The notes under the pieces are model-generated. The model had not been told where the DNA came from, made no database searches, and saw only the letters and a program-made list of their open reading frames with translations. This document shows, one piece after another, positions 1 through 64,000 of a stretch of 64,000 bases of DNA; position 1 is the stretch's first letter, and every line of letters starts with the position of its first letter. Position numbers and translations under genes: made by a program. Source of the stretch: Eledone cirrhosa (Eukaryota; Mollusca; Cephalopoda; Octopoda; Eledonidae). Location of the stretch: contig OZ024740.1 of assembly GCA_964016885.1 (NCBI GenBank), positions 204,242,929 to 204,306,928 on the forward strand, given 5' to 3'.

Positions 1-366
1 CGTTAATGTCATCGTCAACATCATCGTCGCAGTCGCCGTTATTGTAGCCTCCATATTAGTTCTAATGAAGGAAACCTATCATAACACCGTGTAACAAAAA
101 CATTTTTTTTCTCTGTTCCTGGCTTGTAATCACTTTTTTGTGTTGCTTAGGTCCCAAATAGATAAATAAAAAAGTGCTATTAAACAGTTAAAAGTTGGGG
201 TTTGTAAAAATTCTAAGCTATTCACTAGAATTATTTGTATGCTGGATTTTACGTTGTATGTAAGTTTAATTTGCTTATGTTAAATGATTTTTTATATATG
301 TTTCAGGTTAAATTAAAATTATAAAATAAAGAGTAATACCTAAAGAAAATTATAAAAGTGCAATAA
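1..366. other. AT-rich sequence, no gene seen
   Basis: No coding region, RNA or repeat family could be recognised here. A pyrimidine-AG site near 306 could serve as a splice acceptor, but the sequence after it has stop codons in the frame of the relic that follows. Confidence 0.5.
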
Positions 367-1589
367 AGTATAAAATTGTTAAAAAGTGGATTAAAGAGAT
401 TTATTGATACTGGGGTACCAGAAAAAGTTCCTCACTTCCCGAACCAAAAAGAAGTCAATGACTTGGTCAGGGATATGGGTCTGACCAAGTCCAATGCAGA
501 GCTATTCGTCTCCAGGATGAAGCAGTGGAACTTGGTCAAGGAGGAAGTGCAGGTGACAAGTCAAAGAAGTCGACACGAACCTTTCTCAGGCTTTTACACT
601 CTTAGGGAGGGCCTCTGCTTCTGCCATGACGTGCCTGGACTGTTTGACGTTATTGGGGTGCCGTTTGTGCCCAAGGAGTGGCGGCTATTTATAGACAGCT
701 CCACCACAAGTTTGAAGGCTGTCCTCTTCCACAATGGAAACAAGTTCCCGTCACTGCCCCTAGCTCATTCAGTCTGCCTGAAGGAAGATTACTACAGTGT
801 GAAAGTCCTCTTGGAAGCTCTGCAATACAACCAGTACAATTGGGAAATCATTGGAGACTTCAAGATGGTGGCTTTCCTGCTTGGACTCCAAGGATGCTTT
901 ATCAAATTCCAATGCTTCCTCTGCCTTTGGGACAGCAGAGCCACCTCTGACCACTACAAAAGAAAGAACTGGGAGCAGCGAACAGAATTTGTAGTTGGGA
1001 CCCGGAACGTCATGTGGGAGCCACTGGTTGATCCCAGGATTGTGCTCATGCCGCCACTGCACATTAAGTTGGGGTTGATGAAGCAGTTTGTGAAGGCTCT
1101 CAACCAAGAATCAGCCGTTTTTAAGTACCTTCTTGAGTTCTTCCCCAAATTATCTGAGGCCAAAATCAAAAGTGGAATTTTTGTTGGATAAATAAGGTGT
1201 TTGAGTCTACCGAGTTCTCCAATAAGCTCAATAGGATTGAGAGAACAGCATGGAACTGTTTCAAGGCAGTTGTTAAGGGCTTCCTAGGCAACTACAGAGC
1301 TGACAACTACCAGCAACTGGTGCAGGATCTGATAAAGGCTTTTGGCGCCATGGGATGCAGGATGTCGCTTAAACTCCATATGCTGGACGCTCACCTGGAA
1401 AAATTCAAGGACAATATGGGCGCCTACTCAGAAGAACAAGGCGAACAATTCCACCAAGATGTGAAAGAGATAGAGTGGAGGTACTAGGGCCACTACAATG
1501 AAAAAATGATGGGGGACTATATCTTGGGGCTAGTGCGGGAATGCGACCTGGACTACAACCGCAAATCCAGGAAATCCAGTCATTTCTGA
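367..1589 (+). pseudogene. broken copy of a dispersed invertebrate protein family (possibly transposon-derived)
   Basis: Two overlapping frames make one protein-like relic of about 400 residues. The first frame runs from a stop at 364-366 to TAA at 1189-1191. It carries segments I recognise from a large uncharacterised family in cnidarians, arthropods and molluscs: EWRLFIDSSTTSLKAVLFHN, FLCLWDSRA and PPLHIKLGLMKQFVKAL. The second frame resumes just before 1197 with VFESTEF and continues to EEQGEQFHQDVKE, so there is a frameshift near 1185. A TAG at 1485-1487 sits where a glutamine (CAG) would be expected, and the frame stays open after it to TGA at 1587-1589 (HYNEKMMGDY). No ATG lies at the start. 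The family's function is unknown to me. Its dispersed, intronless copies suggest a mobile or processed origin, which is inference. An AATAAA-like site follows near 1654. Confidence 0.7.
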
Positions 1590-1985
1590 CGTATATAATT
1601 TGCTTTATAAGTGTTATTTGTTTTTACTTGTTTGTTTTTGATACGCTTGTGTAATAAAATAAATATATACTCTGTTGATTTAATTATATGAACTGATAAA
1701 TTTTTTTTAAATGTGTTTTTTCTTGAAAAATATGAAAATTTCGAAATATCAAACTCCTGACCACAAACCCAAACTTCTGATTAAATAATAGTGTTTTTTT
1801 TAATAATAATGGGATATAACAAACCAGTAAATGACACTTAGAACCGATGAACAAAAAACATGTTAAGTTTTTAATATGTATATTCTATCATTTCATATTA
1901 AACCCACCAAGGAGCAGTAAAATAAGTTTAAAATAAGAGCTAGGTTTTCAGAGTGAAATACTTCATATTTCATTAGAAATATGGT
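1590..1985. other. AT-rich spacer
   Basis: Nothing recognisable beyond homopolymer A/T runs and possible polyadenylation signals (AATAAA near 1655). Confidence 0.5.
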
Positions 1986-1994
1986 AATGAAAAG

Positions 1995-2880
1995 GTTAAG
2001 TAATCATATTGATGGCCTCCCCACAGCCCGGCGTACAGAATGGGGAAGGCGTTCCCTCGGAGGATGGTAAGGTAGATGCGCTGGAAGAGCCATTCCATCT
2101 CGCGAGGCTCACACCTGCGGCTGGCCAGCTCAGCGCCTATGGTGGTGAGTAGGGAGGTAGCCCTTGGGCCGAGGACACCAAAAGTCTCCACTGCCAAGGG
2201 TACAACGGCAAACCTGTCGGAGAGCGACCGGTATTTGGAGAGTTTGGCCTCCTCAGCCCGACGTGCAGCAGAACCTGGGTTAGTCGCAGACTGCATCAAT
2301 ATGATTACTTAACCAGGTTGCGGCTGGAGAAAGTGTCGCTTCTCAGATGAGGGGTTTTCCACCATGGAACGGGAAGATGGTCATGCCGTCTGGCCTTTTG
2401 CCGTCCCCTCGGTTCAACCCCACCGGCTCGAGCTGGGAAGGGAAGCCTGCAGCGTCCAAGTCATGCTTTGTGACCTCGTTGAGGGCAGCATGGCGCGGAA
2501 GGCGACCGGCACTGTGGCGATAGGAAAGCGGGTGGAGGCCGAAAGAGTCCACGGTGGATCCACAGCGACATTTGTGTGGCTCGCAGATCCGGAGGCCAAG
2601 CCTCAAGGAAACGCCGATGCGCAGGCTGTTGTTATCCAGCTGCGTGCCAGTGGAGAAGGAGGGCAAGACAGGGAGCCAGGCACCACTGTGGGGTTTGGAG
2701 GCCGCACGAAAACAGGCAAGGCGGTGCTGGTCGAGCTGGCGCGTGAGCCTGTCTGAGGCCAGGCTGCACTGGATGACATGACAAATGTTTGGGAGGGAAC
2801 TTGACGTCAGCAGGGGGAGAAGGAGGAGGGACGTCTACCCAGCCGATCCCATGTCTCATAGGCGACCTCACGTTCCCTGA
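1995..2880 (-). pseudogene. non-LTR retrotransposon ORF2 C-terminal fragment (clade unresolved)
   Basis: The minus strand encodes, in at least three shifted frames, the C-terminal part of a reverse-transcriptase polyprotein. Visible pieces are ICEPHKCRCGSTVD followed by a His/Cys cluster (2343-2666), GDGKRPDGMTIFPF, and LAVETFGVLGPRATSLL...RGNAFPILY (1973-2299). This tail occurs in many invertebrate LINE proteins. KRPDG resembles part of a PD-(D/E)XK nuclease, but the following acidic residue is not seen, so no nuclease is claimed. Compared with copies I remember, a segment is missing between GGK and the QSATNPGSAA block. The same block occurs at 34250-34650 on the plus strand. Frameshifts make this copy dead. 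Confidence 0.65.
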
Positions 2881-2948
2881 TCACAGAGGGTTCCATTGTG
2901 TTTTTGATACAAATGATGTTATATTCTATCTCTAATTGGTGCTTATAG

Positions 2949-3631
2949 ATAAAATCTAATATGAAACATTCACTCATTTCAAAGTGAGAAAATCTTCCAA
3001 TTTATTTAAAAGATTAAAAGAGAAGCGCTGGAAAGACAATAAGGGGATTAATGCAATGGTGGATGAGGTGAAGCAACAAATAAAAGATAAAACAGCAAAA
3101 CTAAAGAAGTACGAAGAAAAAAGTAACCAAATCAACCAAAAAGATTATATGAGAAACTGGAAGGAATTGAAAGGAACAATGATGTAAGGCCATATGCAAA
3201 AGAAAGCATTGCTTTTTTGAAAATACATTTAAAGCCAAACTTGTTCAACACTGATAAAACAGATTGGATAAAGGCGGTTAAGAAACAGGTAACAGGTGTA
3301 TAGGAGCAAGAAAATATCAAAAGAACAAAAGAGATGGTGAAAACCCAGTTGCGAAAGATGGCAAAATGGAAAGCAAGTGGGCCAGATCATGTAAATGATA
3401 CTGGTTAAAATACTTCAGCAACTTACATTAACTACACAGTTAGATAAAGTCATAAGTTATGGAGAAACACCAAAATGGATAACAAAAGTACACACATGTA
3501 TTGATACTGAAAGATGAGAGTAAAAGTAGCGAAGCTTCAAATTTCAGACCAATTACATGTCTTCCATTGATGTGAAAGTTCCTAACAGAAATATTAACTG
3601 AGGAAGTGTATACACACAGAGGGAGAGAGAG

Positions 3632-3713
<82 letters not shown>

Positions 3714-4305
3714 TGCTTCCTGAAGAGCAGAATGGGTGAGGGTGTAATAGCAGAGGAACGAAGGACCATCTGATGATTGATATACTGGCACTGAAGAACT
3801 ACAAAAAAAAACTCCCTGATCTATGCTTTACCTGGGTTGATTAACAGAAGGTATTTGATATGGTGCCGCATTCTTCACTCTTTAAATATTTTTAAGTTAT
3901 CAGACAACATCAAGAGCCTGATAGAAAAATCAATGGTTAAATGAAAAGAAGAGTTGATATCAGCTGGAGAAAGATCAGGTGAAGTGAAGATAAAGCAGTG
4001 CAGATTCCAAGGGACTGTTTATCACCAATGTTTGTCGTTGCAATGATACTACTACCAGTTGTTCTTAAACGCATGCCAATTCGATACAACCTAGAGAAGG
4101 ATAGGAGCAACTTAAATCATCTATTGTTTATGGATGATTTAAAACTGTACAGTCGTAATGTAGAAGAGCGAAACATTTCAGTACAGTCAGGGTAATTTCC
4201 GAAGACATTGGGATGGAGTTTTGCCATTGCAAAATGTGCGATGATAGAGATGAAGCTTGGAATAATGGTAAGGAGTGATAGAATTGAACTGCCAGTCAAC
4301 AAGTA
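2949..4305 (+). pseudogene. degenerate copy of the RLE-type LINE found at 14803-18227
   Basis: Short frames match the complete element in order. LKKYEEKSNQINQ matches its pre-RT coiled region, WKASGPDH matches the RT block 'WKSPGPDG', a segment near 3830 matches the 'KAFDMVPHS' block, and NHLLFMDDLKLY at about 4105-4150 matches the catalytic FMDD block. A (GA)n tract of about 90 bp (3618-3710) interrupts it. Stops and frameshifts are numerous, so this is an old copy. Confidence 0.7.
3618..3710. repeat. (GA)n microsatellite
   Basis: Nearly pure AG dinucleotide tract lying inside the degenerate LINE copy. It generates long low-complexity reading frames that are not genes. Confidence 0.95.
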
Positions 4306-4460
4306 GTTCAAAACGTGTTTTCGCCCTCTCAGTTATTCACATTTCAATAACAAAAACATTTAAAATGGTTTTCTCTCTTTAGTCAATTCAATAATATTAT
4401 TGAATGTATCAGTTCTATTTCAATTTAAAGATATTTTTATATATTTTTTAAATGTGAACT

Positions 4461-4580
4461 TAATAATTGTTTCTACTTTTGGCACAAGGCCAGCAATTAC
4501 CCAGTGTATTACTGGTACTTTATTTTATCGACCCCATAAGGATGAAAGGCAAGGTTAACCTCGGCGGGATTTGAACTCAT
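4461..4580 (-). mobile_element. SINE family 1, 5'-truncated
   Basis: On the minus strand it reads: B-box-like GAGTTCAAATCCCGCCGAGG, the 'tttatcgac' block, then GCTGGCCTTGTGCC and an ATT-rich tail. The A-box half is missing. The same consensus recurs many times in the window. Confidence 0.8.
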
Positions 4581-4639
4581 TAATAATAATAATATTCCAC
4601 GCTACTCGGAATTATTCAGATAATTCATATAAAGATTAT

Positions 4640-5475
4640 TGCTGAAGTTTATCTCCCGAGAAAGGATATATTCAGCGCTAGCATGGCTAAACAATGTCTT
4701 AGCTGATAAAGAATACTGTTAATTATCAAAGAAATAAACAACCAGTTATCACTCTTAAATGACTGGTATTCAGCAAAGAAGCTTTCTCTGAATGTAGATA
4801 AAACTAAGTACACTCTTCTCTGCTCACCAGCTAATGACGACGATCTGCCTTTAAAGCTCCCAAAAACTTCATTTGGGCTCAAAAGAAATCAAATGGTCCA
4901 GATATACAAAGTTTTAAATTGAAAATTGTACATTCAAGCAATAGAATTCAAACTATCGACACAAATTGGAATAATCTTTAGAGCTTATAAGTTTTGGACA
5001 ACAAAGCGATAAAAATGTTACATTTTTTCTTTTGTTAATCCATATTTAATATATGGTAACCTAGCTTTGGGTAATGTCAAGAAGACAAAACTAAGTAAAC
5101 TTCATACTTTACAAAAAGTGCTGTCAGGATTGTATCAAAGGTTCCCAGAGGCTCCCACTCTCGGCCTTTAATGCTTGATAATAAAATCTAAACATTTATT
5201 AAATAAATTTGGCTGCTCACTTGAAACTAATGTTCAAAGTTTATCACAAATCTACACAAAAAGGTGCTCAAGAAAAATTTATAATGAATAGTCGCAAATA
5301 TCCGGCAAAGTTTTCTAGGACAACATTCAAATGTAATAGCTACACCATAACAAAACTTAATAAATTCAGCTACCTCTGTTATGGACCAATAATCTGGAAT
5401 TATTTTGTGTGTAAAGATACAACTCTTCCAGATTCAAAAGATGTAAAAAATATATTAAAAAGATGCTGTTGAGTA
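4640..5475 (+). pseudogene. LINE ORF2 C-terminal fragment (jockey/CR1-like)
   Basis: Interrupted plus-strand frames read like the end of an AP-endonuclease-type LINE polymerase. Around 4700-4870 the text resembles 'WYSAKKLSLNVDKTKYTLLC', near 5040-5130 it resembles 'YLIYGNLALGN...KLHTLQK', and 5209-5472 is open (KVYHKSTQKGAQEKF ... ILKRCC). Many stops separate the pieces. The clade assignment is weak. Confidence 0.5.
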
Positions 5476-5715
5476 AATAACAAACCTGTTTGTGGAAAAA
5501 AAAACCTACCATTTTTAGTAACGTTAAAAAACTATTTCAAAATTTCTATACCGACGAAGGTCAAATGTATATTTATGTGAAAAAACGTGGAAACGTGAAG
5601 GATGAAACATGAAAACTTAAAAGCTTATATAAAAGCTCAAATGTCATTTTGCTGAAATGTTTGTATATGATATTTCTTTTATTTATAAGGTGACAAATTA
5701 GAAGAGGTGTTATGT

Positions 5716-5824
5716 AGAGCGTCGATTAAATGCCTCGATATTTGTTTCAGGTTACTGTGTTCTGAGTTCAAATCCCACCAAGGTAAACTTTGCCTTTCAC
5801 CCTTTCAGTATCGATAAATAAAAT
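5716..5824 (+). mobile_element. SINE family 1 fragment
   Basis: A degraded tRNA-like head with 'gttctgagttcaaatcccac' (B box) and the following 'aactttgcctttcaccctt' block place it in family 1. Confidence 0.7.
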
Positions 5825-5831
5825 AGCAGTC

Positions 5832-6000
5832 GAGGAGCGGCGGATTGGCGGAATTGTTAAAATCGGCCGAGATATTTTGAAGTACCTGATTCGGCTGAAC
5901 GTTTTAAGTTCAAACCCCAACCTGCTAGAAGTTATCATCTGCAGATAGTATCAGCAATAGAAAGACCAATGGAAACATTGTTTCTTTACTACTATCTAAC
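5832..6000 (+). mobile_element. SINE family 5 (tRNA-headed) copy
   Basis: A head with 'aagttcaaaccccaac' as the B box is followed by 'agtatcagcaatagaaagac' and 'caatggaaacattgtttc'. The same body occurs at 29229-29445 and, inverted, at 50060-50210. It ends just upstream of the first SRCR exon. Confidence 0.7.
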
Positions 6001-6033
6001 ACTTTTTTCTTTTTCTTTTCCTTTAATAATAAG

Positions 6034-6190
6034 TTTTTCTAATGGAAAATATATATGTTTATGATTCAGCGGAAAAGCGCCTGCATAATGGTTACGCCGA
6101 AGTATTCTATAAGGGAGCATGGGGGAGAATATGCGATGATAATTGGAGCCTTCAAAATTCATTTCTTTTCTGCCATGAGCTCGGATACAC
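6034..6190 (+). CDS. SRCR exon 1: domain 1, first half
   Basis: A 157-nt exon with a pyrimidine-rich acceptor ending AATAATAAG and donor GTAAGA. It is read in phase 1 in and phase 2 out. The protein contains RLHNGYAEVFYKGAWGRICD and FLFCHELGYT, a canonical SRCR N-half with the first two cysteines (ICDD and FCHE). A pre-domain stretch of about 13 residues (MENIYVYDSAEKR) precedes it. The internal ATG at 6043 could mimic a start, but the phase-consistent acceptor argues for an internal exon. Confidence 0.85.
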
Positions 6191-6239
6191 GTAAGAGAAT
6201 TTACATGATATTTGAAGGAAAAATGTATGTATGTATGTA

Positions 6240-6950
6240 TTAGATGCAGATTTTTTGGAATGTTTTACATTTTTTTACTGTTCCATTAATTGATTGTACT
6301 TGTAATTTCCTAACTAGTTGTGTTCCTTCTGTTTCTGTGAAGCCCAGCTTCTCAAGATTTGTATTGAGGCAGTTACTAACATATCCCAGTGCCCCAATAA
6401 TCACAGGTATAAATCTGGAGGTATAGTCAGGATGGAGTATCTGCAGATTTCTCATTAGTTCTGCATAGATATTCTCCTTTTCGCTAATCTTTGATATTAT
6501 ATTGGCATCTGCTGGGCAGCTAACTTCCCTACTGTGCATGCCTTCTTTTCCCTGTCCCATATCATTATATCTGGTCTGTTATGCCTGCATTTTATTGGGG
6601 TTTTTACTGGAACATTCCACCAGTACTCTTTCATGTTATGTATATGTATGTCTTCCACATTGCTGTAGCTTTTAATGTGTTTATTATCTTTTCTATGGAT
6701 TGCATTGTAGTGTTTTGACCACTACATCATGCCTCGTAGGTAGATAGTACTGCGATGACATCTTTGGACAGCTGCTTATGACATGGGTGACATCTTCGAT
6801 GTTAGTTCTGCAGAGTCTGCACTTGTCACATCTAGGTGTTTTGCCTGCATCCCTATCTCTTTTATGAATCAGGTATTTTGTGTTGATTTCCTGTTCTTGG
6901 ATTGCAAAGGGGTATCCTTCAAAGTGGGAGCCAATATAGCGGTTGTTGGT
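6240..6950 (-). pseudogene. 3' end of an RLE-type LINE (zinc knuckle plus endonuclease)
   Basis: The minus strand reads, in broken frames, a CCHC motif of the form CRLCRTNIEDVTHVISSC (about 6770-6830), then a restriction-like endonuclease region (RPDI near 6560, then VSCPADANIISKISEKENIY in 6240-6560), and ends with RKLQVQSINGTVKKCKTF. CCHC followed by RPD...SCP is the C-terminal layout of R2/R4/NeSL-type elements. The copy is 5'-truncated and lies just downstream of SRCR exon 1. Confidence 0.75.
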
Positions 6951-6968
6951 CCAAGATAGACTACTTTG

Positions 6969-7025
6969 TATGTATGTATGTATGTATGTATGTATGTATG
7001 TATGTATGTATGTATGTATGTATGT
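6969..7025. repeat. (ATGT)n microsatellite
   Basis: About 14 copies of a GTAT tetranucleotide at the end of the LINE fragment. Confidence 0.95.
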
Positions 7026-7720
7026 GCGCGTGGACAGGAAATACTCAATTTGGTGCCTGAGCGTTCGATTAGCCTATCGGGAGTGGTGGAATCCTAGTTC
7101 TTGTTACGACATCATTCTAGGAGAGGGAAAACTCTGATGTAAAACCTAAGACTTGATGGCAACCAATGATGTTGTCCTGTTCTTTTTAAGTAACAGTCAC
7201 CGTTGTTCAGAGAGTGGGACTGGTCCAGTGCAGGCCTTTCTTCACTTAGAAAAGCTTCAAACACAGACATCACTTAATCTAAACGACTTTTACGTGTGTT
7301 GAATGAGCATAGCCTTTTCTTTTTTCTTTCGCTTCAACATATGCAGAAATGAATTTAAATCCTTGGAAGAGCTAAAAATTCATGTTCATGCCACCATGTA
7401 TGAGGAAAAGGTCAAGGGATGACAATTCTTGAAACTGAGATGCAGCCATTATGTATATGCGCTGTTTGTTCGACTAAGTGAGGATTCTTACAAAGTGTAA
7501 ACATAGATAACCGTAGACCTAACAGGCGACTCAGGTTAACATTGTCCCTCGTTTTTAGCGGAGCTTTTTTTATGTTATAAGAATTCTGTTTAGATCCCAA
7601 GGACCTTGCTTTTCCTACAAACCTTCATTTACAGGTGTTTATAAGCTGAATACCAACCGCATTAATCTCACCAGCCTGGGAGAGATTGCAAAAGTCATGG
7701 GCACTGCCTCACTTCCCATG
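7026..7720. other. intron sequence, no recognisable feature
   Basis: No convincing reading frame, repeat family or RNA could be identified. Short open frames here lack protein-like composition. Confidence 0.5.
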
Positions 7721-7721
7721 A

Positions 7722-8068
7722 TTTTTCTTATTCTTTTATTCTTTTACCAGCTTCGGTCATTAGACTGCGACTATGTTGGGGAACTGCCTTAAAGAAATTT
7801 AGTCGAGAATATCGACTGCATTACTATTTGTCGAACCGCTAGGTTATGGGGCATAATATAAACATAAACACACACGCACACACACACATTGACACATATA
7901 CACATATATATATGAAGGGGTTCCACACAATTTCTGAATACCAAATTTCACTCATAAGACATTGGTCAACCTGAGGGTACAACAGAAGACCTGCCCACGG
8001 TGTCGCGCAGTGGTAGTGAACCTGAAATCATGTTGCAAAGCGATCTCCTTAACCACAGCCATATTTGC
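7722..8068 (-). mobile_element. SINE family 6 copy with (CA)n-rich centre
   Basis: The segment 'ttcggtcattagactgcgac', 'ttgtcgaaccgctaggttat', a CA tract (7868-7887), then 'cattggtcaacctgagggta' and an inverted tRNA-like end (to 8068) match a common octopus repeat. A partial copy at 45890-46058 shares the first half and also ends in (CA)n. Confidence 0.65.
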
Positions 8069-8580
8069 ATCTAATGACAAGTTTATTTAACGAGTTATTT
8101 ACCTAATCGTGAGATCTCGTAGTTAATTGTTTAATTAATGAGATTTCTGCCTCCAGCCTTATCGCTTCGGTCACAAACCCAAACATTGCTGCCCGTAACA
8201 CAGAGGAGCAGAAGATATCCAAATAACAGGACATGACTGGCCGTTTCCTTTTCATGTTGGTCGAAATCGAGACCTTCAGTACTCTCGGTCCCCCAACTGT
8301 CGTGTTCCTCTGCAAAATTAGGGGGCGGTGCATCTCATTTATGGAAGAATCCCCCTGAGGTAGAATGGCTGATGCAGCGTGTGTCACTAGCTGTTCTAGG
8401 AAAATCTTTCGCCAACTTACTCGCGGGGTGCAGCTGAGATATACCGCCAAACTAGAGTGTAGATCTTGCCCCTCTTTGCCCCTTTTTTCATTATTCTGCC
8501 CAACCCTTTTTTTCTCTTCTTTTCTCTCATTCTGTTTATTATTTTAATACTTTTACTTTTCAAATATTATTGAATACTAA
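8069..8580. other. intron sequence, nothing recognised
   Basis: An open frame on the minus strand (8103-8450) shows no motif I recognise and its composition does not suggest a conserved protein. Confidence 0.4.
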
Positions 8581-8585
8581 TTATA

Positions 8586-8817
8586 TAGGGTGTCCCAAAA
8601 GTCACACAGGGGTCGCAACTGTGTATAATTTTTTTTATTTTATAATATTTTATAATATTTTATAATATTTTATAATGTAGAGGTGTGACAAGGATTGACG
8701 AGTGCAAAATAATTTCCATTATGTCCTTTAAGTTGTATCAAGATTTCATACATCAATCTGTACAATTCAGGAAGTTAATAAAAACTAAAACCCCTGTGTG
8801 ACCTTTGGGCCACCCTG
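8586..8817. mobile_element. mariner-like MITE
   Basis: The ends are inverted copies of AGGGTGTCCCAAAAGTCACA / TGTGACCTTTGGGCCACCCT; about 27 of 30 terminal bases match. TA lies on each side, as expected for a TA target duplication. The element is about 232 bp and has no coding region. The interior includes four copies of an 11-bp ATAATATTTT-type repeat (8637-8677). Confidence 0.8.
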
Positions 8818-9023
8818 TATAATATCAAATTAATTATGTTTGAATTGATGGAGTCATAGGGTACAGTAGTGACAAATGGCGAGTTTGGGGCATTTTAAAC
8901 CCATAGAAGCACATCCTCCCTCCTGTACACAGCCAATTTCTTCCTGTGAAGGAGAGAGTGGTGAAGAGGAAGTGAGGAAGGGATATAGAATGAGCATCAA
9001 CTCCCAGCACTGGACACGTACAT

Positions 9024-9155
9024 TTTTATCGCTTCCAAATGATGAAAGGCAAAATAGACCTTGGTGGGTTTTGAATTCAAATTGCTGAGAGCCAGAAGGA
9101 ATATCGCAAAAATCATTTTATCCGACGTGCTAACAACTCTGCCGATCGACGGCAA
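9024..9155 (-). mobile_element. SINE family 1 relic
   Basis: The inverted head 'gggttttgaattcaaattgc' (B box) and the A-box end near 9150 are degraded but in the right order. Confidence 0.55.
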
Positions 9156-9162
9156 TGTTGGA

Positions 9163-9275
9163 TTAGTACTTTATCTATCGACTCTGAAACAGCGACACGC
9201 AAAACTGACTTCGGTGGTATTTGAACTTAGAGGGTAGTGTGTCGGAACAAATACGACTCTACCAATTAGCCGTCT
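9163..9275 (-). mobile_element. SINE family 1 relic
   Basis: 'tactttatctatcgactctg', 'ggtggtatttgaacttagag' and 'cgactctaccaatta' follow the inverted family 1 order. It ends about 45 bp before SRCR exon 2. Confidence 0.6.
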
Positions 9276-9321
9276 TTATACAATCACGATTATATAAATG
9301 TGATTTTTATATTAATTTCAG

Positions 9322-9488
9322 GTTGGGAAATAAACTGAATCAATTTATGCCAATGGATTCAACAAGAGCTTGGCTTCGGAATGTACAGTGTTCAGGAAGA
9401 GAATCTTACCTCGATGAATGTAGCCATTCTGATTGGAATCACCAAACTTGTACAAGTGGAAAGCATGTCAAACTAATTTGCTTCAAAA
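9322..9488 (+). CDS. SRCR exon 2: domain 1, second half
   Basis: A 167-nt exon, acceptor TTTCAG, donor GTAAAT, phase 2 in and 1 out. The protein reads LGNKLNQFMPMDSTRAWLRN, then VQCSGRESYLDEC, DWNHQTC and KLICFK. The four cysteines complete the six expected for a group A SRCR domain together with exon 1. Confidence 0.92.
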
Positions 9489-9681
9489 GTAAATAATTTT
9501 ATCACCATAGTGTATGGAAGATTAGACTAACAGCTTTTATTGTTCTATTACAGTTTAGGAATCAGCGTATAAAACCTAAATTTCTGTATTATGATTAAGA
9601 ATGGTTTTGTGAAGTGGAGCGGAAAGAAATCACAAGTAAATGAGATATGAGATATTTAATATATTCTCCAGAGAAGGTACA

Positions 9682-9696
9682 TCACTCTCTCTCTCC

Positions 9697-9741
<45 letters not shown>

Positions 9742-9747
9742 CCTCTC

Positions 9748-9830
<83 letters not shown>
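9682..9830. repeat. (CT)n then (AT)n microsatellite
   Basis: About 105 bp of CT followed by about 40 bp of AT. It borders the left arm of the Penelope-like element. Confidence 0.95.
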
Positions 9831-9833
<3 letters not shown>

Positions 9834-9954
9834 GGAGGTGAGTTTTATTGTAGCACAATAAAGCAATGCAAATATCGGATAAGTAACACTCCACAGTTTA
9901 TAGGACTGGAGTATAAATAATATAAGATCAAAAGATGGTTAAAAGAGTTCCAAG

Positions 9955-10025
9955 TATTTTATTATGCGTATTTCAAAAGCAAGTATCATCATGGGATGAT
10001 ATTTGCGTTCTCATCAGATAAAATA
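9955..10025 (-). ncRNA. hammerhead ribozyme (type I), left arm of PLE
   Basis: On the minus strand: stem I TATTTTAT (10025-10018), CTGATGA, a long stem II hairpin built from GCAAATATCATC and GATGATACTTGC, GAAA, a short stem III region TACGCA, then T-A (the UH site) and ATAAAATA closing an 8-bp perfect stem I. All core positions of the motif are present. The stem III half-turn has one mismatch relative to the right-arm copy (TACGCA versus TGCGCA). Confidence 0.85.
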
Positions 10026-10991
10026 GGGAAACATGATATGAAGCTTAAAAAACACTTGTGAGCAGTGAAGTTTTAAATCAACATATGAAAAATAAAGTAA
10101 GATGGATTTATGAGATTGGGAAAAAAAGGAGGGGGTAGGAGATGGTAAGAAAGAGGAAGAAAGAAAATAAATGAAGTGGGAGGATTATAGGAAGGAAGGA
10201 TGAGAGAGGAGGAGAAATGAGTGATAGAGAGAGAGAAAACATTGTTTCACAGAGAGAAATTAAAAAACCGTTGGAAGATAATAGATAATTTAAAAAGATT
10301 TTGAAATTAAAAGTTAATGAGGTTATGGATGTTGATGTTTATGATTAAAGAAAAGGAATTAAGAATAGTATTAAAGGTTTATATATTGAAGGGTTTAATA
10401 ATATGTGCGAAAAAAAGAATTTATTAATATGTATTATTAGAATAAAAATATTAATGATATTAAGGATATAATGTGAAAGAAGGAGAAGAATAAATGAATT
10501 ATGAACTTAGAGGAATTAGTTAGGGTTTAAGTTTGTTTTTATGTATTGTAATATGTAAAAGTAAATAATAGGTTTAAAACGAGCGCGGAAGGAGAGAAGA
10601 AAAAAGAAAATTTAAGGAAGAAAAAATATCTAACGTCAAAAGGTATATATGTTTACAAAAATTTCTAATGGTAATATTATTATGTATTAAAAAAATATAG
10701 TTTCTATTGCCAAATGGAAAAATGGAAAAATGGAAAATGCTGTAGTGAGTAATAATATGAATTGAGAAGTAATTGGGAAGTAAAGGTTACAGATTAAAGA
10801 TTAGAAATTAAAAAGAAAAAAGGGAAGAAAAGAAAAGGATAAAAGAAGAGAGATAGTGGACCTCTAACGATATAGAATGAATAAATTGTATAATATAATA
10901 TAGTGAAATAAGGTAGAAAGATGGGTATATTTGTAATAGATATAAAAGCCTTTGAAAAAAAAAGATTTTAGACTAAATACGTATTGAGATA

Positions 10992-12236
10992 TTAGCTGTA
11001 TACTTTATGGAAAGTTCTAAGGGATTTATGCAAGCAGAGCGAGAATAAATCCGTACGTCTATTTATTATGGAATTAAAATTAGATATAATGGTAAATTTC
11101 TCAGCTAGGCAGAGATTACATGTTCTGGATAGGGAAGAATTCCGGTAGGGAAAGGCGTTGCAAACCTCCCTCCAAGAGATGTTATAGTTAATATTTTTGG
11201 CTTTTAAGGACCATATGAGTTCCGTGAGTGCCGTGTTAGTTCTTTTGAGTTGGTATTTAAAAGACGATTTGTGATTATAAAATCTTGCTTTAAAGGAAGT
11301 GGAAGTGGAACCAAAATAGGTAAAAAAATTAGTACCAGTTATAACCTTACATTCATACACTAAGTTTTTGTCAAGACATTGGTTATTAAGAGGACATTTA
11401 GATCTAACAGGGCAATTACAATTACGATTAGAGAAATTAACAGAGTTATTAACAAGTGACCTAGTATTATTTGTGGAAGGAATTGGATTGGAGAAGTTAT
11501 TTACGATAGGAACTATAGTTTCCTGGTTTAGATTGGTATTATGAACATTCAACGAAGTTACGTTTGACGTCGTATTTAAATTTACTGAATCTATCCTAGA
11601 ATTAATGTTGACGTCGGGTATACTACTGCTATTATTATGACGCTCAGTGTTGGAAGGATGTAATTTATTATTTAATATTTTATTATTGTGTTTAGAGATA
11701 ATGTTAGAGCTGTTGGAAGTGGTGGAATAAGAGAATTTGATTGTATGTTTGTTAAAGATTTTACTATAGATATGCGAGGGAGGGAAGCATTTATCTAAGG
11801 CCCTAAAGAATAGTTTAGGAATATTATTAGTGATAGATAAAGAAAAAGGAGCATTATACCAAATCATATTTTTGTATCTAGGTCTTTTATTTAATTTATT
11901 GGAATGATCATAATTAACTGTTTTACTATAAGTCCTTCGATGATTGGTTTCTTTACTGTATTTAATTTTATCAGGATAACCGGCTTTGGAAAGCGCATTA
12001 TTATAGTAATTGGCATTGGCGTCGAAGATAGCTTTATTAGAGGATAGATTTGAGGTTCTTTTTCCAATATTACTGACTATAGCATTTTTAACGTTAGTGG
12101 GTGGTTAGATTTAAAGTTAACATAATTTAGATTTTCATTGTTTTTATAGTAAGGGTAATATAGGCCAGTGTCAAGATTAAGGGATATAGCCAAGAAATTA
12201 GCTAGTTTGACGTTATTATCAAATTCAATTTTAAGG
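10992..12236 (-). pseudogene. Penelope-like polyprotein C-terminus: RT thumb and GIY-YIG endonuclease
   Basis: The upstream frame (to about 12090) reads NVKLANFLAISLNLDTGLYY and YVNFKSNHPLTLK, the RT thumb region typical of Penelope-like elements. A single-base loss in an A-run near 12087 shifts the frame. The next frame is open to the stop at 10992 and carries the Cys cluster CNCPVRSKCPLNNQC, the GIY-YIG-like segment TYFGSTSTSFKARFYNHKSS, then ELIWSLKAKNINYNISW and LCLAEKFTIIS. This endonuclease nicks target DNA during retrotransposition. The RT palm is absent (5' truncation at the 12237 breakpoint). Apart from the one frameshift this fragment is well preserved. Confidence 0.85.
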
Positions 12237-12863
12237 TTATGTTCTTCCCTATCCAGAACATGTAATCTCTGCCTAGCTGAGAAATTTACCATTATATCTA
12301 ATTTTAATTCCATAATAAATAGACGTACGGATTTATTCTCGCTCTGCTTGCATAAATCCCTTAGAACTTTCCATAAAGTATACAGCTAATATCTCAATAC
12401 ATATTTAGTCTAAAATCTTTTTCTCAAAGGCTTTTATATCTATTACAAATATACCCATCTTTCTACCTTATTTCACTATATTATATTATACAATTTATTC
12501 ATTCTATATCGTTAGAGGTCCACTATCTCTCTTCTTTTATCCTTTTCTTTTCTTCCCTTTTTTCTTTTTAATTTCTAATCTTTAATCTGTAACTTTTACT
12601 TCCCAATTACTTCTCAATTCATATTATTACTCACTACAGCATTTTCCCTTTTTCCATTTTTCCATTTGGCTATAGAAACTATATTTTTTAATACATAATA
12701 ATATTACCATTAGAAATTTTTGTAAACATATATACCTTTTGACGTTAGATATTTTTTCTTCCTTAAATTTTCTTTTTTCTTCTCTCCTTCCGCGCTCGTT
12801 TTAAACCTATTATTTACTTTTACATATTACAATACATAAAAACAAACTTATATCATGTTTCCC

Positions 12864-12934
12864 TATTTTATCTGATGAGAACGCAAATATCATCCCATGA
12901 TGATACTTGCTTTTGAAATGCGCATAATAAAATA
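12864..12934 (+). ncRNA. hammerhead ribozyme (type I), right arm of PLE
   Basis: Stem I TATTTTAT (12864-12871) pairs perfectly with ATAAAATA (12927-12934). Between them lie CTGATGA (12872-12878), stem II (11 of 12 pairs, loop CCAT), GAAA (12915-12918) and ATGCGCAT (12918-12925), in which the stem III strands form a palindrome with no loop. Cleavage is predicted after A12926. A palindromic stem III is expected to work best in a dimer. Confidence 0.9.
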
Positions 12935-12962
12935 CTTGGAACTCTTTTAACCATCTTTTGAT

Positions 12963-14802
<1,840 letters not shown>

Positions 14803-17800
14803 ATGTCGAACCTAAACAGTTCGAATAACGGTGAAATGGAGACTAGAATGTCATGTGACAGACTCTCACCCAACAGGTGCTCCCTGGCTCAGCAGCAGGG
14901 ACCTGGCTGTCAACCAAATACTGCTGGTGTCGGAGGAAGAAGAAGAAGGAAAGGGACCAGAACCAACTGGACGAAAGAATTGAATAGAACTGTTATGCAA
15001 TGTTACCTGAAGAGTAACCCCAAGGAGAAAGGCTATAGGAAACGGATGCATAACATCTGGAACGAGATTTGTCTATTTAAATTAGATGAACAAAAATTGG
15101 CCGGGCAGGCTCGGGTAATAAGAACTAATGGGTGGATAAGCGAGCTGGAACTGGAGGAACTGAGCAGAGAGATTAGCTTAGAGATGGAGAGTGGAGTATG
15201 CCAGGCAAACGAGCCAGTGGGAAATGAAGGTGAAGAGGTCTAGAGAACGGAGGAACCACCCGAAGCAGACAATGATCTGAATGCTGAGATAAATAATACC
15301 TGGAACAGAGATACGGCCACTGAGGAGATGAATGCTGACGGGCTAGGACAAGATTTGGTTGATATCCTAAACTTAGTGGTAGATGAATTGAACAATGATA
15401 GTGGGAGACCTATGAACCTAAGATTTGTAGACAGGAAAAAGTTAAAAGAAACAACAGCTAAGGTAAACAAAGTCATCCCATACCTTGAGGCGAGGAGCCT
15501 TCACCAGTGCAACAATATCCTCAAAGCAACAGCAAATACGGTGAGGAAACTACTTGGTATAAAAGCCAGAGGAAACAACAGACAAGAAAGAGCAGAGCCT
15601 TGGTGGAAGAAACGACTGAGTGGTCAAATCAGGGAAATGAGAAATGACATTGGAAAGCTTGAGTCCCTACTGAATGGGACACTAAAAAACATAGACACTA
15701 AAAATAGACTGGAAATAAAGTACAAAACTAGGAGGAAAAAGCTAAATATTATCATAAAGGAACTGAAGCAACGCATTGTAGCAAAGAGTGCAAAAATCAG
15801 GCGATACGAGAACAGAGTCAGTCAGTATAGACAGAACCGCATGTTCGACAACAACCAGAAGATGCTGTTTGGACAGCTTGGAGGGAAAGAAAGAGGCAAC
15901 GACTTTATCCCTGAGGCGGAACAAACTAAAACATTCTGGAGAGGAATATGGGAGCAGGATGTTAAACATAATGACCAGGCAGTGTGGATTGAGACAGTAC
16001 AGAAGGAGATTGGTGAACAGGCACACCAACAAATTGATTTGAGTATCACAGTTGAAACTCTTAAGGGACAGGCCAAAAAACTAACCAACTGGAAATCACC
16101 AGGCCCAGATGGTGTGCAGGGCTATTGGATTAAAAATATAACATCCCTCCACCCGAAACTGACAACCATGTTCAATGACTGCTTGATGCCAGGTGAGGTA
16201 CCAGAGTGGTTGACAAAAGGTACCACAGTTCTGATAATGAAAGACCGAATCAAGGGTAATGATGTTACCAACTATAGACCTATCACATATCTGTCCGTAA
16301 TGTGGAAACTGTTGACAAGCATTATGTCTGAGGAAATCTACCATCACCTCCACACAAACAACTTGTTACCGGACGAACAGAAAGGATGCCGAAAGAAGTC
16401 ACGTGGTACAAAGGACCAATTACTTATTGAGAAGATGGTAATGAGGAATTGCAAGAGGAAACACACTGGTCTTGCCATGGGATGGATAGACTACAAAAAG
16501 GCATTTGACATGGTGCCTCATTCTTGGATCACCAAAAGCCTGGAGATCTTCAAGGTGGCAGATAACATCAGACAGTTGTTGGGCAAAAGTATGAAGTCCT
16601 GGGAAACAGAGTTAACATCAACTGGAGAATCCTTGGGAAGCGTGAAGATCAAGAGAGGTATCTTCCTGGGAGATAGTCTGTCCCCTCTGTTGTTTGTCCT
16701 TGCCCTGATGCCCCTGACCAGTGTACTGCGAAAAGTGAGAGCAGGATACAGGTTGGGAAAGGGAGGGCTTACCATCAATCACCTCCTCTTCATGGACGAT
16801 CTTAAGTTCTTCGGGAAGAGTGAGAAGGAGTTGGATGTGCTTGTTGACACTGTCCGTATTTTCAGCAATGATATATGTATTCAATTTGGTATTAGTAAGT
16901 GTGGAGTCATTGTGATGAAGAAGGGTAAGTTGAGCAGAAGTAACGGAATCCAGGTACCAACAGGTGAGATGATAAAGGAAATTGACTCTGAAGAAGGATA
17001 CAAGTATTTGGGCGTTCTGGAGGCTGATGACATCAAGAACAAAAAAATGAAGGAATTGATAAGAACTGAATACATTCGGAGAATAAGGAGCGTATTAAAT
17101 CACATCTGAACAGTAGGAATGCCATAAGTGCAGTAAATTCCCGAGCTGTGTCTATTATTAGGTACAGTGCGGGAATTCTGAGATGGAATTTTGCTGAACA
17201 AAAAGAAATGGATAGGAAGACTAGGAAGCTATTGACTATCTACAACATGTTCCACAAGAGGAGTGATGTCGATAGACTCTACTTAAGGAGATCTGAAGGT
17301 GAAAGAGGTCTTATCAGCATAGAGGACTGTGTTCAGATGGAGAAAAACAACCTACACAAATACGTGACTGGTAGTAAGGAGCCAATACTCAGAACTGTAC
17401 TGAAGGAGGGGACAATAGGCCAGGGGATGTCCAAGGAGGAAATAACATCAAGGATAAAGAGCAGCCTTCAGGAAAAATCCCTTCATAGTACCTTCTTTGA
17501 GAAAACTAAATTTAGAGATCCACAGACATGGAACTGGTTGAAAAGAGGAGACCTTAAAAAGGCTACAGAAGGAATGTTAATGGCTGCGCAGGAGCAGGCC
17601 CTCAAAACGAAATGGTTGAAACACCATATTTACAAGGAGGAGGCTAGCCCACTGTGCAGGATCTGTGGAGAGAGAGAGGAGACTGTGGCTCACATTGTAT
17701 CCGAGTGTAAACACCTAGCCCAGACTCACTATAAGGGCTGGAGACATGATGTGATGGGCAGGGTGATCCACTGGCACCTATGCAAAGTAAACAATTTACC

Positions 17801-18227
17801 ACATTCTGAGAAATGGTATGAGCATAAGCCAGAGGCTGTGATAGAAAACGATCAGGTGAAGGTGCTGTGGGATTTTAGGATACAGACGGACAAGAAACTG
17901 GAACACAATAGACCTGACCTGGTGGTTGTGGACAAAGAAAAAAGATCGTGCCTGATTGTGGATGTGGCCTGCCCATTCGACACGAGAGTGCAAGAGAAGG
18001 AGAAGGAGAAAATTAACCGATACCAGGACTTAAAGTGGGAGGTAAAGAGGATTTGGAACGGCCATGAAGTCAAAGTGATCCCGATTGTCATAGACGCACT
18101 AGGGACTATCTCAAAAAGTTTCCAGGGATGGTTAAAGAAAATTGGCCCCTTCACGCTTTTTGGAACGCTTCAAAAGGCATGCTTGCTTGGAACAGCAAGA
18201 ACCCTCCGATACGTCCTGAATATCTGA
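14803..18227 (+). pseudogene. RLE-type non-LTR retrotransposon polyprotein, nearly intact
   Basis: One long frame of about 1,140 codons is interrupted only by TAG at 15241-15243 and one frameshift near 17095. Domain order: a basic, Myb-like N-terminal region (GGRRRRKGTRTNWTKELNRT), a lysine-rich coiled region, RT with WKSPGPDGVQGYWI, NYRPITYLSVMWKLLT, GWIDYKKAFDMVPHSW, GIFLGDSLSPLLFVLAL and catalytic HLLFMDDLKF, then the zinc knuckle CRICGEREETVAHIVSEC (17650-17710) and a restriction-like endonuclease with RPDLVVVDKEKRSCLIVD. There is no AP-endonuclease. RT plus CCHC plus RLE is the R2/R4/NeSL-type layout; the exact clade is not settled here. The YxDD box is FMDD. ATG at 14803 is the first in frame. 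The tail runs into an AAT repeat at 18304. Confidence 0.85.
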
Positions 18228-18335
18228 GGCTGCAGGTAGTGGCTTGATATTCATTCCAACGGACTTTCCAGTTAACTAACATCAATGACTGAGACTCAAA
18301 GAACAATAATAATAATAATAATGATAATAATAATA
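18228..18335 (+). mobile_element. LINE 3' UTR and (AAT)n tail
   Basis: About 75 bp of untranslated sequence after the stop codon lead to AATAATAATAAT (18304-18337), the probable 3' terminus of the RLE element. Confidence 0.65.
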
Positions 18336-18337
18336 AT

Positions 18338-18545
18338 GGTTTCTTATATAGGCACAAGGCCAGCAATTTTGGGGGAGGGGAAAGTCGATTAAATCGGCTC
18401 CAGTACGTGACTGGTACTTTATTTTATCGACCTCGTAAGGATGAAAGGCAAAGTTAACCTCGGCGGGATTTGAACTCAGAATGGAAAGGGCCGTAACTTT
18501 ATGCGTCAAAGCATGGCGTCCGACCCTCTACCGATACTTCCAATC
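18338..18545 (-). mobile_element. SINE family 1, full-length
   Basis: It is inverted: tail TATATAAGAAACC-(ATT)n at 18330-18350, 'ggcacaaggccagcaatttt', 'tttattttatcgacctcgta', B box (GAGTTCAAATCCCGCC inverted at 18462-18478) and A-box end near 18540. It abuts the tail of the RLE LINE. Confidence 0.88.
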
Positions 18546-18893
18546 CAATAATAATAACTATGGACGAGGTGATAAATTTTCATTAATTTTGTTCAGGTGT
18601 AACGCACGTTTCGCGATTGATCATCTCAAGGTTCGATCTCTATCGATCAGGTCCGACTCTGGAATGAAAAGCTCATCAGACCTCTGTTATCTTAATAATA
18701 TTACATTCTCGTTAGTACATACTGGAGACTATGTATCGAGTGCCCACTTTAGTGAACCAACAATAACCTGACGTTATAATCCCTAAACTATGTCTATGTA
18801 TATATATATATATAATCTACCAAATCATAATATTATAAAATTAAATCAAATTGTTTAGAACTACAAGTGAAGTCATTCTTTTCCTATTTTTAA

Positions 18894-18895
<2 letters not shown>
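18546..18895. other. intron sequence, nothing recognised
   Basis: No repeat family or coding segment recognised. A TATATA tract is at 18798-18812. Confidence 0.4.

Positions 18896-18897
<2 letters not shown>

Positions 18898-18964
<67 letters not shown>
18898..18964. repeat. (AT)n microsatellite
   Basis: About 64 bp of AT dinucleotides directly before the first copy of the 147-bp direct repeat. Confidence 0.95.
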
Positions 18965-18966
<2 letters not shown>

Positions 18967-19110
18967 AATTTTAGTACAGCATTAACGAAGCTTTAGGCTG
19001 CGGCTAAGCTAACGAATACAAATTCGGTATGTTGCTTTAGCACTCGATAGAGAATAATACCCCAGAGTAATAACAATACGTTTAGACAGCTTTGCAAATC
19101 AAATATAGCG
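18964..19110 (+). repeat. direct repeat, copy 1 (about 147 bp)
   Basis: It starts 'tacaaattttagtacagcat' and ends 'aaatcaaatatagcgat'. A copy with few differences lies at 19614-19763 in the same orientation. Both copies border AT tracts. The unit between them is about 650 bp and has no recognised coding sequence. Confidence 0.85.
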
Positions 19111-19613
19111 ATCGGCAGTCCAGCCGCATTGCCATAGCAACGAAAATGGTTGGACTCAGGAAAAGATTTTAGACTGACCTGGACCATCGCGCGGAGACCG
19201 AATGCAATATATAATGCATATCGTATAGCATACGATATACATCACATACAACATACAACATCCACGTTAGGTTTCTGTAAATCCGAGATCGACTAATTCC
19301 GCTTGCAGGGGTCTACAAGTTAATGGCCTTTGACGACAGAACAAAGGATTTACTTCTTCAACAAGTCTTGTGTTCTTTAGCCTCAGCGGGTGTGTTCTAG
19401 CAGTAAATTTCGCTATAGACACGTGGTTTTCTCCAAGGGAGGTAACCCACGTTTTGGCGGTGAATTCGAAATTTGTGACAAAGGAATGAAATTCCTTTAG
19501 ACTAACCGAATTAAGCACTCAACCAGAAGTTATCAAACAAACATAAACAATTAATCAATCAATAGAATTGTCTAATTAAATTAATCAGTTAATCGTTAAT
19601 TCTAGGAGTTAAA
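19111..19613. other. unit between the 147-bp direct repeats
   Basis: No protein motif is seen. A palindrome 'atcgtatagcatacgat' lies near 19218-19236. Confidence 0.45.
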
Positions 19614-19763
19614 ATACAAATTTTAGTACAGCATTAACGAAGCTTTAGGCTGCGGCTAAGCTAACGAATGCAAATTCGGAATGTAGCTTTAGCACTCGAT
19701 AGAGAATAATACCCCAGTGTAATAACAATATGTTTAGACAGCTTTTCAAATCAAATATAGCGA
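19614..19763 (+). repeat. direct repeat, copy 2
   Basis: It matches 18964-19110 with about a dozen substitutions and ends in 'agcgatatatatata'. Confidence 0.85.
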
Positions 19764-19779
19764 TATATATATATATATA

Positions 19780-19978
19780 TGAAAAAGTATGACCCCGACG
19801 GCAGAGCTCAAGCCGTTTCGACGGCTATTTCTGGACTGAAATACCAGTCCAGAAATAGCAGTCCAGAATGAGCTCTGCCTTCGAGGTCATACTTTTTCCT
19901 ATTTCCCACTCTACTACCCTAAGTATTGAGTACTCTGGTGCGTTATGGTCCATCTGGTTCCTTACCACAATTCCTTTG

Positions 19979-19980
<2 letters not shown>
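19780..19980. repeat. fold-back repeat of the 37195-37440 family
   Basis: Arms 'aaaaagtatgaccccgacgg' (19782) and 'cgaggtcatactttttc' (19882-19898) are inverted. The centre carries 'agccgtttcgacggct' and repeated 'ccagtccagaaatag'. The right flank 'agtattgagtactctggtgc' (19922) recurs at 37429 and, inverted, near 37225. Confidence 0.75.
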
Positions 19981-20014
<34 letters not shown>

Positions 20015-20129
20015 ATTAGAATTGGTGCTCTGAAATAGCGATATATATATGAATGTATATATAGTGTATTTTGCAATACACTGTATGCTTAATTAATATA
20101 TATATAAACTTTTTAATAACAACTACGCA

Positions 20130-21115
20130 GGTGGGCTGAAAAGTTTATAAGCTGACTATAAAGGAGTGATGCTAGAGCTGTGAAATATTGCATACATTAA
20201 TTTCAACTCTTCTTATTAATTTCAACTCTTCTTATTAATAACTGTATTGTTTTTTCAGGTAAACTGACATATGACTGTTCAAAGAAGACTTCAAAAGTAA
20301 TTAGCAGTGACAAAATTTGGCATCGTGGTGTTATCAAATACCTGCAGGAAAAGAGTTTAGCCCCTAAGGACATTCATGCTGACATGGTTGCTACATAAGG
20401 GGATGATTCTCCAGCTTTATCAACAGTGCAAAAGTTGGCAGGTGAATTTAGAAGGGGAAGGGAGAGTCATGAAGATGACCGAAGGTCTGGATGTCCTGCA
20501 ATTGCCACACCGAGGAAAACATTGATCGTGTTCACCACATGGTGATGGATGACAGCCGATTGATTATAAATCAAATAGTTAATGCTATTAGCATATCCTC
20601 TGAGAGACTTGAGAATATTCTGCACAATGAACTTGGCATGATGAAGTTTTCTCATTGGAGGGTACCACGTATCTGACACCTGTTCAAAAGTGCACCAGGC
20701 TGATCACATCATGGGAAAATCTGATATTGTTTGAGTCAGATCCAACTGGTTTCCTTGAACATTTCTTAACCCGGGATGCGTGTTGAGCCAGAGACAAAGA
20801 GACAATCCATGCAGTAGAAACACCCCCTCCTCACCTGCTCCAAAGAAGGCCAAGGTCGTGTCGGCTGCAGGGTAGGTGATGGTCTCAGTTTTGGGGGATG
20901 TAAAAGGAATTGTGTTTATTGACTATCTTCAAAAGGGCCACACCATCAATGCAGAGTGCTATGCCAACTTGCTGAGGCAGTTACAAAAGGCTATCAATAC
21001 CAAACGCCCAGGAAAACTGACAAAAGTGATCCTATTTCATCAGGACAATGCTCCAGCACACCTTTATGTCATAAGCTGCCGAGGTTGCCACGAATATTAT
21101 ATATGACAGACGAGC
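20130..21115 (+). pseudogene. mariner-family transposase relic
   Basis: Broken frames keep the order of a mariner transposase. The N-terminal HTH region reads IKYLQEKSLAPKDIHADMVA, stops at 20396, and continues TVQKLAGEFRRGRESHEDDR. A linker and second HTH region (20530-20678) read MVMDDSRLIINQIVNAISIS. The catalytic part (20876-21070) has GIVFIDYLQKGHTINAECYA and FHQDNAPAH, which includes the second catalytic aspartate. 'ggtgggctgaaaagttt' at 20131 resembles a mariner terminal repeat. At least three stops or frameshifts inactivate it. Confidence 0.8.
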
Positions 21116-21710
21116 TGACTCTCCGACAAATAATGGCAGTTCATAGGCAGCAAATCAGAACCCCGTATACTAGAAAGATCCCTCTAAGCAAACATATAGA
21201 AGATATTTTCCTATTGTACCAATGTAGTTATGAAATCACAGAATAAGGTTGAAATAATAAAGATAAAATGTTCATCAGAAAATTAAAACAAGTTTGAACT
21301 CACTTGCAACATAAGTTTTTTCAACACTAAAAGAAGGTAGAGTCACGCCCCTTGTCACAGATTTGAAAACAAATTTACACACAAGCGACAACAAAAAAAT
21401 CAGTTGTATCCTTTACTTTAGCAAGGACAGAAACGACCCAAACCATGTAATCTAAAATCAGCATGCAGGAGTTTTAACGAAAAAACAATTTAACTCAATA
21501 ATAAATGTTTTGAAGATCCAAAACGGAGAAAGCAAGCTTTGCTAACATCAAATTTTTGTACACGCTATAAAGATCATTTATATATATATACCAGGTGCTC
21601 TTTTTGAACCCTTTTTTTATTTATCATGTTCCTTATATATGTGTGGTGGTGGTAGGGGGGGGGGTGATTAAGTTGAATAAATTACTGAAGTATTTTTTTA
21701 TTGTATTTTT
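21116..21710. other. intron sequence, nothing recognised
   Basis: AT-rich with a short (TA)n and a poly-G run near 21655. No family was recognised. It ends at the acceptor of SRCR exon 3. Confidence 0.45.
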
Positions 21711-21720
21711 TTCTTTCTAG

Positions 21721-21868
21721 ATAGATATATAATTGACCAAATCAAGGTTTTATTAGTGGAAGGTACAAAAGGAACAGTAAATATTATTACAAATGGCACT
21801 AAAGCGATATTAACTCAAATCATATCTAACCGTATAGCAGAAGCACTCTGTAGGTCAAATGGTTTTAG
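21721..21868 (+). CDS. SRCR exon 3: domain 2, first half (divergent)
   Basis: A 148-nt exon, acceptor TTTCTTTCTAG, donor GTAAGT, phase 1 in and 2 out. It encodes VLLVEGTKGTVNIITNGTKA followed by IAEALCRSNGFR. The layout fits an SRCR N-half (VEV strand, then LCR-x-x-GF), but the first cysteine and the usual WGTVC tryptophan are absent. Size, phase and position support it as an exon despite the divergence. Confidence 0.82.
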
Positions 21869-21889
21869 GTAAGTTATGACTTTTGAATC

Positions 21890-22310
21890 TGTTGGCGATG
21901 CTGGTGTTGGTGGTGCGGCGGGGGGTTGTGTTTCGTAGTGTGACCCCTCCTCCCTGGCCCCTTCACAGTGTGGTGGTGGCGGCGGCAGTGGTGGTGGTGG
22001 TGGTGGTGGTGGTGGTGGTGGTGGTGGTGGTGGTGGTGGCGGCGGCGGCGGCGGTTTTGGTGGTGGGGTTGTGTTTTGTAGTGTGAACGCTCCTCTCGGG
22101 CCCCTTTACAGTGTGGTGGTGGTGGTAGTGGTGGAGATGTAGGGATTGTTGTGGATCGTGGTGTGAACGCTCGTCTCTAGCCCCTTCGCAATGTGGTGGT
22201 GGCAATAGTTTCTTGGCCTCTTCATAGTGTGTGATGGTGGAGTATGGTTTGTTGTTGGTCGTGAAGTGAATGCTCCTTTCTTAGCCCCTTCACCGATTCC
22301 GAGAGAGAGG
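21890..22310. repeat. GTG-rich degenerate tandem repeat
   Basis: Segments of the type 'gtagtgtgaacgctcctc...gccccttcacagtgtggtgg' recur about four times with expanding (GTG)n and (GGC)n runs. It begins 20 bp after SRCR exon 3. Open frames here (poly-V on plus, poly-T/H on minus) are low complexity. Confidence 0.8.
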
Positions 22311-22439
22311 AGGTACAGGCAGACAGACAGAGAGAGGGACAGATAGACAGGGAGAGGGATTAACACTAGTATTTGGGTCGTACTTCATTTATCGATCTGG
22401 GAATTATGAAAAGCAAAATTGGAATTGAACACGAAGCCG

Positions 22440-22945
22440 GAATCATTCTATCTGATGCCCTAATGAATACCGCAGATCTTTCTATCTGATGCCCTAATGA
22501 ATACTGCAGATCATTCTATCTGATGTCCTAATGAATACCGCAGATCTTTCTATCTGATGTCCTAATGAATACTGCAGATCTTTCTATCTGATGTCCTAAT
22601 GAATACTGCAGATCATTCTATCTGATGTCCTAATGAATACTGCAGATCTTTCTATCTGATGTCCTAATGAATACTGCAGATCATTCTATCTGATGTCCTA
22701 ATGAATACCGCAGATCATTCTATCTGATGTCCTAATGAATACTGCAGATCTTTCTATCTGATGTCCTAATGAATACTGCAGATCTTTCTATCTGATGTCC
22801 TAATGAATACCGCAGATCATTCTATCTGATGTCCTAATGAATACCGCAGATCATTCTATCTGATGTCCTAATGAATACCGCAGATCTTTCTATCTGATGT
22901 CCTAATGAATACCGCAGATCTTTCTATCTGATGTCCTAATGAATT
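22440..22945. repeat. 34-bp minisatellite, about 15 copies
   Basis: The repeating unit is about 34 bp, built from 'gatctttctatctgatgtcc' and 'taatgaatactgca'. Two alternating variants (ctt/cat and actgc/accgc) mark subfamilies. Unit length is not a multiple of three, so it is not coding. Confidence 0.95.
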
Positions 22946-23800
22946 CGCTGTTTTTGTCTTTGTTGCGATGCTTATATTTTTGCGGTAGCTTATCTTTAAT
23001 AAGAATAGATTGTTGTTTTATTTCATTTGCAATGCTGTTCTATTTCAAAATGTTGAATCTTATTATTGTTTGTTATAAATCTCCGTATATAGATAGGAGC
23101 TTCTCAGAGAGGTCCATATAGACCCCTAAGGGTGAATAAAAGCTTAGTGGTCTACATGGGGAGAATTTATTTGTTTAGATTTATTAATTCCTTTATAACG
23201 GGAGAAAAGCTCACTGGATCATGTAGACTAGCTGTCGTATACTATCGTATACTATTAATGTCGTTCAAAGATTCAGATTTTTTCGGCGTCGTTAACGATG
23301 CATATAACCATATTTTCATATTATCGTGAATGATAGCCGCTGGGTTTAACGATATGCATTATTTACTAAGCAGAGAATCACTTTGAACATAGAACGTGGT
23401 GATTTGCGACTCAAACTTATAATCGTACAATCTAATATTTGTGATGTTCGTGCCCACAATACCTATCCCTCCCATAAAAAAATAATCCAAGCATTAACGC
23501 TACGTTTACATTAATAATTTACTGACTCTTTTCTCATCTAAGTTGTATTAAATGTTTGTAAATTAGATATGTTATATAATATTATATTCGATTAATTTCT
23601 TTGGAGATGAACAAAAATTGGAGATGTTGCGGCAGTGACATCCTTAAGAACAGACAGATACACTAGTTCTGACCTGACTCTCACTTTTGGCACCGAGACC
23701 TTTCTCGGCCAAACCCCAGTAGCTACTTTTTACTAGCCTGCTACATTTAATGAGGTAGAATGAAGAAGGAGCAATGAGAAGACGAAGCAAAACAATCCCG
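22946..23800. other. intron sequence, nothing recognised
   Basis: Low-coding AT-rich sequence without a recognised repeat or conserved frame. Confidence 0.4.
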
Positions 23801-23817
23801 GCCCAACAACATCAATG

Positions 23818-24948
23818 ACTGGACAACACCCTCCAGTCACAGGTCACCAATCCGTGGCTGATGATACGCAAAAAGGCTCTGAAACTTCACCATTTGCGTA
23901 TATTTCTTGACGGTGGATAGGTAATGTCACCATTTATGAGGCACATCTTTCTGCAGCTCGTCTCTTTGACCGAACTGCAGTTGTGGGTCAGGCGAAGACC
24001 GAGACTGAGCGCCTGGCGTCTGGAATGTTGTCAGGTGCTCACAGCCCTCAACCAATCGGGCAATGCAGTCAGTGGAAATTCCACCTTAGCGTTTTTATAG
24101 AGGGTTAGTGGTGGCCATGTTCAACAACGATTTCGGGAGACTCTAAGTGTCGATGAGAACGAACTAACCAGTCAGTTCCAGAGGACGTTTGGTTTTGGCC
24201 TGTGGTTAATTTCCAGGAATACCCTGGCTTGGTATGCTACCGGAAGCACTGCTGGAGCCAGATAAACTTTACAGGCCCAGAAGTGCTGTTAGATGGACCT
24301 ATCCGAGATGCGGGCAGACCGACGAAACCATTCTACACGCACTCGCCCAGTGTCGGGACATCGCTGGCTTGTGAAGCTTTGTCAAACAACTATTTTTGCG
24401 TGTGAAACGGATCCGGCTATCAGCTGACTCCACCGCCATCTTATTTTGGCTGGCAAAGGCATATAGCTTTCCTCTGTCAGGTATCTGCAGAAATAGAAGC
24501 TGTGTGGTGAATGCGACTGGAAGGACTGAAGACAGGCACTTCCTCTTCGGCCAAGCCCTCATCAACTTTTTCCAAGTTCCACTTGGAAAGAAGGTGCGGT
24601 TGAGGGAGGGGGTATTGGCCTCCAGTACATTTGTTAAAAGGTGGGTGAATGAAGTGAGGATGTCTCGAGTAAATGGCCCTACTTTGAGCATGCGTCTGTA
24701 GACTGGAGAGTTCAGAGAAGAAAAGGACACCTTCCTCTGGTGATCTTGATGATTAAGGGGGCTTCGGATCTGTGGAGTTCCCAAACTACCCCTGAGTGGT
24801 TCACACTCCTATCGGGGAATTCTCTTGATATTTATTTATTGTTAATTGTTTTGTTTTCCTTGTTTTACACGTTTTATGTAAATCCTCAGTCCCTGCCCTT
24901 TTGTCCTGTATATTTCGGCCTTTGTGGCCAATAAAGAAATAATAATAC
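23818..24948 (+). pseudogene. 5'-truncated Tx1/L1-like LINE, ORF2 C-terminus
   Basis: Translated fragments on the plus strand follow the C-terminus of the LINEs at 50727-64000: a segment like PWLMMRRHAL (near 23855), LQLWVRRRPRLSAWRLEC (23975-24030), LTALNQSGNAVSGNSTLA, then GRTEDRHFLFGQALINFFQV (24518-24576) and RVNGPTLSMRL (24668-24701). Stops and frameshifts are many. The end 'ggccaataaagaaataataa' matches the 'aataaagaaatc(att)n' terminus of the right-hand copies. It is in the opposite orientation to those copies. Confidence 0.85.
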
Positions 24949-25052
24949 TATTATTATATATATATATTTTTTTTATTTCGTGTTGTTATTGCATTACCGA
25001 ACACAATTCTGTGTGCCACCAAAACGTATAGTGTCATTTTATTGTTATTATT

Positions 25053-25236
25053 TCTAGGCAGTATCGGTAGAGAGTCGGACGCCATGCTTTGACACATAGA
25101 GTTACGGCCCTTGCTATTCTGAGTTCAAATCCCGCCGAGGTTAACTTTGCCATTCATCCTTACGGGGGTCGATAAAATAAAGTACCAGTAATGCACTGGG
25201 GTAATTGCTGGCCTTGTGCCAATAGTAGAAACAATT
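25053..25236 (+). mobile_element. SINE family 1 (tandem pair, first)
   Basis: A tRNA-like head from 'aggcagtatcggtagagagt' with 'gagttcaaatcccgccgagg' as B box, then 'ggggtcgataaaataaagta', and the end 'gctggccttgtgccaatagt' 'agaaacaatta'. Confidence 0.9.
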
Positions 25237-25246
25237 ATTTCTAAAG

Positions 25247-25441
25247 GGCGATGGATTGGCAGTATCGGTAGAACGTCAGACGCCATGTTTTGCAGGATAG
25301 AGTTTTGGCCCCTTATGTTCTGAGTTCAAATCCCGCCGAGGTTAGCTTTGCCTTTCATCCTTATGGGGGTCGATAAAATAAAGTACCAGTAAAGCACTGG
25401 GGTAATTGTTGACCTTGTGCCAAAATTAGAAACAATTATTT
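25247..25441 (+). mobile_element. SINE family 1 (tandem pair, second)
   Basis: The same order as the preceding copy begins about 10 bp after its tail: 'ggcgatggattggcagtatc', B box, 'ggggtcgataaaataaagta', 'gaccttgtgccaaaattaga'. Confidence 0.9.
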
Positions 25442-25444
25442 CTA

Positions 25445-26150
25445 TTGAATTGAGAGTACTCTTCTTAATATGTGTGCAGTGCCTTGTAGTGATATTTTCT
25501 GTATGCTGTATATATTTGTTAGTCCTGGGGTTTTGGTTAGGTATATGTCTTTTGTTTTATCATTCCTAGAGTACCTATTATTATAGGGATTGTTTCTGTT
25601 TTCATCATCCGCATTCGTGTTATTCCTACCTTCAGATCTTTATATTTGAATAATTTCTCAATTTCCTTGATGGATATATTGTCATTGATGGAGATAAATA
25701 TATCAACTAGAAGACATATATTTCTTTGTGGTCTTTGACTATAATATCTCGTCGGTTGGTTTTGCTATCCCTCTCTGTATGTATTGGTATATGTCAGAGT
25801 ATGGTTGCTTTGTCATTCTCTGACACCTTTTCTTGTGTATGTTTCTACCATCATTTTTATGTTGGTATTTCGTAGTGTTGGCATACATTCCAATGAATGT
25901 AAATCTATCATGGCTGTGGATATATTCTATTCTTTTTTTTTTTTTTGGCTAAGAGTGGACAGCGAGAGATAATGTGGTTACTTTTTTCTTCCCTATCACC
26001 GCATATTCTGCAGTTATTGTGTTGATTCATTATGTACTTTTAGAAGTTGATCTTGTGATGCAATTAGATATCCTTCGGTCTCAGCTTTTAGTAGAGTGAT
26101 CCTTTACCAGTTTTATGAATTTTACTTGTCCACACCTCCCTTTTCAGTTT
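25445..26150 (-). pseudogene. RLE-type LINE 3' fragment
   Basis: In broken minus-strand frames one reads a knuckle of the form CRICGDREEKS...HIISRC near 25960-26010, then NRRDIIVKDHKEIYVFLVDI (about 25690-25750), KEIEKLFKYKDLKVGITRMR and IPIIIGTLGMIKQKT (25540-25600). This matches the endonuclease region of the element at 14803-18227 and of 6240-6950. Heavily mutated. Confidence 0.6.
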
Positions 26151-26207
26151 TTTCGGGCATTGACCATGTAGAGATTTTTTGTCATCATTTTAGCATAGCA
26201 TTCTACT

Positions 26208-26395
26208 TGAATTGGTAGTATCGATAGAACGTCGGAGAACATGCTTTGCAGCATATTGTTACTGAAGTTAGCTTTGCTTTTCATCCTTACGGGGTTGATG
26301 AAATAAAATACCAGTAATGTACTGGAGTCGATTTTATCGACTTTCCCATCCCCTTCAAATTCCTGGACTTGTGCCTAAAGTAGAAATCATTATTA
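26208..26395 (+). mobile_element. SINE family 1 (triple array, first)
   Basis: 'gaattggtagtatcgatag' head with a damaged B box, then 'ggggttgatgaaataaaata', 'tggacttgtgcctaaagtag' and tail AGAAATCATTATTATTATT. Confidence 0.85.
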
Positions 26396-26407
26396 TTATT
26401 ACTATTG

Positions 26408-26640
26408 CTGTTGGAGGGCGGTGGATTGGCAGTATCAGTAGAGGATCGGACGCCATGCTTTGCAGCATAGAGTTACGGTTCTTTATGATTTGAGTTCAAA
26501 TCCTGCCGAGGTTAACTTTGCCTTTCATGCTTATGGGGTCGATAAAATAAAGTACCAGTTACGCACTGGGGTCGATTTAATCGACTTTCCCTTCCCCCCA
26601 AATTACTGGTCTTGTGCCTATATAAGAAACCATTATTACT
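26408..26640 (+). mobile_element. SINE family 1 (triple array, second)
   Basis: Full head 'gcggtggattggcagtatca', B box 'gagttcaaatcctgccgagg', the 'cactggggtcgatttaatcg' insert and tail 'aagaaaccattattac'. Confidence 0.9.
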
Positions 26641-26650
26641 ATTGCTGTGA

Positions 26651-26895
26651 CAGGGCGGTGGATTGGCAGTATCGGTAGAGGGTCGGACGCCATGCTTTCC
26701 AGCATAGTTACGTCCCTTTACGATCTGAGTTCAAATCCCGCCGAGGTTGACTTTGCCTTTCATCCTTACGGGGTCGATAAAATAAAGTACCAGTAATGCA
26801 CTGGGTAATTGCTGGCCTTGTGCCTGAAGTAGAAACAATTATTACTATTGCTGTTGTTGTTATTGTTATTATTGTTGTTATTATTATTATCTTTC
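26651..26895 (+). mobile_element. SINE family 1 (triple array, third) with (TTA)n tail
   Basis: Full head, B box 'gagttcaaatcccgccgagg' and end 'gctggccttgtgcctgaagt' lead into a TTG/TTA-rich tail (26850-26891) that also serves as the polypyrimidine-like stretch before SRCR exon 4. Confidence 0.9.
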
Positions 26896-26897
26896 AG

Positions 26898-27049
26898 CAC
26901 TGGTTCTACAATTTCAACAATGCAGGTGGAACTGACTAAAAAAGAATTGTGTATTGATTATATCGAGACAGATAATGACGCCTGGTTCATCCACCGCAAA
27001 CAATGCCAATACGGATATGCAGCTATTCCGCGTATTAAATGTGTAAATG
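26898..27049 (+). CDS. SRCR exon 4: domain 2, second half (divergent)
   Basis: A 152-nt exon, acceptor CTTTCAG, donor GTAAAT, phase 2 in and 1 out. It encodes STISTMQVELTKKELCIDYI, then HRKQCQYGYAAIPRIKCVN. Three cysteines remain, so domain 2 has four in all. The acceptor lies directly after a (TTA)n tract at the end of a SINE array (26208-26845). Confidence 0.82.
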
Positions 27050-27087
27050 GTAAATAATGATTTAAAACTAAATATGAATGTTTGTGA

Positions 27088-27400
27088 AGGCGCGTAGCTT
27101 AGTTCTTGGGGTGTTCGGATAACAATCGTAAGGTCGTGAGTTCAGTTCACGGTGGCGCATTTTGTCCTTCATTGAGCAAGGTACTTTATTTCACTTAGCT
27201 GGAAAAAGAGGTTGTATCTGTAATTCAAAGAGTCAGCCTTGCCATGCATTGTGTGAAGCTGAATCTCCCTGAGAATTACATTAATGGCACATGTGTCTGT
27301 GGAATGCTCAACCACTGGTACATTAATTTCACGAGCATGCCACTCTGTTGGTCGAATGACTGGAACACACGTCGGAACCGACGGAAATCCACCAACATGA
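27088..27400 (+). mobile_element. SINE family 2 copy
   Basis: A tRNA-like head 'gcgcgtagcttagttcttgg' with 'cgtgagttcagttcacggtg' as the B-box region leads to a conserved body: 'tgagaattacattaatggca', 'gtctgtggaatgctcaacca', 'tcggaaccgacggaaatcc'. An inverted relative lies at 48370-48645. Confidence 0.75.
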
Positions 27401-27413
27401 ATAAATGTTTGTC

Positions 27414-27640
27414 TCCACCCATGAGGCTCATCAGGCCGTTAATTGACTGAGAGTACAAGACTCCCCATGGACAGGACGCCAGTCCATCGCAGGGTTAAAC
27501 CCCCAGCTATTACTGGTACTCAGTTTTAGTTGAGTATACTGGAGCGACGTGAAATGAAGTGTTTTGCTTAAGAACACAACACACAACCCAGTCCAGGAAT
27601 CGAACCCACAACATTATGATCCTAAGTCCAACACCTATAC
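27414..27640 (-). mobile_element. SINE family 3 copy
   Basis: Inverted: 'catgaggctcatcaggccgt', 'ccagtccatcgcagggttaa', 'acgtgaaatgaagtgttttg' and the B box inverted as 'ggaatcgaacccacaac'. It corresponds to the plus-strand copy at 43207-43475. Confidence 0.8.
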
Positions 27641-28140
27641 AACAAAACAATATAAATGCTTTTAAAAAAAGAAAGTTAAGTTTCTTTCTCGAGTGTATTA
27701 CAAAACTGTTGGGGCCATACAAATTAATTACAGGCACTTATGTAAAGAATATGATATTCTTTTAATCTTTTATGTTTTTACTAGTTTAACTAAGACCTTG
27801 GTGAGGTACTATCGTAAAGAGTTTGGTTAATCATATCGGCCTCAGTACTATTTTCCAGGTCTGATATTTATTTTATCAATTTTATTTTATTTTTTGTAGA
27901 ACCGCTAAATGTGTGTATGTGAGTGAATAGAGAGAGGGAGGAGAGGGAGTGGGTGTCAACAACAAACAAAGAGCGCTCAAAGCTAATATTTATTTACATA
28001 CGGTATCACATTTGCTTTTCAAATTCTTATCCAGAAGACTATCTCCAGATCCCGTTTATCTCACCTGCTATCGCTTGCATTTCTGCACTCTTTTTTAGTT
28101 CATGAAACCATTGGATGCAGATGTTATAATATCGTGCATA
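27641..28140. other. intron sequence, nothing recognised
   Basis: No conserved frame, repeat or RNA identified. Confidence 0.4.
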
Positions 28141-28145
28141 AAAGG

Positions 28146-28380
28146 GATAAAGGGTCCCTTCGGTCACGAATGACCATGGGATTTGCACCTAGAAAGTTCC
28201 CCAAGTCCGGGAAAGGTTGTTTGTGGAATACCAGCAATCACTCATGCATACCAGCCTTCCCTATCCACTTCACCAATGTTATCCAAGGAAAAGGCAAAGG
28301 CTTGACACCAGTGACGTCGCAACTTGTACTCTCAGCCGCTTCACGCCATGAAATGAGCCTTCTGACTTAAGACAGACTTT
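28146..28380 (+). mobile_element. SINE family 4 fragment
   Basis: The body is 'cccttcggtcacgaatgacc', 'tttgcacctagaaagttccc', 'aatgttatccaaggaaaagg', 'cttgacaccagtgacgtcgc' and ends 'agacagactttagac'. A headed, related copy lies at 43765-44015. A (CA)n tract of about 80 bp follows. Confidence 0.7.
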
Positions 28381-28384
28381 AGAC

Positions 28385-28388
<4 letters not shown>

Positions 28389-28452
<64 letters not shown>

Positions 28453-28470
28453 CACACAACACACACACAC
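28389..28470. repeat. (CA)n microsatellite
   Basis: Nearly pure CA dinucleotides. Confidence 0.95.
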
Positions 28471-28917
28471 ATGAGGCTTGTTTGCATCATTGCAAACGAA
28501 TCAAATATTATTATTAGTATTCGAAAAACTCAGATTATTGTATTCAGTCATGTTGAGAGAATTTTTTTTTTTTTTTATGTGGCAAAGTCGGCCATTTATC
28601 GCTCGTATACAGGAAACTGACTGGCCAGTTTGCTGATATGCAAATCTGGCTGATCAGTGGATCTGCTAATATGCAGATCTGACTGATCAGCCAGTCTGTT
28701 AATATGCAAATCAGGCCGATCAGTTAGTAAGTAAACAGTGAACTGTACTGATGAAGGGTAATACCCAGAAACATTAGTGTCTGCAGTTCTGTTTACATGC
28801 CAACACAAGAGCAAGAATGAGGGGCTCATTCTACTGACATGGCTTTAAAAATGTGGCGTGTTTGCATAATTGCAAACGATTCGAATATTATTATTAATAT
28901 TCGAAAAACTCAGATTA
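28471..28917 (+). repeat. hammerhead-containing unit bounded by 67-bp direct repeats
   Basis: Direct repeats at 28471-28537 and 28851-28917 share 'ttgcaaacga', 'attattatta' and 'ttcgaaaaactcagatta'; their spacing is 380 bp. The unit carries a hammerhead ribozyme (28740-28789) and repeated motifs 'gatatgcaaatctggctgat' (28630-28720). A partial relative is at 30829-30955. The layout resembles small non-coding hammerhead retroelements (retrozyme type). That comparison is inference. Confidence 0.65.
28731..28796 (+). ncRNA. hammerhead ribozyme (type I), extended stem I
   Basis: Stem I GAACTGTA (28740-28747) pairs with TGCAGTTC (28782-28789) with one G-U pair. After a two-base bulge it extends through GTAAACA/TGTTTAC (28731-28737 with 28790-28796). 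The core has CTGATGA (28748-28754), stem II GGGT-AAT-ACCC, GAAA (28768-28771), stem III ACA/TGT with loop TTAG, and cleavage site GUC at 28781. Every core nucleotide of the canonical motif is present. Confidence 0.93.
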
Positions 28918-28921
28918 CATT

Positions 28922-28959
<38 letters not shown>

Positions 28960-29079
28960 GGAAACTTTAAAGACTTTTTATGTACAAACTCTGTCCTCCT
29001 CACCCTCCTCACCACTCATGACATAGCTCCTGTAAACAACTCTAGCTAACATCTGCAAAAGTACTTTGATGCTCTAGCT

Positions 29080-29672
29080 CAGAGGTTTTCAAAGCGGGCG
29101 CTACCACCCTCACCCCCCGGGGGCGTTGAGAAGATCCAGCGGGTGCTGGGGCCTAAAGGGGCGGAGAGAGATGATATAATAGTATATTAAATATTAAATG
29201 ATATATATTACATATAGATATAGTAAAATAGTGAAGGAGCGTGGCTGAGTGATTAGAGAATTAGATTCGCAATCGTGCGGTTGTGAGTTCCATTCCCGGA
29301 TCGAGCGATGCGTTATGTCCTTCGGCAAAAAACTTTATTTCACGTTTCCCCTTCTACCTTAAGGAGCAACGATAGAGAGTATCAGCAATCGGAAAGACCA
29401 ATGGAAACATTGTTTCCTCGGTCCTATTTGACGAAAGTCGATCGTAAAATAATAAAATATATATTTATTTATACATAGTATATATTATATTATTTATTAT
29501 ATATAAATTAACGTTTTTATTTGTTATATATCATTTACAATTTGCGTGTAGGCGGATTTCTTTGGAAATAGGGTTGGAGGCGCTGAGGGCATTACGTGGC
29601 ATTGAGGGGGACGATGGCGTGAGGGGGGGGGGGGTGATGGTGGCAATGACCCAAAAAGTTTGAGAACCTCTG
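29080..29672. mobile_element. hAT-like non-autonomous element with perfect 8-bp TSD
   Basis: Ends CAGAGGTTTTCAAA and (inverted) CAGAGGTTCTCAAA match at 13 of 14 bases. Both sides carry the 8-bp duplication CTCTAGCT (29072-29079 and 29673-29680), the hallmark of hAT transposition. There is no transposase. A family 5 SINE (29229-29445) is nested inside. Confidence 0.92.
29229..29445 (+). mobile_element. SINE family 5, tRNA-headed, nested in the hAT element
   Basis: The head 'gagcgtggctgagtgattag' has an A-box-like segment, and 'ggttgtgagttccattcccg' is the B-box region. The body is 'ttcggcaaaaaactttattt', 'agtatcagcaatcggaaaga' and 'ccaatggaaacattgtttcc'. Confidence 0.8.
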
Positions 29673-30236
29673 CTCTAGCTAGACATGCAGCAGAAGTGGA
29701 ACTATTTATAAACGTCTCCAAAACTAAATATATCTCAACAGATAAGAATAACCAGCCTCTACAATATATGATAAACCCATCAACACATTTCAGAATTTTT
29801 CTATCTAGACCAGAAAATGTTAAGCACTAATGATAGCTCTGTTGTAGTTCATCACAGAATAGGATTAAGCTGGGTAGCTTTAAAGAAAAATAAGGAAGTT
29901 TTAACCTTAAAACGGATCCTACTTTATATCAAATGTAAAATCTACAACTCGTATGCTGTACCGTTCGTCCTTTATGGTCTTGAATGAGTGAACTCTACCT
30001 CATCTACGATTAGTAAAATTGAGATCTTTCCAAACCATATTTCGAGGTTCGTGACAAATAACAGGCTTACTTGACCATATAAAAATTGAGAATCTGCTAA
30101 AACTTGCGAAACTAGTTCCTATAATGTGCATCATCGAAAATAAAGTCCTGAAGCTTTTTGGTCACGCAAAGCGTTCATAAAAATGTTAATAAATACAACA
30201 TAACGGTTTATCAATGTAACATTTTTTTTTCTTTAG

Positions 30237-30372
30237 AGATCTACAGAATGGTTGGAGGGGGTAATGATGACGGTCGCCTGGAGGTCAATATTAATGGACA
30301 ATGGGGTAACCTATGCAGTGGTATATGGAACAACTCTGGTGCAAAGTTAGCCTGCAATGCTCTTGGATTTCA
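30237..30372 (+). CDS. SRCR exon 5: domain 3, first half
   Basis: A 136-nt exon, acceptor TTTCTTTAG, donor GTAAGT, phase 1 in and 2 out. It encodes YRMVGGGNDDGRLEVNINGQ, WGNLCSGIW and AKLACNALGFQ. This is the classical SRCR start (VGG...GRLEV...GQWGNLC) with both expected cysteines. Confidence 0.94.
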
Positions 30373-30806
<434 letters not shown>

Positions 30807-30828
30807 AACAGCCTCTTTTGTAAGCCAT

Positions 30829-30947
30829 GTCAGTAGAATGAGCCCCTCAGTTCCGTTTGCATGCCAACACAAGAGCAAGAATGAAGGGTTCATTCTACTG
30901 ACATGGGTTATAAAAGAGGCTGTTTGCATAATTGCAAACGAATCGAA

Positions 30948-30955
<8 letters not shown>
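30829..30955. repeat. partial relative of the 28471-28917 unit
   Basis: It shares 'gccaacacaagagcaagaat', 'tcattctactgacatgg' and 'tttgcataattgcaaacga' with 28797-28890. The arms 'gtcagtagaatgagccc' and 'gggttcattctactgac' form an inverted repeat. The ribozyme part is missing here. Confidence 0.75.
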
Positions 30956-30999
<44 letters not shown>

Positions 31000-31039
31000 T
31001 TCAAAATATTAACAAAATAGATATTCTTGTGATCAATTA

Positions 31040-31106
31040 TATTTTATTATACATATTTCAGAGGTACTGAGTTAAGTTCAACAGTACGTCCTCATCAGAT
31101 AAAATA
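31040..31106 (-). ncRNA. hammerhead ribozyme (type I), left arm
   Basis: On the minus strand: TATTTTAT, CTGATGA, stem II (GGA plus GTACTG pairing CAGTAC plus TCT around a C-C mismatch), GAAA, ATATGTAT (self-pairing stem III), A, and ATAAAATA. The 8-bp stem I is perfect. Confidence 0.88.
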
Positions 31107-33251
31107 AGATGATGCATGACATGCCCTGACATAGTAGATAGTAGATGGTTAAGATTCAGTCATGGTAGTGATTAACATATGACAAAACTCAATATTTATA
31201 CCCTAATATTGAGAACATGAGAAAAATATATAATACAAACAATAGAGAGGGTGCGTGTAATACAGCTTAAAAAATACATGGCATCAATATAACAGTTAAA
31301 AAAATTTTTTTTAAACTACTGAAGAAAGAGGAAGGAAAGAAAAGTATAGAGGAAGAAACAGCTGATGTGATAATATATTTAGTAGGTGGCTCGAAAAACA
31401 GATGAAAGATGATTAAAGAGAGAGAGAGACAAAGGGGAGTAATTTATGTTCAAGTTTATAGATAATTACCCATATATGCAATATATATATCCAAATTTAT
31501 TTATTTAGTTGGCCGTTAATATTCAAAATATTTAATTGAAGTTATTTCAGAGTAATGAGTAATATTTTAGGTTTTAAAAGTTAATAGGTATTTGTATTAA
31601 TATTTTAATTATACTATCAAGTTTAATTTCTAAAATTCAAATTTTATGAAAACAAATTTAAAGCATTTACGAAACACGAGAAAGAAAATATATAATGCTT
31701 GTATACTCTCACGAAGGTAATCTTTACCAAAATTATTTATAATATTGACAACAGTTTATATAATATAGTTTATAAAATAAATATAGTTATAATTATTAAA
31801 GACTTTATGGTTAAATAGTTTGAATGCCTAAAGGATCAACCGGCCTTATAACTAAACTTAAAGAAGTTTGAATTTTTTATTATATATATGTGTTAATCAA
31901 AAAATATACAAGGATTTTAATGTCTAAAGACTTAAGTTGATACCTTTCCAATATATATAATATAATACAATAATATAATATAGTAAATAAGTTACTGAAA
32001 ATATTGTTAAAAAATATATATAGTTAAAATATATTGTTAAAAAATATTGTTAAAAAATTAATGTTTTATACCAATTATTTTCATTTAGTTGATGTATACT
32101 ATAAACATATAAGTCAAAACTACATGAGTCCTAATGATAGGGGCTAGATACTATAAAGACAAAAAATAAAAATAATGAATTTTTTGCGAAACTTAAAAAT
32201 GCCCAATATTAAAAATATATTATAAATGTAATAGGGTTTTAATATATAGTAGACAAAAGATACGTCTAAAATATTTTAGCTAATGCGATAGAAAGAGGAG
32301 CTAAATATTTGAAAAAGCCGAAGGTAATCTAAATTTAATTAAAATAAATTAAATTAAATTAAATTATATTATATTAAGTAAAAATTATTATATAAATTCG
32401 AAGACTTATAACAATATAGAGTCATTTGAGTATCTAAATTATTTATAAATGTAACTACGAGTATGTTATTTCACTAGATAAACATATTTGTACAACTATA
32501 TAGAGATATTATTATAGGTATTAATGAAATGGTATACATTTAATAAATAAATAATTATTAGTAATGCTATAATTGTAATTTTACCTCCAGTTCAGTGGAG
32601 AGAGAGAGACCAATATTTGTCGACTATTATGGTTTGTTATATTTATACCTAGATATATATAAAAAATAAATAAATGCAAATTTAACTTTCTGAATCCCCA
32701 AAACATATTCAAAATGAGTAAAATATGCAAACGCATGAATTATTATAATCGGTTCAATTATAATCGGTAAATTTACAAGTTAAATATCCAAATTATATAT
32801 TTAAAATAGAGACAGATAAATACAGAGCTGAATCAAAATTATAAATATCTAAAAAAAAAAAAAACCTAAGGTGTGCATATTTATCAAGTAAACAAGTTAT
32901 CAAAAGAGTATCCTTCATTCTAACATTAATTCTAACATTAATTCTAACATTAATTCTATCATAAATGATTAGAAGATAAAGTATTATTAAAGTTTTATGA
33001 CATCAGCTGTTTCTTCCTCTATACTTTTCTTTCCTTCCTCTTTCTTCAGTAGTTTTTTTTAAATTTTAACTGTTATATTGATGCCATGTATTTTTTAAGC
33101 TGTATTACACGCACCCTCTCTATTGTTTGTATTATATATTTTTCTCATATTCTCAATATTAGGGTATAAATATTGAGTTTTTTCATATGTTAATCACTAC
33201 CATGACTGAATCTTAACCATCTACTATGTCAGGGTCTGTCATGCATCATCT

Positions 33252-33318
33252 TATTTTATCTGATGAGGACGTACTGTTGAACTTAACTCAGTACCTCTGA
33301 AATATGTATAATAAAATA
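33252..33318 (+). ncRNA. hammerhead ribozyme (type I), right arm
   Basis: The same motif as 31040-31106 on the opposite strand: TATTTTAT (33252-33259), CTGATGA, GTACTG/CAGTAC stem II, GAAA (33299-33302), TATGTAT, predicted cleavage after A33310, ATAAAATA (33311-33318). Confidence 0.88.
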
Positions 33319-33362
33319 TAATTGATCACAAGAATATCTATTTTGTTAATATTTTGAATTAA

Positions 33363-33445
33363 TATTAATAACTCTGGAAAACCATTACTGTTGAGTGCTT
33401 CCAATCTATTGTAAAACTCATTCTTTGATGTATTCATTTAAATTT

Positions 33446-33498
<53 letters not shown>

Positions 33499-34215
33499 TA
33501 AAGAAAATGCGTAGATCGGTGTAGATGTTAAAAAGCGCTTTATTAACAAAGCTGTGATACATATTTCAATGGCGATCGTAGCTACGTGATTGATCAATCA
33601 TACGAGTCACGTGATATCAACAGACAGCATCTTATATAGTAAGGTTACGTTTCCAAGGCAATCCAATCTAAAGACAAGGGAACGGAGAGGATTAATGTTT
33701 TCATAGCCGAAGTCCGTTCCGTTGTGAACAGATTTGCACAAACGGAGAGTTGGGGGACTGGCTGACCATCCGCCTATCACCAACTCCCTGTCAGTAGCTA
33801 GTGCCACAGATACTTGCTATCTCACATATCAAGCCTCCTCCACCACAACCGGTGAGATACTACGGTCACAGAGTTCAATTCATCCTAAGATGTTTTAGTG
33901 TACTGCGAGGCTCTCGCCCAGCATACACCAACACCAGTAAGCTAATAATCCTGTGGTGGCATGCATGCATCTCCCCACCTACTACCACTATTTTATGGTG
34001 GGACAACTCATGTCATCACGTTGGCCGCAAAAACTTATATTGTTGAGTGAATTATTGTTTAACTCCCCATCACAAAAGTGGATAGATAAATTAATACTAG
34101 GGTCTAGAAATTAGAATTCCACATTGTAAATCAAAAAAATTAAAACTTCAGAATTAACATTTAAAAATAAATAAAAATAAATTTTAAAAAATTAAAAAAT
34201 AACTGGAAAAATGTA
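33363..34215. other. intron sequence with (AT)n; nothing recognised
   Basis: An AT tract lies at 33450-33495. Short frames around 33607-34046 show no motif I recognise. Confidence 0.4.
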
Positions 34216-34650
34216 TAAATTAGTGTTAGAAATTAGGCCAACGAGGTCATAAAGCATGGCTTGGATGCTGCAGGCTTCCCCTCCCAGCTCGAGGCGGTGA
34301 GGCTGGACCGAGGGTACAGCAAAACGCCAGACGGTATGACCATCTTCCCGTTTCGCGGTGGCAAACGTCTAGGATGCAGTCTGCGAATAACCCAGGTTCT
34401 GCAGCACTTCGGGCTGAGGAGGGCAAACTCTCCAAGTACCGGCGACTCTCGGACAGGCTTGCGGTCGTACCCCTAGCAGTGGAGACTTCTAGTGTCCTTC
34501 ACTCTAGAGCTACTTCCCTACTTACCAACATAGGCGCTGAGCTGGCTAGCCGCAGGTGTGAGCCTCGCGAGATGGAATTGCTCTTCCAAAGCATCTCCCT
34601 TACCATTCTCCGGGGAAATGCCTTCTTCATTCTGTCCGTTAAGGTGTGAT
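34216..34650 (+). pseudogene. LINE ORF2 C-terminal fragment, same family as 1995-2880
   Basis: Broken frames read LDAAGFPSQLEAVRLDRGYS, KTPDGMTIFPFRGGKRLG and, in another frame, MQSANNPGSAALRAEEGKLS, LAVVPLAVETSSV and RRCEPREMELLFQSISLTIL. The order and truncation are the same as at 1995-2880, where the equivalent blocks lie on the minus strand. Confidence 0.7.
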
Positions 34651-34681
34651 TTCCATGGGTATGTCATTATTTATAAAACAA

Positions 34682-34744
34682 ATTTTATCTGATGAAAGCG
34701 CACCAAGTTTTGGTTGGTCGCCCTTGAAATATATATAATAAAAT
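34682..34744 (+). ncRNA. hammerhead ribozyme (type I)
   Basis: Stem I ATTTTAT (34682-34688) pairs with ATAAAAT (34738-34744). CTGATGA (34689-34695), a stem II with ACCAA/TTGGT and GCG/CGC, GAAA (34726-34729), ATATATAT as self-complementary stem III and predicted cleavage after A34737. It sits 30 bp after a LINE fragment without an inverted partner nearby. Confidence 0.82.
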
Positions 34745-34885
34745 AAATATGGTTTTATAAATATAGTTTCCATTTATTATTATCTTGGAATATTTACTCC
34801 AGTAACTTGTTGAGTGCTCTATATCAGTTATAAACATTTATGTTTGTCGAAATTCCAACAAATTAAATACAACTCCTACATATAT

Positions 34886-35533
<648 letters not shown>

Positions 35534-35691
35534 ACCGGCCGATTATTTTCAACTAAAAAATTTTCGGGTTTTCGCAGTTATCTCCCTTACACTTCTCGCA
35601 CGCATTCTAGTATTGCCTGTGTGAAGTGACCGTGTTTCTGCGCCTGCGCGTTCGTACCATTGTCCTTCTTGTTCCAATAACCATGCCCATT

Positions 35692-35731
35692 CCGAGCTGA
35701 GGATCCGCTAAGGTGAAACAATTGTTCTCGG
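35692..35731 (+). ncRNA. degenerate hammerhead candidate in left pseudo-LTR
   Basis: CCGAG (35692-35696), CTGAGGA (core with G at the variable position 7), TCC-GCTAA-GGT, GAAA, ACAATTGT (palindromic stem III), T, CTCGG (35727-35731). Stem I is 5 bp. Stem II has only two good pairs, so activity is doubtful. Confidence 0.5.
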
Positions 35732-35854
35732 TATGTTGAACTAACTGTTGTGTAACCACTTCTACCTAACTCGTCCCATGGACTGAGTGCTCTACCACTA
35801 CAGATATTACCTTCCTGTGTTCTACCACTATATATATATATATATATATTTATA

Positions 35855-36378
35855 ACCGACACAAAGTAAAACTAGGATACTCCTGTGCTAAGAACATGAA
35901 GGCCCACATCACCAACAGCCCTAAGAGCAACACCCCACCAGAGTGCTCTTGCCGTAAGCCCGAAGCTTGTCCCCTTCAACAGCAATGTAACACACATGCT
36001 GTAGTTTATGAAGCTGTGGTCATTTCCAACCGACCAAATCAACCACAGGAGGTCAAATCCTATGTGGGTATGGCGGAGGGCCGATTTAAGGAACGCTTCC
36101 TGAACCACCGGTCGACCTTTAGGTACCCGGACAGACGTTCATCCACGAAACTCGCGAACCACGTATTGTCCCTCAAGGACGCAAGTATAGACTACTCCAT
36201 TCAATGGAAAGCCATCACTAAGTCCAAGCCATACGCAAGGGGAAATCTGTCGTGTGGACTATGTATTGATGAACGAATAGATATTCTAAAGAGATTATAC
36301 AATAGCGATTGCCTAAACACGAGAAATGAATTCTTCACATGTTGTCCACACATATTGAAATACCTCTTACGTAACTAG
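35855..36378 (+). pseudogene. Penelope-like GIY-YIG endonuclease domain
   Basis: The frame is open from the AT tract (KVKLGYSCAKN just before the ATG at 35896) to the stop at 36378. It has the Cys cluster CSCRKPEACPLQQQC, the GIY-YIG-like segment KSYVGMAEGRFKERFLNHRS, then LSLKDASIDYSIQW, SCGLCIDERIDIL and a CCPH ending. These are the same blocks, in the same order, as the element at 10992-12236, but in a clearly different lineage. The reverse transcriptase is missing, so it is a 5'-truncated copy whose endonuclease region is intact. Confidence 0.87.
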
Positions 36379-36561
36379 AAAGCTCCGGATTGAATTACAA
36401 CAGCATCCTAACTTTCTTATCAACTAGAAACTTTTCGGACTTTCGCAGTTATCTCCCTTACACCTCTCGCACGCATTTTAGTATTGCCTGTGTGAAGTGA
36501 TCGTTTCTACGCATGCGCGTTCGTACGGTTGTCCTTCCTGTTTTGTATAACCATATCCATT

Positions 36562-36601
36562 ACGAGCTAAGGATCCGCTAAGGTGAAACAATTGTTCTCG
36601 G
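36562..36601 (+). ncRNA. degenerate hammerhead candidate in right pseudo-LTR
   Basis: Equivalent to 35692-35731 but the core reads CTAAGGA, so the invariant G5 is lost. Stem I shrinks to CGAG/CTCG. Probably inactive. Confidence 0.4.
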
Positions 36602-36628
36602 TATGGTGAACTAACTGTTGTGTAACCA

Positions 36629-36680
<52 letters not shown>

Positions 36681-36801
36681 GGAGGTGAGTTTTATTGTAG
36701 TACAATAAAGCAATGCAGATATCGAATAAGAAGCACTCTACAGTTTGTGGGACTGGAGTATGCATAATATAAGATCAAAAGATGGTTAAAGGAGTTCCAT
36801 A

Positions 36802-36872
36802 TATTTTATTATGCGCATTTCAAAAACAAACATCATCAAACAATAATATTTGCGTTTTCATCAGATAAAACA
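36802..36872 (-). ncRNA. hammerhead ribozyme (type I), left hairpin arm
   Basis: Minus strand: TGTTTTAT, CTGATGA, stem II with GCAAATATTATT opposite GATGATGTTTGT (several mismatches), GAAA, ATGCGCAT, A, ATAAAATA. Confidence 0.82.
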
Positions 36873-36991
36873 GGAGAACATGATATGAAGGCTAAAAAAA
36901 CACTTGTTGATAGTGCAGTTTAAAAACAACATATGTTGTTTTAAAACTGCACTATCAACAAGTGTTTTTTAGCCTTCATATCATGTTCTCC

Positions 36992-37062
36992 TGTTTTATC
37001 TGATGAAAACGCAAATATTATTGTTTGATGATGTTTGTTTTTGAAATGCGCATAATAAAATA
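36992..37062 (+). ncRNA. hammerhead ribozyme (type I), right hairpin arm
   Basis: TGTTTTAT (36992-36999), CTGATGA (37000-37006), GAAA (37043-37046), ATGCGCAT, predicted cleavage after A37054, ATAAAATA (37055-37062). It is the inverted twin of 36802-36872. Confidence 0.82.
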
Positions 37063-37092
37063 TATGGAACTCCTTTAACCATCTTTTGATCT

Positions 37093-37095
<3 letters not shown>

Positions 37096-37180
<85 letters not shown>
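37096..37180. repeat. (AT)n microsatellite
   Basis: Pure AT tract between the two fold-back elements. Confidence 0.95.
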
Positions 37181-37182
<2 letters not shown>

Positions 37183-37194
37183 CGAAGGAAATGT

Positions 37195-37358
37195 GGTAAG
37201 GAACCAGGTGGACCATAACGCACCAAAGTACTCAATACTTAGGGTAGTAGAGTGGGTAATAGGAATCAGTAAGACCCCGACGGCTGAGCTCAAGCCGTTT
37301 CGACGGCTATTAGCCGTCGAAACGGCTTGAGCTCAGCCGTCGGGGTCTTACTGGTTCC

Positions 37359-37429
<71 letters not shown>

Positions 37430-37477
37430 TATTGAGTACTCTGGTGCGTCCACTTGGTATCTTATCACACCCTCTTT

Positions 37478-37480
<3 letters not shown>
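37195..37480. repeat. fold-back repeat with perfect 50-bp arms
   Basis: From 37258, 'cagtaagaccccgacggctg' runs into 'agctcaagccgtttcgacgg' and is followed at once by the exact inverse, ending near 37360. 'agtattgagtactctggtgc' (37429) is the inverse of 37222-37243. It is related to 19780-19980. No frame is present. Confidence 0.88.

Positions 37481-37540
<60 letters not shown>
37363..37540. repeat. (AT)n tracts
   Basis: Two AT tracts (37363-37427 and 37481-37540) interrupted by the right flank of the fold-back. Confidence 0.95.
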
Positions 37541-37543
<3 letters not shown>

Positions 37544-37597
37544 GAACATATACGTTCATTATTTACTGTTAATAAACATGCATATTTTTTTTTTCAG

Positions 37598-37767
37598 TGA
37601 TGGCGTTTCAGTAGCAGGGAGAAACTTCAAGAGTTCGATAACTAAGAGCTGGGTGTCGGATGTCAATTGCACAATACAATCAAAATCGTTAAGTGATTGC
37701 CAACATATTCTTCTTGATCACCAGACATGTCCAGTCGCTAAATTAATAGGAGTCAAATGTTTCAATG
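37598..37767 (+). CDS. SRCR exon 6: domain 3, second half
   Basis: A 170-nt exon, acceptor TTTTTTTTCAG, donor GTTAGT, phase 2 in and 1 out. It encodes SWVSDVNCTIQSKSLSDC, LLDHQTC and LIGVKCFN. With exon 5 it gives the full set of six cysteines. Confidence 0.94.
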
Positions 37768-37804
37768 GTTAGTAGTTTTATAATCATGTTTTATGATACT
37801 TAGG

Positions 37805-39200
37805 CGGCGTATTGACAATCTGCATTCAGCAAATATTGAGCGATAACATCTCCACACAAGACATCAACGCGCAATTTCAACATTTCATGACATCAATACA
37901 AACCATATGCCGGAAAAAAAGGCCGACAGACACCAAAATGTTATTCCCAGAGGCACGAACATCTTTATAAGATGAAAAACAAAGATCTCAAATCTGTTAA
38001 GAAAGAACCCCATTTGAAACAGGCACTGCTTGAAATTGAATCTTCACTCAAATTTTCTCATGAAAAGGAGAGGGCAGAGAGAAAGGATGGTACCATAAAA
38101 AATATTAAAACAAACCCTACGGCCTTCTTTAAATTTGCCAAAATGACTGCCTCGGTACACTGCAAGATTGGGTCACTTTTCCATAAAAATAGCTCACTGG
38201 CCGAGGATCCTCAAGGAATACGTGAAATACTGAATGAACAGTATAAAAGTGTTTCCACCCACCCCCAATGAAGCTCATGCAAATAACAAAGCCAAGAGAA
38301 TTATTTGATGCCACAGTAACACAGGGAGAAATAGCGACCATCAACCACATAGGAAGATGTAATATCAACCACGGAGGAAGATGTAATATCAGCTATGGAA
38401 GAAATGAGAGCCAACTCAGCTTCTGGACCTGATGGATTCCAAGCAGTCCTCCTAAAAACATGCAAGCGTATCTTAGTAAGACCTGTGAAGATCTTCTTCA
38501 GAAGTTCTCTGGCGAGCGGTAAACTACCCAGAGAGCTAAAAAACAAAAGGGCATAATATGTCTTATCCATAAAGGAGGAAGCAGAGCAGAGGCTAAAACT
38601 ACAGGCCGGTCTCCCTGACTTCACATATAAGTAAACTGATCGCGTTCCTCGAGGAAAATGACCTAACTAACACACAGCACGGCTTTCGTCCGGGAAGAAC
38701 ATCCCTTAGACAGCTTTTACAACACTACGACTGAAACAGCTGCGGGACTACTCAAATGTGGATGTGATATATCTTGACTTTGCGAAGGCCTTCGATAAGG
38801 TCGACCATGGAATATTACACAAACTACACAGATTCGGCATAGTTGTAAAATTAGGTGAGTGACTGCATGACTTCTTAAAAGACAGGAGCTAGACTGTTGC
38901 AGCCAACAAGATGCTCTCAAAGGAAACATCAATAACAAGTGGGATGCCCCAGGAAACTTCTTGGGACCACTACTGTTTTTTTTGTGTGTGGCTCACTCAG
39001 ACATGCTCTCTGCAGTACATACAACATCCCTCACTAGCTAAGCTAAGCTAATGACACAGATATAACACAGGCAATGAAGAAACCGACTGATGCTACTCTT
39101 TTAAAACAAGATCTGGACGTCATATACAAATGGGCTGAAGACAACTATATGCAATTTAATGTTCGAAAATTTCAAGCCCGTCGATATCACCTGCAAACAC
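37805..39200 (+). pseudogene. LINE polyprotein fragment (CR1/L2/Rex1-like)
   Basis: Starts 40 bp after SRCR exon 6. Pieces in order: a pre-RT segment NKDLKSVKKEPHLKQALLEI with TNPTAFFKFAK, then 'SASGPDGFQAVLLKTC' (38415-38465), KLPRELK, a segment like GRSPxxxxHI, and a block matching YLDFAKAFDKVDHGILH (about 38765-38820), and LGPLLFF near 38965. Many stops. A (GT)n tract (39237-39310) follows. Similar to the copy at 39830-41075 but not the same subfamily. Confidence 0.72.
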
Positions 39201-39227
39201 AATGACAGTACAACAAAGCTACATGTT

Positions 39228-39236
<9 letters not shown>

Positions 39237-39310
<74 letters not shown>
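39237..39310. repeat. (GT)n microsatellite
   Basis: Pure GT tract. Confidence 0.95.
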
Positions 39311-39312
<2 letters not shown>

Positions 39313-39371
39313 AGTATTTTCGTAGAAAACGTAAAGGAAAAAAGAGTGCTCGCTGTATTGTACAGAGCTAT

Positions 39372-39584
39372 CTAATTACAGAATAAACAACACGGTGTAA
39401 TTATTTCATTACCGAAAGTTTCGAGATACTAGATCATTCATACAGAAACATTTAGCTCGGTGGTCAGTGAAAATAACTATAATTGTTTTCACTGACGAAC
39501 GAGGTAAATGTTTCTGTAAGAATCATCTAGTTTCTCGAAACTTTCGGTAATGAAATAATTACACTGTGTTGTTTATTATGTAAT
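39372..39584. repeat. fold-back element, about 95-bp arms
   Basis: 'taattacagaataaacaaca' ... 'accgaaagtttcgagatact' on the left is the inverse of 'ctagtttctcgaaactttcg' ... 'tgttgtttattatgtaatta' on the right. The centre is near 39480. Arms match at roughly nine bases in ten. No coding. Confidence 0.85.
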
Positions 39585-39611
39585 TATATATATATATATT
39601 ATATATATATA

Positions 39612-39781
39612 CAGTAAAATTCCGTTATAACGAAATTCACGGGGTATAAAAAAATTCGTTGTAAGGGAAAATTCTTTATAACGAAAGCGACCTGACACAT
39701 TGAGTGTGTGGCCGGAGATTGAAAAAAATTTCGTTATACTAAAATATTAATTATAATGGTATTCATTATAACGGAATTTTA

Positions 39782-39784
<3 letters not shown>
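39612..39784. mobile_element. pogo/Tc1-like MITE
   Basis: Left end CAGTAAAATTCCGTTATAAC and inverted right end AGGTAAAATTCCGTTATAAT match over about 20 bp. TA flanks both ends. The interior repeats GTTATAACGAA motifs. It is 173 bp and non-coding. Confidence 0.85.
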
Positions 39785-39816
<32 letters not shown>

Positions 39817-39829
39817 TGAACTCCAATCA

Positions 39830-41075
39830 CCATGGTTTCCGTAATGGAAGGGAGTGCCTAACGCACCTCCTGCATCACCTTTTGATGATGTTTTGAGAGC
39901 TTGGAGAGAGGGCTCCAACACTGATGTCATCTACCTTGATTTCAGCAAGGCCTTTGACAGGGTTGATCATAAGATTCTATTGAAAAGACTATCCAACATT
40001 GGTGTCTCTGGAAAGTTACTACAGTGGATCAAGTGTTTCCTGACAGACAGAGCCCAATATGTTGTAGTCGGAGGAGTAAAATCAAGCCCAGCCAAAGTCA
40101 GCAGTGGCGTCCCACAATGCACTGTGTTGGGCCCGCTTCTTTTCATCATCTACATTAATGACATTACTGACATCATCAAACACAGCAACATTAGAATCTT
40201 CGCAGATGATTTCAAGCTCCAAAGGGTCATCAATGAGGTGGGTGACCGGACTTGCCTTCAGTCAGACTTATTGGCTGTTATCCAATGGGTGGAAAAGAAC
40301 AATATGCTGTTGAATGAGGATAAGTTCGAGTTAATCCACGAAAAAAGGATGGCCTGAAACTCCCATACTCTCTTCCTTCAGGTGAAACTCTCGTGGCATC
40401 CAAAAACATCAGAGACTTGGGAGTAATTGTGGACAACAACATAAGCTGGGCCACTCATATAAACAGCAAAGTTGACATGTCCCGCAGAATGTGTTCCTGG
40501 ATTCTCAGAACCTTCCAGTCGAGAACTATCCACACTATTATCCTTCTCTTCTCCACTTTTGCCCGACCCCACCTTGAATACTGTTGTCCACTGTGGTCTC
40601 CCCATACGAAACAAAGTATCATGAAAGTTGAAGAACCCCAAAGGTCAATCCCCAAAAAATAGATGGCATGACAGGCCTTGACTATTGGAGTCGATTAGAA
40701 AAGCTCAACCTTTATTCTCTCTAACGTCGCCGTGAGCGCTACATTATCTGCATGGTGTGGAAAATATTCCATCAGCATTGCCCAAATGATGTTGGCATTA
40801 CCTTTAAAGTACACCTAAGGCTTGGGTCCCGTGCTATCCGCCCACGACAAAAATCTCACTCGCATCTCATAACAACAATACGGCACAATTATTTCACCTC
40901 AATTGGACCCGCTCTCTTTAACATTACACCAAAACACATTAAAACAAAAACAGACCCCATAAAGTTCAAGAAGTCTTTGGACAAATTCCTTCAAGAAATC
41001 CCGGATAAACCCGGATATGCCTCCGTAAACAATAACTCTCTACTTGAGTGGGCCATGGTGCCCCAATCCTGATTT
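39830..41075 (+). pseudogene. LINE ORF2 fragment, RT palm to C-terminus (CR1/Rex1-like)
   Basis: The first frame (39854-40357) contains DVIYLDFSKAFDRVDHKILL, VSSGVPQCTVLGPLLFIIYI and the catalytic segment RIFADDFKL, so the FADD box is intact. The last Gly of the GVPQG motif is Cys. After a frameshift near 40360 come DLGVIVDNNISWATHI and FARPHLEYCCPLWSPHTKQS, and a third frame (40752-41072) ends with FKKSLDKFLQEIPDKPGYAS. 5'-truncated at an AT tract. Confidence 0.82.
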
Positions 41076-41089
41076 GAAAGACTTCGCCA

Positions 41090-43195
41090 AGTTAGACATG
41101 GCCTGGGCCAATACTGACTGAAACCTATCAAAGTTATCAAAGTTATCAAAGTTATATATATATATATATATATAAAATATAATATAAATCGATGTAGCCA
41201 GGTCCGTTGTCTCACAATCTTTTCTGCCATTTCTAAAAATGACTGCTAATCTGCTGCTACAGTCCGTACTGCGTCTGTATATGCATATTGTCTTCTCTTT
41301 GTTGGGGCGGCACGCGCAACATCAGCATACTTCCGGGGCAGTGACTCTATGTGCTGTGTCGTGTGTTTGTATTGGTTTGGCTGGAATATTTGGGATACAG
41401 CTCAGCAAAGCCATGTGTAACCCTATGTGGACATAGGCCCACTCAATTTCCTTTCATTTCTTCTTTATCTGTATCAAAGTCCTCAAAACGCCATAGCTCT
41501 TCAAGGTCTCCGCATTTATTTTGCATGTATACAGGCGTAAACATATTGTTTAGAAACCTATACATGGGCTCATCAAGTTCATTTGCATATAGAGCTATAT
41601 ATATATATACATGGTGGCTGCCAACTCGTTTTCGGGTACGGCCACTACTTTATATCCATGTAGGAGAACCCCTACCGATGCGCTGAACGAGTGTGACTTT
41701 TTAGTCCAGTCAGCCACTTGAAAACTCTGGTACAAACACTACACTTGTGACAATTATTGACACATAGTGTTGGGCCCATGGTACCATGTGACGACAAGTG
41801 CAGAGAGATCTCCAGATATAAAGCAATGCCTGTGCTGTGAAGCTTTTATAGTGAGCAAAGGCACTGCACAAAGCCAGTCCCACTCTCTTAACGAAGATGC
41901 TATTTACCAAAAAGAAGAACAAGTCAACATCATTGGATACCATCAGGGTTGCAGGTGTTATATCAGAGTTTTCCTTCTCCTAGAATTCCTCCTTGACGAA
42001 GGCTAAGGGGTCATCTCTCCCAGTGATTTTGGACGGCCATTGACTCTTAAGAGCTCCTTTGCCCTTTGACAGGTTTTGTTTTTAGTCCTGCAGGATATCC
42101 AAAGTCACCCTCCTCACCAAGAAACCTTGGTGGGGTTGCCAGTTTAATCGCCAACGACCCAACCATATACATACATAAACATACATATATACATTTAATT
42201 CGTGATCACATCACATCTCCCTCAGTAATCATGTGAGAACGCCAAATCTCGTTTTTCAAGAGCTTTATCTATCTTCAGTGACGTTAACTCACTCGGTCCT
42301 GAGGCAAAATCAGTTGATAGTTTATATATAGTTAATTGTGTATGTGTGCGTGTGTGTGTGGAGGGGGGGTGTACGCGTCGAAATAGAATTTCCACTGGTT
42401 CCAGCTCATATGAACTGTCTCTTCGTGAACTTTTAGTGGAAGTTACTGAGGATTTCACCAACATTTCACCAACCTTTAACGTAATCGCCATAAAGTTTCA
42501 GTCTAACGCTGTGTAAAAGCCGGTCATTTGAAAAATATTAGAAGAGGCTATGTAGCCAGTCCCGGTAAGAGTGTCAGACACCATGAGTTGCGGTCCGAGT
42601 TAAAATAATTATTAAGACAATTTGAAATCTTTCCCACCATCAATTGTTAAAAAATAAGTTAAAATCATTTAGTCATCATCTTATTATAATTCTGCTTAAT
42701 AATTTTAGCAGAGTCAAATATTTTCAAAATTAAGAATTTTAACAGAAAAGCACGACTTGGGTTAATGATAGTAGTCACTACCTGGGTTCTAAAACACTAT
42801 TTATTATTTAGCAGCAAAATAAGATTCCGGGACACGGCTAGAGTTGCGTCCCTTTAAGGTTTACCGGTAAATTAAGCTTAAAAAGCATGCTTGTCTATTT
42901 TGTAGGGACCGGCTACGTAGCTTATTCCAAAACTATTTTGTTCTACGTTATGAATTACAGGTATAATCCATCAAACTGAGTTCAAAATAGTTTTCGTCTA
43001 CCAATTTCCCGGAAATAAAAATTGTTTTTAATTTCTGATTTCATGATGATGGTGGTGGTGGTGGTGGTGGTACATGAAAGTTGACTATATCTGATTTCAC
43101 TAAACATTGAGGATGAAATATATCTTCTTATTTCAATAATATAATGAGATATGCTAAACTTTAATTGACATAAATGTTATTTGCTGTCTAGTATA
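41090..43195. other. intron sequence with scattered repeat scraps
   Basis: A triple 'tcaaagttatcaaagttatc' and an AT tract lie at 41130-41175. A short hairpin 'caccaagaaaccttggtg' lies at 42116-42134. A (GGT)n run is at 43049-43071. Several short open frames (for example 41239-41436) show no conserved motif. No gene is called. Confidence 0.4.
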
Positions 43196-43206
43196 TGTAA
43201 AGTGGA

Positions 43207-43475
43207 TCTGCGTGGGGTAGTGGTAAGGGTGTTGGGCTTATGACCATAACGTCGTAGGTTCGATTCCTGGACTGTGTTGTGTTGTGTTCTTGAGCAAAAC
43301 ACTTCATTTCACGCTTCATTGCTCCAGTAAAACCCCAGCAATAGCTGGGGTTTTAACCCTGCGATGGACTGGCGTCATGTCCAGTAGAGGAGTATTGCAC
43401 ACTCAGGTGCTCAACGCCATGGAAAGTACTGGGATAAGCCTGATGAGCCTCTGGGCTTGAGACAGACTTTAGAGT
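43207..43475 (+). mobile_element. SINE family 3, full-length
   Basis: tRNA-like head 'ctgcgtggggtagtggtaag' with a perfect B box 'ggttcgattcc' (43257-43267). The body is 'gagcaaaacacttcatttca', 'cgatggactggcgtcatgtc' and the end 'tgagcctctgggcttgagac'. It lies 100 bp before SRCR exon 7. Confidence 0.85.
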
Positions 43476-43572
43476 ATATGTAAAACAATATTTTCTCGAT
43501 AATATATATTCCATTAGTCTAATTACAAATATTTATTTTTATTACAATTTCATTTCAATTTCTTTGTCTCAG

Positions 43573-43705
43573 TAAAAGCTCGGTTTCTTTCCGGTAGCGA
43601 CAGAGGTGCTGTTCAAGTCTTCTACGATGGAAATTGGAGATTTATTAGTTATAACCATTTCGTATATGATGCAGGACGTGTCATCTGCAGAATGTTGGGA
43701 TTTAC
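43573..43705 (+). CDS. SRCR exon 7: domain 4, first half
   Basis: A 133-nt exon, acceptor TTTGTCTCAG, donor GTAAGT, phase 1 in and 2 out. It encodes KARFLSGSDRGAVQVFYDGN, WRFISYNHF and GRVICRMLGFT. The first conserved cysteine is replaced (WRFIS instead of WGTVC), so one disulfide of the usual set cannot form. Confidence 0.92.
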
Positions 43706-43764
43706 GTAAGTAATCAACTGTTAATAATTTCATATATATAATGTAATTAATATATAATATATAA

Positions 43765-44015
43765 AGTAAAAAGACTCCCCCCTTCGGTTACGAATTACTG
43801 AGGTTTTTGCACCTAGAAAGGCACAAAACCGAGCAAGGTGATCTTGTTGAAGACCAACAGTAACCTATGTATGCCACCAATGTCATCCAAGTGAAAGACA
43901 ATGGCTGATACAGCTTGGCACCAGTGACGTCGCAACAGTTGAGTGAACTGGAGCAACGTGAAATAAAGTGTTCGATTATGAAACCAATACACTAACCACT
44001 AGGCCACACACCTCC
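43765..44015 (-). mobile_element. SINE family 4 copy with inverted tRNA-like head
   Basis: 'cttcggttacgaattactga', 'tttgcacctagaaaggcac', 'cttggcaccagtgacgtcgc', then 'acactaaccactaggccaca', which is a tRNA-like head read in reverse. Confidence 0.7.
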
Positions 44016-44935
44016 ACATATATATTATAAGCATAACTTTCTGTGAATGTAGCCATGGCCAAAAAGAGTTGACGTCATCAGATTATGTCGAACATTCATT
44101 GAGTGTTTCGATCCTGAACTGTAACACCCTCTAGTTTCTGGGTCGGCAATGATGGTCAAATTGCTATCTATCTCCTCCTGGCTTCCAACTTATTTCCTCT
44201 TTCTTGTTAACATAACTGGTAAGAGGCTTCTACCTTCTCTCTTCCAATAGTAGTGGATATTTTATATACCGGTTGGGCTGGGTATAGCCATGCCTCACAC
44301 CCTTTTCCTCTGTATAATACAATTGATATAATATAATATTATATGTGTGTGTGTGTGTGTGTGTGTAATTCTTAGATGTATTTTCTAAGGTTGCTACTAT
44401 ATAAAGATATATTTTCGGCAACACAACAAATGGTCTTCAAATCAAAATATTCTTTTATTACTCAAATATAAATTTCTGTATTTCCACCTTGGTTTCGTAA
44501 TTTCAGATGACCATAATAGGCAATAGCACCTATTGACCTCTACAAAGACTTCTCTGGCTGCCTCTAAATTATCATGGCTGCGTAAGAAATGCATTTTAAT
44601 ACTTATATTGCATTCAAGATTCTTGGAAGGAAAATATAACTTATTTATTCGATCATCCTAGTTTTCGGATTTGATATTGTCCAAAACGCTTTCACATCTT
44701 CTGTTAATGCAACCAAAATATTTTTCTTGAGTAAACTCATAAATAGCACGTCCTTCATTAATATTCTTGGGCACATCAAAGATGCCTTCAATTTCTCTGG
44801 ATTTAGAGTTGGAAATATTCCACGTAGATATTTGCATAGATATATGTCGGCATATTAATCCCCGAAATATGTCGATTTCTCTTTAGTAATCAAACATTTG
44901 TAATCTTACATTCTAACATTTTGCGCGTCTCTCTT
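44016..44935. other. intron sequence, nothing recognised
   Basis: No repeat or coding region recognised apart from a (GT) tract at 44345-44367. Confidence 0.4.
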
Positions 44936-44939
44936 ACAG

Positions 44940-45103
44940 GCGATTTGAAACCAGTTATAGCTATGGTGGTAGTAACGTGAACACATTTCAATTGAAGTCA
45001 TTTGATTGCCATGGAAATGAATCTGTGATAACGGAATGTACTAATCTGCAGTGGGGAATGGTCGCAGCTAACGTGCAGTACACCTGTGTGAGATGTTCTT
45101 CAG
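44940..45103 (+). CDS. SRCR exon 8: domain 4, second half
   Basis: A 164-nt exon, acceptor CTCTTACAG, donor GTATCT, phase 2 in and 1 out. It encodes YGGSNVNTFQLKSFDCHGNE, then VITEC, QYTC and VRCSS. An extra cysteine lies two residues after the usual last one (YTCVRC), perhaps compensating for the loss in exon 7. Confidence 0.92.
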
Positions 45104-45300
45104 GTATCTTATATCTCTTTTATGCCACAACTAACGACAATCTAGTCTAAGTGAGTTATTCCCCAGGTAGTTATTTCTTTAATGCCACAGTTAACTACTA
45201 TCGTGTCTAAGTGAGTTATTCTTCAGGTCATTTCTTTAATGGCACAGCTCACGACAATCTAATCTAAGTGAGTTATTCCTCAGGTAGCTTATATTTCTTC
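45104..45300. repeat. short tandem duplication after SRCR exon 8
   Basis: A unit of about 60-70 bp ('atttctttaatgccacag ... ctaagtgagttattcctcagg') recurs about three times from 45110 to 45300. It copies the region near the donor of exon 8. Confidence 0.75.
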
Positions 45301-45628
45301 TTATATTCTTAAATTATAGAACCATTACTAGCAGAATCAGTAGAGAGACAGAGTAAAATCATCATGGACATAAATACTTATAATATGCAGTTTCATCTTT
45401 TAAAGATCTACTTTCAAATCCCGCTAACACTCGTCAAATAGTGAAGTCGGTTCTATCAAATATATCGATTCCCTAAAATGTACTGTTTTGTCGATTTATT
45501 GCTTCAAATCATTATTACTAATAAAGTCGTACGTTTTCGGAAAATATTGAACATCCTTCTGTATTTCGACGTTTTATTCTATCATCTGGAATTTGTTGAA
45601 TATGTTTCAGTTAAATAAGGGTTTCTGA

Positions 45629-45840
45629 TTTAGGCACATGGCCAACAATTTTATATGGAGGGAGAAAGTCGATTAAATCGATCCCAGTGTATTACTGGTA
45701 CTTTATTTTATCGACCCTGTAGGGATGAAAGGCAAAGCTAACCTCGGCGCGATTTGAACACAGAACGTTAAGGGCCATAACTCTATGCTGCAAAGCATGT
45801 TGTTCAACGCTCTACCGATACTGCTAATCCACATGGCCGA
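45629..45840 (-). mobile_element. SINE family 1, full-length
   Basis: Inverted: 'aggcacatggccaacaattt', 'agtcgattaaatcgatccca', 'tttattttatcgaccctgta', 'gcgcgatttgaacacagaac' (B box) and head to 'ctctaccgatactgctaatc'. Confidence 0.85.
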
Positions 45841-45889
45841 TTCAGACAGCTATACGTACATATCTTCTAAAATTTGCAGCATTTGACTC

Positions 45890-46006
45890 TTTTACTCTCT
45901 TATTGATTTCAGTCAATAGACTGTGGCCATACTAAGGCACTGCCTTTCGAATCCAGTACTTATTCTTTGAAGACTGCTACTTATTTGTCGAACCGCTAAT
46001 TTACAG

Positions 46007-46057
<51 letters not shown>

Positions 46058-46058
46058 G
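45890..46058 (-). mobile_element. SINE family 6 fragment plus (CA)n
   Basis: 'gatttcagtcaatagactgt', 'actgcctttcgaatccagta' and 'tttgtcgaaccgctaattta' match 7730-7860, followed by a CA tract (46008-46053). Confidence 0.65.
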
Positions 46059-46737
46059 CGCGCAAATACAGAGAGAGTATGTGTGCTTAGAAGACAGCAA
46101 GCCTTTAAAAATTGCCTCGATACTCAATTCGTGAAATAAAGAGTTATTCAAGAACACAGTACGCCGAACCCACGTCATTACGATTGTGAGCCCAACACTC
46201 TAACCACGCCTACACCAGTAAGATAGATTAGCTCCCAATTAATAAACTAATTTAGAATTAGAATTTAGCTTCGACATAGTTGTATATGTACATGTATGGA
46301 AATTTCGTACATCTAAAGATATACGGTATGTTTGATAAATAGACATTTTGAAAGCCTCAGCTATGAATTGAAGGCTGACGGCCAGCACCGTCTAGTGGAA
46401 TCCAGCAGAAGAAAGGGGGATAATTGTCTATGAATTTCTAACTTAAATGATTCTGGCTACGACTGGAGTTTGAGACAGGCGAAAATATATAGTTTCTTTC
46501 GCCTGTGTAAATGGGCTGATTAGCCTCATTTGCATACGAAGCTGTATAAGTTGGTTCAACTTAAAATAGAATTAGAATTTAGCTTCGACATAGCTGTATA
46601 CATACAAATATACGGTATCTTTAATAAATAAATTTAGAATGTTTCTTCGAGAAATTATAGATATATCTTTCAGTTACAAACTTTGAATATTGAAGTAAAA
46701 ACTTTTACTCATACAATTTTGTTTTCTCTTTAAAAAG
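46059..46737. other. intron sequence with a local duplication
   Basis: 'aattagaatttagcttcgac' and 'tatacggtatctttaataaa' occur twice (46258-46345 and 46568-46635). Nothing else recognised. Confidence 0.5.
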
Positions 46738-46870
46738 ATATTCGCTTCCACAATAGCAGAAGACAAGTTGGCGTCATTGAAATTTTGCACAACAAAGAAT
46801 GGGGTGGCATTTGTGGTCGAGGTTGGACAAGAAACGATGCCATTGTAGCCTGCAAAACCATGGGATATTT
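46738..46870 (+). CDS. SRCR exon 9: domain 5, first half
   Basis: A 133-nt exon, acceptor TTCTCTTTAAAAAG, donor GTAAGT, phase 1 in and 2 out. It encodes VGVIEILHNKEWGGICGRGW and AIVACKTMGYL, a good SRCR N-half with both cysteines. The matching second-half exon was not found in the remaining 17 kb. Confidence 0.92.
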
Positions 46871-47255
46871 GTAAGTTCAAGTATTTCAGTTGTCCTTTTT
46901 TTTTATTATTCTTAATTAATATTAATGATATTACTTTTATTTTGTCATTCCTGATAATTTCAAAACATTCAATAATATACAAAATATTTGTTTGAATTTG
47001 AAATAAAAGCATTGTACAGCTCGCATGACTTTCGGAAACATTTTTTCCCGCCCAGAGTTGCTGAAGCATGAAACAAACTACCTGTATCTGTTGTTAGCTG
47101 TCGAGACACTGCATCAATCAAAACTTCCATGCTTCCCGAAATTCGCCAACACTACACCTGATATTCACCCTCCATACACACGCACGCATTATTCTATGTA
47201 TTATACATGTACCTTTGATGAGTTGTAATGCACCTGAGCACTGCACACCATAACT

Positions 47256-47450
47256 TGGCAGTATCGGTAGAGGATCGGACGCCATGCTTTGCAGAATAGA
47301 GTTACGGTCCTTTACGGTCTGAGTTCAAATCCCGCCGAGGTTAACTTTGCCTTTCATCCTTACGGTGTCGATAAAGTAAAAGTACCAGTCCCGCACTGGG
47401 GTCGATTTAATCGACATCCACCTCCCCCCCCCCCAAAAAAAAAAATTGCT
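47256..47450 (+). mobile_element. SINE family 1 (tandem pair, first)
   Basis: 'ggcagtatcggtagaggatc', B box 'gagttcaaatcccgccgagg', 'gcactggggtcgatttaatc' and an A-rich end. The last part is lost at the junction with the next copy. Confidence 0.88.
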
Positions 47451-47451
47451 G

Positions 47452-47635
47452 GCAGTATCGGTAGAGGGTCGGATGCCATGCTTTGACGCATAGAGTTACG
47501 GCCCTTGCCATTCTGAGTTCAAATCCCGCCGAGGTTAACTTTACCTTTCATCATTACGGGGTCGATAAAATAAAGTACCAGTAATGCACTGATATAATTG
47601 CTGGCCTTGTGCCAAAAGTAGAAACAATTATTATT
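47452..47635 (+). mobile_element. SINE family 1 (tandem pair, second)
   Basis: Complete from 'ggcagtatcggtagagggtc' to 'ggccttgtgccaaaagtaga' with tail 'aacaattattatta'. Confidence 0.9.
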
Positions 47636-47929
47636 AAAGTATATATAGGCCTTGTGCCTATGTATACTTATTAAATCATTATTAAAGTATATTTTGAAAT
47701 ACCTTGCAGCATGTTATATTTATACTTGTTTTAAGAAAAAAGCTAGTGTTCAGCAGTTAATATGCAGTGGGTTGTCTTTTGCAGAGGGAAGAAAACATAC
47801 GAAGAAATTTTCGTCCAACAACTTTTGTTGGTTTTCTTGAGGGGACGAGTGTCTCAGTCTTCGCACAGCGCTGATTTCCATTCCAGCCGTACAGCACTCA
47901 GCATCAAACCTATCAAATGTATGCCGGAC

Positions 47930-48235
47930 ATCACCACGATCGCGAATATAACGGCCGAAATGGGGTTCCTCCGAAGGGTTTTTGGAGTCATGTTACTCGA
48001 TAGAGTGCGTAGCTCGGAGATGAGAGAGTCACTTCAGGTAGAACCGCCACTTCTCTGAATTGGGCGATCACAGCTCCGATACTATGGCCATGTGGTTAGA
48101 ATGTCTCAGGAAAGAATCGCTGGACATATTTTACGGGTAAAACCAGCCTGCAAGAGACCCAGGGATAGACCCTGAGCAAGGAGTGTTTCAGGACTCTTCC
48201 CCCACAGCCCTCTCCGAAATAAGTGCGTGAAGAAG
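47930..48235 (+). pseudogene. RTE-like LINE C-terminal fragment, copy 1
   Basis: ITAEMGFLRRVFGVMLLDRV, RSSEMRESLQVEPPLL, then (new frame) MSQERIAGHILRVKPACK. The same blocks occur at 48825-49410, so two related fragments lie in direct orientation 1.1 kb apart. Confidence 0.75.
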
Positions 48236-48251
48236 AAAATAAAGGAGAAGG

Positions 48252-48253
48252 AT

Positions 48254-48314
<61 letters not shown>
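48252..48314. repeat. (GA)n microsatellite
   Basis: Pure GA tract between the RTE-like fragments. Confidence 0.95.
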
Positions 48315-48318
<4 letters not shown>

Positions 48319-48369
48319 AGAAGAAATTTTGTTAGTTGACATTTCAGAGTTATTTTTTTTGCATCGATA

Positions 48370-48645
48370 TATGAATGAATGGATCTCCGTCGATTTCTAC
48401 GATGAGTGTTCTAGTTTTTCGATCAACGGAACAGCCCGTTTCATGAAATTAACGTGGAAGTGGCTAAGCATTCCATCGACATGTTTACCCTTAACGTAAT
48501 TCTCGGGGAGATTCAGCGTGAATTAGTTCATCCTACAATTTCCAGTACATGGGTTGGGCCAAGAGGCCTTGCACTTGGATCGAACCCGGGAGCTAATGAT
48601 TGCGAAGCGAACTTTTTAAACATTCAGCCATGCTGCGTTCACCGT
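48370..48645 (-). mobile_element. SINE family 2 copy
   Basis: Inverted body 'tccgtcgatttctacgatga', 'gaaattaacgtggaagtggc', 'cttaacgtaattctcgggga' and inverted B box 'ggatcgaacccgggagc'. Confidence 0.75.
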
Positions 48646-48824
48646 GAAACTCAACGACAATATAAATTATAGTCCACGGGAAAAAAAGAAATTCTTTAAA
48701 TAGAGCAGGCTACTTAAAACATTTGTCTGGTCCAGGGGAGATTACTTTGTGCTATTAGAGAAGTTAGTAACGTCCCTTGTCAAAATAAATTGTTAGATAT
48801 ATCCATATATGAAAGCAGGTAGAG

Positions 48825-49410
48825 AAGTTCAAGTGTCTCGGGGCCGTGTTCACGATTGGTGGAAGGCAGGAGGCTAAATTACGTGCAAGAATTGCTTTAC
48901 CTGGTGCAGTAATGCGCCAGCTTCAGCATTCAGTAATCAGAAGAAGGGGGGTAGGCATAAAAGCCAAACTCGCTGTCTTCAATTCAGTTTTCGTGCCAAT
49001 CCTCACCTATAGTCATGAATCTTGGGTAATGACCGAAAGAATACGATCGCGAATACAAGCGGCTGAAATGGGATTCCTCCGAAGGGTCTTTGGAGTCACG
49101 TTACTCGATAAAGTGCGTAGCTCGGAGATGAAAGAGTCACTCCATGTAGAGCCGCTACTTCTCCGAATTGAGAGATCACAGCTCATGTGGTTAGAATGTC
49201 TCTGGAAAGAATCGCTGGACATATTTTACGGGCAAAACCAACCTGCAAGAGACACAGGGGTAGACCCAGAGCAAGATGGTTGGATAATATCCATGAGATT
49301 GGCTGGTCACGCTTGGGAATCAAGCCGGATCGGTTGGTGACAGTTACTTCTGGCAGGACCCGCTGGAAGGAGTGTTTGAGGACTCTGACCAACGACCCTC
49401 TCAAGAAGTA
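48825..49410 (+). pseudogene. RTE-like LINE C-terminal fragment, copy 2
   Basis: The frame 48846-49340 has KAKLAVFNSVFVPILTYSHE, SWVMTERIRSRIQAAEMGFL and LHVEPLLLRIERSQ. A short deletion shifts the frame near 49190, after which GRPRARWLDNIHEIGWSRLG follows. This is the end of an RTE-type polymerase, with the usual GRPRxRW block. The RT core is not present. Confidence 0.8.
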
Positions 49411-50640
49411 GAAAAAGAAGACAATATATACATATAAATGTATTCACGTATGCATGACCTTGGCTGGTATGGAGAGGGGTGGGAGTTTATGGAGGTATAT
49501 ACGATATGTTTGTGTATAATAAACAACCTTGTCGCTTTGGCCACCAACCAGAGGTCTGCTGCCTGCGGGGGAGAGGAAGATAGTCAAATACCGGGGCCTG
49601 GTCGACCACTTCCTCTTTGAACCGTGCCCTTGGTCTCAGCACTGTTGGTTTCCTCCGTAAAGTCAGAAAGACAGCAGCCGGCTTGATGAGGGGGGCTCCG
49701 TGAGGTGGGGGTGGCTGTTGCAGCAGGTGCCTCTGAACATTCTCTGCGTTAACGCTTTTGCTATTTTGTCCGCGGGTGCGGCTGAGGCACCTTTCATGAC
49801 ATTGTAAGAGTGTGTATATTGAATAAATTGTATAATTTTACAAAGAAACAAAAGAAAACAAAAGCGAGTCTCGCTCTGACTGTTTTAAGTTGTGGTTATG
49901 TTACAGCTATCTCTGTAACCATGTGAGAATACCAAAATCCTGTGTTTCAGATTTGTTATCCGTCATCGGTGTTATCCATCATCGATGTTCATTCACTCGG
50001 TACCGAGACAAGAATAAGCTATAGCTTATATAGATATCGTATGTGCCTCCATCGACAGTCGATCAATTTTCGCCAAATCGGACCAAGGAAACAATGTTTC
50101 TATTGGTCTTTCCAATTGCTAATACTCTCTTTCGGTCACAACTCCAGGTAGAAGGAGCAAATGAAATAAAGTGTCTTGCCAAGGACATTTAGATGATATG
50201 GTGGTCATCTGTTACAGAAAGATAGGGTTATAGAGGATAGCTAGTCAATGTCCGATGGGAATATCTTCTATTTTTTATATGTTATGACTCCATTGAATTT
50301 ACGGGAAGTTATTGGTAGTGTATGCATTGGTATCAGAGTAAAAACAACAGAGCTTATCAACGTAACAATTGTTTTATTGATGGATTGGTGTGTGCATAAA
50401 TGTTAGTTCATACCTGGAGCTATATGTTAGCAAACAGCAGTAAGAAAGAATCGGAATGCATGTCTATCCCTAGGCCCTTTGATGGGGGTCCCTAGGAAGA
50501 TGTTATCAGTTCGGAGGCTGCAGTCCAACTGTCCCTTAGCAAAGGCTATGCTTTGACTTGACGTCATAAAAAGGGAGGCGACTCTCACTACAGACATAAC
50601 ACATCGCCCGGTCCAGGAATCGAACTCACAACCTCACGAT
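49411..50640. other. spacer with SINE scraps
   Basis: A family 5 SINE fragment lies inverted at 50060-50210 and an inverted tRNA-like head ('ccaggaatcgaactcacaac') at 50610-50650. No gene is recognised. Confidence 0.5.
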
Positions 50641-50644
50641 TGCG

Positions 50645-50650
<6 letters not shown>

Positions 50651-50687
<37 letters not shown>
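50651..50687. repeat. (AT)n microsatellite
   Basis: Short AT tract upstream of the (TAA)n that ends the first LINE. Confidence 0.95.
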
Positions 50688-50688
<1 letters not shown>

Positions 50689-50715
50689 TAGAAGTGTTAC
50701 ATTCGTGAGAAATAT

Positions 50716-50772
<57 letters not shown>

Positions 50773-51032
50773 TTTCTTTATTAACCACAAGGGTTTACAT
50801 AAAGTAGACATTAAGGACAGTGCAGGACAATGCAGGACGGTACAAATGGGCATTTCTGCGTGTAAAAAAACAAAAACAGAGGATGTAACAAAAATAACAA
50901 TGAAAATAACAATGAAAAATTCCCCAATAGGGGGGAGACTTCGGAGGGACATTTGTGGAGAAAGCCCAGTAAAAAGCCACAATGACCCTGACCACCAAGG
51001 CAAGTGCCCTCTCCCAGTTTTCCACCTTTAGT

Positions 51033-54000
51033 TTACAGATATATACTCAGAGTCGGCCCATTCACTCGGGCCATTCTTGCTTCTCTCACCCATCTTTCAA
51101 CAAAATGCTGGGAAGAGAGCACTTCCTTCTCTACTCTGATTTTCCTTTTCAAATGAAATTTGAAAAAGTCAATCAGAGCATCACCGAAGAGGTAAGTGCT
51201 CGTCTTCAGCCCTTTCAAACGTGTCCACCATACTATCTCTTTCGCCATGGCCACCAGACAGATAAAAACTGCCTGCCCTTCCCGGCTAAAGGAGGAGGGC
51301 GGGGCAATCCTCACGATAGACTCAGATGATAGCTGGATCCGTCCTAAACGCGACAGCAGGTGTTCGACATAAACCCACAAGTCAGCAATTTTCGGACACT
51401 GGACGAGTGCGTGCAGGACGGTTTCGTCGCCCTGCGCGCATCTCGGACATGCCCGGCTGACGGCACCTCCATGCCTGTAGAGTTTATCCCGAACTGGCAA
51501 GGCTCCTCGGTAGCACTGCCAGGCCAGAGATTTCTGGAAGTTGTCCATAGGCCCCGGCCCGAAAGTTCTTCCGAAGAGATTGGCTAGTTGATTTTCGTCG
51601 ACGCCTAGAGTTTCCCCAAGTACGTCGTCGCTCTTACCCTCCACTAATCCTCTATAGAACGCCGAGGTGGAGTTTCCACCGATCACATTGCCCGATTGGT
51701 CGAGGGCTGTGAGCGCCTGAAGACATTCCAGTCTCCAGGCGCTCCCTCTCGGTCTTCGCTTGACCCAGGACTGCAGCTCCGTCAAGGAAACGAGCTGGGG
51801 AAATACGTGTCTAGCAAACGGCGACCACACCTGATCACCGTCGAGGAAGAGGTGGAGATGTCGTAGCCTGAGCGCGTGCCTGCGCATCATCAGCCACGGC
51901 ATGCCCAGCCCTCCACGTAGCGGGTGTTGACAACAGATGCCTCTCCAGGTGCCGAGCTGCAGGCCCACTGACTTTTCTTGGTTGATCATTGCTCCTGTCA
52001 CCGCTTCGTATTCTCTTAGTGTAGTGCCGATCGCCTCGATGTGTTTGGCGTTCGACACCACTACGGTGACATCGTCGGCATATGCTGACACGGATCTTCC
52101 GCATCCTAGTTCGCGCGGGATGCCCCTCAACGTCTCCAGTTTGGGCAGTAATGGCTCGAGAGTCAATACGTACAAGAGGAACGAGAGGGGACATCCTTGG
52201 CGGACCGAGCGCATGATGTTGAACGGTTCCGACAGGTGACCGTTCACTCTCACCACAGAGCAGATGTCGCTGTGCATGGCAGCGATCCAGCCTCTGAAGA
52301 CGGGCCCAAAGCCAGCCGCCCTCAGGACTGCCGCTAGGTAACGATGGTCGACCCTATCGAAAGCTTTCGACTGATCTAAATTGATCAAGGACCCACCCGT
52401 GCCAGGTTCCCTAGCTACACTCTCTACGATGTATCGCATGAGGTGGAGGTTGTCGTGGATGGATCTATCGGGAATGGCGCATGTCTGCGCCTCTCCCACC
52501 AGACCACCAACGACAAGCGCCAACCTCTTTGCTAGCACCTAGGCCAAAATCTTGAACTCTGTGTTTAGCAGAGTTATGGGCCGGAAATTATCTATGTTAT
52601 CCCCCTTGTTCGGATCCTTTCTCAGCAGTACCACCGCTCCTCGGCTCACAGAACTGGGAATTCTCCCGTTCTGTTGCCAGTTGCAGTAGACGTCCGCCAA
52701 GAGGCCTCCGAACAAGTCTGGCATCTGTACGTAAAGTTCATAGGGCAGACCATCCAAACCAGGCAATTTACCCCTTGTGCAGCCAGTCATTGCCTCCCTT
52801 ACTTCAGCGGCTGTTATCGGCTTTTCGCAACACTTCGCCTCAGTGGCCGAGAGACCCCGAACAGCTGAGCGAAGTGTCGCTGAAAAGCTTCACACATTTG
52901 CCCGGGATCGAGTAACATGCGCCCGTCGTGGTCCACCAAAGACCGGATCGTGGCTTTGTTGCCACGACGCGCCTCCGCCACTCGGGCCCATTGAACGGCT
53001 TTCGTCCCCTCGTGTCTGAGAGCACGCACCCTTGCTCTGACAACGCAGCCTTCGTGCTTTGCATTGAAGAATTGGTCAAGGGCCAATTTCGCCGCAAGCA
53101 CGTCGGTCGCAATGCCTTTGCTAAGCGCCTCGTCTAATTTTCTAACTAGTTCTCCCTCTGCTCTATTTTTCTCTATTGCTAAAGCCTTACTAAACCTAAT
53201 GGATTCTATTCTAATCGCTCTTTTCAGAGCAAACCACCACTTGTTGTTGACGATGGCCCCCGTCAATGCCCGCTTAACTAGTTCGCTAATCCGGTCTCTG
53301 TAGGCCTTGCGCGCTGGTAAGGACGCGTTTAGCTTCCAGTAGCCGGGTCCTCGTCTATGAAGCCTATCTAAGTCAAGCACACAGATCACGAATTTGTGGT
53401 CCGTGTAGCTGACTATCTTGAATTGTGGACAGCCTATGCTAGACCTATCTATTTCCCTACAAAATACTCTATCTAGATATGATCTGGATGACCCTATGAG
53501 ATTTGTCCAAGTCCACATTGGCACATTCGGGAAATCCAATCGGTACCTGTCAGACAGTTCAAAACGCCTGAGCAGGTTGGTGAGGCTCTTGCACCCTCCA
53601 CCCCTATCCGCTAATCCCACACAGTCCCAGCGTGCATCTAAGATCCCGTTCCAGTGGCCCACTAACACTAAAGAGCGGGACGTTCCAAGAAAGGTCTCCA
53701 GACGCCGGAAGAAATCAGGCCGCCCTGCTCCTGTCGGGGCATAGACGGCCACTAGCCTGAAAGCTTGCCCGTCTCCGCTGGTCACGTCCAGCACCACCAA
53801 CTTACCCTCTGGGTCCAGGAAGATGGCCCGTATGGCGAGATCCAAACCTCTCCGAAAAAGCACAGCAACTCTTCCCCCCGATCCAGGACGGCTGGGAGAT
53901 GCGTACACATCGTAGCCGCCGAAGATCGGTGCGAAGGCCGGTGCTTCGGAGATTCTGGTCTCGCTGATGGCCACTACATCTATGTTTAGTGACCTGAGGT

Positions 54001-54076
54001 CGTTGAGCAGGTGACCCTGCTTCCATGACGACCCCAAGCCACGCGCATTTATGCTGCCTATTCTGAGTGAGTTCAT
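51033..54076 (-). pseudogene. LINE copy A ORF2: AP-endonuclease and reverse transcriptase
   Basis: The frame starts MNSLRIGSINARGLGSSWKQ (54076) and holds endonuclease blocks AISETRIS, FRLVAVYAPTGAGRPDFFRR, YLDRVF and SYTDHKFV. A deletion of about 55-60 bp with a frameshift near 52830 joins to PITAAEVREAM and LPGLDGLPYELYV. RT blocks NFRPITLLNTEFKILA (then TAG at 52539-52541 in place of Lys), LDQSKAFDRVDHRYL, VRQGCPLSFLLYV and SAYADDVTVVVS follow. After GLQLGTWRG about 106 codons found in copies B and C are missing in frame, joining directly to ICCQHPLRGG. The C-terminus has CPRCAQGDETVLHALVQC. In the first half H replaces D in GHWNGILD (B has GDWNGIID), a position of the endonuclease active site, so this copy is dead several times over. 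Confidence 0.9.
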
Positions 54077-54111
54077 GTTTAAAATAGAGTGGAAAAGATG
54101 GGAAAGACCAC

Positions 54112-56224
54112 TTACCGTACTTTTCGTAGAGGAGGGATGGTTTTTACATCCCTTTTCACTTGATCGTCTGGTGAAGGGACTGTTGAATCGTCCCTTCGGC
54201 TGGTCATCGGCTCTTCTATGAGTATGTCCGAATATACTCTTCGGTTGATAGTTCCTCCTAGGTCTCTGAAATCACCAACTGCGTTGGGGAATTTCGTTTT
54301 AATGTTTGTGTATTGTTTCTGTGCTATTTTTAGCAGTCTTATGTTAGTTGGCGTTTTGATTGGTGCTGGTATTATGTAGTCGTGTTGTGAAATGTCTGTG
54401 TGTTCAATTATGTAAGTCATTAGTTTCTTGTTGTGTGTATTTATTGCCGTGCATTTGTTTTTCTGGGGGTGGGGTGTGGTTCTGCTATTTTCTTGTTTTT
54501 GCTGGGTGTGTGTGTTTTGTTGTTGTGTTTGCGATGTTGGTGCTTGTGGTGGTGGTGTTGAAGGTGTTGTTGTTGTTGGCGGTGGGGTTGTCGCCGGTGG
54601 TGATGGTGGTGCTAGTGTGGGTTGTGATGGTGTTGGTGGTGTTGCTGCTGTGAGTCTCTTTGCAATAGACTTTACCCTTTTTTCATTTCTTTCCTCCCTT
54701 TTCAAAGGCGACGATGCGCTGCTTCTGCGTTTGTGCCTTCTTACGACCTTTTGCCATTCCTCTCCCACCTCACACTCCATGTCTGATTATGTGAGGTCGG
54801 GGAGGGGTACCAGCTCCACTCTTTCACTTGTTGTTGTTGGTGATGTTTGCACTGGAGTCTCTGTTTCAGCTGCATTTGGTATTGCTGTTGTTGTTAATAC
54901 TTCCACTGCTGCTGCTGTTTTTGATTTCCGTGGCGTGGGTATGGGTGCCACGGACCTATCGTTCCTGGTTGCCGCTTGTCCTGTTGCTGGTAGCCGTGGA
55001 GCCGGTTTCGGGAGGAGGGGGGTTTCTCCTTTCTCAGGGTCTTCTCGTTGCAGAAGGCCCTGAGGTGAGTCTTCGATCCACAGCGAAAGCATTTCGGGCG
55101 TTTGCCCTCAACACTTATGGGCAGTTGAGTGCCGTTATCGAAGTCTATCACATCCGGGATAGCTTCGATGCACTCCTGGTTGGTTTGGATTAACATCTCA
55201 ATGGAGGTGCCGACCCAATCTTCTCTTACTTTTTTCTGTACTTGCAGTACAGTTGTTTTGTCCTCGATTCCGACGAGGACAGATGCGGCCAGCCAAGAAG
55301 GGGCCATCCCGGGGGGGGGGCGTGGGTCAGTTTGACCCTCACAATTTTTTGCCCGCAGTAGGAGGGCACCAACACCATTTCCTCGCTCCTTAGGGTCACT
55401 ACGGATTGAACCTTTTCCTCCTGGGGTGTGGCAAAAAGTACGTCTACGGTGGCATATTTCTTGCCTCGGGTGATGTGTGTTTTCCGCTGCCACACAGACC
55501 CCAAGGCTTTTTGTATTTGAGCCTCTGTGGCTCTTTCCACCCTACGGGATTTTGTACTTACTGTACGGTACGTGACCGTACAGTGCTGTTGGGTTTCGAA
55601 AAAATTTTCCGCTGCCTTGCAGATTGCTCGGTGTCCAGTCTTTGTCACCATCTTCTTCGCTTCCTCTAATTCCTCATTTGTTATGAGGATTGTTTCCAGG
55701 TTCTTCGCGATACCTGCAAACGAGATTGGTTTTTCTTTGCTGCTGTTGTTGTTGTTGTTGTTGTCGTCAGAGCTGCTGTTACTTTTGTTGTTGCTGCAGG
55801 TACTACGACTACTGCCGCCGCCGCTGTTGCTGTGGTTGTTGTTGTTGTTGTTGCTGCTGCTAATGCTGTTGTTGTTTATGCTGCTGCTGATGCTGTTGCG
55901 GCTGCTACTGTTGTTTTCATTGTCACTGTTGCTGTTGCTATTACGGCTGCTACTGCTATTATTCCTGACGTCAGACGAATGAAATGGGTTTTCGTATTTC
56001 CCGCACACCTGTTTCGTCGTCGTTGTCGTCGTCGTCGTGGAGAAATCTTGCACGCTTTGCACGAGACTTTTCTTTTCTGTCGTCGCTTGCGAAAGAGAAG
56101 GGAGGGAGAGAGACACATTTAAAGAAGGGAGGGAGAGAGACAATCTTCTCTCTGCTGTAGTGACGATTGAGGAAGAAGACGGAATGAGTGGGAGTGACCT
56201 ATGAACATTCTTTTTCGTAGCCAT
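54112..56224 (-). pseudogene. LINE copy A ORF1 with CCHC knuckle
   Basis: MATKKNVHRSLPLIPS starts at 56224. An Asn/Ser-rich region, then SFAGIAKNLETILITNEELE and RRVERATEAQIQKAL. A frameshift in a G-run near 55310-55320 and another near 55000 move the frame. The middle part holds the zinc knuckle CFRCGSKTHLRAFC (CX2CX4HX4C), and the last part is Thr/Pro/Gln-rich, with an in-frame TAA at 54787-54789. ORF1 proteins of this clade bind nucleic acid. The end lies 36 bp before the ORF2 start. Confidence 0.82.
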
Positions 56225-56443
56225 GTTGTTTTTTTTTTTGTTTAAAATAAATATTGGGCACAAAACCCCAATAAGCAGTTATTTAACCCCGAAGGGCCAA
56301 ATAACGGGCAGAAAGACCCCTCTCACGAGGAGGAGGGTGTTTTTGTCTACAAGTTGGTAAAAGTTTTAAACAATTTACAATTGTTATAACGTTCAAAATT
56401 TACAATACCTTACAGAGCAGAGCCTCCGTCAACCATAGCATTC

Positions 56444-56445
<2 letters not shown>

Positions 56446-56500
<55 letters not shown>
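56446..56500. repeat. (TAA)n microsatellite
   Basis: About 55 bp of AAT repeats between copy A and a SINE. It is probably the tail of that SINE. Confidence 0.95.
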
Positions 56501-56684
56501 TGTTTCTACTTTTGGCACAAGGCCAGCAATTATATCAGTGCATTACTGGTACTTTATTTTATCGACCCCGTAATGATGAAAGGTAAAGTTAACCTCGGCG
56601 GGATTTGAACTCAGAATGGCAAGGGCCGTAACTCTATGCGCCAAAGCATGGCATCCGACACTCTACCGATACTGCCAATTAATG
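56500..56684 (-). mobile_element. SINE family 1, full-length
   Basis: Read on the minus strand: 'aattggcagtatcggtagag', B box 'gagttcaaatcccgccgagg', 'ggtcgataaaataaagtacc', 'gctggccttgtgccaaaagt', 'agaaacaatt(att)n'. It sits exactly between the 3' end of copy B and the 5' end of copy A. Confidence 0.93.
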
Positions 56685-56961
56685 ATCTCATTTATTAACC
56701 ACAAGGACCGACATGTAGGGGACAATACAAAGACAGGGACAGTGGGGTTTACAATAAGGTCGAGTAAAAGTGCACAATGGCAAGACTAATTTAACAATGA
56801 AAATATAAAAATATAAAATAAACTATGCATAAATATAACAAAATAAATTCCCCGATAGGGGGTGGACGACCCTGGGGTGATTCGGGTACCCCACCAATCC
56901 TGAACCACCCTGCGCTTCTAGGGCACCCAGGGAGGGCACCCCTCTCCTCAAGTTAGCCAGC

Positions 56962-59900
56962 CTATAGGCGCATGGTCAGAGTAGGCCCATTCACACGAGC
57001 CATTCTCGCCACATTCACCCACCTTTTAGCAAATGTACTGGGGGACAGCACTTCTCTCTCCACCCTCACCCTCCTTTCCAGGTGAAACTTGAAGAAGTTG
57101 ATGAGGGATTGGCCGAAAAGAAAAGTGTCTGTCTTTAGTCCTTTCAACCTGGTCCACCATATAATCTCTTTCGCAACTGCCACCAGACAGAGGAAAATGT
57201 CCTGCTCTTCCTGACCTAAGGAAGGTGGGGGCTCGATCTTCACTATGGACTCGGCCGATAGCCGGATTCGTTCCACACGCGACAGAAGCTGTTCGACATA
57301 ACTCCACAAGTCAGTAATGCACGGACATTGGACAAGTGCGTGCAGAACGGTTTCGTCGTTCTGTGCGCATCTTGGGCAGGTCCGTCTGACAGCACTTCCG
57401 TGCCTGTAGAGTTTATCCCGAACCGGCAGTACCCCCCCCCCCCCGGTAGCACTGCCAAGCGAGGGATTTCTGGAAATTGTCCATCGTCCCCGGCTCAAAA
57501 GTCCTCCGGTACAGACTGGTCAGTTCGACTTCGTCGAGGCCCAAAGCTTCTCCGAGTGCGTCATCGCACTTGCCCACCACTAATCCTCTATAGAACTCGA
57601 GAGTGGAAGTTCAACTGATCGCATTGCCAGGTGCCAGTCACCCAGTCTCGGTCTCTTCTTGGCCCAGGACTGCAGCTCAGTCAAAGAAATGAGCTGCGGA
57701 AAGGCCCGTCTGATAAACGGCGACCACACCTGTTCACCATTGAGGCAGAATATCTGGAGATGTCGCAGCCTCAACGCATGTCTGCGCATCATTAGCCACG
57801 GCATGCCCAGCCCTCCGCGTAGAGGGTGCTGGCAGCAGATGGACCGCCTCACCAACGGAACTTGTCCCCTCCACAAGAATTTGAAGAGGAGCCGTTCCAA
57901 CTTGACGAGGCGCGGACGGTGGCAAGGCACGACGGTTAGGCGGTAGTATATGACGGACGCGATGTACGCATTCGCCACCTCCGCGCGACCTTTCAGTGAT
58001 AGCTTCCTCCCAGCCCATTTTTTGGTGAGACTGGCTGCTCTGCTCGTTACCTCGTCCCAATTCTTTTCCACCTGGAGGTCTGGTCCGAACCAAACCCCGA
58101 GCAACTTTACCGGTCCGTCCGTCCAGCGCCCCACGACGCTGTTGGACGGCATGGGCTTGCCTCTCCAGGTTCCGAGCTGCAAGCCCACCGACTTTTCCGG
58201 GTTAAGTTTGGCTCCTGTCAACCTTTCATATTCCTTCAGTAAGGTGCCGACCACCTCGATTTCTGAGGTGTTCGACACCATCACGGTGATGTCGTCCGCA
58301 TAAGCCGACACCGTCTTTCCACGTCCCGGTTCGAGCGGGATGCCCTGCAACAGCTCCAGCTTCCGCAGTAAAGGCTCGAGAGTCAATACGTACAGAAAGG
58401 AAGAGAGAGGGCACCCTTGACGGACCGATCGGGAGAGCCGAAATGGTTCCGAGAGGTGGTCATTAACCTTGACCACCGAGCGTGTGCCGCTGTGCATTGC
58501 AACGATCCAGCTTCTAAAGACAGGGCCGAAGCCAGTCGCTTTGAGGACAAACTCCAGATACCGATGGTCGACCCTATCGAATCCTTTCGATTGATCTAAA
58601 TTGATCAGTGCCCCACCGAAGCCAGGTTTACACCCTACCCTCTCTATGATGTATCGCATGAGGTGGAGATTGTCGTGTATGGACCTGGCTGGGATTGCGC
58701 AAGTTTGCGCCTCCCCAACCAAATCCTCGACGACAAGCGCCAATCTCTTTGCTAACACCTTGGCCAAAATCTTAAACTCTGTGTTGAGCAGAGTTATGGG
58801 CCTGAAGTTGTATAATGTATCCCTCTTGTTCTCGTCTTTCCTTATCAGCGTCACCACTCCCCTGCTCACAGAACTGGGAATACTCCCATTCTGCTGCCAG
58901 TTACAGTAGAGTGCTTCGAGGAGTTCGGAGAACAAGTCTGGCATATTTACGTAAAGCTCGTAGGGCAGGCCATCCAAACCGGGTGACTTGCACCTCATGC
59001 AGCCGACAAGGGCGTCCTGAATTTCAGCTGAAGTAATCGGCCTTTCGCAGCGCTCAGCGTCGACCGTCAAGATGCGCGACAAGCCGTCAAGGTAGGGACT
59101 GTAATCCGCTACTCTCTCTGACTCGCCACTCTCCCTGAACAACCGAGCAAAGTGCTGGCGAAAGGCCTCACACATCCGCTTGGAATCGCTTATCTCGTGT
59201 CCGTCTCGGTCCGTCAAAGACCGAATTGTGGTTTTATTACCACGCTGCGCCTCTGCCACGCGGGCCCATCGAACAGCTTTAGTTCCCTCGATTCTCAGCG
59301 CACGCGCCTTAGCTCTGACAATGCAACCTTCGTGTTTGGCGTTGAAGAAATGGTCTAATGCCATTCTCGCCGCTAGCACGTCAGTTGCGATGCCACTACA
59401 AATACCCTCGTCTAACTTATCTACCAGCTCCCCCTCCTTTCTATTTTTCTCTAACGCTAGTTCTTTGCTGAACTCTATCGAAGTTACTCTAATCTCTCTT
59501 TTGAGAGCCCCCCACCATCTGTTGTTGATAATCCCCCCTGTCAACTTTTGCTTAACTAAATTGTTGACTCGGTCCCTGTAAGCCTTACGTGCCGGAAATG
59601 ACATGTTCAGCTTCCAGTAACCCGGTCCTAACCTACGCGTTTTATTTAGGTCGACCGTACAGATCACAAATTTGTGATCTGAATAGGCGACCGTTTTAAA
59701 AAGTGGACAGCCCACACTATTTCTATCTATTTTCCTAATGAAGATCCTGTCTATATACGATCTAGATGACCCCATTCGGTTGGTCCATGTCCATACTGGC
59801 ACATTGGGGAAATCTAGTCGATACCTGTCAGACAGTTGGAACTGGCTGAGTAGGTGCTTGAGGCTTTTGCACCCCCCGCTCCTATCGGCTACTCCCACAC

Positions 59901-60358
59901 AATCCCAGCGTGCGTCTATGATGCCATTCCAGTCCCCCGCTAACAGTAAAGGGCGAGACATACCCAGAAAGCTCTCCAGCCGCCTAAAGAAGTCAGGTCG
60001 TCCGGCCCCTGTAGGGGCATAGACGGCCACCAGTCTAAAGGCACCACCTTCGCTACTGCTCACATCCAAGACCACCAACTTACCGTCCGGGTCCCGGAAG
60101 ATCGACCTTACCTCGAGATTCCAGTCCTTTCCCAAACAGCACTGCCACCCCACCTCCCATTCCCGGCCTGCTAACAGATGCGAAGATCTGATAGTCGTCG
60201 AAAATGGGGGCTAGTGCGCGCGTGTCGGAAATTCTGGTCTCGCTTACGGCAATCACATCCATTTCCAGCGACCGGAGGTCGTTGAGCAGGGGACCCTGCT
60301 TCCAGGGTGACCCCAGGCCGCGAACATTTAAACTTCCTACTCTTAATATGGCTATATT
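56962..60358 (-). pseudogene. LINE copy B ORF2: AP-endonuclease and reverse transcriptase
   Basis: This is the most complete ORF2 of the window. The start near 60358 reads VGSLNVRGLGSPWKQGPLLN, a frameshift near 60130 follows, and 857 codons are open (60153-57580). Endonuclease blocks are VSETRIS, GDWNGIID, SYIDRIF and AYSDHKFVI. RT blocks are SPGLDGLPYELYV, NFRPITLLNTEFKILAKVLA, LDQSKGFDRVDHRYL, VRQGCPLSSFLYVLTLEPLL and VSAYADDITVMVS. The thumb region is GVWFGPDLQVEKNW ... AEVANAYIASVIYYRL. A small deletion near 57630 and a C-run at 57430-57442 break the frame before CPRCAQNDETVLHALVQC and RMARVNGPTLTMRL. Confidence 0.9.
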
Positions 60359-60364
60359 GGTAAG

Positions 60365-62324
60365 CTAAGAGAGAGAGAGGGAAGGTTTACTTACCTCCCG
60401 GGTCTTGTGAAGGTCGGGTGGTTCGACCTCCATGGTTGGTGAGGTTTCTTTTGGGAACCCCTTTAAAAGTCTTGATGTAGGTTTCACATTCGGGGTTCCC
60501 ACGTCTTGAGGAAAGCTCTCTCGAATTTCTTTGAAGGAATTGAATGACATTCGGACCAGAAGAAAATCTTCTGGCACGCAAAATGTGCTCATTTCAAAAA
60601 TCTCCCCCTCTGTTTGAATGTCCTCGCTTCGCGCTAAGAGGGCCATCAGTTTATCGTTGGCCCTTCTGACAAGCACGAAGTTTTTAACATTTTGTTGGTG
60701 TGGTTTTATTTGTTTTCGTTTTGGTGAAGGTGGTGGCGATGGTTTTGGTGGTGTTGTTTCGGGTATGTCTATGTTTGTTGTAGGTGTGGTGTCTGCAATT
60801 TCAGGTATTTGTGTGTTTATTTGTACTTGTGTTTGTTTAGGTTGTTTGCGTTTCGGGGATTGTGGAGGTGGTGTCGATGTTGCTGTTGGTGATGATGTTA
60901 TTGGGGAAGTGTTTGCGTTAGTGGTGTCTGTAATTTTTGTTGTGTGTGTTTTTGTGTTTTGTTGGGGCTTTTTTTTTTGTGAGTTTTCTCTGTTTTTTTT
61001 GCACTTTTGGGTTTTCCTTCATCTTCGCTGCTGGAAGACAAAGGGTCTGTGTCTGTGAGTGTCTCTGTGTCTGTGTGTGCGTTTATTGTTTTGTCTATGT
61101 GTATAATTGGGGGGTAGGGGGAGTGGGAGAGCTTTCCTCGTTTTCTCCTTGGATTGGTTTTGGTGTTGGTGGTGATCCGGCTGCTTTTGATGTTGAGTCC
61201 GTGTTTCTGTTGATGTTGTTTTTGGTGGTGGTGGTGGTGCAGCTTTCCGTGCTGACACTAGCGTTGGCAACAAAGGAGGTTTGCGACCCCCTGCATTTTT
61301 GCGCTGAGGGCAGAAGGCTTGAAGATGCGTTGCTTCCCCGCAGACGAAGCAGCGTGGCCTTCTTCCGTCAATCATTAGTTGGATTGTTGTCCCGTCTTGC
61401 AGGCGGGCAAAATCCGGGATGTTATTCATATCTTCCGGTTTCATTTGGAGAAGAATCTCCAAATCGATTCCGGACCAGTCCTCTCTCTCTGTCCTTTTGA
61501 TGTCCAGGAGGGTAGTGTCTGTCCCCTCCTCGATTACGCATCCCAGCAGCCACCATATGTTCATTCCTGGTGGGATGCTGGGAATGCGTACCTTCACTGT
61601 CCTTTTACCCATATAGGAAGGATGCATGATAATGCGTTCGGTTCTGCAGGGTCACCGAGTGCTTAATAGCGAGGGCCTCGGTTTTGAACAGTACCGAGAT
61701 GGTACCGAACTGTTTGCCTCTTGCTTTGTACTCTATGTTACTTCCGATGTACTCCAAAGCAGCCTTTACCTCTGCTTGGCTCGCAAGTTCCACTTTTCGT
61801 GTCTGCACCGAAATGCATCAAAAGTACACCGTACTCCTTTGCATGGCCGCTATTGCCTCGTCCGGGATGGTCAGGTTTTCCCAGGACTTCTCCCGTTTAA
61901 TTAGCCTCCACGCTTTGGCCAACTGTTCGTCTTTATCGCTAATATCAATATCAATATTCAATAAGCGCTTTGTTTTTGCTGCTGCTGCAGCAAATGTGGT
62001 GTTTTTGATGCTCTTATTGTTGCTGTTGCCACCGCCATCCTTGTTTACATTGAAGCTGTCGGTGTTATTGTCGTTATTGCTCTGAGTTGTTGTTGTTGTG
62101 GTGGTGGTGGTGGTGGTGGTGGCGGTGGTGGTGATGTCGTTTTCAGATGATACTGCTGCTATGGCAGAAGGTTGTGATGGTAGCTTTTGAGTTTTGCCTT
62201 CACATTCAGTAGAGTGGATGACAGGCATGACTGTAGCCGTCGTAGTCGTGGTGAAATCTGCAGTGGCTGCCGTTAAACTTTTGACCTGAACGTTGTTTAC
62301 CGTTTCAAGGTCGAAAATTTCCAT
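60365..62324 (-). pseudogene. LINE copy B ORF1 with CCHC knuckle
   Basis: MEIFDLETVNNVQVKSL starts at 62324. An Asn/Thr-rich stretch is followed by AKAWRLIKREKSWENLTIPD, an in-frame TGA at 61818-61820, and RKVELASQAEVKAALEYIGS. A frameshift near 61610 leads to VRIPSIPPGMNIWWLLGCVI and the knuckle CFVCGEATHLQAFC. The C-terminal part (to 60365) contains MSTFCVPEDFLLVRMS. It aligns block by block with ORF1 of copy A although the two differ strongly. Confidence 0.82.
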
Positions 62325-62420
62325 AATTTTCTTTTGGTGGGGAAGCGATTTTTTTCGAAGTTTTTTAAAATAAATCTGAATATTCGGGCTTAAAGCCCGA
62401 ATATTGAGAGGTATCCCTCT

Positions 62421-62550
62421 CTTTAAATCAAGATGTGTACCTTAAGTTTCGTTAATGACAAGAAAATACAAGAAAAAGACATTTTAAAACAGCTTAAAGT
62501 TACGAACCTTTTCTCCCGCAGATTTGTACTGTCTTCACACATGTGCGGCC

Positions 62551-62551
<1 letters not shown>
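62421..62551. other. junction between LINE copies B and C
   Basis: About 130 bp lie between the 5' UTR of copy B and the (TAA)n of copy C. No family was recognised; it may be the 5' end of copy B. Confidence 0.4.
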
Positions 62552-62614
<63 letters not shown>

Positions 62615-64000
62615 TTTCTTTATTAACCACAAGGGTTTACATAAAGTAGACATTAAGGACAGTGCAGGACAATGCAGGACGGTACAAGTGGGCATTTCTG
62701 CGTGTAAAAAACAAAAACAGAGGATGCAACAAAAAATAACAATGAAAAATTCCCCAATAGGGGGGAGACTTCGGAGGGACATTTGTGGAGAAAGCCCAGT
62801 AAAAAGCCACAATGACCCTGACCACCAAGGCAAGTGCCCTCTCCCAGTTTTCCACCTTTAATTTACAGATATATGCTCAGAGTAGGCCCATTCACTCGGG
62901 CCATTCTTGCTTCTCTCACCCATCTTTCAACAAAATGCTGGGAAGAGAGCACTTCCCTCTCTACTCTGATTTTCCTTTTCAAATGAAATTTGAAAAAGTC
63001 AATCAGAGCATCACCGAAGAGGTAAGTGCTCGTCTTCAGCCCTTTCAAACGTGTCCACCATACTATCTCTTTCACCATGGCCACCAGGCAGATAAAAACT
63101 GCCTGCCCTTCCCGGCTAAAGGAGGAGGGCGGGGCAATCCTCACGATGGACTCAGATGATAGCCGGATCCGTCCTAAACGCGACAGCAGGTGTTCGACAT
63201 AAACCCACAAGTCAGCAATTTTCGGACACTGGACGAGTGCGTGCAGGACGGTTTCGTCGCCCTGCGCGCATCTCGGACATGCCCGGCTGACGGCACCTCC
63301 ATGCCTGTAGAGTTTATCCCGAACTGGCAAGGCTCCTCGGTAGCACTGCCAGGCCAGAGATTTCTGGAAGTTGTCCATAGGCCCTGGCCCGAAAGTTCTT
63401 CCGAAGAGATTGGCTAGTTGATTTTCGTCGACGCCTAGAGTTTCCCCAAGTACGTCATCGCTCTTCCCCTCCACTAATCCTCTATAGAACGCCGAGGTGG
63501 AGTTTCCACCGATCACATTGCCCGATTGGTCGAGGGCTGTGAGCGCCTGAAGACATTCCAGTCTCCAGGCGCTCCCTCTCGGTCTTCGCTTGACCCAGGA
63601 CTGCAGCTCCGTCAAGGAAACGAGCTGGGGAAACACGCGCCTAGCAAACGGCGACCACACCTGATCACCGTCGAGGAAGAGGTGGAGATGTCGTAGCCTG
63701 AGCGCGTGCCTGCGCATCATCAGCCACGGCATGCCCAGCCCTCCACGTAGCGGGTGTTGACAACAGATGGACCGCCTGACCATCGGAGCGCGTCCCTTCC
63801 ACAAAAAGCGAAAGAGCAAACGCTCCAGCGCAGTCAGGCGAGGCTTAGGACAAGGTACGACGGTCAGACGGTAGCAGATGACGGACGCGATGTACGCGTT
63901 AGCCACCTCCGCTCGACCTTTCAGGGATAGCTTCCTCTCCGCCCATTTCTGGGTGAGAGAAGCCATCCTGCTCGTCACCTCGTCCCAGTTTTTGTCCGTC
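62552..64000 (-). mobile_element. Tx1/L1-like LINE, copy C (runs off the window)
   Basis: The 3' end is a (TAA)n tract (62552-62612) and the same 3' UTR as copy A ('gatttctttattaaccacaa' and 'ttacataaagtagacattaa'). The sequence is almost identical to 50771-51937, with only scattered substitutions and one 12-14-bp length difference near 62705-62735. Confidence 0.93.
62863..64000 (-). CDS. LINE copy C ORF2, C-terminal part (partial)
   Basis: The frame is open from the window edge to the stop at 62863. It holds WAERKLSLKGRAEVANAYIA, RSICCQHPLRGGLGMPWLMM, LVEGKSDDVLGETLGVDENQ, the Cys/His region CPRCAQGDETVLHALVQC and the end ARVNGPTLSIYL. It retains the roughly 106-codon segment missing from copy A. 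No stop or frameshift is visible in this part, so copy C may be the youngest of the three; its 5' part is outside the window. Confidence 0.88.
   Translation of the reverse strand, partial: TDKNWDEVTSRMASLTQKWAERKLSLKGRAEVANAYIASVICYRLTVVPCPKPRLTALERLLFRFLWKGRAPMVRRSICCQHPLRGGLGMPWLMMRRHALRLRHLHLFLDGDQVWSPFARRVFPQLVSLTELQSWVKRRPRGSAWRLECLQALTALDQSGNVIGGNSTSAFYRGLVEGKSDDVLGETLGVDENQLANLFGRTFGPGPMDNFQKSLAWQCYRGALPVRDKLYRHGGAVSRACPRCAQGDETVLHALVQCPKIADLWVYVEHLLSRLGRIRLSSESIVRIAPPSSFSREGQAVFICLVAMVKEIVWWTRLKGLKTSTYLFGDALIDFFKFHLKRKIRVEREVLSSQHFVERWVREARMARVNGPTLSIYL

Follow-up and report, generated by a model that had tools for sequence, protein, structure and literature searches.

Non-LTR retrozymes of metazoans are small non-coding units that carry type I hammerhead ribozymes. 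According to the accessible part of PMC7229834, they measure about 350-390 bp in Mytilus, about 225-245 bp in Acropora and 330/350 bp in axolotl. The enzyme that moves animal retrozymes is left open in that text: Penelope-like elements (PLEs) are proposed as a strong helper candidate, based on shared traits and co-occurrence, and LINEs are named as possible helpers too.

PLEs leave a distinctive insertion signature. For the Poseidon element PAc of Anolis, the PLE protein cuts and extends both strands at AT-rich DNA, and cDNA synthesis starts at two internal RNA sites; the resulting tail signature was called unique to PLEs (PMC11167929). In vitro, the start site used by PAc was alike for both DNA strands, and insertion also took place with mutants of its ribozyme, an argument against the cut being required (PMC11167929). 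Dead controls of the PAc ribozyme carried a C3 or G8 change (PMC11167929). In the Penelope element of Adineta vaga, the tail is found on one of two inverted pLTRs, as given in the consulted portion of PMC3846280.

Hammerheads within small repeated units are also known from newt satellite 2, for which the accessible text of PMC2220036 gives an snRNA-type promoter, and from plant LTR retrozymes, i.e., elements with type III hammerheads, LTRs, PBS and PPT. For cephalopods, the available portion of the giant squid paper (PMC6962438) counts 235 hammerhead 1 ribozymes. Among the listed titles and abstract starts of open-licence papers, we found no report of cephalopod retrozymes or of PLE tails on retrozymes.

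Here, we analyse a stretch of 64,000 nt from Eledone cirrhosa (in the following, the window), which contains two retrozyme insertions, A and R2, and a PLE remnant. Their features are collected in Table 1.

Table 1. Coordinates (window positions) of retrozyme and PLE features
Feature	Position	Strand	Details
Retrozyme insertion A	28471..28923	+	about 1.2 units; 5' end truncated at (AC)n; 3' end CATTTAT, then (TA)n
5' copy of 67-bp direct repeat	28471..28537	+	end of the preceding, truncated unit
Three 33-bp hairpin-forming repeats	28616..28724	+	ATGCAAAT octamers at 28638 and 28704
Type I hammerhead	28731..28796	+	core 28748-28781; cut between C28781 and U28782; stem I 8+6 bp
Post-ribozyme region with hairpins	28797..28917	+	includes 3' direct repeat 28851-28917; leads to 3' end site 1
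Copy B of family A	30806..30963		direct part 30848-30963; inverted piece 30806-30849 head-to-head before it
Retrozyme R2	35000..35532	-	420-bp unit; terminal repeats 35000-35111 and 35420-35532; 3' end abuts (TA)n
R2 hammerhead core	35273..35303	-	GUA cleavage site; stem II with U-U mismatch at its base; 1-bp stem III capped by CUAG tetraloop
PLE remnant	35543..36634	+	pLTRs 35543-35764 and 36414-36634 (88%)
Minimal hammerheads in PLE pLTRs	35697-35726; 36567-36596	+	second has one core change
Endonuclease-like ORF of PLE remnant	35896-36378	+	between the pLTRs

Results

Unit and ribozyme of insertion A

The earlier note on this DNA had described a 380-bp unit without ORF that is bounded by 67-bp direct repeats, and both points hold. 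The two repeats (67 nt, spacing 380) are 91% alike, i.e., 9% diverged, and the longest stop-to-stop frame that touches the unit without crossing (AC)n has 82 codons. An ORF for reverse transcriptase (RT) and GIY-YIG endonuclease, looked for in the unit, is absent, which sets A apart from PLEs. Other copies have units of 387 and 407 bp; the GC content of the A unit is 0.38. Folded in circular form, the unit is highly self-paired (MFE z-score of -8.1 based on 200 shuffles).

The 33-bp repeats with their octamers are a possible promoter and are given here as a lead. The octamer ATGCAAAT is found 11 times in the window (5.2 expected), and three of these occurrences are inside the two elements A and R2, which make up 1.5% of the window. 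The promoter of newt satellite 2 uses an octamer.

The hammerhead of A has all core bases and the GUC cleavage-site triplet that had been claimed for it, namely C3-A9 (CTGATGA, 28748-28754), G12-A14 (GAA) and C17 at 28781. The first base after the predicted cut is thus U28782, the position at which the earlier note had placed the junction of a circular RNA. Stem II is formed by GGGU/ACCC with loop AAU and stem III by ACA/UGU with loop UUAG. Stem I, previously put at about 15 pairs, comprises 14 canonical or G-U pairs in two blocks that flank an internal loop. The ribozyme is closed by stems II and III and open at stem I, i.e., it is of type I, unlike the hammerheads of plant LTR retrozymes; it is distinguished from the hammerheads of PLEs by a longer stem I and by a true stem III.

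A strict hammerhead descriptor matches 3 places in the window compared to a mean of 0.05 per shuffle, and strong descriptor hits were found in none of 300 shuffles of the window. For a looser scan, 7 places are found versus a mean of 1.3 and a maximum of 3 in 40 shuffles. Rfam at gathering threshold reports no match for the A hammerhead, and its E-value mode, applied to 801 bases, gives 20 sub-threshold matches with no hammerhead among them; the A hammerhead scores 15.1 bits against HH9 (gathering 52). Pattern searches of a viral contig set and of a separate genome contig set yielded 0 matches each.

Two properties of the ribozyme had gone unmentioned in the earlier note. The base of helix II carries an A-A mismatch, which is present in 31/33 aligned copies and which we did not find described in the accessible part of PMC7229834. 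Furthermore, nearest-neighbour folding of the lone 66-mer favours a non-hammerhead structure (-22.7 vs. -15.4 kcal/mol for the hammerhead), because ACUGAUG can pair with CAUUAGU. That is, within 28747-28778 the catalytic core is complementary to the stem III strand. Such pairing might switch the ribozyme off as a monomer. We infer self-cleavage of A and the formation of RNA circles, with a monomer whose predicted minimum fold is not the hammerhead.

Family A across the genome

The earlier note had named uniqueness of the unit as a finding that would speak against its reading; the unit is multicopy. With A or G allowed at one position, the 34-nt hammerhead core is found 994 times across the 2.98-Gb genome, compared to 0 times for its reversed control, and a similarity search provides at least 69 matches when 40 of 4047 first-look candidates are scored. 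We fetched 39 family A loci for the reading of ends and junctions. In these loci, the insertions are dispersed and measure about one unit, with partial-tandem ones among them. Of the proposed tandem copies with a period of about 380 bp, the multicopy and partial-tandem character is found; the window insertion comprises about 1.2 units and is not a long array. Copies were mapped to the unit of L010 as reference; L012 is unsuitable since its damaged ribozyme causes artefact breaks at unit position 363. BLAST breaks at unit position 1 were left out as an artefact of the linear query.

For the ribozyme, we aligned the 33 of 62 matches (the window's included) that come to within 6 nt of each end. 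The remaining 29 were dropped, such that the following pair counts come from the better-kept copies. The full hammerhead core is kept in 23/33 copies, and the 25-pair structure shows standard pairs in 95.9% of the cells compared to 20-47% for slid controls. Four further outer pairs (GGCA/UGCC in the majority sequence) are each formed in 30 to 33 of the 33 copies; the window copy A retains part of them. Double changes are observed for 2 pairs, a score reached by 17/500 shuffles, and with so few of them the covariation within the family lends weak support to the structure. Conservation of the ribozyme does not exceed that of the remaining unit (ranks of 202 and 237 out of 407), i.e., there is no evidence of selection for it among the aligned copies.

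In five loci (L020, L031, L038, L039 and L043), SINE-like sequence abuts the retrozyme at its ATTATT stretch, as if SINEs had inserted repeatedly into the same AT-rich hairpin of the element.

Family A insertions end at two fixed sites

Family A sequence runs through CTCAGATTA and then CATTTATTGTATTCAGCC..., and its copies terminate at one of two places: behind CATTTAT (site 1), or within a T-rich stretch that lies about 30-35 nt further on (site 2). Reading the 39 loci by sequence, we find 34 ends at site 1 and 18 at site 2, next to 34 internal junctions. The site 2 count takes in L042, the plus end of which runs off the locus; L042 is not among the pairs discussed below. A cruder rule based on alignment length splits the same ends into 24 and 28.

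More than half of the ends are flanked by TA-rich sequence: a TA run follows 20/34 site 1 ends and 9/18 site 2 ends (29/52 in total; none at the other 23/52), compared to 1.8% of random window positions for 40-nt stretches and 2.4% for the 60-nt stretches used for site 2. Target-site duplications of metazoan non-LTR retrozymes are longer than 4 bp when present, and the TA flanks found here would mask one.

Head-to-head arrangements that are readable at both outer ends are found in 14/39 loci. For 13 of these 14, one arm ends at each site (two-sided p-value 0.0018, for a rule that was both discovered and scored on one set of loci, i.e., not blind). The exception is L023, for which both arms were called site 1 with a blurred reading. 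Copy B in the window reaches microsatellites at its outer ends before either end site.

We also related the starts of the copies to the ribozyme. Among 74 mapped segments, 5 begin within 3 nt of the predicted cut (1.1 expected, P 0.005), namely in L013, L023, L030, L031 and copy B, the direct part of which begins 2 nt after the cut position. L022, printed at unit position 1, was left out because 8 more bases match upstream. The 5' ends at the cut would fit a cut RNA as template; the test is small and post hoc, and its result suggestive at most.

The second retrozyme R2

R2 has a GC content of 0.37 and terminal direct repeats of 113 bp (97%) with its hammerhead between them. As for A, its unit is highly self-paired in circular form (MFE z-score of -7.1, 150 shuffles). 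A local alignment of R2 and A scores 23 versus a shuffled mean of 13.1 (reached by 0/300), where the aligned stretch is partly AT-rich. Both details of the R2 hammerhead have counterparts in the accessible part of PMC7229834: axolotl HHR_Amex2 likewise has U-U at the base of helix II, and the 1-bp stem III with palindromic tetraloop resembles a salamander motif.

When 39 of 2260 candidates are scored, relatives of R2 show identities of up to 98%, with most full-length ones at 96-97%. Many matches are stepped by about 420 bp and spread over 6.8 and 9.7 kb, i.e., they form tandem arrays. In 5/6 head-to-head pairs of R2, the two arms end at different sites, which are separated by about 60-67 nt. 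Both ends were read for L078; the other four pairs rest on coordinates, with one end read in the case of L079. The sixth pair involves a 98-bp minus piece (C28:75.7 Mb) that ends at neither site.

A PLE of the same genome shows the same ends

The endonuclease-like ORF of the PLE remnant has many genomic copies (150 of 44950 candidates scored), and searches with it against Pfam and proteins gave no match. A cysteine motif precedes a GIY-YIG-like stretch, which we take to mark a PLE. The PLE identity of the ORF rests on these motifs together with the flanking hammerhead pLTRs and the many copies.

In the 30 fetched loci of this PLE family, the readable ends fall on a short site (TCTA) or on a second one (TTCTACCACTA) that follows after about 66 nt; in most cases TA comes next. 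In each of the 10 opposite-strand pairs that are readable at both ends, the two arms use different sites. Nine of them are independent, since L055 and L056 share 99% identity over 3.4 kb and thus represent one insertion; L061 was not counted, as its plus arm extends beyond the locus. The stretch between the two sites, i.e., the tail, is about 30-35 nt long for family A and 60-67 nt for R2, compared to 30-40 bp for published PLEs and about 66 nt for the PLE of this genome. Beyond R2's own window copy, no sequence common to family A or R2 and this one PLE family (30 loci) was found.

Discussion

Insertion A fits the class of metazoan non-LTR retrozymes, as the earlier note had suspected, and so does R2. 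In terms of the accessible part of PMC7229834, A shares with them the type I hammerhead, a unit within 150-450 bp, the lack of an ORF, a GC content below 50%, tandem or partial-tandem copies, a highly self-paired circular form and the co-occurrence with PLEs. Two-site ends of the kind seen for A and R2 are not mentioned for retrozymes in that part of the source. They are instead a property of PLEs, where PAc (PMC11167929) and, as far as the available portion of PMC3846280 goes, Penelope of Adineta vaga show two fixed 3' ends with a tail between them, inverted arms in head-to-head order of which one carries the tail, AT-rich targets and a hammerhead in the repeat. Given that the two-site tail is described as unique to PLEs and that a PLE of the same genome behaves alike, PLE machinery most likely mobilises retrozymes of the A/R2 type, as judged from their ends. 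We consider it probable that insertion A represents an animal non-LTR retrozyme copied into the genome, with a cycle that uses a PLE protein in trans.

The proximity to PLEs could also mean that A is a deletion derivative or a solo-pLTR form of a PLE, which would have kept the ribozyme and ends of the PLE and lost its ORF. Two-site ends and head-to-head arms as in PLEs agree with this, as do the hammerheads within the PLE pLTRs of the window. We nevertheless regard such an origin as unlikely: the unit shows no similarity to the single PLE family that was compared (30 loci), it resembles retrozymes in its size and strong self-pairing, and tandem arrays with a step of about 420 bp exist for R2. 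Mobilisation of the retrozyme through a LINE would fit the LINE-type reverse transcriptase ORFs within the window as well as the naming of LINEs as potential helpers in the accessible part of PMC7229834. Two fixed internal start sites are the signature of PLE tails (PMC11167929) and are common to A and a PLE of the same genome, which leaves a LINE helper with little probability.

Still less credit, if by a small step, is due to an ordinary satellite or short tandem repeat that was amplified by recombination and carries the ribozyme as a relic without a role in mobility. The long arrays of R2 copies and a ribozyme that is not specially conserved are what it would predict, but family A copies are dispersed, about one unit long and have fixed 3' ends, often at TA tracts. 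The head-to-head arms readable at both ends in 14/39 loci speak against it as well, and two fixed end sites with one per arm are not predicted by recombination.

For the retrozyme with a PLE helper, the cycle would run as follows. The unit would be transcribed and its hammerheads would cut unit-length RNA between C and U. The RNA ends might then be ligated to a circle, possibly by tRNA ligase in analogy to what the accessible part of PMC7229834 describes, or the RNA might stay linear. A PLE protein supplied in trans would nick AT-rich DNA, and reverse transcription would begin at one of the two fixed internal RNA sites, from either DNA strand. The outcome would be 5'-truncated, partial-tandem or head-to-head copies. 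In a wider picture, towards which we lean with some reserve, retrozymes would be to PLEs what SINEs are to LINEs. Here, the PLE protein would recognise the retrozyme RNA and use the same two cDNA starts on both cut strands, sometimes on a ribozyme-cut template, and arrays would stem from the copying of circles.

The two-site, one-per-arm ends provide structural evidence for the PLE-helper proposal in the accessible part of PMC7229834 and bear on the question of the moving enzyme that is left open there. The proposal is now directly testable with purified PLE protein and retrozyme RNA. What is new is the integration signature of retrozymes; A and R2 are new sequence families of a known class.

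Further features of the window

Inverted repeats of 383 bp (30991-31373 and 32995-33367, 95%) face outward within 30991-33447. Each contains a hammerhead-like motif and there is no long ORF between them. The left arm ends at (TA)n, while the right arm continues for about 80 nt before (TA)n; this extension looks like the same one-arm tail. A decayed hammerhead-like motif at 34689-34737 (+) with a TTTTAT/ATAAAA stem I and a long stem II resembles the pair at 31098 and 33260 in its frame.

LINE-type remnants with RVT_1, Exo_endo_phos and zf-RVT matches are located at 15328-18227 (+) as well as at 51033-54076, 57580-60153 and 62863-63999 (-). The tandem repeats at 25.0-26.8 kb are presumably SINE-like. 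A further tandem repeat at 22442-22944 has spacings in multiples of 68 bp and is 96% alike.
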